Source: Odontesthes bonariensis (lineage: Eukaryota; Chordata; Actinopteri; Atheriniformes; Atherinopsidae). From it: a DNA stretch of 64,000 nt. Shown here piece by piece: positions 1-64,000 of the stretch. The notes below the pieces were generated by a model. The model saw only the letters and a list, made by a program, of their open reading frames with translations. It was not told the origin of the DNA and searched no databases. Within the stretch, counting starts at the first letter, position 1, and each line of letters opens with the position of its first letter. The stretch is from contig NC_134506.1 of the NCBI RefSeq assembly GCF_027942865.1, forward strand, positions 15,336,436 to 15,400,435, in the 5' to 3' direction. A program made the position numbers and the translations under genes.

Positions 1-238
1 ACATTTTTTAGCACTGTGATTTGCCTAGAATAATAAAATTATATCAGACAGACAGGCTGGCACTCTGCAAATATCCATGAGCTAATAAAGCCCTTACTTC
101 CATTGGGATTATGATTCTCACAGAATTGAAAGCCAAATAAATTCACTGTCCCCTTTAAGCCTAATCTCAGTCTTCATCTGCTTTAGGAACAACAAAATCC
201 ATTATACAGATCACTGTTGTTTCTCTCGGTGCACATGC

Positions 239-272
<34 letters not shown>

Positions 273-3200
273 GACCTTTGCTATGGCAGTGTCTGGGGCC
301 AGCGCACACTGGTAGGGGAAGACAGGGGAAAGGCCACTGCTGAACACATGAATGCACTCACGTAACTGCTGGTGGAATCCAATGAACTGCTTTTATGAGT
401 TAAAAAAAGCATTTGGTTGATTGATTTTTTTACAAGATAAAAAGGAAAGCAACATTCGTGACTTTCATGACTGCTGAATTCTTTGTCATGCTGGCTGTTG
501 GGTATTCCCTGTCCCCATCTGGGAGTTTGAATAATTTACAGGTGTAAGAGTGAGTCTGTGAAGGAGGAGCAGGTCTGAGTAAGTGCACACCGTCTGTGCC
601 TACGTACACCTCCACATCTAGCTGGGGCCTATACACGCTGATGATCCAGTAATCATGTTTAGTGCTGGAAAAAGAATCCATTAAAAACCAGGAACTGCAC
701 TGACGGGTAGATATAACTGAAGACTAAACTGTCAGGAAAGGTATCAGTTCAACCTTTAAATGAAAAACTCTTACCGAGTAAGGCTTTGGATGGTGATTTT
801 AATACACTGAGTTGTGGTGACACTGCATTTGTTTTCTCTTCACTGAGGCTTCTTTTTGGTATGAGAGAAAACAGCCTTGTCCAGATTCCTGAGTTTAGGA
901 ATCCACTTCAGGCACATTTGACAAACAAACTGTCTGTCACAGTCACCAAACTCTGTCAGAGGATTTAGAAAACTGGTGCAAAACTGAACTATTTAAATAT
1001 CAGAAATTGAGCGAGCCTGTTTGACAGAAATCTGCAGTCTACAGCTTTTGATATATAATCTGCATTCTTCACTTTCCAACAGAAAGTGAGCATTATGTGG
1101 TCGACTTGACAAGTTAAACATCCAGTAGGCAGCACATAATAACACTCATTAAAAAAGGTAGAGCTGAAACTGGAAATGCTTTAGTGCTTTGATAACAGAC
1201 ACAATCTTACCTATGCAGTTTGGTTCCTTTTACATAGAGATGCAGAACAGTGAAAACCTTTCAGCATTTTGTTTTGCTTTTTTCTGGGAGTATCGTTACA
1301 AAAAGACGTCAAGTCTCAGTAAATGGGTCAGAGATGGCATCAATACACTGGTTTACACCATGCTTGGAGTGTAAAATGGGCAAGGAATGAATAAACAGGT
1401 CAAGTGTGAATATGGTTACGACTGGATGCAGAGCCACAGGCACAATGATATGAATTATTCTGTTATTTGATAGGATATCTCCATTAGTCACTCTGCCAGT
1501 GGAATTTTTATACGGTCAGAAGTAGGTTAAAAAGTTTCCCTCTTTTCCAGAGGCAAAATACAAACCTGTAAACATTCTTCTACCAGCTGCAGAACTGATA
1601 AAATTCCACAACAAGCTTTCCCAGTGTAAAAGTCAACAGAGCACATCAGTTACTTAAAATCCTAATTTTATTAGTGGGATACTTATAACATGCCATCCTT
1701 GGCCTAATGTGTTCAGAAGATTTTAAGGAATGTTCATTTTGTCCACTCAAAAGAACTATACTGACAAAAGCTGCTTTATTCACTTGTCAAATATCCACAG
1801 TGCATTTGGTAGTAGACGACTGAGTGAGAGTGCTCATCTTTCTCTCACCTGCTCTGCAACAACACAAGGCACGATTGGCTTTTCAGTGGGAGAGAATAAC
1901 AAAAGAACATCTTCTCAGTTATAGAAAGAAAACAAGAAAATTCTCCATCAGATCAGTAAAATGTATTGATATAAAAATCAGAGAAAAAAAAAAGATTTTG
2001 AGACAGCCTAACAAAATTCATATCTGAACATAAAATTGTGATCACTTCAATTTTAATGAAACCTGTTCATGTCAGATGAATGAAATGAAGATGCTCCATG
2101 ATTCTTATACTTGAGGCCCGACAGAGAGACAACTCCTTTATTAGTAAGAGCAATGATTTGTTGGTGAAAATGAGTGATCAAGAGGAGGAGAGCTCTGTGG
2201 GTTCATTACTACATCCCCACCTGGGCTTTCACTGCATTAAGTATTCTGTTTTACTAATGATGTCAGGAGGTCAAAAGAGAGCAGGTTTGCCCCCAGACGC
2301 TGCGTGCAATAACCTGGACCTCCAAGATTCCTGCTGAATGTTGAAGAAATTAGTGGAACAATGACAACTCTGCATTATGCCTTCATCTTCCTCTCCTGAC
2401 ATTTACAAAAAGAACATACCGTTTCAGTTTAATGATGACTTCAAGTTAACGTGTTTATTATTAGCATCATTTACGCCACAGGGGTTCTTATAAGACACCG
2501 CTTCTTTATTACGTTATATGGTGCAGAAAAACAGGAGGATGAAAATAAAAAGGAGTTTGTTTTGTTTTGCAGCACAATCATATTTCGAATAGGGCCGAGG
2601 TCAGAGCTTTGGGAGACAATCCCCTCCACTTCTGTCAAAGTTTCATCTGTCAAGCTGATGGTTTTAGGTTAAACTCAAGAATGCTGGACAAGACCCTTTT
2701 TATTATTCCATCCCTTGTGTGTAATTTACAACTAGCAAAATAACCGCCCCAATGCATGAACCCTCACTTTACATCTAGAAACAAACTCAACTCACATGTT
2801 TGGCCCTGATTTACTAAGATGTGCAATTTTGTGCCTGATCGCAAATCACAACTTGCGTTGACAGCAGTGTGTTTTGTGGGTGATCTTCTAAAACAGCACG
2901 AATCCACCAGCACAGGTATAATCATCTTCTTTCTATAATGACCAAAGCATTTAAACAGGAGCAACACAAAGCAAATTACAGACCAGGGCCTTCGTTTCAT
3001 CTGTCCATAAAAATAGTAAACAAAGGGGGCCTCGGGGTATCCGAGGCCCCCTGAAACTGACACGAGACCCCCCGAAAACATGATTTGGGAAATGTTGGGG
3101 GGGGTCTCTAAAATATTGGCAAAATGTGATTTCCCCTGATGAGTTATGATTGCAGACGCGATGCATGTGTGGAGCCTGTGTGCGTAATTGGCATAAAGCT

Positions 3201-5299
3201 GTGCTGGCCGCGTATGATTTTGTATATAGGCTTTTCATGTGTTTGAGTCAAGCGCAAGCAAGCAACGCCCCCCCCCCCCCCCCCCATCCCCAAGAAAAAA
3301 AAAATGGGACCCCCCGAAAATCTCGGCATAGTTCGAACACTGGGTGGGACAACTGTAAGAATAAAGAAGTTGCTTCTGCAAAAAATTTATTTTTGCTGTA
3401 ATCATCCCCCACTTTGGCTCTTGCCGTCCTTTTGCATTCTGTCAAGCAGAGTAGGGCGCCAATTTCCTTGTTACGATCAAACAATACTGACCACCTAGTC
3501 ATCCAAATAGCTCCTTGGGCCTTGGTTTTCTTTTCATTGATCCTCACAAGAAAATATGCACTCCACCCAACCTGGCAGAATCCAAAAAGAGGGGTGGGGC
3601 CATTAAGAGAAATTGGCATTGGGTTTAAGAATAAGCTGTTTGAAAATTGAATCTCAGAAAGAACAAATCAGATTTTGACTCAACGTAATTCAGCATTTTA
3701 TTAGGCTTTTCAAATTGATCAGGATCCCAACAATCACAGGCGCACAGACCGAGAAGTTTTGGCTTGGATATTATTCACATTCTTGGTGGTTGCACAAGAA
3801 GCCAAGAAAAACTGGAACAGTCATTATGCTACAGCGGATGGGTATCTACAGTGGGAGTTGGGGTTAATCAACAAAATTATTACTGGATATTCCTCAGTTT
3901 AATTCACATTCAACACAGAAATGGGAATCTCTTAAAATAAATCTCTTATGTAATTTTTTTATTCTGTCACTTACTGAAATACATCTATACGTGCTTTCGC
4001 TGCAATCACCAACAGTGACCTTCATAATTAACGCCAGTTTTTTGGCATCATACAGTGTCCAATGTTATACAGGCAGCAGGCCAGTTTCACACCACCAATC
4101 CCAGCAGGCCCCCATCCACCATACTGAGGTGGGATGAAGAGCCCAACTTAATCTGAGAGATCCAAGGAAAAGGAAGTGAGGAAGTCTCCGCAGAAACACA
4201 GCGTGACAGCAGATGGCCTCTTTGGCTTAAACCATCTGGTGAGGAGACGTCCAGTCCACCGTCAGCCTGTCCCCTTTCATTTTACATGCCATTCTTTGAC
4301 AGCAAGACCCGTTTCTACTCCTCTGTTCGACACATCAACAACGTTTCTCTCCAAACCAGAGACAGACAGAACACACACGCACTGATTAGGCTTAAAGTCT
4401 ACTCGGCTACCAGGGCAGCCAAGAGACCCACTTCCATGTCACAGAGCCTAATCAATGAGTGTTAAGCCTTTAGATGTCATTCTCTGGACAGCCAGGAGAT
4501 TATCATCTATCCCTGTGTTAGGACTGCTCCCAGCAAGGCTTACTTTAAATAGCGTGCATATGCTGATTGTATTGCTGGCAGAATGACTGCTTATTCCTGT
4601 AAAAGGGCTTTAGGCAATCTGAGCTTTATTTTAGAGTAATTTCAGAGATGCAGCACTCTAAAGTGCAAAACTGTACTTAAAATCCCAATCATTATCCCTT
4701 TCTTTCCAACTGTTACAATCCGAATGTTCCCATCTTCTTAAATTTCACTCACTTTGGATAACGTAGACTTGGTTTCTTGAGATTGCTGCATAAATTCCAT
4801 TGTATTGTGGACCAATACACACACCGAGATCTCAATAACTAATGCAGAAATAATACGATCAATAACTATAGTTTCAAGGTCAAGAGAGTAATGATAGATT
4901 AGAACATCAAAGATTCATAGTTAAAAAAGGGACAAGAGAGGATTGACATGGTGGGTGTTAACATATGCGAGTGCGCTGCGTGACTTATAATTAACTCATT
5001 ATTATATACAACCAAAACAAACAAACAGATGATCTACAGTTCCCATATCCAGCACACACACATAAACACACAAAAAACAACGCACTTAACGGCAATGTCT
5101 GGTCATTTAGGGCAAATCGTTACTCTTTATAATGAGAATGGAACCTATTGCACAATTAAGCACACATATGTGGTCAAGTTGAGTTGCAGACTGAAAACAC
5201 ATCTGCAATTATAATATCGTATCATTTTCAAGAAGAAAAAGAAATGCCCAGAAATTGTTTAAGCTTCGTGGCACCGATGATTTTCCTGGTGTCTTTTTC

Positions 5300-5334
<35 letters not shown>

Positions 5335-7194
5335 AAGAAACTGAATATTTTACAGATTTTGACATGTCTAGGGGAAAAAGAGTAAATAAATCGGTCACAT
5401 TATGTCAGGATGCGATGGCGGGCATTTTCTCCACTTGTTTGTGATATTGAAGACAATTTATATTTAATTTTATGCATTAATTGCAAATGTTCAAATGTGT
5501 AAGTTTTAGTCCAAAAAATGGACTAATCGACAATCCACTGCCTGACAGCGTATTAATCATGAAGTAATTCTAATGCAAAAGCATCAGCATCGACTGGTTT
5601 CAGTTCTTTTTAAAAAAAAAAAAAAAAAAGATTTCTTTTTGGATTTTCTTTTGTTTGTTTGATGGTAAATGCAACATATTAGCTATTGGAACACTAGTGA
5701 GATAAGCCAACTCATCTCATTTGAATATGGCTGCAACAGCAAAACCAAGATTTTTTTTTTTTTTTATAAAGATAAAATATTTTATATCCATCCATCCATT
5801 ATCTTCCGCTTGTCCGGGGGTCGGGTCGCGGGGGCAGCAGCTTGAGCAGATAATTTTATCTCAAAAGAATTTAAGGATACAGAATTACACAATCGCAAGA
5901 CTGACAGATATTAAGAGCAAATGTTGGTTGTTAACCTAAACAAATCCTGCCAGTTTTCCAATTTAGAGTGGTTAGTCAGGCAAAATTGCAAAGAAGATTG
6001 TTTCCTCCCTCCAAAAACTAGTCAGCCGTCAGGTGACACTAGTAATTATCACTGAGTGAAACCAGGCAACTGGAAAAAGGAGATTTTACTCCTCTGTTTC
6101 TGCCTGTGGGTGTGACCTTGTGTGTTGGCTTGGTTGCCACGCAGCTGCTGGTCCACTGGGCCAGTTTCATGGCACAACAAGAAGGGTTCCTTTTTAAACC
6201 GGTTAGATGACAACACCAAACTCTTCAGAGGAAGGCAAGACTGTTGAACTGGTTTTATACTCATATAAGAAAATATATATGCAATATTACAGTTGGGGCA
6301 CTTTAATTTGATTTTCTGTTGTGTAATGTACACCTTGCCACAGAATTTTACATACATCAAGCTTTCTTAATGTTAAAGCACTTTGAATTGTTTTGTACAT
6401 GAAACGTGCTATACAAATAAATTTAATTTGATTTGAGTGTTGAAAGTGGAAGCATTCCAAACATTGACATGAACTGTCCAAAATAAGTGCTTGAGAGAAA
6501 TTAGTAGCAATGCCAATTCTACATCAAAAGGAAGCCGTGCACACTGGAGTTAGTAGCCTAAAGACAAAACTCAACCGTGGATCCTATCTGTGAAGAGAAC
6601 TGCTGATTGCATAACTATGGCAATGAGCCACAGGGTCAACACTGACAACACTGGACTGTGGAGGCAAAATAATGCATTATTCCCTGTCAACTACAGTGGG
6701 AGTACACACCACTACCTGCAGCTCTGTGGAAAACACGCACACAAATCCACGCACACTCCCACAAGTGCCATCTCCCCTTATTAGTGGGCAGTGTTGACTC
6801 TGACACCTCCATATCATAACCCTCACACAGCTATATTTGCACAGACATCTAAAGGCATATCGGGAGAAGTCAAACATACCAGTCTGGATTTCTGCTCATA
6901 CGGCATCATACACCTCACACATCAATTCGAAATATCTCACAGGGACCACAGTCCAGCAAGAGTCACCCATGAATTCCCCACAGCGACTAATAATCTTATA
7001 ATACAAAAATCTTCCTCACGCACAGATAAGCGCTTGACAGCGTCGATTAATTACAGTTACATCAAGTCAGGGGCTTGACACAACTACAAAACTGTTGAGG
7101 TATTCTGCTCCATTTTTAACGGACAAATACACATAACATTTCGGTGAGTGCAGGTGTCACGAAAGGCGCTCTGAGGGGCAGCGCTCTCTGGATT
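1..7194 (-). other. presumed homer2 intron 1; no firm exon
   Basis: No exon with recognisable homology was found. The stretch holds a CA microsatellite (242-269), a run of 18 C (3268-3285), a run of 28 A (5306-5333), a short fish repeat tail with a CATCCATTATCTTCCGCTT-like motif (about 5790-5850) and an L2-like LINE end with the AGCACTTTGAATTG signature (about 6375-6435). One minus-strand open stretch (about 455-672) with an acceptor-like upstream end is discussed as a finding. Confidence 0.5.
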
Positions 7195-7200
7195 ACTCAC

Positions 7201-7205
7201 CCCAT
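7201..7205 (-). CDS. homer2: homer2 first coding exon (Met-Gly only), gene partial
   Basis: On the minus strand the sequence reads ATGGG followed directly by a consensus donor GTGAGT, so the first coding exon holds only Met and two bases of a Gly codon. Homer family genes are known to begin this way (exon 1 gives MG, exon 2 starts with EQPIF). The position, divergent from ramac, matches the human HOMER2-RAMAC arrangement. Homer2 is a postsynaptic scaffold with an EVH1 domain and a C-terminal coiled coil that links metabotropic glutamate receptors, IP3 receptors and Shank. I could not find exon 2 in 1-7200, so those bases would be intron 1, and the rest of the gene lies left of the window. The 5' UTR would run upward from 7206 for an unknown distance. 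The call rests on five coding bases plus synteny and could be wrong. Confidence 0.55.
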
Positions 7206-9833
<2,628 letters not shown>

Positions 9834-9975
9834 CCTCTATGATAGTCACCCAGGTTATCTCAGTATTTATAGTGTTCAATGCAATACTATATGTGTCTGT
9901 ATGAATCAGATATGTTTTGTGTGATTTTATTTTCGTCGTACTGTATGGGAGGGCAGAGAACTGTATTAACGTTAA

Positions 9976-10634
9976 AGGAGAACTGCGGTATTTTCAACAT
10001 TAAGCCTCATTTATGAGTCGTCTGCAATGTTTTAGAACCCCCCCCTCACTGGTTTTTTGATGTTTACTGCTGTCTCCGGTATTTGCCTAATTTTGATTCT
10101 TCTCAACCTGCTTCAGAATGGCAAGCATGGTGCATGTCCAAAAAGGTCCGTAAAAGCACAATAAACGTCCGTTTTCAAAATGATCAACTCACCGGAGTGG
10201 TTACTGGTGTGCACTGGTAATCCATATCAAATTTCATTGCGAAAAGTTGCTTCTGTCGTGTTTTATTTGGCACCTCGTTCATGCTCGCACTATTTACTTA
10301 GCGGTGGCGGAGTAATATCAACGAACATCCAGTACAAAATGTCAAATAAAACACAACAGAAGCAACTTTTCGCAACGAAATTTGATATGGATTACCAGTG
10401 CACACCAGTAACCACTCCGGTGAGTTGATGATTTTGAAAACGGACGTTTATGGTGCTTTTACGGACCTTTTTGGACATGCACCATGCTTGCCATTCTGAA
10501 GCAGGTTGAGAAGAATCAAAATTAGGTAAATACCGGAGACAACAGTAAACATCAAAAAAGCGGTGAGGGGGGTTCTAAAACATTGCAGACGACTCATAAA
10601 TTAGGCTTAATGTTGAAAATACCGCAGTTCTCCT
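9976..10634. mobile_element. foldback MITE, family A, copy 1 (TTAA target site)
   Basis: This 659-bp element is flanked on both sides by TTAA (9972-9975 and 10635-10638). It starts AGGAGAACTGCGG and ends with the exact inverse. The two arms, about 295 bp each, are nearly perfect inverted copies around an unpaired centre of roughly 70 bp near 10270-10340. A second copy lies at 62450-63106. Terminal TTAAAGGRR plus a TTAA duplication is the signature of Kolobok/T2 non-autonomous elements. It sits about 140 bp past the ramac stop and may be part of its 3' UTR. The 82-residue open frame inside is a by-product of the palindrome. Confidence 0.88.
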
Positions 10635-10639
10635 TTAAG

Positions 10640-11540
10640 AATTCATTGTACACCATTGCTTTGACATTTTCTCCATTTCGCTCAGGCATGTTATCAAATT
10701 TCTGTTTACATTTTTGAGGACTCTTTTTGACAACAACTCTGTAGGTTTAAATACTGGAACTGTCATTTTCAAAAGGCACTGAAAAATACCTGTCACATAT
10801 TTAAGGTACATGGACATTTTTTTTTATCTTTAAAGTATCATGTAATCGCTGGAATTTAACGAAGCAGTTTTCTTATGATGAGATCATTTTGTTGCTACAT
10901 TTCTATGTGCCTATATATCACATAGGAATCAATTATACAGCACAGTGTTTTTTTTTGTTTGTTTGTTTTTTTTTTTGTTTTTTTTTTAACAAGTAGCAAA
11001 TCTGAATTTCCAGAGAAAATGCATTTGTAATGCAGCAATCTGCATCAAAAAACAAACAAATTAACATAACTTCTGTCATTAAACATGTATTTTCCTAATC
11101 AAAGGTCTCGGCTTTTGTAAATCTTTGCATCCAAATATTTAATTCAACATCTTCAGCCCCAGGCAGGGGACAAGAGATAACTGGTTCTGGTGTCAGGTTT
11201 TGATATTGCCAGATACTTAAAGTGGCATACCAGGACAAATTTCTGATGTACAGCAAGTTTTATTTTTAATTTTTTTTCTAAATTTAGTTACTTAGCATTC
11301 AGTGAGCCGAACCTCCCAAGACAGAAAGGCACACCCATCTACCAACGCCTACGCTTGCCCACATAGCACTATAAGTCATTTTGAGTTTGCTTATGTATCC
11401 TTCAGACAGAAATGACAGGGTGACCATATTTTTTAACCTCATGGTCTTTCATTCTAGATTAAAGTTAATCTCTTTCAGTTTAATATAAAGTCCTGTTATT
11501 CAAATCATCACCGGAGAGACTTCTGCTTTTTTTTTTTATT
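10640..11540. other. gene-free stretch
   Basis: AT-rich DNA with T runs (10946-10988). I see no exon. It may hold the distal 3' UTR of ramac, but no clear cleavage point was found. Confidence 0.4.
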
Positions 11541-11559
11541 TTACTGTTTCTATTTCAGT

Positions 11560-12110
11560 CATTTCCAAATAAGTTGAGATGCATCCATATGCAATTATCT
11601 GCAACTAAAAACTCTTCAATCGACTGATAATGGTACAAAGACGTCATGTAAGCTAATGAAACCGCTAAGTATTGTTTAGTGAAAGACCTGTTTTAAATTC
11701 GATGCAGGCAAGACATTTTGGGGACGCTGATACTTTCATAAATGAAGATGGGCTGTTCGAGGCTTTGTGGACAATTTTATTAATGACATTTTCCAATGTA
11801 GAATTTGTTAATTCTGTTATCTATGGTGCAAAACATCAAAAGGTTCAGAGAATTAAAAGAAAACTGTCTGACCAATGGAAATTTTTTAATTTATTTTTCT
11901 TCCGCTTGTCAGCCAGGTGTCATTCAAGGCTGCATTAGTACACATGCCATGGGTAACTTGCACATCTGTTGCATTTAGCAAAACCACAATCTGCACATAT
12001 CACAGTAATAATAGTCCAGCTGTTAAACTGGCCTGTGATTGTTGTCAAATCACTTTACTTTGTATTTATGTGCATTTTACTCAGTGTCCCAACTTTTAGG
12101 TAAACTGGAT
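11560..12110 (+). mobile_element. decayed Tc1/mariner-like fragment
   Basis: The part around 11936-11965 (CATGCCATGGGTAACTTGCA) resembles a stretch inside the transposase gene of a common fish Tc1/mariner-type element. The end near 12050-12098 has the CAGTGTCCCAACTTTT terminal motif of the same family. No intact frame remains. Boundaries are approximate. Confidence 0.4.
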
Positions 12111-14600
12111 TGTGGCGTGTAAAAGGCACAGCATTATTCTTGTTGTCATTATACAACAGCCCTTAAAAAAAAAAGTCTTCTTGGTCCATTCATTTGTTCC
12201 AGAGAGAAGGGAGACATTCAGGAATAGTTTTGAGTTTAAATGCTGTAACCAATGCAGCACTTAAAACTGCATCAGGCATAGGCAAATATAGCAGGAAGCA
12301 ATGCTTTCAACTGAAAGATATTTGAGAGTTGACTGAAAATGTTTCCAATGACAGTGTTTTAAAGTATTGTAGCCATATGTTGACTTCACTGCAGTCAAGG
12401 TGATGACTATGTTAAGGCAGTAAACTGATGTTTTAGACTTCTACAAGTATTATTTGTGTATTATGTAGTAAAACATACAATTGGCAGTGACACTTTTATT
12501 AATTCAGTCTGGGTCTGATCAGAGAGACAAACCGGACCACTTACTCCCAGGCAGTTTGAGTTTGGGAGCACGGGAAACATGCGGTACAGAGATGTCACCA
12601 GATTCTCAGAATCTTTTGGTGATTATTATGTACTGCAGATGATGGAATCCAGTTCAATCTTAGTAATTTTACCTTGAGGAACATTCTTCTGAAATTACTC
12701 CTCCATGAGTGGGTGCAGTGTTTTACAGATAGGTAAAACTCTGAACTTCTTTACTTCTGAGGCACCCGTCACCGCCATCAGATTCAATATGAGCAGATAT
12801 TTTTCATGAAATAGTCAAATGTCTCACTTTCAACATTTAAAATGTTTTATGGTATGCTGTGAATAATAAATAACTCCTGTAATAGACCTCTTTATACATC
12901 AGTTTTCCAGTAAATATAAAATCTGATACAGCCAAGCAAGCAATGCGTAAAAAGAGAAGAATACAACTTAAAGCATATTGAACAATAAAATAGAAAAAAA
13001 AAAATCAGGACAGACTCTCTGATAACAGATTGAATAAGCTCGAGCCCCCACAACTCTGAAATGGAAAAATAGATAGATGGATGGCTCTCTGATGTAGAAT
13101 ATGTTTTATTGAGTGATTTTAAAAGAGATCATTGATTCTGATGACCTAATCTCACCAGGCAGCTCTTTCCCAACTCTGGTATCCTCCCAGCAAACACTCT
13201 GTCACCTCTGGTTTTTAACCTTGTCTCTGGGGTCAGAGCCAGGAGAGGGACTGTTAGGAACTTTAAAATTCATCAATCCTAATCAATCCTAAAGCACACT
13301 GAAAGCTAGTGCAGGGAGGCTAAAACTGTAATGATATGGTCGTATTTCCTGGTTTTCGTTAGAAGTCTGGCAGCTGAGGTCTGTACAATCTGGAGTTATT
13401 TTATGGACTTTTCATTGAGACAAGTAAAAATACTGTTGTAGTAATAAAAGGGTGAGGGAATGAGGATACGCTGTGTGGTCTCAACAACGTTGAACGTAAA
13501 GTTTGGTGACGCAAGATAACTTGACTCAAATGCGATTAATATGCCTTTTTTTTCCTTTTTCCCTGTGATGTGAGAAATCAAAAATTTACTGAGGACCCCA
13601 TATTGATTTGATCAGCCTTTAATGTCAGTGTAGTGGATGACATAATACACCAAATGGCCTGAACAAGTGTAGTATCTGTCCAGGCAAAGCTGCTTTCACA
13701 GTAAATGCTTAGAAGCGGCACTAAGACCGATAGTTCACATTGTGAAAAGCAGCTAAAAGATTTATGTGCATCATTAATACATTATTGCTAAATGCATCAT
13801 TGGCTATGGCATATGTAGCTCATTGCCCAAAGATGTCAGCATTTGGGTTTCACAGTCCATTTACAACAGAACTCAGTTAAGTCCCAAACAGGAACTCTGG
13901 GCAGAGTGATGCAAAGCAAAAGGAAACCTTTGCATCGTTTTGACACTGGATCCAACTGGACTTGGATGCCATTCCGTTGCATCTATATCCGGCCGCGGTG
14001 GAGACAGGGTTAACATTTCTTTTAGAATTTCGCAGTGCAATCAGCTGTGATGATAAGGGAGGGTACAAGGAGGTTAGAGTGAAAATGTGTGGGGGGATGT
14101 GCTGAAACTGGCACACAGTGGAGAACACTGCCATCATCACTGTAATCAGTTTGGATTAGAGAGTGTGAATCCTAGAGAGCTGTGTCTTCACAGGGAAAGG
14201 ATGTGTTGGACAGACAAGTAAACCACATATTTGTTTGAAATGAATTTTCAAAGTGTAACACTTGTATTTGTTGGGATGGGAAAAAGTGTTTAAAATATAT
14301 AACTCACATTGCGATGTTTAGCTGCATATTTTGTTTAGCATTTTTGGAAATATGACTTTGCTTTCGTATTTTTTCAATTTGTCAAGCTTTTCTCATCAGG
14401 GTCAGCTGAAGTAATGTTAGCACATAGTCCTGAGGATGGGGCCTACACATTTATGTGATTCCCTAACTTTTCCTAGGTTACTTTTATGTTGCCATTTGTT
14501 GCTTTGGGATGAACTACTTTGATAAATTGCCACACAAAGTGGTCCATATCCCCTTTGCTTGGACAATCCCCTTCTCTAGCGCTACAGTTAGTTTGACGTT
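12111..14600. other. gene-free stretch with an old interspersed repeat
   Basis: No exon recognised. About 13090-13440 resembles 34560-34930 in wording and organisation (CAGGCAGCTCTTTCCCAACTC type; 'gttctggatgagctgcag'-like family); both look like diverged copies of a common teleost interspersed repeat. A short ATAGATGGATGG tail lies at 13071-13083. Confidence 0.35.
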
Positions 14601-14608
14601 TCACTTAA

Positions 14609-15030
14609 AGGGATAGTTTGCCTCTTTTGACATGAAGCTGTATGACATCCCATATTAGCAATATCATTTATGAACATTGACTTACCCCCCGCTGCGTCCT
14701 GTGAGCCGAGTTCCAGCTGAGTTTTTGCGTCCACGAAAGTAGTCCGGCTAGTTGGCTGGGGCTTGAAAAATAAAGCGTCTTGCTTCTCAAAAAAATATGT
14801 GTTCAAAAGAGTAATACATTTGCATCACAAAATCGTTTTGCATGAAAAAGTCAGACCTCACTTCGCTTGGCGCTATTTTTGCCTCCCTTGATATGAATGC
14901 GTCAAGCCACCTAGCGATAGCTGCACCTGTTACGGTGTTTGCTGCTCGGAAGCAGGGGAGTGCTCGGTCTGCACAGTTTGCATTGGATGCATTGATATCA
15001 AGGGAGGCAAAAATAGCGCCAAGCAGTAAG
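14609..15030. mobile_element. foldback MITE, family B, truncated copy
   Basis: The left end follows TTAA (14605-14608) and starts AGGGATAGTTTGCCTC. It aligns closely with the left arm and centre of the complete copy at 60554-61225 (shared GTAGTCCGGCTAGTTGGCTGG, shared centre with GCACCTGTTACGGTGTTT). Similarity stops near 15030 and the right arm and right TTAA are missing. Open frames of 72 and 135 residues here belong to the element and are not host genes. Confidence 0.8.
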
Positions 15031-16640
15031 CTGTTGGATTTCTTTCATTTTACTACATCAAGGATAAGCTTCACAACACCATTCTTGTTAAGGATTTCTT
15101 CAACTGCTCGCAAGAGAGGAGCTCATGAACCTTTTCAGAGTTGCCTTTTATCAAATCCGTCACCTGCTATATTTGAATTAATTAGCTGCGAGTGCATTGT
15201 AAGATTGGAGGGAATAAGAGAAGGAAATCAAGGGAGAGAGTCACAGTGAGGGACCTATGAGAGTGCACACTGGGGCTGGTCTGCCGGGTTGTCATTCTTC
15301 ATGTGGCCTGTTTGTGACGATGCAATGTGACAGCAATGGAGACAGTGTGCTGGGGGCCATGTCCTTGGTGATGAACTCATCCACTACCATCATCCCTCGA
15401 CTCCATCCCTCTCTCCTGCACACAAACATACACTTGTGTGCACATTGCACTCCAGCCTCCCCACCATCACACGCAAACACACACAGGCACTGCATCCCCC
15501 AGCCCCTGCAGCACTCTGCGACCTACATCTGGTGTTGGAGAGTGCAGGGGCTAAGGTTAGCCCAGGCAAGCCATCCCCCAGCAGACAGTACAGAGTGTTT
15601 ATGGAGCACGTGACCAGAGTGAGTGGCGGTGCACTCTTGCTCGGCTTTTTTCTGTTGAAATACATGCCCCCAGCTTTGTCCTGTACGTACAAGAAAAATG
15701 TTATCTTGTCACATGAACACACACGTGTAGATAGTAACCAGGGAACTCATTCCTTCACTTAATTATGAATTAAAAATACAGCTGTAGATGAGGTTTGCCA
15801 ACAGTTTGTCCTCTGCTAATCCAGTTGAACACTTTGTAAGTCAATCATGCAGCTGCTCAGGTCATCCATGTAAAGACAGTGGACTTTGCTGCTGAGGGAA
15901 GCTTGTTAGTCCGATTATATCTGGTGGTGACGCCACTGGGACAAGGAGCGAGGCCTGTGAAATACTCTGTGGGTGAAGAATGGTTCAGATCATTTTTTTC
16001 ATATTCCTAATGAATGCTTCTACCTTACTTGTGTATCCTTTATGTGAAATAGACATTGAGCCTCATTTTGCCTTGAAAAAGGTCAGTTGAATGAAATGAG
16101 ACTTTTATTTAGGCTTTGTACAAGAATTAATTTACTTCCTTTGTTTGCCAAAACAAAAATAAACAAACAAAACCCCTTCTCTCCCAAAATGATCAGACCG
16201 ATTGCTCTGACTGGTCAGCAGAACGGTCAAAGTGGTGCATGTCAGTTGCTCCTTCTTTGCTTAAGCTATGCATAACAAGGCAATAGGCACGGTACTAATA
16301 TTTCATGATGATGCAAAAAGGTGGGGGAAGAAAGACCCTTGGGCCTCCTTTATAAAACAGTATGAGTCAAGCATAAAACCCCAATTTTACAGTAATCCAC
16401 AAAACCTTACTTTGGTAGAGGAATGATCTTATCTCTAAGCAAAGTTCAGACTTGGCATGTCTACATATCTGATTTTTCTGCTGGTTTTGCAGGATTTAAT
16501 AATTAGGTATGCACTTTTGATGAACAGGCACTGTGTTGAACTATTTATAAGCTTTATGAGCAATCTGAGCAGAATCCTCAATAAAATGTGCATGCAATTG
16601 GTTAACAGATAAAAGTTGTTGTGTAAATATTAAATTTTTA
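15031..16640. other. gene-free stretch
   Basis: No exon or family recognised. 15250-15760 is a little richer in GC and has overlapping open frames on both strands (up to 118 residues), but none shows domain similarity or flanking splice sites. Confidence 0.35.
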
Positions 16641-17335
16641 AAAATGTTTGGACAATAGAGCACTCAAAACATTTAAGATGTTAAAAAGTGAGATATATTA
16701 TTATTTCATTAGAAAATACAGTATTAGCTCATCTTGGATTTGATGGCAGCAACACATCTACACACACACACTCAAAAAAAAGGATGATCTTCGGGCCCTC
16801 AGTCAGCACTGAGAAATCGTTGCATGAGCTCAGGAACACTTCCAGAAATCACTGTCTGTGAACACAGTTCACCATGCGTTCAGGTTAAAGAGCTATCATG
16901 CAAAGAAGGAGCCATATGTGAACATGATCCAGAAATGCTACCGTCTTCTTTGGGCCACAGGCAGCTGAAAATGGACTGAGGCAAAGTGAAGAACGGTTCT
17001 GTGGTCTGACTGATCAAAGTTCTTCTTGGAAATTATGAACCTCATATACCCCCATACTGATGATGTCTTTTTAAGGGAAGGCCTTGCATAATTCAGCAAG
17101 AAACAACATACTGCATCTATTACATCATGTCTTCATTGTGGAAGAGTCCAGGTGCATGAGTGCAGTCGAGGCCTCCAACCAAATGAAAACATTTGATGCA
17201 TCATGAAAATAAAACATAGAAAACCCAAAAGCTGTTGAGCAGCTGGGATCCTGTATCAGTGAAGAATGGGACAACATTCCGCTCCTAACTGATCGCCTTA
17301 GTTCCCAGACATTTACTGCTTGTTGTTAAACTCCA
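16640..17335 (+). mobile_element. decayed Tc1/mariner-like transposon
   Basis: Text typical of a fish Tc1/mariner element runs through this stretch: a 5' part with GATGGCAGCAACACATCT (about 16741-16758), a middle part with CATGATCCAGAAATGCTACC and AAAATGGACTGAGGCAAAGTG, and a 3' part (17229-17328) that still reads KAVEQLGSCISEEWDNIPLL. This corresponds to the end of a DDE transposase (family consensus VEQL...EWDNIP). The frame is broken repeatedly upstream, so it is a fossil with no coding capacity. Confidence 0.65.
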
Positions 17336-18440
17336 ACATTTCTGTTGCTACAGAAAATGGAAAAGCCATTGGGAATACTGTCGAAACTAGTCTTTCACCT
17401 CCACTTTTCAGTCAATCACTATCATCCAAACCAAATTTTTTCCCCAGGGACAGGTTGACATGTCACCTGAATACACTGAACTACACAGAGACTCCTTTCA
17501 CTGAAGTTTTTTTGTATTATTATCATCATTATATTTTACAAGAAGTACTGTACTGTACAGTGCTGTATGAAATGGAAACATTTATCCTCCCTTTTCAGGC
17601 TGTTCTGTGCTTCCTGCCAACAAGCCAGTAATTATACATCAAGATGATTTGAGTTGACACCCTGTGGGGCACCTCACCGATTCACTGCAGAAAATTTACA
17701 TTTTTTAATATTAATGGCAGTCACACTGAAAGGGCACACGCATAGATTTTCTTTACATAGAATAAATCACCTGCTGAAACAACAGGATGCTCAAACAGAT
17801 AAACTTGATAAGTTTGTGTTAGTTTTTTTTTAACCATTTGATTGTCTGTTTGTCACATACTGCAACAACTAACCAAAGAACCAAAAAGAACCAAGAAAAC
17901 CACAGTATGAAGTTATCAGTTAAAATCACTTTTTCAGCAACCTCGTTTTCGTAATTGCTGTGCTTGCTGGCTCACTATCACTATATCTTTTTTCTGTTGT
18001 CAGAAGTCAAAATATCTGTTGTGTTAAAGGGCCTAATTTTGTAGGAAGACACCATTTTAGAATTTGGCTTTTTTTTGCTCTTTGGTTCCCCCTACAGTTG
18101 TGCGATGTCACACCACTGTCATAAAAACAAATCTCAATGTGAGCCCTGCAGATTTATAGCCATACACATGACTTTATTGTCATTTTGAAAAGGCCATAAA
18201 GACAACAAAAGCCAACAAAAATGTAAAGTGACCAAAAAGCAAAAAGGTGTGGTATGTGGGTGGAAGCCAAACTCATGACCTGCTGTAACTGAGGCCCCTG
18301 GAGCTGTAGGGGAGTTTCAAGCCTAGGAATGTGCATAGCAAAAGTCAGCATACTTCAAAACAAGTCAGAATAACATAGTTTTAAGGTTATCAACAATTGT
18401 GTTTTGACAAAAAAAAAATGATGTGATGAGATAACTTTTA
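17336..18440. other. gene-free stretch
   Basis: AT-rich intergenic DNA. One open frame of 103 residues begins at 17320 inside the Tc1 remnant and has no recognisable motif. Confidence 0.3.
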
Positions 18441-18715
18441 ATACCCTCTTTAACCTATTTAGGGTAATGGGAGGCTGGAGCCTTTTCCAGTTCCCATCAA
18501 GTGAGAGGCAGGGTACACCCTGGACAGGATGTTAGCCCATCACAGAGACAACGATGCGCACGCGTCTAGATCACTTTAGAATGTATGTTACTGAACTATG
18601 GAAGGAATCCAGAGGGCCCCGAGAAAACCCCCACATACAAACTCAGAGATGTGACTTGAACAGTTGACCTTCTTGCTATGAAGGGACAGCGCTAACTACC
18701 AAATCTACACGCAGC
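18440..18715 (-). repeat. diverged tRNA-type SINE-like repeat
   Basis: On the minus strand this resembles the well-preserved copy at 46845-47178: GGTTAGC-like head, TTTGTATGTGGGGGTTTTC, then a GGGTGTACCCTGCCTCTC tail. It is strongly diverged. Boundaries are approximate. Confidence 0.5.
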
Positions 18716-18719
18716 ACTC

Positions 18720-20550
18720 TTATGTTTTGATGTACAATAATTGATACCCACCAATAGAAATATTATCTACCACTGTGCTTGAAAGTGCCCAACTATAACA
18801 ATAATTAAAACATATCACCAGATATTTCAGATAAAGAGATAGAAGTCCTTGTAAGTAGACAAATAATTGTTTTACAGTTGAGACAAAAGTATCATACGTA
18901 ATTATCAAGTGCGTCTCCTTTTTGTTGAAATAACTGTCATATTATTCTTTTTTCCACTAACTGTCTGGTCAGATTTTTCCATAACATTTTGTTGGATTAT
19001 GGTGTGAATTCTGATTTGGTCATTACAAATAATTGATTTTAGTATCTTAAAAGAAAAGCGAAAGGTTTATTTTCTCAAATACCTTTAATTTATTCGTTCT
19101 GCTCTCCTCTAAGGGTAAGAACTAGAAAGTTTTGGTGGAAAGTTTTAAGTTCTCCAGAACCCCACACCCCCCACCCTAAATGGGTTACATCAAATTGTCA
19201 TGTATCCAAGCAGCAAAAGTGAAGACTGTCTGTCTACAATGTTTTTACTTTATATGAATCAGAAAAGAAAACCACTCGGATACTCTACTACTTCCATCTC
19301 TGAATTCTGGCGAAAGAGAAGTCACAAATTAGCAGTTTCAGTTGACGTGAACAACCTTAACTGCTAGTGATTCAGAGGCACAGTCCTGTGTACATTGTAA
19401 TTAATTATCCAACTGTCTTACATCATCGGGATCCAGATTGCATAACCTCCACCAGCTGGACGAGTAGGGACACACATGCACTCTAATAAACACCCCTACT
19501 CTTCCCTGCAGGCTTGTGTTGCTGTGAAGCAGCGTCGACACACATCCAGAGCTGGATGTCACACCAGTACATTCTGTATGGATGTATTCAAATGAATGGC
19601 AGCCACAGAGGATGTGTCACGCTAACAACCAGTACAGAACATTTCAATAAATGTAAGTGCTCAGATAAATCATGCTGGCAAATTAAAGTATAGGTTGTAC
19701 ACTGAAACTGAATTCCAGCACAATCTTGGATGAACTAAATTCAGTGTATAGGAGCAACTTGTAAAAAGAAGATATAAGTAGCTTGATCTGCAAAAAAGAA
19801 CATTCAGTATAGATTACGACTGAATGAAACCTTGAATTTGATTGAAAAAAGGAAGGAAAAAAAGGAACTCCACAAATATTTCTCTTCAAAGTTTGTTTGG
19901 GGCTCTTAGGAGTGCTTGTGAAAGGAGTTGTATAAAGCTCTCCGTGTCTTGTTATAAGAGCAGCATTAAATGTGATAAATCGCCTGAAATGATCTCACTT
20001 TTCTACAGCTTTGAAAAACAAGCCAGGTGCAACAAGTGTGACACCACAGCATCTTTTTTGTTGACTGTTGAGTAGCACTTTAGGTAAAGAAGGAATAAGT
20101 TTTGACAAATTTGTTGTTCTTGTTGTTTTGCACATCAAATTAAAAAGCGAGCACAGGTCATGCAGGGGAAATATTTCCATTTAACCCATTTCAGTAATGT
20201 TTCAAATCAAGGAAAAAAACCAAAGCACGGCTGCTCAGGATCAACATTTATTGTTTAAACTTCATATGAAGGTTTCCACGCTCCTGAGCTTTTAACTGGG
20301 TATTGTGATGCTTTACATTACCACTTAGGCACCCATATGTATCCTCTTCAAGATACTCGCTCAGAGCATTTTATTTAATGTTTGAGGGGGTATCAAAAGA
20401 GCAAATGCATACGTGCAAATACATGGGTAGTCAATTTCAAGCATTAGAATACATTCAGTACAAGATTAGGAAATAAATCTCAAGGATTTGTGGATTCTTT
20501 TTAACCAGAACACAAAAACAATTTGGGCTAGAAGGGTTTTATTGCTCCTA
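18720..20550. other. gene-free stretch
   Basis: AT-rich intergenic DNA with no recognised exon, RNA gene or transposon end. Confidence 0.3.
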
Positions 20551-20559
20551 GGGCTAATT

Positions 20560-20838
20560 TAGAACAACCAATCAACCTATAATGCATGTTTTTACACGGT
20601 GGGAGAGTCTGAAGTACCCAAAGAAAACCCTCACAAGCACAGTGAGAACTTGCAGACTCCACACAAAAAGGCCCAGCTAACATTTGAACCAGAAAGGTTC
20701 TAGTTGTGGCCATGTAATGAATTGGCGACCACATGGCGTACCCTGCCTCTCACCCAATGGCAGCTGGAATTACCTCCAGCCCACCCGCGACTCTGAGCAT
20801 AATTAAGTGGGGATAGAAAATAGATGGATGGATGGAGC
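20560..20838 (-). repeat. fragmented SINE-like repeat
   Basis: 20560-20715, on the minus strand, contains the 'gtgtggagtctgcaagttctcac' and 'aaaacatgcattataggttg' segments of the fish SINE-like repeat seen at 46845. The following 20730-20838 has the plus-oriented tail (GCGTACCCTGCCTCTCACCC, then ATAGATGGATGGATGG). The two parts suggest a rearranged or double insertion. Confidence 0.5.
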
Positions 20839-21249
20839 CTCTAGTGGTGAGACAAAAGTCCAAGCACAGTGCTGACCTTTTCCCATCATACTATCAAAAT
20901 GTTGTTTTTCCACTGGAACAGAATATGGCACAGGGAACATTTTTCCTTTTACCTCAGGCATATTCCTTCTATTTGGACTTTGCTCCATGAGTGTGGCAGC
21001 TTTCAGGTGAAAAACAACAACAGCAACAAAAGTTCAATTCTTTGGTAAACTGTATTCAACTTCATTCATCCCAAAATGGAGAATGATTTTTCGCAGCATA
21101 AAGAATTGAAACAGTTAGTGGTTAGTGGTTAGTCATTGGTCACAGTGAAGAGTTATTGATGCTGACAGGCATGTTGTTTGATCACTATGTTATGCAGAGT
21201 TGTGCAGCGTTGTCCATTATTGCCTTTGAATAGTCAGCTCCAGTGGCTC

Positions 21250-21560
21250 CAAATCAGTCTCCTATGTGCCTGCCTTCTTTAACAGTTTGTTCAGTTTCTT
21301 TGAGTTTCTGGCTCTGATGTTGTTGCCCCTACAGATGGCCACAAAGCAGATTTCCCTCTCCACCACAAACTTATTGAAGATAGGCAACATCTTGGCGCTG
21401 ACACTGAAGAACTTAAGTTTCCTCAAGAAGTACAGTCTGCAATGTCCTTTCTTGTAGACAGCCTCAGTGTCGCAATTCCAGCTAAGGTTTTTTTTCCAGG
21501 TGAAAAACCAAGTATCTGTAGTCCTTCACCTCCTCCACCTCCTCCACCTCGCAGCTCTTC
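21250..21560 (-). mobile_element. L2-like LINE fragment, reverse transcriptase 3' part
   Basis: The minus strand translates in pieces to the conserved C-terminal part of fish L2-type reverse transcriptases: a DYRYLG-like segment, then NCDTEAVYKKG, RLYFLRKLKFFSVSAKM and a segment ending NIRARNSKKLNKLLKKAG. It is 5'-truncated and frame-broken. The (CCT/CAC)n stretch at 21525-21550 is part of it. Confidence 0.65.
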
Positions 21561-21569
21561 CCTCAGGAT

Positions 21570-23190
21570 AGAAGAGAAACAGTGAACAGTTTTATATTTT
21601 ACTCCAATATGCAGCAAAAGAAAGTACCCTATAAACACCTTTCAGAGAAACTAAGCCTTTCACTTCAGAATTAGTTTAGTTCAGGCTGTTAAATTACTGA
21701 CTGGATTAACATGTGCAACAATATCTTGGTTATGATTGTGTTTTTTGAGTGTTTTGTTTATGCGATTAACATGAAAACATTTCATTCTGTTTTCAGAAAC
21801 CTGGTTACGATATGTGAAGCACACTCATAGAAACCAGAACCAGAACCTTATTCAACCAAAAAATGTGTCCTTGTGAGAATAATAACTGAGGCAGAATGGG
21901 TGTTTTCTCTTCTGGGCTTGTGATAATGTGATTCTGAGTCATTATGATGTGAACACTCCAGTTCTGTGCAGTCATATGCTGTAAAAAAACAGCAGAGGCA
22001 TAAGTCCTCTCCCCTGCTGTCAGTGTTCAAGTAGAAGGCTCATGCAGTGAAACACAGCTCATTGTGCTGCCATACAGCCACCCACACACACAACAGAAAC
22101 ACAACCACACACATCTGAGCATCACAAAGCCCTGTCATGGATTTGTAATCTAATAACTTTAGGAAACTGTTCACATAACTGAGTTATTCCTCTGCACAAG
22201 CTCCATATGTCACTATTTATCTGTGGAAATTTTGTCCCTTTCATCCTCCTATGGGGCTTTCATAGAGCTTGATTTTGAGGGATCTGAAATACCTCAATAC
22301 AACGCAGGTGAGGTAAGAGGTCTGTTTATTTGTTCTGCTGGCGTTTTATATGGTGGGTGGAGGGAAAAAAATTCTGCTTCAAAAACCGATGTTTTTGGAT
22401 CTTTCTCTTTTAAAAGGCTGTCTAAGTGGGCAGTCAGCGGGAGAAGCTCTCAGGTCTCGGTGACTCATCTGACAGCCTTCGTGGATCACTCTCCTCATCA
22501 AAGCCCACTCACAGCTGTCTAGAAAGGCCTTGTTTCCACCGCCTGTCTCATATGAATGTGCTGCTTATGCAATTTAAGTGTACTTCATATTTTAAGAGAT
22601 AGACACAGGATTCAGTAGACAGCAATTTTCTTTTCACTAACAGGATACGGAGAGATCTGTCGGGATATTTTAATGAAATTTTCCACCAGGATTTGGGAGG
22701 ACACCAAAAGGCTAAAACAACGCCACACCCTTTTTTTTTACCCTCTTAGTGACAAGATCATTTGCTGGACCAATTGAAACCAGATCTTCAGCTGCTATCT
22801 GTACACAAAGAGCAAAGAAAATCTTGAAAGTCTCTTCCATATCAACACCATTGATATAAGCCAGCCAACGGCACTTTTCCTGCTAAATCTTACGTATTTT
22901 CACGTGGTAGTAGTAACTTTACCAAATACATTCATTTATATTCAGATATGTTCAACCGAAAGGTCATTTTGTCTCTCTGATTGCTAAATTTTGGAAACTT
23001 CTGAAGAAGAAAATAGGAAATCATTTTCTCTCCCATCCCCTCCATTGTCCAACAATTGCTCGAGATATGCATTAACAGAGTGTCTGGCATCACCTAGTGA
23101 CAGAAAGAGGAATGTATCCACCAAAGCTTGACTAAACTTCCTCTGGAGTTCATCAAAAGAGGAAACGTTACTTTGGTCAAACCACATTTT
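21570..23190. other. gene-free stretch
   Basis: No exon was recognised. The right part (about 23190-23888) is probably the 3' UTR of btbd1. Confidence 0.35.
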
Positions 23191-23736
23191 ATTGTCAAAA
23201 GCTAAATATAAACTATTTTCCCAATCATTTAAGCAGAATAGTCCCAGAACAACTTTTTTCTTTTCTTTGATTCCTTTACATTTTAATCAAGTGCTAAGCA
23301 AACATGAAGTCATAAGTTACAGCATGTACCACTGACAATATTACACAACAGACATGGAGCCTTTATACAATACAGAAACAAAAGTACATTTGCTGAATAA
23401 ATGATAACAGTGCACAATAAAAAAAAAAAAAAATGCAGATATTATACTTTCAATAAATGAATCAGCACAAACTGACGAAATGAATTGGCATTGATGACAG
23501 ATGGTAACGGTCTCTGTAACTTTACTTGGGTGGCATAAACTCCTGCAACACAGGCAGTTTAGAACAACATAGACAGGACATCGGTATTTGGGTCATTTGC
23601 AAGTGAAAATAAGATTTATGCCTAAAAAGCTTTTTTTTCTTTTTCCTTTTGCCAACACAGCTGTATTTTTCCAACAGGCCTTTCCACATTCCTGATTATG
23701 CATGTACACCACTGCTTTATACACAAATTCTTACAT

Positions 23737-23738
<2 letters not shown>

Positions 23739-23767
<29 letters not shown>

Positions 23768-23768
23768 T
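23739..23768. repeat. CA microsatellite in the btbd1 3' UTR
   Basis: An uninterrupted run of about 15 CA units within the sequence expected to be transcribed (as TG) in the btbd1 3' untranslated region. Confidence 0.9.
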
Positions 23769-23888
23769 CAAACACACATTCATCATTCCAGGGGATCTTG
23801 AGGCACTATGTCCATCTTTACCAGTCCAGTCCTCCCAGTAGTCTGAGGTGTCCCTGGTTCACTGTACCTGTGTTGCAACAAGTTCATT

Positions 23889-28913
<5,025 letters not shown>

Positions 28914-29070
28914 AACGACACACTACAATGTTGTTACTCCCTTTCCACAAAAAGGGGCCAAAACAACAATAATAACAACAACAAAAACGGTAGTAAGACA
29001 CGACAGTGTATTTGCCTTTACGAATGCGCCGCTATTTATTTACGTGGTATCCATCCCGTAGGAGGCCATT
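28914..29070 (-). promoter_or_regulatory. btbd1 5' UTR and promoter region
   Basis: The stretch directly upstream of the btbd1 start contains several CG dinucleotides (28987-29060) and is followed by AT-rich repeat DNA. No TATA box was identified. The transcription start is inferred to lie here. Confidence 0.45.
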
Positions 29071-29589
29071 GCTCAGGGTTTTTTTTTTTTTTTCGGGATC
29101 TGAAAACTTTATTTAGACTTTGACAGATAACATTGACAAAGGTACATTCAATCTTCGCTACGAGCCTTTACATAAAACAGCACCCCAGTTGTGTTAATAG
29201 AGGGGTTTAATAAAAATGCATCGACCAAAGAAGGAAAAGTCTAAAAAAAAGAAGTAAATAGATACATATACAAATACATAACAATAATGAAAAAAATCAT
29301 GAAAATGAAAATAAAATTTCAGGCCAAAAGTAAATCAAGTTGTTAAAACTGACTGTTTTGACCACCTTTGGGTCTTTAGGTAAGGTTGCAGTCTTAATAT
29401 AAAGTTCAATATTTTTCTTAAACATCAATAAAAGAGGTTTTGTTTTAGAAAATGCATTAACTGACATAAAAACGGCCATTCCCAAATTGTCTATTAATTG
29501 TAGATTCACGGTTACATTTGAAAATGTAATGGATTTGATATTTCCATAAAAATTTAAGCAAAACTTGGATCAATTTACATGATAGTTTT

Positions 29590-29745
29590 CCACTTAGGTG
29601 AAGTTAGTTTTTAAGTTGGATATTCGACAGACATTCGCAAAACACTCCAACATTTCAAGTGCACCCGTATTGCAGACTTTACAGTGAACACACGGAGAGG
29701 ACGACAGCAGCGTGTTCCAACTTCCTGTTTTCAAAATAAAATAAA
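29590..29745 (-). repeat. dispersed repeat, copy 1
   Basis: The minus strand matches 43640-43850 (plus): both read GAAAACAGGAAGTTGGAA, GTCGTCC, CACTTGAAATGTTGGAGTG, GCGAATGTCTGTCGAATATCC and AACTTCACCTAAGT in the same order. The family is not recognised. Confidence 0.7.
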
Positions 29746-29789
29746 AATGAAAAGAAATTTGATATTTAAAGCAGAGATGAGCTACTGTG

Positions 29790-30428
29790 TAAGTTGTTGA
29801 AAATTATGAACAGAACTGAATTGTGAAAATAAAAGGTGTATCTCATGTAGCAAGTGTAGTTACATGATCCCACACTGATTTGGAGTCAATTGATCACATG
29901 ACCTGGAAGCATTTGAGCAAAAAGGCTAATATTTACATATAAAAATTAATAAAAATTATGAACAGAACTAAATTGTATAAATAAAAGGTGTATCTCATGC
30001 AGCCAGTGTAGTTACATGATCACTCACTGATTTGGAGTCAATTGATCACATGACCTGTAAGCTATTGAGCAAAAATGCTAATATTTACATATAAAAATTC
30101 ATAAAAATTATGAAAAGATCTAAAATGTAAAAATTAAAGGTGTATCTCATGTAGCCAGTGTAGTTACATGATCACTCACTGATTTGGAGTCAATTGATCA
30201 CAAGACCTGGAAGCTATTGAGCAAAAATGCTAATATTAACATATAAAAATTCATAAAAAAAATATGAACAGATCTAAAATGTAAAAACAAGAGGTGTATC
30301 TCATGCAGCCAGTGTAGTTACATGATCCCATAGATCTGTTCATATTTTTTATTAATTTTATATGTAAATATTAGTCTTTTTGCTCAATAGCTTCCAGGTC
30401 ATGTGATCAATTGACTCCAAATCAGTTA
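29790..30428. repeat. 152-bp tandem array with inverted end unit
   Basis: A unit of about 152 bp is repeated in direct orientation; GTGTATCTCATG recurs near 29836, 29988, 30140 and 30292. Each unit holds GATTTGGAGTCAATTGATCAC and CTATTGAGCAAAAATGCTAA. The array ends with an inverted partial unit (about 30330-30428), which lets the last copies fold back on each other. Confidence 0.85.
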
Positions 30429-31421
30429 ACTCCAAACTAACTTTTTTTCAGTATGGTTGTGTGAAGTACTTCTAAGTAGTCAGTGTTCCTACCTACAGTA
30501 GAAAGCAGTCGGATCACTCTCAGTTTGGAGAATATCGGAGGAATTCTGATCGGGAGCTAAGCTGCTCAGAACAGGACCCCAGGAGAACAAATCTTAGCCA
30601 TAAAAACACTCCCAAAAAACTCAAACTTTAACATTTTTAACAGAAGTTCAAGTAAACACTTTATAAAGTGATTCGTTCACACAGCACCTTTGCATTGATG
30701 TACTTTGTCTCCATTTTCTCAACCAAAGAACATGCATGTTGTTCTGTGTCGTTGCGTGTACGGCTGCTCTGCTGTTCCCTAAGTACTCCCGACTGGACAG
30801 TTAAGAATAAATCAAGAGCCTGGAAAAGCAATAACACATACTGTTGTCAGCCAATAGGTCTGACATAAGACCTGAAAGACTCAGCTTTTCTGTGATATGC
30901 TGTACAGCCACCATGCACACAATGCAACATGAAAGCTTTTCAGTCTGACATAACAGTCTATTTGCATTTAATAACAACAATACGGCAGGAAAAATAACAT
31001 AAGAGTCGCTTCATTTATTTATTTCTATTGCAGAATTTAATTTGAACTGCTGAATAAATGAATAATGCTTCACATACATTCTTACAGTAAACATTTCAAG
31101 CATATATACAAACACAAAATGTCTAAATAACAACATTTTGGTAAAAATAATGTCCAGTCATTGAGCTTTTTAATTTATAAATCAAATTTTATTTAATTTT
31201 TATATCTTTTCCATCTAAATTTTGCCTGATATGGAGGAAAGATTAATCATGTTTGAAATGCCAGTTAAAATGAAAGTTGAATGTAATATCCAGTTTAATA
31301 CACATTGATATTACATTCAATTAGTTTTTTCAACTGGTTCCCTTTGATGAAAGAAAATAACAAGAATTACATCAATGGATTATTCATTATGTGGTCATCG
31401 TTTGGTCTTATATTTATGTTT
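30429..31421. other. gene-free stretch
   Basis: AT-rich intergenic DNA with no recognised exon or repeat end. Confidence 0.3.
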
Positions 31422-31426
31422 ATCTT

Positions 31427-31879
31427 TGTCACACCGTGGTGAGGTCGAGTGGGTTTTTTGTCTTGTCTCGTCATTTCCTGTATTATTTTGAAATATGAAT
31501 TCTCCCTCTTGTTTCAGGTCTATTGCCCTTCCTCTCGTGTTCCCGTCTGATTGTCGTGTGAATGATTCCACCTGTTCCCTATTATCCCTGTGTGCATGAG
31601 AGTCTGCGTCTCCCCTTGTTTTGTGCCACTGTGTTGTATCAGTTGGTCTCACGTGCACCAGTCTCGCCTTTTCCAAGCCTGTTTCTCGCCAAGTTCCAAG
31701 ATTACCTTGTTGTTGTATCCTCGCCAAGAGAGATTTTTTTGTTCTTTTTAACTTTGATGAAATAGTCGTGCTAAAGTACCAGTTAAAGTTATATTTTGAT
31801 AGTCCTTTTGTTTGTTCCTCCTTATAGTGGAGTGATTTTGATAAATTTTCATAGATATACTTCTCTCATTTTGGGAGAA

Positions 31880-31910
<31 letters not shown>

Positions 31911-32110
31911 AACATTTCAAGCATAGATACAATAGCATATATATATATATATGCTATTGTATCTATGCTTGAAATGTTTATATATATAAAAAAATGAATG
32001 ACTTCCATAGCCTGTTTTGTTTCTCTCTGGAGAGACTTGAGAACTTCTGCTCCTCAAATAAAAGCTTTTGGATACATCAACTCCTGCGTCCTCCACTCTT
32101 GGGCCTGACA
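31427..32110 (+). mobile_element. solo LTR of a Ty3/gypsy-like retrotransposon
   Basis: This 684-bp unit starts TGTCACACC and ends GGGCCTGACA. It is bounded by a perfect 5-bp target duplication ATCTT (31422-31426 and 32111-32115). An AATAAA polyadenylation signal lies about 50 bp before its end, as expected for the R region. No internal coding part or second LTR is present, so it is a solo LTR left by recombination. The perfect duplication suggests it is not very ancient, but with one LTR no divergence age can be given. An 88-bp palindrome sits inside it. Superfamily is assigned from ends and duplication length only. Confidence 0.8.
31901..31988. repeat. perfect 88-bp palindrome inside the solo LTR
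   Basis: The two 44-base arms are exact inverse copies around an AT alternation centred near 31944. Each arm includes ATTTCAAGCATAGATACAAT. Flanking TA repeats lie on the left. It is AT-rich and could extrude as a cruciform. Confidence 0.9.
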
Positions 32111-32248
32111 ATCTTTATGTTTATGCTTATGTTTATGCATTTAGCAGATGCTTTTATCCAACGCGACAGTCCTGTCTTTGGAGTTTACAAAATCTATTGT
32201 CTTAAGAAAATTAATTCTCCATGTCCATGGAAATTGTCTGGCAGCCAG

Positions 32249-33073
32249 CTAAAAAAACTTTTTTGCTATCAAATATGCAATGCCGGTGACAACGGCATAT
32301 TCAGCTACTTTAGACATACTGAACTGCCACCAACTTCTGGTCTGAGGTTTACCTGTTGAGGCATCGGTAGAAGTCTGGGGCATCTGATCTTGGTCTGCTT
32401 GTCTTGAATTATTCAACTCCTTCTGAGGAAGTATTTCCCTGCTCTGTTTGGTTATCAGCTCATCTTTAGCCTGAATTTCTTTTTGGGCTTCCTCCAATTG
32501 GTCCTGAAGATTTTCCTTATCAGTCATCAAATATTTATTTTTTTCATTTTTCTTGGCCAGCTCTTCAGTGAGAATCTGGATTTTCTCCTTCAAAACGTCC
32601 TCATTGTGATACCGAGCCTTTTCTGTTTCCAGCTTCTGTTCAAGAAGACTCAGTTCACCTCTGTCCTTCAGGTTCTGCTCTGTTAAATAATGCTCTCTCT
32701 CCTGCATATTCATTCTAATTTTGGCCATGTTGTCTGAGAGGTCTTGTCGATAACTTTTCTTCCAAATCTCAGGATAGCTCTCTATTTCCAGCTTCTGTTC
32801 AAGAAGACTCAGTTCAGCTCTGTCCTTCAGGTTCTGCTCTGTTAAATAATGCTCTCTCTCCTGCATATCCATTCTAATTTTGGCCATGTTTTTGGCAATG
32901 TTGTCTAAGAGGTCTTGTCGATAAATTCTCTTCCAAATCTCAGGATTGCTCTCTGTTTGTATCCGCTGCTCCATCTCCTCTTCTCTGGTGTGCTCTGACT
33001 TGACAGAAGCCTCCTCAGTAAACTGATTACTGTATCCTGTATCCAATATCAGGTGGCTGATGTCGCCTTCCAT
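32249..33073 (-). CDS. unrecognised single-exon coiled-coil protein with C-terminal membrane anchor
   Basis: I do not recognise this gene. It encodes 274 residues without an intron. Residues 1-43 are acidic. Residues 44-100 and 101-153 are two nearly identical repeats (each with PEIWK, YRQDL, MAKIRM, QEREHYLTEQNLKDR and ELSLLEQKLE). Residues 154-225 continue as a charged coiled coil. The end (SWWQFSMSKVAEYAVVTGIA then YLIAKKFF) is a short hydrophobic segment before lysines and the C terminus, as in tail-anchored proteins of ER or mitochondrial outer membrane. The start at 33073 lies about 52 bp downstream of a TATA-like box and 100 bp downstream of a CRE. The repeat offset of 159 bp with near-identical DNA points to a recent internal duplication. 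Coding is likely because the frame is long and the substitutions between repeats mostly keep residue type. Confidence 0.7.
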   Translation of the reverse strand: MEGDISHLILDTGYSNQFTEEASVKSEHTREEEMEQRIQTESNPEIWKRIYRQDLLDNIAKNMAKIRMDMQEREHYLTEQNLKDRAELSLLEQKLEIESYPEIWKKSYRQDLSDNMAKIRMNMQEREHYLTEQNLKDRGELSLLEQKLETEKARYHNEDVLKEKIQILTEELAKKNEKNKYLMTDKENLQDQLEEAQKEIQAKDELITKQSREILPQKELNNSRQADQDQMPQTSTDASTGKPQTRSWWQFSMSKVAEYAVVTGIAYLIAKKFF

Positions 33074-33094
33074 GCTTTCAGGTCCTAAAAGAAA

Positions 33095-33185
33095 TTGTTA
33101 AGTCGATTAATAAAACTGCCCTTATAAACTTCAACGACTGTGACATCATGCCTTTGTACAATCTTTGTGACGTCACTGTTTTCGT
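33095..33185 (-). promoter_or_regulatory. CRE and TATA-type promoter of the coiled-coil gene
   Basis: On the minus strand, a perfect cAMP response element TGACGTCA (33168-33175) is followed by TTATAA (33122-33127). A leader of roughly 20 bases then precedes the ATG at 33073. A second CRE half site (ACGTCA) lies near 33236. The alternative is that a 5' exon exists and the ATTTCTTTTAG before 33086 is a splice acceptor. Confidence 0.5.
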
Positions 33186-33262
33186 CACAGAAGGTTCTGG
33201 ACCTTTTTTTTTTAATGTTCTTTTTTTTAAAATACGTGACGTATTTGCGTTACAGAAAGGAA

Positions 33263-33376
33263 ATGGCCGCATCACGTGCTTTACGCAACCAATCCCGAAA
33301 TGAAAAGTCCGATCATTCGAAGTTGGAAGTTGGACAGCGAAATGTCTCCTTCGGCAGAACGCTAACTTCCTACACT
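33263..33376 (+). CDS. possible orphan first coding exon
   Basis: ATG in a good context (GGAAATGGCC) opens a 38-codon frame (MAASRALRNQSRNEK... to TLTSYT) ending exactly at a consensus donor GTAAGT at 33377. No matching downstream exon could be found on the plus strand before tm6sf1. It could be the first exon of a gene disrupted here, the leader of an unannotated transcript, or chance. It sits back to back with the coiled-coil gene. Confidence 0.25.
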
Positions 33377-33454
33377 GTAAGTAAACTCTTAAAACTGTTA
33401 ATATGTGCTTGTTTATGTAGATGGAAAGCGGGTGAATCTGTCTCTATGATTTAA

Positions 33455-34560
33455 CTTTGTAATGTATCGCAGCGATATAGCAGCTCATAGCATAGCGAGG
33501 CTGGTTAGCTAGCTCACATAGCATATTCCGGTGGTATGCAACCGGCATTCCGACATCCAGTCACTCAGACATGACGCCACTGCGACATCCCGCCATACCG
33601 ACAGTTTGGTACCACCATTCCGACACTTTGATACCACCATTCCGACACTTTTTACCGCTCAGTCAATGGCATGTACCCATAGAAAAATTACACACACATC
33701 ACACAACCTGACTATCGACTGCTAACAACCATGATCAGCAACCTACACAAACCCAGACACATAATGGCTCGGCGGCCAGCAATCGGATAAACAAATGAAG
33801 TGAATAATTCCTGTGAAAGAATGAAAACAAGTGAATGAAACCTGCACTCACCCATTATGAAGTTAACTCTGCCAGCCCCTCCATAACCTGCTCAGCCAAC
33901 TCCTTGACGTCGGGTATGGTTGGTAACGTTATTGCGGCTAGCATTAGCAACGAGGCTGTTAGGCTTGCTAAATCGGTAAGCATTAGGCTACTGAAGAAAG
34001 GTAGTCTTTTTAGCTACGTTATATTATCATCTTTCTTCTCGGCTATAACCTTTGTTTACGGCCACTGGCCCTAACCTGACGCCCTAGCTGTCAAATCACC
34101 GGAAGTACTCGCGCACACACGAAAGCTCTCTCCAGACATATCTTTCTTTCATTCCGCCCAGATGAAATTTAATGCCACTCTTCGAAAATCGGCGAAATTT
34201 AAGACATTTTAAGACCTTGACTTGTGTGTTGGAATGTCTCTCTCTCGGGCATTTGTAGCTGGTACAGAGAACAGCTTGAGAAACATGTAATAATAACTAA
34301 ACAATTCAACTCAACTTGAACTCAAACTTGTTATTATTGTACGGTTCATGCAACGTGTTAGAAATGTGTTTTTTACATTTATATTCACAGTGGGGTTCCA
34401 TGACCTAAACGTGTGGAAAGTTATAAATCATCTCTGTCCATTTAGCGAGCATTAAAGAGAAACAAATAAAATCATTTAAATTAATTTAAAAACAAGCAAC
34501 AGTCTAGATAAATTAAAAGATAGCATGCAGATTTCATGCATAGACACATGAGAACAGAAA
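33455..34560. other. gene-free stretch with CG-rich repeat-like DNA
   Basis: The stretch 33525-33650 repeats the phrase ACCACCATTCCGACACTTT (33610-33640). The part 33880-34200 is relatively rich in CG. It resembles a decayed transposon, but no ends were found. Confidence 0.3.
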
Positions 34561-34930
34561 TGTTTTTAACCTGGATTTAAAAAATGTCTACATTTGGTGA
34601 AAGTTTAATCTCCACTGGCAGTCTGTTCCACTTGTTTGCAGCATAACAGCTAAATGCTGCTTCTCCATGTTTAGTCTGGACTCTGGACTGGACCAGCTGA
34701 CCTGAGTCCTTGGATCTAAGAGCTCTGCTGGCTTTATATTCTCTGAACATGTCACAGATTGTAAACCATCAGCAGGCTTTTAAAATCTATTCTGTGACTG
34801 GCTGGAAGCCAGAGTAAAGATTTTAAAACTGCTGTGATGTGTTCAGATCTCTTAGTCCGGGTTAAAACTCCAGCAGCAGCGTTCTGGATGAGCTGCAGAT
34901 GTTTAATGCTCCTTTTGGGGGACTCAACGA
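34560..34930. repeat. common teleost interspersed repeat
   Basis: Contains GCAGTCTGTTCCACTTGTTTG, a segment on ctgagtccttggatctaagagctctg and AGCAGCGTTCTGGATGAGCTG. This is a widespread fish repeat whose family I cannot name with certainty. A diverged relative lies at about 13090-13440. Confidence 0.5.
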
Positions 34931-35149
34931 AGAAAAGACTTCAGCCTGAAAAGTTGTCCACAAGACAAAATGTATAAAATATGAAGTATACTATTAAAGG
35001 GACAATATGTAATTTCTACCCCCATCTAGTGGTGCAAATTTATTTTGCAAGGTCGAATGAATTTGCTCTCTAGCGCCTCGCGTTTTCAAATGTGCGTTAC
35101 AACTTCTTCAACTACGGCAAGCGGTATGTGTCAAGATTCAAGACACAGG

Positions 35150-35698
35150 GGCTGTGTTCGAAACCGCCTACTACATACTACATACTTGAAAACGGCATAC
35201 TCATCTATCTGACAGTATGCAGAGCGTTTACACACAGTGCACTTCACTTCTGCCCGAGCCGACATCAGCCGGCCTGAAAAGCTGATTTCGCTTAAGCTAT
35301 AAACTCTGTAAATATATAACTTTAGCAACATTTGAAACATTTTCAGGCGAGAAAGTAGTCATTTAGACCCCCAAGGTGTTGAAAATCTGACAAAATACCG
35401 GCTATTTACAATTTTGTTCCCACGAATTCGCCGCTAGTAAAGCTAGCCGCTGTGAGCAACGCACTTCCGGTTTCGCCGTTTTGACTGCTCTCGTCCCGTT
35501 AACTGAATTTGACCGTTCAAATGGCGATGGACGACGTCACGTTACGTTGCATCTTGGGTAGTTTGAGTGTGACAAGTAACCTCATGATGAATACTCAACA
35601 TTTCGGCGAATCTAGTATGCATCTAGTGTACATCCGGGAACTTAAAAAAGTATGACTAGTAGGAATAGTAGGAAAAGTAGGCGGTTTCGAACACAGCC
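35150..35698. mobile_element. nested MITE with 3-bp target duplication
   Basis: A 549-bp element starts GGCTGTGTTCGAAACCGCCT and ends with its inverse. It is flanked by AGG on both sides (35147-35149 and 35699-35701). Subterminal parts are rich in ACTACATACT-like repeats. A 3-bp duplication with GGCTGTG-type ends suggests PIF/Harbinger, though that family usually prefers TWA. It inserted into the left non-coding part of the Kolobok element and so is younger than it. Confidence 0.75.
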
Positions 35699-35822
35699 AG
35701 GGTGAGCAGCAACACGCGCAGCCGTGTTACGACGACCCCGCCCACTTCGAGGAGGCACGAACTGTAATGGAAACACAACCAAACCAAGCTGTGGCGAGCC
35801 GTGTAGAGCGCCATTTAATAAC

Positions 35823-36906
35823 ATGTCTTCAAACTCCAGCTCAGCAAGTTTTGTTTCGGGGGATGAGGTACGTTATGTCATACAAACTTCAAACTGCATT
35901 GAATCATTAGTGTGAGCATGTATGAGTAATTACTCCTCGAGCAAGATAGTGAATTATGTTCTCATGTTTATATTGTTTTTTATTGGTAACATTGCTGTCA
36001 CAGTATAGCGAACGTAGTAGGCTAGTGCTTGCTCTACAACGCATGAACTATGTGCTACAACTAATTAGTAAGGAAACATTCTTTATTTTCGATGTCTGTG
36101 CATTGTCAGAGATCATCATCAGGCGATTCAACGCCGCTAGGGAGAGGAAGAGGGAGAGGACAGAGAGGCAGTGGATCGGTGGGAGCTAGGCGAGGAGGAG
36201 GACGACGTGGAAGAGGAGGAGAACGAGAGTCTCAAACACCACGGCAAAGACGCTCGGCAGCGGCAAGAGAAGATGCTGATAGGGTTGAAGGTTTTCAAAG
36301 GCAGAGAAGAGAAGTCACTGAGGTTTGTACAATTTATATGGCTAATAATAATAATATATATATAATAAAAATGCCAATGATTCCTAACATTATACTTCCT
36401 ATAACGCCCGAGGCATTAGCGACCAATCGCGCTTTTTTCTAGACCAAAATCTTACTTCTTTTCGTTTCACCTTTCATTTCTAGAGGCTTCTGCAGGAGAT
36501 GAGCCTGGAAGATCACAGACGCCTCGCATTGGGAATGCTGGAGAGGCAGCCGGGTCTGATCTTTGATCTGTTGGTGGAGCGTCAGCAAAGACATGGTGCT
36601 CCTATATCTGCGGAGGTACCCGGGGTACCTTGGTGTACCTGTGGCAACTGCAGAGACAGAGAGCGGAAATGCTGTGGCCAAGACCCTGTCCACTGTGTGA
36701 GCCTCCTGTCCCATTTCACGCAGTACTGCCTGGATGAGGGTTACCTGCGAATCCATAGGGAGTACCGGGAAGACCTCACTGCCTTTGGAAATTTAAGGGA
36801 GCCCGGCGATGACAACAGAGAATATAGGCATGCAGCTTATAGACATTTTATTTTCTGGCAGCATGGCCCATTGGGACAGGGGAACCGGAGAGTGATTCCC
36901 AGCTGA
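35823..36906 (+). CDS. transposon-borne P2X7 'ballast' domain protein
   Basis: Three exons, 35823-35867, 36110-36322 and 36484-36906, joined by GT-AG introns, give 226 residues. Residues 1-15 are Ser-rich (MSSNSSSASFVSGDE). Residues 16-86 are Arg/Gly-rich (LGRGRGRGQRGSG, RRGGGRRGRGG), like a nucleic-acid-binding tail. The last exon carries PWCTCGNCRDRERKCCG, an HCVSL segment and YRHFIFWQHGPLGQGNRRV then IPS. This cysteine pattern matches the zinc-binding ballast domain of the P2X7 receptor C-terminus (PVWCQCGSCL, CC, AYRCYATWRFG, ILPSCCRWRIR in human). A TGA stop falls at the first cysteine after IPS; the same frame continues with CVCKIRDTFPDP and QYTGY to TAA at 36976, matching the end of the domain. 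Role in the element is unknown. A polyadenylation signal follows at 37066. Confidence 0.8.
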
Positions 36907-37251
36907 TGTGTGTGCAAAATTAGGGATACATTTCCTGACCCTCAGGCACAATACACAGGCTACATTCCAGGGATCTAATATTTGCCCAAGTAGTTTTGTA
37001 AATAGTTGTAGTGAACAGTTATATTTATATATTTTGTATTCTTTTGAGTTCTGTTTGTTACAAATAATAAAATATTTGTTATTTGAATATGCTGTATTTG
37101 TTCTATAATAGGGATTGAGAAAAATGGCTAACCCTAAATAGCAATTTGATGAACAATATGATTGAAATGAATGTTTTCTTTTCTTTTAAAACAATATTCA
37201 TTTATTCATATTTACAAACATTTTGATATACCAGCAACACAAAATAACAGA

Positions 37252-38321
37252 TCAATCTTCCTCCAAGTTGGTGGCAGCATCGAGGGCTGATCCTGTAAAA
37301 GACATGGGGGGCCATTAGTCACGTGCACACAATGAATTATCATTAACATGCATATGCACACAATTCAGTATCAGAGGCAATGGCCTGTGCTGAAATAACG
37401 GCATGTAAATGCTTGTCACTTACCTAGACCTCGGCTGACGTGTGCGTACCAACTCTGACATCGGTGGTGGCGGTATTGGGGGGACAACACCAAGCTGCCT
37501 TGGGTCATCCGGGCGTAGGGTCCTCTTTCGTGGCATCCCAACCCCGCTTGCGACTCTTCCTTTCACAATCCGCGCTTGCAACTCAGGGATGTAGTCGTAA
37601 GATTTCTCCAACTTCAAGGCGTAGAGGCTATATCGTCTGGCATTCTTATTGTACTTCTTCCTAAGACTAAATAAAAAAGGCAAGTATTATATGTAATGAC
37701 AAATAAACTTGCATAATTGTTAGACAATATGAATGCAATAATGGGAATACAACAGAAATTTAGAAGCGTTTGACATACACTTGTTGGCCCTCAGCCGTCC
37801 TGTAAGTTGGTCGTTTGTGGTGGAAATTGTAGTCCAGGGCTGCGAGCAAAACTCTTGATTCATACCCTTGGGGAGTGAAGGCTTGGCGCTTGCTAGCATA
37901 CATCAGAATGTGATTCTGAAATGACTCGAGGTGGGCTGTTGATCTGGATGATTAAAAATAAAATTAGAGCAAGAAACACAAACCTACACATTTGTTATGA
38001 CTGACATTTCTGCTTAATGTCATGTGCCCACACTTTACCTGAAGCGCAGATACTTGTGGACATCCTTCTGCCAGCGCTTGTTGAGGACAATGTTCACTAG
38101 CGCTTTGTGGCTCTGGGAATCCCTCTCAATCCACTGCTTTCTTTGTGTGTCTTCAAGGTGATCATGTTGGCAGCTTCCAGTCCCCCAGGTGTGATTGTTG
38201 CACAAATGATGTAGAACCCCAATCCAAAGTGCCTAAGGAAAGTAAACCAAATAAACACAAAATAAAAATGATCATGTCACAGGTATTTAAAATCATGGAA
38301 CTTAAATAAATTATCATTAAT

Positions 38322-38362
<41 letters not shown>

Positions 38363-41300
38363 TTATCTTGCTTACCAGAAAATGCTGAAATGTATCTGCT
38401 GTCTTGCAGCACCACCAGAAATGGTTGACTACATCCCTCAACCAGTGAACGAGAATAGACTGGCCTTTCAACTTTCCTGCCTTGAGGGGATAAACAAAAA
38501 ACAAACAATGCAAGTTATTCCATGCATGTATTTTTGCATTGAGACCTAACATAATGCAATGATTCAAGTGACATGCAGGGTAGTGTTATGATTGAAATTG
38601 TAAGTATTCAAACTTACAGCAGCTATTTTTTTTTGGACAGATTTTTAGCACCATGCCATATGTCCAGGCTGTGGTGAATCCTGAGCTCTTTGTATCTGCC
38701 TTTGTCTGGGTCTGTGAAGTAAGGAATCATTTTATTTCCAGATGTCTCAATCATTCTTTCAATATTTGTTTACAAACATTTAACTGTTGACCACTTACTC
38801 AAAAGGGCTCCAATCTGGATATGGGCATCTGTACAGATCTCCACTACCATTATCTCTTTGGTTAGTTTTTCTACAGTCTGGATAAAACCTTCCTTTTCCA
38901 TGATATTGGAGTTCCAGTTTGTCTGCCGCTTGTCTATAGTGGCCACATAGACAATGTCTTTGCTATTAAGCTCCATGGTGGTGTAGCTGCAGTATTGTGC
39001 AGAATGCCCTGGTGAGTCATTTCTGCCACCTAGAAAAATAAGGCAATTTCAAAATACAACACATGTATGGCAGATGCTTGCTAAATCGGTTTCATTATGT
39101 AACACAATACAAATGTATGTAAAACAAGGTAAAGTATAAAAACACACACCCAAGAGCACAACATCTTTCCCTTGAAGTCGGTCGATGGCCTCAGACCTCT
39201 TCTCTTCCCAGTACTCTTTAATAGAGTCAACGCAGTACGTGTCCTGGATTGTGTAGTGGGTGGTTGGGTTAACCATTCGGATGTTCATGAATTTCAGAAG
39301 GAGAGCTACTTTAGTGTAGTTGCTTCCAGACAGCAAGATGTTGGTTGAAAGTAAAAAGTCACCGGCCTGCATGCCAAACTTCAACACAGGCTGGGAGTTC
39401 CACCGCCATAAGCAATGTCCATTGGGGCAGATCTAATGGTGAAAAAGAGTAGCCTTATAAATTCACAATGCATATCCAATACTGTCTGTTACCATTCATT
39501 GTGATTTGAAGTTACTGTCAAGGCTTACCCATTCAACGCTCATTGCAGTGCCCCTGATGGCGATGACTGTTGGAAAGGGAGCAATGCTGTCACACACCAA
39601 ACCGTTCCTCAAGACACCAATGCATGTGTCCACGGGCAGAGTTAAAAATGTGACCAGCTGCCTCAAGCTGTTCTCATAGATGAGTGCTGCTTTGACGCCA
39701 ACAACATCATCCTCACTAAGGACCTTCTGAGGGCCTGGCAAAATTGGCTGCTCAAAAGTTAAGGGCTCATCAGAAAGGATTTCAGGGGCAGGCAGGTCGT
39801 GCACAGTCTCATTGAGCCCGATAGTTGGCAGACTGTCTATTACCTGCGCTCCCTTCAGTGCACCACCCATTCTGGAAAGGCATAACATCAGGGATCATAC
39901 ACAGTTCAACCAAATAATTTCAATAACTGTTCGGCATATAGCAACGAACCAAACGCCTGTGTCAACAAGAATAGAAACATTTCAAAGTAGTCCTGAACAT
40001 TGTTTATATGTAAAAACATGGAAACAAAGTAAAGAGAATACTAAAGAGAAATAGATTTCAACTCACCGCAAAGAAATTGGTGGAAGATATTCCTCGTCAG
40101 AGCTGTCGTCCGGGTCATTGTGGAATGTGGGCTCATCTTCTGCCCAATCAATCCTTTCGGGTACAACATACTCAGTACATAGAAATGTCATGAATGAAGC
40201 CTACACAATTCAATAGAAATCAATAACAGAATAGAAGCCCACTTACACACTGTTCATGTGGTCATTGAAGGCATTTTCATCCAGCTCCTCTTCCCCAATG
40301 CTCATCTCATGCAGGCTAGAAGGAGAATAAATAATATTTAAAAACATGTATCAGATGAAAATAGACAATAAAACACACAAAATAGATTTTTTAAATTTTT
40401 TTAAATGAAGGTTTATGGGTTACCTCTTCTCAAGAGTTTCAATTTCCGGTGCATCTGCTATTGCGCTTAGATGTTCATCTCTGAAAACAATAAACATAAC
40501 ACACTATGAGTTACCGGTAGATACAGGTTATATATGAAACTCGTACTCAAACAAACAATGACAAAATTATTATCCATGTGATTACTTGCCTATATGTCCC
40601 ACTGGAAATACTGGAGAATATCAAAGCAGCTGGCACTTCAGACCGGTTTGGCTTCATGGGGGTTGAGGTGTTCTGAATCCCAAGAGATCTCTCATAACTG
40701 GACAAATTAGATGGACAAATCATATCAGGTTTATTGCCCAAGCATTCTTACAGACAAGGAACTTGACTCCAGCAGTTATGGACTCTCCAACATGAAGACA
40801 AATAACATATAAATACAGATACTATAAATACAGATGACAGATAACATATCAGATAACATAAGTTATTATACACACACAGCAGTGTGAAGTTGCTATCTGG
40901 AAAGAGTTCTTTTAAATAAACTCCAGGTAAACTTTATAATATCTCGTTTTGTGAGTTAAGAGCCTATGTGTACTACGGCAGAAGTACACATACACACAAA
41001 TATCTTATCTATTTATGGTCAGACTATGTGCATACAATGTGTAATTAACACAAGTGTAGTGCAATATGGGCAATAACTCAACCATAGTGCTATAACTTAT
41101 TTTATTTAACTCTTTACTTTGTATATCTTATACAGCCTATATTCTTTTTTTACAATTTGTTTTAGATTATTCTATAATAATTATATATTATATTAATTAT
41201 TCTATATCATACTGTATTTTAGATTTAGAGAGATCCTATGTGTGTGTTTGGAGCTACTGCGGACTTGAATTTCCCTGAGGGAGTCATCCCAAGGGATAAA

Positions 41301-42031
41301 TAAAGTTGAGTCATGGGGCAAATAAACATGAAATATTTACGTTTTTATTTTAAAAAATAAATATGGACTTCGTCTGTAGTGTGATAATTAGCTTACTACT
41401 TTGATGTTTATAATAACCTAAACGCTTGAGAATTAAGCAAGTTATGTCTTGAATGTTTGAATGTTTCACCATAAACACAATGTTTTCGGCGAGAGAGCTG
41501 CCTGTGCTAAGATGGCGGCCATCTGCGGATGTTCCACTCCATTGACCAGCAACGCGGACGAGACATCTAGCCATTCTATACATATCTATGGCGTTGACCA
41601 TTGCTAAAAATGCTTCTGATGGGGTATTTGGCTGGATGTCATGGTGGAAATTACGCTAGGTCATCGCTTTAGCGGGACCGGGTTGAAGTGATGTATACAC
41701 ATTATTTTGCTAGGAGTTAGCTCCATGGCATGCATAAGACCATCATTTACCACCGTCTAGTTTTCCAAAGAAAAGTACTGATGCAATGAGAAAAGCTTGT
41801 CATTTAGTCAGTGAAATTTACTTACCTGTCGAGAAGAAAGCAGGCAACCTCAGCGTCCCTTTGAAAATCTTTCTCCTTCATTAGCTCTTTCCATCTGGTA
41901 AAAGCGACCCCAATGTTTACCCTTTTTTTTCTGGATTTGCTGGTCACGTTGACTTTTCAATTCTCTTTTTCTTTTTTTTTTTGCGACGAAGATCCCTTCT
42001 CCTGTGGCGCGGCATAACTGTGGTCTTCCAT
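37252..42031 (-). CDS. Kolobok-type transposase gene, about 14 exons, frameshifted
   Basis: Minus-strand exons, 5' to 3': about 42031-41826, 40697-40590 (GC donor), 40480-40424, 40315-40247, 40170-40067, 39871-39529, 39432-39150, 39029-38799, 38711-38618, 38480-38376, 38232-38039, 37943-37779, 37666-37424, 37292-37252. Exon 1 contains VNIGVAFTRWKELM and DAEVACFLLD. The core shows CPNGHCLWRW (zinc-ligand-like), GRNDSPGHSAQYCSYTTME, DKRQTNWNS, EICTDAHIQIGALL, HHSLDIWHGAKNL, CNNHTWGTGSCQHDH and YNFHHKRPTYRT. The aspartates in NDSPGH, TDAH and LDIWHGAKN are the likely RNase H-fold acidic residues, by inference. The exon at 38618-38711 has nine A where eight keep frame through NLSKKIAA, giving a stop. 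The first exon also changes frame around A runs near 41930-41985, so its start is uncertain. Related proteins occur across fish and invertebrates, usually unnamed. Confidence 0.75.
40720..41310 (+). mobile_element. LINE 3' end inserted in transposase intron 1
   Basis: Starts near TTATTGCCCAAGCATTCTTA and ends GGGATAAATAAAGTTGAGTC. Both are typical of the 3' untranslated end of fish non-LTR retrotransposons. No coding part is left. It lengthens the transposase intron between 40698 and 41825. Confidence 0.5.
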
Positions 42032-42379
42032 AGTAGAGAATGTCGAATGGCTAGACTGAATCTGTTTAAACCTGCGCGCAAACGTGACTTCAAATTACGT
42101 CATTTCCGCCTGCAGACCTCGCGTTGGGGAAAACGCGATTCGAAGTGCTTTATGTCCCTCTAGGCACTTTGTCGTTTTTCATAGACCGGAAGAATATGGC
42201 GGCCTACATAGAGCTTACCCGCTCTATGTAGATACAGACAAGTTATTCTTCACTCAAGAGGATAATTGTGATTTTTGACAGAGATCATTTTACACCAATG
42301 AGGACTAATTTATGAATGAATATGTTGAATTTAGCTAATAAATGACTCAATATATTACATAGTGTCCCTTTAATTTAAG

Positions 42380-43070
42380 ATGGCTCTGTCAGAAGTCAGC
42401 CATGGTGCCTGAGAAGTTTAAGCAATGAACCTGTATTTAATTTGGCCAAAGGTCATTTCTATCCGTGCCCTTGTTTTAGCATGTGCATGTGCATGTGCAT
42501 GCCCTTGTTCCTGGATCAGGATATGGCGTGAAGAGGTACGGCCAGCATGCATACCCTCTGTTCCCAAGCAGGACACCATTGAACTCTCCTGCAGAATAAG
42601 AGAAATGTTGAATAGATAAACATGTGTTAAGACTTGGCAATTTGATGCAATATGTGCCTTATATGGCTATCTATAATAAAGTATGACGAGCACTTTAAAT
42701 TCCTTAAGATGACCTCTACACCTGACCTCTCATTGATTACCAAAATTCTGCTACACCTTACTTCAAAAGTACACTCCTTCGAGTAAGTAAAATTGTCGCG
42801 CCTTGTGCAAACCTCTGTGCCAGTGAGGATGCTCGGAAGATCCTAGAATCATGAACTGATCCCGGCCATTTAGCCTCAATGTTGGAAATGAAATTACCTC
42901 CATCACAGATCATCTGTATGCACGGAGGATAGGAGTCAATGATGAGCTTTCACAGGGCATAAATGTAACATTGCTCAGCATTACTCAAAGGGGTTGATGT
43001 GGTATTTTTCAAAATGAGAAATCCAGTTCAGAGTCTATGGACAATTATCCCCAAGTGTACCTGTACATTT
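42380..43070. other. gene-free stretch
   Basis: Intergenic DNA right of the Kolobok element, with a short GCATGT tandem (42479-42500) and no recognised exon. Confidence 0.3.
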
Positions 43071-43079
43071 AGGATATGG

Positions 43080-43335
43080 AAAAATGTTCGGTTTACATAG
43101 TCAGCCTCCACGGGTCCAGCAGGGGCCTGGACAATGTGACAATGTTTAAATCCAGACTGAAAACAGTTCTATTTATATGACACCTGAAAGTATTTTATCT
43201 GCACTCTTCACTTTTAAATTAATTAATTAATGATTTTTTTGTTTTTTGGAATGATTTTATTGCCTTCTTGTGATTTTATGTAGCTGTAAAGCACTTTGAA
43301 TTGCCTTGTGTACGAATTGTGCTCTACAAATTGCC
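43080..43335 (+). mobile_element. L2-like LINE 3' end
   Basis: Reads AATGTTTAAATCCAGACTGA, AAACAGTTCTATTTATATGA, then AAAGCACTTTGAATTGCC and TGTGCTCTACAAATTG. This is the familiar end of a fish L2-type retrotransposon, with the last codons of the reverse transcriptase followed by a short tail. Confidence 0.6.
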
Positions 43336-43389
43336 TTGGATACGTACATGGGTACAGTACGTGGGTACAGTACCCCCCCCCCGGGGACC

Positions 43390-43632
43390 CTCTACTCACT
43401 ACCACGTAAGTGTTATGTTGTTTGGAGCTGTAGAAGAGGTTTAAGAATAGAGTTTTGTAGCAGTGACATCATATGCCCCCGTCACTTCCAGGCTAACGAC
43501 TTTTGGCTAAAAACGGTCAAATTGAAATTCTCAAAACACATCCGAATGACATGGTTTTGATGTCAACTCAACGTATGTACTCCCAACATCCCGTAAATTG
43601 ATCTAAAGTGCATTTTACTCCGGATTATCCCT
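43390..43632 (-). mobile_element. one-ended TTAAAGGRR DNA transposon fragment
   Basis: Reading from the right, TTAA (43633-43636) is followed by AGGGATAATCCGGAGTAAAA. The internal part (GACATGGTTTTGATG, CCTGGAAGTGACGGGGGCAT in inverse) looks like other fish TTAA-type MITEs. The left end is missing; similarity is lost near the C/G run at 43373-43385. Confidence 0.5.
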
Positions 43633-43639
43633 TTAAACA

Positions 43640-43850
43640 TCATTTTTTTTTTTTCATTTTTATTTTATTTTGAAAACAGGAAGTTGGAATACGCTGCAGT
43701 CGTCCCACAGCCATTATAACGAATCTGTGGTCGTCCTCTCCATGTGTTTACTGTAAAGGCTGCACTTGAAATGTTGGAGTGGCTTGCGAATGTCTGTCGA
43801 ATATCCAACTTAAAACTAACTTCACCTAAGTTAGTTTTCCTATCAACATG
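43640..43850 (+). repeat. dispersed repeat, copy 2
   Basis: Same order of motifs as the inverted copy at 29590-29745 (GAAAACAGGAAGTTGGAA to AACTTCACCTAAG). The copy here carries an extra segment around 43707-43735. Family unknown. Confidence 0.7.
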
Positions 43851-43859
43851 TAGTGACAG

Positions 43860-44169
43860 CTTTTGTGATTATTGTTCTACCTTTTAAAGATGTCACTTCA
43901 TAACCACTGAGTGAATCTTTTTTGTACTTTTTCTACAACTGAAGAAAAGTTCAGAAAACATATTTCTGATTTCTGATCCCTAATGATGATCAATCCGACC
44001 GACCATTGTTTAAGTGGCTAGCTCCGAAGACCACGCATGCGCAATTCTTCTAAACAAATACTTGTTTCTTAAACTTTATTGTTCCATTTTCAATCAATAG
44101 TGAACAATAATGTATTTTTTTTAATGGAGCGATAGAAACTAAATAATGTGATCATAAATTAAGCTGCCC

Positions 44170-44203
<34 letters not shown>

Positions 44204-45000
44204 ACTACTTCAAGTTGCTGTTACTCAAAAAAGAAACCAAGTAAGTATTTGACTTTAACGTTTGATTAACTAATGTCAAGATTATTATCTTAATCGTTAG
44301 ATGTAAATAAAACCTTTGCTGCTTTCTCAATTGCGCTTTAACCTTGCTGCTTATCGCCTGGCTCGATTACTAATTTGCTTTCAAAATACTGTTTTTTCTT
44401 TTTTTCCTTTAAATCTTTATTCCAAACAACTCAGTTGAATTAGCAATGTGAATAATCTACTTCGTCTTTTAAATTGGCTCTCTTTTATCTATCCAAAACC
44501 ACAGCTTTGATTTTGAATTAATTTAGAATTTCTCCTGGAAATTTCTCTTGGAATGAATGGGACCAAATAAATATTAAACCTAATCATTAGTTTGAACAGA
44601 TAGTAGTTTTTGAGGAAAGTTATACCCTCTTATGAGGAGCAACGGATCTATTTTAGGAGACCCTGAGGATAAGTCACATTTATTAATTTCTTAACGTTTT
44701 TCAGTCAACCGCTAGATGTCAGTGTTCGTATTTTTGATGAAATAACATTTATCGAAAATAAACTAATTTGGATTTTACCAACCATAAGAGGATTGCCTGT
44801 GAAGTAAAATAACGCGCATCCTTGTCTTTCGGTGAGGGCGAACAGATGTGTGCGCGCGGGTGAGCGCCTGTATAGGTAAACAGGAGGAGACTAAAGTGTG
44901 AACCCAGAACCCAGAAATACCAGAGGCACAAGATAGAGCATGCATGTGGCAGCCGTTGAGGAAGTTTGTGGGTTATTTACTGTCAGACACAGCGTAACTT
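43860..45000. other. gene-free stretch upstream of tm6sf1
   Basis: AT-rich DNA with a TA repeat at 44171-44196. No exon recognised. The last 200 bases probably include the tm6sf1 promoter. Confidence 0.35.
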
Positions 45001-45095
45001 TCCCAGCGTTCCTTGAAAAGTCCGACTAAACATGCATTTTCCCGTCTGGTAGACTTTAAATTCTCTGTTGTCGTATTTATAGCTCATGGTCAACA

Positions 45096-51682
<6,587 letters not shown>

Positions 51683-52678
51683 CTCAGCGTCCCAAGGAGA
51701 AACGGAACGCCACAAATATCATGGATGCTTAAAAAGAGGCTGAAATTTTTGCAAAACAATGCTCTGTATTTTCAGTTATTGGCAGTTTCTATTTTTGGAG
51801 ACGAACCTGCTATTTTATACGTTAACAGGAGCCATGTGGAAATATCTGAAACATGACAAAGCAAACAGATTGTGTAGCATTGTTATGGCTTATTCTGAAA
51901 ATATGAGTTTGAATTTTGTAAAAAGAAGTTGCAAAATATCACAGTGTTACTGTTGACAGATATATGGATTTCAAACCACATGATATGGTCATATATTTTA
52001 GTAAACATTTTTTTGTTACAAAATGGCTCTTTTGTTTAAATTGAGTTTTATTTGATGTGTTGTTTTGGTACTTGTTTGGAAAATAAGGAAATCCTTCATA
52101 TGTCCACGTGTCATGTAATCTTAAAGATAGTACTCAACCATTTCAGAACATTTGGTGATCAAAACTGGTTTTCTATTGAATTACTCACACAATGTAAAGG
52201 ATCTGATCACACCTAAAGAATATGAGATTACGTCTGATGCAGTTATCTGACCCTCTAAGGTATTTTAACTAAAATATTTGTTATTTAGAAATTACATTCA
52301 TCTTTAAACTTCAGTAACATTCAGAAGAAATGTCAATTTTACCCCTCCAACACTATAATAAGCATAGGAAAACAAACTTTGAGTCTGCAATGAATGATAA
52401 TGGAAGCTTTTGTTTTTTTGAATTATGCATCTATAACAAAGTTACAATAACTGAAATTAATCTATTTTCCGAAATAAACTTTCGAAACACTTGGAAATCT
52501 TATAACATTTCTACATTGTGCAGCATTTCATTAGTACTGATTAATACAGTCACGCGTGATAGTTTAAACAGCCTTTTTTCAGTAATATAAAATGATCAGT
52601 TAATTGGATCTTTTGGAATGTGGTTATACGAGATGAAAAATTGGTGTATGACGAGGCGGTTTGTGTCTTTCACTCCCT

Positions 52679-52724
52679 TTTAGGGGACAGAAGAAGAAGT
52701 TGCACTCTTCTTCTGTCCCTAACC
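52679..52724. repeat. short perfect-type hairpin upstream of zrsr2
   Basis: GGGACAGAAGAAGA... and ...TCTTCTTCTGTCCC are inverse copies of about 17 bases with one bulged G and a loop of a few bases (centre near 52702). It lies about 230 bp before the zrsr2 start, next to ACCGGAAGT (ETS-type site, 52722-52730). Confidence 0.75.
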
Positions 52725-52949
52725 GGAAGTGCTTCACTCTGCCTTTTCCTGTTTATAGCATTCTAAATCAGCATAGAGTTAACTGATATCGTAAGCAGAA
52801 ATATTGAATTTGTGCCTCTTTTTACTTACTCAGTTGATCTTGGAAGTAACTTGTCTGAGCTAAGAAACGTTTATAGCTAAATGCAGATGAAGAAAAAACT
52901 CGGCCAAAAATAGATTCGCATGCTAACTGGCCAGCCAGCGTGAGTTGTA
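52722..52949 (+). promoter_or_regulatory. zrsr2 promoter and 5' UTR region
   Basis: Contains an ETS-type CCGGAAGT (52723-52730) and no TATA box at a fitting distance. This is typical for housekeeping splicing genes. The transcription start is inferred to lie between here and the ATG at 52950. Confidence 0.45.
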
Positions 52950-55900
52950 ATGGCAGCTTCCAGTCCTGCTCCGATTTCTGCTCCTGTATTAAGGTCGGTA
53001 ACTCTCATTCGTTCATGTATAAGTATCTTGACGATCAAAGTATTTCACAGGCGTGAAAGTGTTCACAAACGTTTCCTCCTGTTGATGTCTCTTGCAATAG
53101 TTGTACATCCTACATGGATAAATTGCACAGCCATTCTACATTTCTGTTGTGACTCTTGCTTCAAATGTGTTTCACTGCAGCCATAAGCAGCGCAGGGCTG
53201 CTCTGAGGAAAGATAGAAGGAAACGGAAACGCCAAGCTCTCGCTAACGCCAGAGACTGTGGTATGAAGATGACTGTCTTACTGGTGTTACAGTCAAATGT
53301 GATTTCTAGTTATTTCTTCTACTGCAGTAGTGCTACTCATCACAGCGCCTTCTCTGTTTTAGAACTTGAAAATGGAGATGAGGAAGAGGAAGAAATAATT
53401 GTTGGAGACAGTGAGGATAATAATGATGCTGCTGAGGAAGAACGGTAGGTCAATACTTCAGTTACTGCTTCTCTGTAACTACATGTTCCATCCCATTATC
53501 CCATTTCCCAAATTGGAACCACTGGTGTCCTCCACTCGATTCCTCTATAGGCACTCCCACCAGAGATGCGAGCAGATGAGTCAAGGAAGGAGAAGAGAGG
53601 AGGCGAGATGAAGGCATTTAGCAAAATGAGAAGCCCTTGCCTCAGTTATTTTAAACTGAAGTCATCTAAATATTACATGTGACACAACTGCATCCTTTAA
53701 CCATTGTTAAGCTGCAAGAAAACTCAATGTTTAAATGAATGTATCGGTTCCAAAGATGTATCTGGAGGATAGACAACCGAGTAGGCTTGCCAGAGGAACT
53801 TTATGTGAGGATACACTAGTGAACCCATGAGATGTTAATCCCACTATTCAAATGAATGTGGAGATAAATGTATAAGTTGTCACAAAAAATCTTTCTGACA
53901 GAAAATATTGAAGACAACTGTGTACTGCCACTAAACAGTGGTCACATGATGCAGTTGTGTTGCGCATCTTATTTAACTGGTGGTGGCTTAAAATGCAAGG
54001 ACTTCTCAGTTTGATTTGTGCCTGTCACCTCTACTCCTTCGCTTCCTTCTCTGGTGGGAGAGACTTAAGATGTGAGGAGAGGAGTTGAGGGTGCGGCCAT
54101 TAGGAAATGGAGATTACGGGCTTGACTGCACAACGTTTGATTGTGCTTGATTTGTTTTCTCAGGCTGCGGCTGCATGAAGTGTGGCTGGAAAGAGAGAGG
54201 CTGGCCCAGGAGGAGTTTCGGTTGAGGTCAGAGAGGGAGGAAGCTGCGAGGAAAAAAAAAGAGGAGGAGGAGGTAATCCACGTCTGAACAGAAAGAGAAA
54301 AAGCACGACAATTTGTAGAATAGTCACAGTTTCTCCATTACGTGGGTTTACAGATGTCTGAATGTCACAGTAATGATGTCCTGCAGCACCTTGCCAATTT
54401 AGGGTTTGGGATGTGTAATCGGAACGCTCAACATGAATGGTTTGTTGTGCATTCTAAAAAAACCTAAAAGATTACTCTGGAAATGGTTACCTGTTGTTTT
54501 CCAGTTGCCAACAAAACCCGTGGAGCGACCAACACTGTGCAGCAAAAGCTTGGTATAGCTTATTCCTCTGTGCCATAGTGTTCCATAGTTGTGATGGATA
54601 CTAAGAACATGAGCACTACGATGTATTATGACTCCATTCCTCGAGCACCACCCTGCTGCTCTAGATACCGACGAGGCGACCAGATCTGTGTTACTCTGCA
54701 ATTGAAAATAACTGCTGACAAATGCATCGTTGCCCTTGTTTGAGTTGTAAAATCTGCAGTACAGGCCAGAAATGTAGAGTGAGTAGGTACTGGTTTATAT
54801 GCTGATTAATTGGTTAAGCTGTGTGAGCACCTGATATGTGTAAAAGATCTGAATATTAAGCAACTGGCTTTATGCATTTTTGTGTTTTCAGCGGATGATA
54901 AAGGAGGAATGGGAGTCCCAGCAGAGGAGAGAAAAAGAGGAGAAAGAGCAGAGGCAGCAGGAGAAGCGGGACAGAGAGGTGAAACGGACTCCGGGAGGAT
55001 AGAAACAAAAAGAAAAATATATCCTCTACCATCTCATGATACTGTTTATGCAAAAATAAAGATTAAGGTCATCACAGTTGAACATCTCACCAGCTGTGAG
55101 TGTTTCTGTAAAATGTGTCTTTGCTTTGTAAATGTTTTAAACTTTTCCTTGACTGAGGGGCACAAGCAACCGTCCTACTCCTTAACTAAGATGCACTCAA
55201 AGAGAAAAACCCTCAGCTCGCACAGCAAGGATGTATCTTTTACTTTGTGTGGTAAATTGGTCCAGAAGTCTGGCACCGATGCCTGTTAAATCCCAGTAAT
55301 TCTTTGTGCCCATCAGCCCTTGTGAATGTGGTCTTAACCCACACTGACAGACATGCTTCAGTATGTTGACGTCTTCACATTTTCACCAGCCGTGTCTTTA
55401 CACCATTTGTAGGAGGCTGTTCAGAAAATGTTGGATGAAGCTGAAAATCAGGTATGAAAAGAAACCGCATTAAATGTAGCAGGAAACATTTTAAAGTTGA
55501 GCGTGGCATTTTTCTTTTTCTTCAATAAAGTGTATGATTGTCTGTGTTTGTTCTCATTTCCAGCTAGAGAATGGAGGACCGTGGATGAACCCAGAGGCTC
55601 CTGTGACCGCTAATGCAGAAAACTTCGGAACGGAGCGCGACGTAGCCAACTGTCCGTTCTTCCTTAAGACTGGGGCATGTAGATTTGGAGAAAGGTATTG
55701 TTTATTTCTCTATTTCTCGTGTTATGTTGAATTTAAATCGTGCATCGCATTTAGGTGGCGATCGATTGCATGTAAAAGCGCACTGAAGAGGCCTTTTGCT
55801 GTGCAGGTGTTCTCGGAAGCACGTTTATCCCACAGCCAGCCCCACTCTGATGGTCCGCGGTATGTTCAGAACGTTTGGAATGGAGGAGTTGCGGCGGGAT

Positions 55901-58088
55901 GATTATGACATGGATGCTTGTTTGGAGCACAGCGAGGAGGAGCTGCAGGAGTCCTTCCTCGAGTTCTACGACGATGTTCTGCCGGAGTTCAAAAATGTTG
56001 GCAGGGTGCTGCAGTTCAAGGTGAGATGAAATCGGGGAGCTCTCTGAAGGTCACTGATTTCTGTCATCTTGTCTTCACATACAGTATGTGAGACGTACTG
56101 TACCAGATACCTTGGTATCCGCAGGGTTTCCCACACAAATACATTTAGCAACCGGCTTGCATATTTTGCATTTTTACTCTCCAGGTAATGAAATCTACGG
56201 CAGCAGAGTTGCATGCAGACGATGTCGCATGCAGACACCGGCGTCTCCCCTCCTATTACAAAAATACTAGATCAGTACACCATCTTGTCGGTTTACGTTT
56301 TCCCCAAAATGATTAGGCGACTTCAACACTTTTTGGACAGTTAACATGTTTTTTAGAAATATTTGATCGAGTATTGTAGCTTCTGTTGTAATGTAAACAT
56401 CAGTAAATTGCTCCCACCTTCACACTGTCACAATTATAAACAGATTCTGTGGGAAATGCTGTTCTCTGATCCGAATAATAAAACTAAAAACTTTGCTCAA
56501 CTGAATTCCTCGAGCACGTACACACGTTCTCATTTGGCTTCACACATACTCGTCGAGGCTTTTTGAACCGTCTTTTCCCTCGGTAGCTAAGTAAAACCAT
56601 GAAGGCGCGACAGAATAATCTTAATGAGGTGAAAAACGGGTTAATCACCAGATCTGTGTTGATGCCAGGAACAACACTTTCCATGTAAAAGAGGCTTCAA
56701 ACGTAAAAGCATTTGCTGGATGAAACAATTTTGGGTTTCACCGATAACCTTCTGTTCTTAGGTCTGCTGCAATTACGAACCACACCTGAGGGGAAACGTT
56801 TACATTCAGTTTGAGACGTAAGCCAGTCTTTCAGTCCCTCCGTGCCTTTTCACACATTTGCAAGTCGTTTAAAGGGAAAAGATTTTCATGCATTATTTAA
56901 TTGTTGTTCCTTCTGTCTCCCGGTTGCACGTCCAGGGAGGAGCAGTGCAAAGAGGCCCTCATCAAGTTCAATGGGAGGTGGTACGCAGGCCGGCAGCTAC
57001 ACTGTGAGATATGTCCCGTTACGCGGTGGAAGAATGCAATATGTGGTGAGTTAACGTTTCATGTTAGAACGAAGGGGACACTATTTGTGCTCGGAAACAT
57101 TATTGCAAAGAGACAATAATATTTGCTTATTCAGTTTTTGTCTGTTTACAATCTTGCTGGCTTTGGTTTTTCACCTTTAGGACTGTTTGACAGAAGAAAG
57201 TGCCCCAAAGGGAAACACTGTAACTTCCTGCATGTATTTCGAAACCCTGGAAATGAATTCTGGGAGGCCGACAGGGATTTGTGTCTCTCCCCTGATCGCA
57301 GCGTCAGGGGGAGTCGTAGAGAGGGGTGGCATTCAGAACGGTACAGAGACCGATCGTGGAGGCAGCGTCGCTACAGCAGAAGCCCAGAGAGGAGATCAGA
57401 GCGGTCTCACAGCAGCCGAGAGGAGAAGAGAAGGAGAAGCCAGAGCAGAGACAGGAGGGACTCCCACCAGCATAGAGGAGACAGTCGGTCGTCCAGATCC
57501 CGATACAGCGACAGCCGGACGGACGGACGCCGAAGCAGAAGTAAAGAAAGATCGAGGAGCAGAAGTAGAGATGTAGCGCAACACAGGCTGAGAATCGGAA
57601 GTAGAGATAAAGACTGGGAGCATAAAAATAGGAACAGAAGTGAAGAAAGAGACGATACAGATGAGGACACTCGCAGAGAAGGGAGAGAGAAGTCCAGAAG
57701 CACGAGTAGAGAGAAAAGAATGAAGCACAGTAGAGAAAAAAGCCCCAAGAAGTCAGATAAAAGTAAGAAAATGTCTACTGACGATACGAACACACACCGA
57801 CGCCACAAACACTCCAAAAAGAGCAAGAAGAGCAAGAAGAAACATAAGAAGAAAAGCCACGTGCCTGATGTGACAACTTCATCTGGAGAGTCAGAAAAGG
57901 AGAAAGAGTCGGAGGAAGAGCCTGTGGATCGTCCCTCGACACAAAGTCCCAGAGAAGACTTGAAAAATACTGAGATGACTCAGGAAAAATGTGTAGAGAA
58001 TGATTTAAGTCCAGAGGTGAAAAGAGAACAGGCCAATGTCGAAATCACTGGTGAGCTGACTGGAAACGGCGAAACGGACTTATCTTAG
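52950..58088 (+). CDS. zrsr2: U2AF35-related splicing factor ZRSR2 (U11/U12 3' splice site)
   Basis: Eleven coding exons: 52950-52993, 53181-53260, 53363-53444, 54164-54272, 54892-54978, 55413-55451, 55564-55694, 55807-56020, 56762-56817, 56936-57045 and 57181-58088. They give 619 residues. Residues 15-147 are a charged Lys/Arg/Glu helix (SHKQRRAALRKDRRKRKR; KEEWESQQRREKEEKEQ). Zinc finger 1 (about 177-196) reads CPFFLKTGACRFGERCSRKH. The U2AF-homology RRM follows (about 205-310; LPEFKNVGRVLQFKVCCNYE; FNGRWYAGRQLHCEICPVTR). Zinc finger 2 (about 318-334) has CPKGKHCNFLH. The tail (350-619) is RS-rich, then Lys-rich (KHSKKSKKSKKKHKKK), then acidic. ZRSR2 recognises the 3' splice site of U12-type introns in the minor spliceosome. 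The exon 1 donor is the weak AAG|GTCGGT; the split Ser codon (AG+C) then matches the family. AATAAA signals lie at about 58393 and 58418. Confidence 0.95.
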
Positions 58089-58489
58089 TGGCTTTGGAAA
58101 TCTTTACATTTGGTCTGAAATCACTCCCTCAGTCACTACTCCCAGTTCCTGTCCTTACAGGGTACATCGTCACAGGATGTCGTTTCCATGCCCATAAATG
58201 ATCTGCATTCTATTGTGGGTTTGTGAATGCAAAGTTGCATACAAGCGTAGATGGTCCTTTATTGTAGGCTGTCAGAGATCACTTTGTCGGGGATCATTGT
58301 ACAAACTTCATATCCACAGTAACTGCTGTATAATAAAAAGGGAGTGATTTCATACACAGCTTATTTGCATGCATCATCCCATGTACATATGTGAATAAAT
58401 AACTTTTTGTCGCTTTAATAAAAAATAAAAAAGTCACGAGCTGCTGCAGTCGACAGTTATCAGTGGGTAAATATATAAAACATCACAAG

Positions 58490-60090
58490 TTTTCTTCTTT
58501 AATACATTTATTGTTCATAACTTTCAAAGATAAGAAAAAGTGGTGGCAGTGTTAAATACAAAATAAATGTGAGGACAAATCAAAGAGGAGTTCTGTAGTT
58601 TGGGATGAGCACTTGTTCTTCAGTTGGTTTTCTGCGTCTTGCAGGCATTTGAACAAGCTAACAATGAATATAGATTCTGTACCTGATATGTGCAGTTCAT
58701 CCTCTTCCACGAGGAAACTGTTTTTAAATGAACTAGAGTAATTACATAATACTTTTAATTGTAGCCATAAAGCTCCCACATCTACTCTCACAACGTGCTG
58801 TTTAAAAGTCCCTTTTTCTTCCATGTTAGCCTGTGATAGACACCACGAGAAGGTTAAACACAGTGTTCTTTGGTCATACGTTTGCCTAAGAGTTCGCGAT
58901 TTCTTTATTTGGGTCACTATACCAACCTGGCTGAAGACTGGGGGGAGGGACTGACTTATCACAAGAGGTCACAACATACGTTTTGTTTTGTAATATAGAA
59001 ATGAGTAAATATTCAAAACAAAAGAAGGAAAACGTAGTCGATACAGCCGTTTGGCAAACACACCATGTTCCGCGTATGCGAATGTAAAAGTTTGAACGAT
59101 TTGTTCGTTTTAGGAGATGAATCACCAAACACAAACCTGTAACATTTTAACATTAACACCGATAATGATTATGAGTTAATTGTATATATATATTGGCTTT
59201 GTTTTTGGGTTAAATCTACCCGTGTGTATAGGAGATGGTAACACTGTCAGTGATTCTCTTAACCGCATTAGCTCAAGCTGGTGCCTCTTAAATATTACTA
59301 TGATGTTTGAGTAAAAAACAAAGACTGGGACCCTCAGACCTCTCCTACGCACAAAAAACTGAATGGGTGCTTCCTTTGTAATGGAAAAGAAGGCAATTTA
59401 AACCTCTGAAGCTGCTGTTCTGAATGCATTTTTCGCCATAAAACGATTTGGTTTCACGGTGCTACAAAAAGACTATCTTGAATAACGCAGCAAAAAGATT
59501 TGAACCTCCTTCTCTGGCTTGGATAAGCTGACGTTCATGTTTGATAAACCATTGTATGAACCCAAAGCTAAATATTGTATAGTAGATGATAGCGCTGTGT
59601 ATTAATAATACTTTCATTTTATATGAACAAATTAAGGCATTAGAACCAAGGACCTGAATGCCAGACAAGTCATTGAGCAGAAATGAGAGGATTCTGGAAA
59701 TACCTTAAGAACAGCTAAAAGTTCAGTGAACCTTTTATGTGATGGTAACATATGAGAAGCACCAGCCGCACTGAAAGCCAAACATCAAATTTAACTGCAA
59801 CCAGTGATGATTTATGATCTTAATGAGATGCTGGAGTTTTCATGTTGGTGCTACATTGTTCTCTGCAGAGTTTAGGAAGTCGGGGGGATCTTGTACATAG
59901 GAGACACTTTAAAGCCACAGTTGGCCCCACACAGAGAGGATATTACAGGACATAATAGTACAGTACACCGATGGTGATTATATACATACAACACTGATAT
60001 TTTCCACAGTGAACAGGAAAAGACACAATAGAGACAAGGAGTTGGCCAGATCTGCATCTATGAGAAAAAAACTAGAGTCAGCTTGATGGT
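58490..60090 (-). other. 3' UTR of ap1s2
   Basis: No other exon is seen. A minus-strand AATAAA at 58507-58512 would end the ap1s2 transcript near 58490, leaving about 1.6 kb of 3' UTR. The zrsr2 transcript coming from the left ends near 58440. Confidence 0.6.
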
Positions 60091-61924
60091 CTATGTCAGC
60101 CCAATTTCCTCTAAGACACTCCGTGGTGCTTCGGCCTCCTGCAGAAGAGAAGTGAGAAATGTTGCTGAAGTCGTACCGTTTGTTCATCCATCACATTTTT
60201 AATAGCAAAGTATCATTTCAACTCACGATTCATAACTGTTCTATGAGTCATACAGTCCTTACAGGCCTGCATATTCAGATATGCCTTGATAACAATAGTA
60301 CTGCATGCTTTGCTAAAAATAAACAGCTGAGCAGTCAATCTGTGAGCACACGCAGACAGCAATGTAAACCTGCATGCTGGCATATAGAAGAGAGGTGTTG
60401 ATCAAGGGCTGTGGACTTAGAAGAAACGCATGACAGCAGGTGCGGACGGTCGCAAGGCAGAAAATCAATGCATCGACATCTGACAACGACCCTTGTGTCT
60501 GACGCGTCGGTGAGATAAACGGACTAATTATCTCCAGCAATTTGGAACCTTAAAGGGATAGTTCGCCTCTTTTGACATGAAGCTGTATGACATCCCATAT
60601 TAGCAATATCATTTATGAACATTGACTTACCCCCCGCTGCGTCCTGTGAGCCGAGTTCCAGCTGAGTTTTGGCGTCCACGAAGGTAGTCCGGCTAGTTGG
60701 CTGGGGCTTGAAAAATAAAGCGTCTTGCTTCTCAAAACAATATGCGTTCAAAAGAGTAATACATTTGCGTCACAAAACCGTTCACCAAAAAAAGTAAGAC
60801 CTCACAATCGCTTGGCGCTATTTCTCTCTACCTTCATATCAATGTGTACAGCCACCTGCCGATAGCTGCACCTGTTACGGTGTTTACTGCTCGGAAGCAG
60901 GGGACTGCTCGGTCTGCACAGTTTACACAGCACGCAGTGATACGAAGGGAGAGAAAATTGCGCCAAGCGATTGTGAGGTCTGACTTTTTCCGGATGATCG
61001 ATTTTGTGATGCAAATGTATTACTCTTTTGAACGCATATTGTTTTGAGAAGCAAAATGCTTTATTTTTGTGGCCCAAGCCAACTAGCCGGACTACCTTCG
61101 TCAACGCCAAAACGAGGCCGGAACTCCGCTCACAGGACGCAGCGGGGGGTAAGTCAATGTTCATAAATGATATTGCTAATATGGGATGTCATACAGCTTC
61201 ATGTCAAAAGAGGCAAACTGTCCCTTTAACAATAAATCGGTCATTTAAAGAATAAAAATAACAAAACATACTAAATAAATGTACTGCTCCCTGCTTTCAA
61301 AAAGTGGCAGTTAAATTCTTTAGCGTTAGACCGTCACTTAATCAAAATAAGACACGAGCGGGCATCACTTTTGGCTGTAGAAATTTGTTGTGTGGACATT
61401 TTTTACAATTCCAATCATTTTGATGACAAAGTCTTCCAAATAAAATTAACTAAGGAAAGCACCTGCAGGTTAATGCACACTAAGAAATAATCAAATGTCC
61501 CCACGGTTATATCTCCAACCATGTCCTGTCAGTCTGTCAAATGGGTTCAGAATTGTGCTGCTGAAGAACTGATCTCACCTCCTGCAGCAGGTCGGCCTGC
61601 TCGATGGCCTTCAGCACATTCTTCTTGGATGTTTCCTGGGCCTCTCCGCCCAGCAGGAATTCATCAAGGATAAAGTAGGCCTTCTCAAAGTTGAAGATGA
61701 TATCCAGCTCGCACACCTGTCGGCACACAGAACGAACGATCAGAGCACATTATGTCCTGCGTGAATACACTATCTGGCAGTAACATCTCACATGCGTTAC
61801 GGTCACAAGACTCACGCTGCCAAAATATTTGTCCAGCAGTTCCACGTATCGATGGATGATCTCCAGAGTGATCAACTCATTGTCTTGATCCTCAACTGCG
61901 CAGCAGAAGTAGAGGCTGGCATAT
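60091..61924 (-). CDS. ap1s2: AP-1 complex sigma subunit (sigma-1B), C-terminal exons
   Basis: Three minus-strand exons: 61816-61924, 61579-61716 and 60091-60138. They encode [36 protein letters not shown], then [46 protein letters not shown], and finally [15 protein letters not shown] stop. These match sigma-1 adaptins almost residue for residue; the last exon fits AP1S2 better than AP1S1 (EEMGLA ending). The sigma subunit is part of the AP-1 clathrin adaptor core at the trans-Golgi network and endosomes, binding dileucine signals with gamma. The first exons (expected MQFMLLFSRQGK and MCSFLEWRDLK) were not found up to 64000 and should lie to the right. The 3' UTR is long (about 1.6 kb), with the polyadenylation signal at 58507-58512. 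Position next to zrsr2, convergent, matches human Xp22. Confidence 0.93.
60554..61225. mobile_element. foldback MITE, family B, complete copy
   Basis: This 672-bp element is flanked by TTAA (60550-60553 and 61226-61229). It starts AGGGATAGTTCGCCTC and ends with the inverse of AGGGACAGTTTGCCTC. The arms (about 280 bp) are close inverse copies; both contain GTAGTCCGGCTAGTTGGCT and CGCTTGGCGC. The centre is unpaired. It lies in the intron between the last two ap1s2 exons. The open frames of 67-120 residues it produces are element-derived. Confidence 0.88.
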
Positions 61925-62449
61925 CTGGTACACAGAGGGCAGAAATGCAACAGATCTAAATTAGCGACCTTTTGCATAAAAATGCAATTCATTAAGAAAA
62001 AAATACCTAAACATGGCAAAACAAATTCAGTTGGCTGTATCTGAATCTACTTTAAACTGTACATGAGGACAGAACAGGTAGTCCTTTGTGTGCAAAGATA
62101 ACACAGCACTCCCACAATACAGCAGTGTGCTCTCGTCTCCTGGAATTAATGTTGTTTGTTTTTCGTGGTGAAGCTGCAGCAGAAGCACAATGACTGATAA
62201 CCAACGTGACTTCTTTTAGATACTTTGTGCCATTTCCAAAATAAAAGATAATTTATCTGGAAAGAAAAACCTCAATTGAACTGACTGGTCGGAACATTTA
62301 GAGCTAAAGTGTAACTAAAATTCTAACTAAACACAAATTTCTAACTAAAACAGAGTGGGGGAAGCTGAAAACCTCTAAAGGAAATATTTTCTTCACCGTG
62401 CTGCAGCATTCACAGTTTTCAATCTGAAGGTAGGACCTGGCCTTCTTAA

Positions 62450-63106
62450 AGGAGGACTCCGGTATTTTCAACATTAAGCCTCTTTTCTGAGTCGTCTGCA
62501 ATGTTTTAGAACCCCCCTCACCGCTTTTTTGATGTTTACTGCTGTTTCCGGTATTTGCCATATTTTGATTCTTCTCAACCTGCTTCAGAATGGCAAGTCA
62601 TGTGCATGTCCAAAAAGGTCCGTAAAAGCACCATAAACGTCCGTTTTCAAAATCATCAACTCACCGGAGTGGTTACTGGTGTGCACTGGTAATCCATATC
62701 AAATTTCATGGCGAAAAGTTGCTTCTGTCGTGTTTTATTTGGCAGCTCGTTCATGCTCGCACTATTTTCTTAGCGGTGGCGGAGTAATATCAACGAACAT
62801 CCAGTACAAAATGTCAAATAAAACACGACAGAAGCAACTCTTTGCAACGAAATTTGATATGGATTACCAGTGCACACCAGTAACCACTCCGGTGAGTTGA
62901 TTATTTTGAAAACGGACGTTTATGGTGCTTTTACGGACCTCTTAGGACATGCGCATGACTTGCCATTCTGAAGCAGGTTGAGCAGAATCAAAATTAGGCA
63001 AATACCGGAGACAGCAGTAAACATCAAAAAAGCGGTGAGGGGGGTTCTAAAACATTGCAGACGACTCAGAAAAGAGGCTTAATGTTGAAAATACCGCAGT
63101 TCCCCT
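62450..63106. mobile_element. foldback MITE, family A, copy 2
   Basis: This 657-bp element is flanked by TTAA (62446-62449 and 63107-63110) and has the same internal sequence and fold as the copy at 9976-10634. Left end AGGAGGACTCCGGTATTTTC; right end inverse of AGGGGAACTGCGG. It lies in an ap1s2 intron upstream of the exon at 61816. Confidence 0.88.
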
Positions 63107-63377
63107 TTAATAATGTGACACGTCAAACTTTGTCCCAACATTCAGCAGTCAGGTGCTTTTCTTAGTCGCTGCCTTGCAAAAATGCATTGAAGAAATGTCA
63201 GTTATGGAAATGTACGCAAATAAAAATGTATTTTGCTTAAAACAGTGAGTCTTAACTCAGAATGATCAACATATTTCCCAGTGGGGGGTGTGGTAATTAT
63301 CTGAGTTACCAGATGGTTAAAAAGAGAAATCTAATCTCTGTCCTCGGGTCATCTCCCACCCTCTCTACGGCAGGCTG

Positions 63378-63760
63378 CAATAACACTTCCGAAAGGAGGT
63401 AAAGACTTACTCAAGTGTTCATCCTATCGTCCCATCTCCCTTTTAAATACAGACTACAAAGTTCTATCTAAAATTCTATCTACAAGATTGGAGAAGGTTA
63501 TGTCACATATAGTTTCACCGGACCAAACTGGCTTCATTTCAAACCGCCACTCTAGTTCAAATCTCAGGAGACTTCTCAATATTGTTTACTCTTCTCCATC
63601 ACACTCACCTGAAATGGCTATAACTCTCGATGCTGAAAAAGCATTCGACAGAGTCGAATGGCAGTATTTATTCTTCACCTTGAAAGCATTTGGATTTGAT
63701 GAGCTGAACAGGATGTCTAACTTTCAGAAATCTCAGCACGTGAGAAAATAATCACTGCAT
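63378..63760 (+). mobile_element. LINE-1/Tx1-like reverse transcriptase fragment
   Basis: From 63378 the plus strand reads ITLPKGGKDLLKCSSYRPIS, LLNTDYKVLSKILSTRLEKV, SPDQTGFISNRHSSSNLRRL and ITLDAEKAFDRVEW. These are fingers and palm motifs of L1-clade reverse transcriptases (catalytic Asp of A(x)KAFDRVEW present). The frame is open to 63751, but recognisable similarity ends after FGFDELNR, so the YADD-bearing part is absent here. It is a fragment inside an ap1s2 intron. Confidence 0.8.
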
Positions 63761-64000
63761 TGGTCTTGAATAGACAATCTCATGCAACCATCAAAAATGC
63801 AAAAGTGATGTAACAAACCAAACATGAACACATCCTCTTACTAAAGTCAAGTTTTCATATAGATAAAGTTTACAACAAACTCAGTGCAGCTTAATTGGAC
63901 CACCACTGACCATTTCTAAGTTTAACATGGCAAGTCTAAACTCCCTTGTTGAATTTTCCCAGGGCTTTCATCCTCATTTCAGTTTTCAATTGGAAAAACT

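Follow-up and report, generated by a model that had tools for sequence, protein, structure and literature searches.

The transposon and its genes

The 64-kb window (the whole stretch of DNA that was analysed) contains a 7,372-bp Kolobok-type DNA transposon with inverted ends and TTAA on either side (Table 1). Both ends have the sequence AGGGACA(A/C)TATGTAAT and are inverted relative to each other, and this end pattern occurs twice in the window against 0.02 occurrences expected. TTAA is the insertion target of Kolobok transposases in the account given in the main-text parts of Kojima and Bao 2022 (PMC9587614), and the location of the ballast gene between Kolobok-type ends, as had been predicted, is borne out by the TTAA sites that bound the inverted ends. 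The element carries two genes that form a convergent pair, KolX near the left end on the plus strand and a DDE transposase on the minus strand, and five sibling copies elsewhere in the genome carry these two genes as well. A small nested element (35150..35698) with perfect 23-base inverted ends lies inside the Kolobok copy and outside both genes. A search of positions 34900-42500 for RNA families gave one sub-threshold Rfam match, to an unrelated microRNA family (it scores 23.8 bits where the cut-off is 79).

Table 1. Features of the Kolobok-type element in the window
Feature	Position	Strand	Basis or remark
TTAA target-site duplication, left	34994..34997	.	abuts inverted end
Kolobok-type DNA transposon, AGGGACA...TGTCCCT ends	34998..42369	.	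inverted ends; five sibling copies elsewhere in genome
Terminal inverted repeat, left, AGGGACAATATGTAAT	34998..35013	+	inverted-end search
KolX exon 1, start codon, 15 codons	35823..35867	+	by eye; GTACGT directly after
KolX exon 2, RG-rich, best 40 residues contain 26 R/G	36110..36322	+	in 420 control windows 12 is the 95% level and 19 the maximum
Ballast-domain exon (KolX exon 3), interrupted by a TGA at 36904-36906	36484..36978	+	PF20478 4.7e-13; P2X7 chains 2.5e-6
AATAAA, possible poly(A) signal downstream of KolX exon 3	37066..37071	+	by eye
DDE transposase gene, ~13 exon blocks, frameshifted	37420..41990	-	5' limit approximate
Terminal inverted repeat, right, AGGGACACTATGTAAT	42354..42369	-	inverted-end search
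TTAA target-site duplication, right	42370..42373	.	abuts inverted end

The transposase frameshift is at a homopolymer run in the exon block at 38618-38713. In an alignment of the transposases of 13 loci the motifs DSP, CTDA, WHG and LESF are invariant (catalytic residues were assigned by eye), and DxWH is present in five of the six rows inspected; the sixth, L016, has NxWH, with N for the D of DxxH (L-numbers denote ballast loci and C-numbers contigs of the assembly searched below). Exon 11 includes a Cys/His-rich stretch, a candidate for the zinc finger that Kolobok transposases have between C/DxxH and the last E. A Pfam search with a 315-residue stretch of the transposase gave no match, and the assignment to Kolobok is based on the ends, the motifs and KolX. 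Kol0 is distinguished by KolX as a second protein, and at 31 of 41 loci (below) the transposase has a ballast gene as its neighbour. Judged from its sequence, the window element is very probably a KolX-bearing Kolobok.

KolX of the window copy

KolX is similar to the ballast domain of the P2X7 receptor (main-text parts of PMC9587614). The KolX exons of the window have GT/AG sites and phase-0 joins (their limits were placed by eye from splice signals), and this exon model gives a protein of 226 residues that ends ahead of the final part of the ballast. The original prediction had read the last exon as a P2X7-type ballast with its characteristic motifs, preceded by an RG-rich part and lacking any ion-channel part, and had proposed a search with the profile of the P2X7 C-terminal family. 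That search was positive: positions 36484-36903 match Pfam P2RX7_C (PF20478) with 49.9 bits (curated cut-off 23.5), and solved P2X7 chains are matched as well (Table 1). The RG-rich part is exon 2, whose R/G count exceeds the control maximum, and none of the 51 genome matches to the P2X channel (PF00864) is on C1, the contig of the window, in agreement with the missing channel part.

The motifs WCTCGNC, KCC, AYRHFIFW and IRDTFP are present in the ballast exon, so the motif claim holds for these, but not for IPSCC: an in-frame TGA sits at its first cysteine and gives IPS-stop-C, and so replaces one of eight otherwise invariant ballast cysteines. The exon is also 12 bases short by comparison with the five sibling copies. 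The window copy cannot itself make an intact ballast. In the sibling L009, whose exon is open, the matches are 5.5e-27 (95.4 bits) to PF20478 and 1.8e-16 to solved P2X7 chains. There is next to no probability that the TGA encodes selenocysteine in an unbroken gene; it does fall precisely on the first cysteine of IPSCC, but the absence of any SECIS-type match in 34900-42500 (Rfam) and the open frame that five close siblings keep at this site make that reading unlikely, and the transposase of the same copy is frameshifted as well.

Ballast loci and transposase across the genome

The assembly to which the window belongs (945 Mb, 187 contigs) yielded at least 44 ballast matches, which became 41 loci after three split pairs were merged by eye, and at least 60 and at least 39 matches to transposase exons 7 and 12, respectively. 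The original prediction was that ballast-only genes elsewhere would lie beside this transposase, and they do: within 30 kb of the ballast we found exon 7 at 25 and exon 12 at 31 of the 41 loci (31 for the two combined), and all 31 pairs are convergent. The nearest transposase exon is at most 1.3 kb away at 28 of these paired loci and at most 10.3 kb away at 30. In 2000 trials of random uniform placement the paired loci averaged 0.25 and never exceeded 3; this control ignores clustering of transposons, which would not, on the other hand, explain a single orientation. Conversely, of the 39 exon-12 matches 31 have a ballast locus no more than 30 kb away. Ballast-only host genes such as nanor have been described in fish (cited passages of Rump 2020, PMC7016195), and a host gene of this kind might merely happen to stand beside an unrelated inserted element, a reading to which we give almost no weight: the pairing of 31 of 41 loci in one orientation, together with the presence of both genes in five sibling copies at other sites, refutes it for this genome.

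Ten of the 41 loci have neither transposase exon 7 nor exon 12 within 30 kb. One of them, L027, retains transposase exon 13; at L014, L018 and L020 tblastn found no transposase exon in 10-kb stretches; and L029, L030, L034, L035 and L036 were sampled as 2-kb stretches. The remaining one, L038, is the host P2X7 gene, in which the ballast exon (C7:6162409) follows P2X channel matches on the same strand (C7:6145210-6152247) and the nearest transposase exon is 6.97 Mb off. When the 51 P2X channel matches were compared with the ballast loci by eye, L038 was the only locus with any of them nearby.

The window and 20 further stretches were inspected for element ends, and TTAA on both sides with matched terminal repeats was found at 14 of these 21 loci, where matched means at most two differences over the 10 bases after TTAAAG, so that other types of ends would be missed. 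The seven loci with no matched end pair by this measure are L013, L014, L016, L019, L020, L027 and L028. When left and right ends were swapped between families, 18 of 314 pairings matched. The 14 bounded elements sit in 14 different flanks, and all of them have AG...CT ends, although AG was demanded by the search and only the window element was found independently of it.

Among the exon-7 matches are 21 with at most 36% identity (C14:36981719 to C6:1011454), several of them in long open frames. None of these distant relatives partners a ballast locus within 30 kb, and they may represent other Kolobok lineages without KolX. A search for relatives in viral contigs gave 13 pattern-matching stretches, none of which encodes one.

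Conserved features of KolX

Sixteen of the 41 ballast loci, including host P2X7, were chosen for open frames and variety and aligned. Invariant positions (L009 numbering) include W50, C51, C53, C56, C67, C68, C75, A122, Y123 and R124, and also W129, P143, S144, C145, C146, I150 and R151; eight cysteines are common to all 16 sequences. KolX is in this respect like the P2X7 ballast (PF20478), with which it shares the zinc-motif cysteines, AYR, W, PSCC and IR, whereas it differs from the receptor in having no channel part, in carrying an RG-rich part in its place and in being borne by a transposon. R546 and R578 are described as widely conserved GDP-site residues of the P2X7 ballast (cited passages of PMC7016195); R578 aligns with the invariant R151, and the position of R546 is R in 14 of the 16 sequences.

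An RG-rich stretch upstream of the ballast exon exceeds the control maximum (19 R/G per 40 residues) at 21 of the 41 loci and the 95% level of the control (12; 420 windows) at 32, values in which near-identical copies are counted repeatedly and for which some loci offered less upstream sequence (2 to 2.6 kb). No stretch above the 95% level was found at nine loci (L014, L018, L020, L031, L033, L035, L038, L040 and L045); at host P2X7 (L038) the best upstream count is 7. Ten RG tracts that were inspected use mixed Arg and Gly codons and have some short repeats.

At all 16 loci inspected an in-frame TAG or CAG immediately precedes the ballast exon and would, if used, provide a phase-0 acceptor. 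In host P2X7 two in-frame CAGs that follow pyrimidine-rich stretches are candidate acceptors.

A foldback element with a ballast exon

Locus L018 (G000:C17:5400997-5410996, 2286-4292) is an element of 1,999 bp between TTAA sites; its foldback arms are identical in 368 of 384 aligned columns. Its ballast exon is open (168 aa) and there is no intact transposase; the arms contain a frame-broken remnant that by eye resembles the first transposase block. A genome search with the left part of this element, in which 40 of 151 candidates were scored, gave at least 55 matches. L020 has a decayed ballast exon similar to that of L018, and a match to the arm lies 1 kb away from it.

Age, constraint and joint divergence

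Average differences among the six copies of the window family (the window and L009-L013) amount to 0-1.3% for the transposase blocks and to 0.6% for exons 2 and 3 of KolX, a low divergence which suggests that the family has moved recently. The left end of L013 is unlike those of the other copies in the family.

Nine KolX representatives compared between families have pS values of 0.58-0.92 and pN values of 0.17-0.42, and the 5 of 36 pairs that allowed an estimate of dN/dS gave 0.14-0.24. The ballast is constrained between families, with synonymous sites that are mostly saturated. Within families the larger sets gave no sign of selection on the ballast (pN/pS 0.83 for three copies and 1.07 for seven), the 10 pooled pairs of the window family have 20 nonsynonymous and 0 synonymous differences, and two pairs of within-family copies gave pN/pS of 0.50 and 0.43. 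Constraint between families and laxity within them would fit a KolX that is needed while the element multiplies and decays after insertion.

Ballast distances follow those of transposase exon 7, with a Mantel r of 0.95 over 24 loci (L019, the 25th locus with exon 7, is omitted; 0 of 10000 permutations as high) and of 0.69 over eight family representatives (44 of 10000 as high). Since ballast and transposase diverge together, recent capture of the ballast by the element, which the original prediction had offered as an alternative, is disfavoured.

Relation to published Kolobok and ballast proteins

A literature search for work that links the P2X7 ballast or KolX with transposons returned PMC9587614 alone. 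In its main-text parts Kojima and Bao propose that P2X7 originated when a P2X4-like gene fused with KolX, and regard nanor as a domesticated KolX. The central idea of the original prediction is in our view right, but the route from transposon cargo to receptor is not new, having been published in 2022. Stand-alone ballast domains in fish and invertebrates, to which the original prediction referred, are described in the cited passages of Rump 2020 (PMC7016195); the word stem 'transpos' is absent from the main text of that paper.

Compared with the Kol0 Kolobok described in the main-text parts of PMC9587614, our elements agree in having a DDE transposase with KolX, an apparent ballast fold, a TTAA target and 5'-RR/YY-3' ends. 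Here each is treated as an individual genomic copy, host P2X7 serving for contrast, and those parts were not found to mention an RG-rich exon, a ballast exon in phase 0 or a foldback derivative ('arginine', 'RG-rich' and 'glycine' are absent from the main text, supplements apart). Our additions are a census of individual copies, an RG-rich tract that is widespread, a ballast encoded by one phase-0 exon, and a foldback element that carries this exon with no intact transposase. To nanor and other ballast-only proteins in the cited passages of PMC7016195 KolX is similar in joining a ballast to a short extra N-terminal part; those proteins are described there as host genes, whereas the KolX gene is part of a transposon and neighbours its transposase.

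Function of KolX and origin of the P2X7 tail

The account that we favour, and as a whole consider likely, is that the window element is a recent, broken copy of a Kol0 Kolobok with a transposase and a KolX helper, and that the ballast exon of such elements became the tail of P2X7. The architecture, the genome-wide linkage, the joint divergence and the between-family constraint on the ballast are its observed part. KolX probably helps the element, since it is constrained between families and mostly linked to the transposase. Its most likely role, to which we give about an even chance, is that of a nucleic-acid-binding helper of transposition, an idea from the original prediction that gains from how widespread the RG-rich tract is. 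The RG-rich part would bind nucleic acid, RNA or DNA, and the zinc ballast, possibly itself guanine-nucleotide-binding, would assemble or regulate the transposition complex. The main rival, which we think rather unlikely, is that KolX counters host silencing or regulates expression of the element and plays no part in cut-and-paste itself. An RG-rich protein could bind RNA, and the constraint between families leaves the function unspecified; the linkage to the transposase, however, fits a helper role equally.

As for the direction of transfer, we hold with some confidence that the ballast passed from transposon to receptor. The reverse, capture of the last exon of host P2X7 by the element, is very improbable. 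In its favour, the ballast is a single exon in both and P2X7 is present in this genome, but KolX and the transposase co-diverge across the eight family representatives, the KolX copies are far closer to one another than to P2X7 (which is 31% identical to L009, with pN of 0.44-0.51), and a ballast without a P2X part occurs in sponges, cnidarians and other animals (cited passages of PMC7016195). A tree of P2X7 and KolX gave a P2X7 branch length of 2.77 under a midpoint root, and because of this very long branch and this rooting its placement of P2X7 is unusable.

Transfer from transposon to receptor could have occurred as follows: a ballast exon with its phase-0 acceptor and its own stop would have been spliced onto a P2X4-like gene, and a single insertion in the sense orientation would deliver the acceptor, the domain, the stop and the nearby AATAAA. 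We tentatively suggest, as a possibility somewhat short of an even chance, that the ballast is a mobile, ready-made 3' terminal exon between TTAA ends, at L018 even with no intact transposase beside it, and that P2X7 was made in one step, by landing in sense in or behind a P2X4-like gene. If so, the same exon trap may have produced other chimaeras, and the P2X7 ballast would be a repurposed transposition factor that formerly stood behind an RG-rich, probably nucleic-acid-binding arm. The receptor papers, in the parts cited, call the role of the zinc and GDP sites of the P2X7 ballast unknown or not established. Should the ballast descend from a transposon protein, it may first have served to bind nucleic acid or to assemble a complex, and in KolX one would have a soluble form of it. 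To these questions the present analysis brings a test made on individual copies within a single genome, for which host P2X7 is the contrast, and a concrete route for exon capture.

Other open frames in the window

Three further open frames were noted. The one at 28491-28922 (minus strand) has a BTB domain (Pfam PF00651, 4.6e-14) and presumably resembles a BTBD3/BTBD6-type gene. The frame at 32249-33097 (minus strand; 282 aa) looks like a coiled coil, contains an internal duplication, is hydrophobic at its C-terminus and has no Pfam match at 0.01. The frame at 57120-58088 (plus strand; 322 aa), likewise with no Pfam match at 0.01, is serine/arginine-rich, and we take it to resemble a U2AF-related splicing factor.
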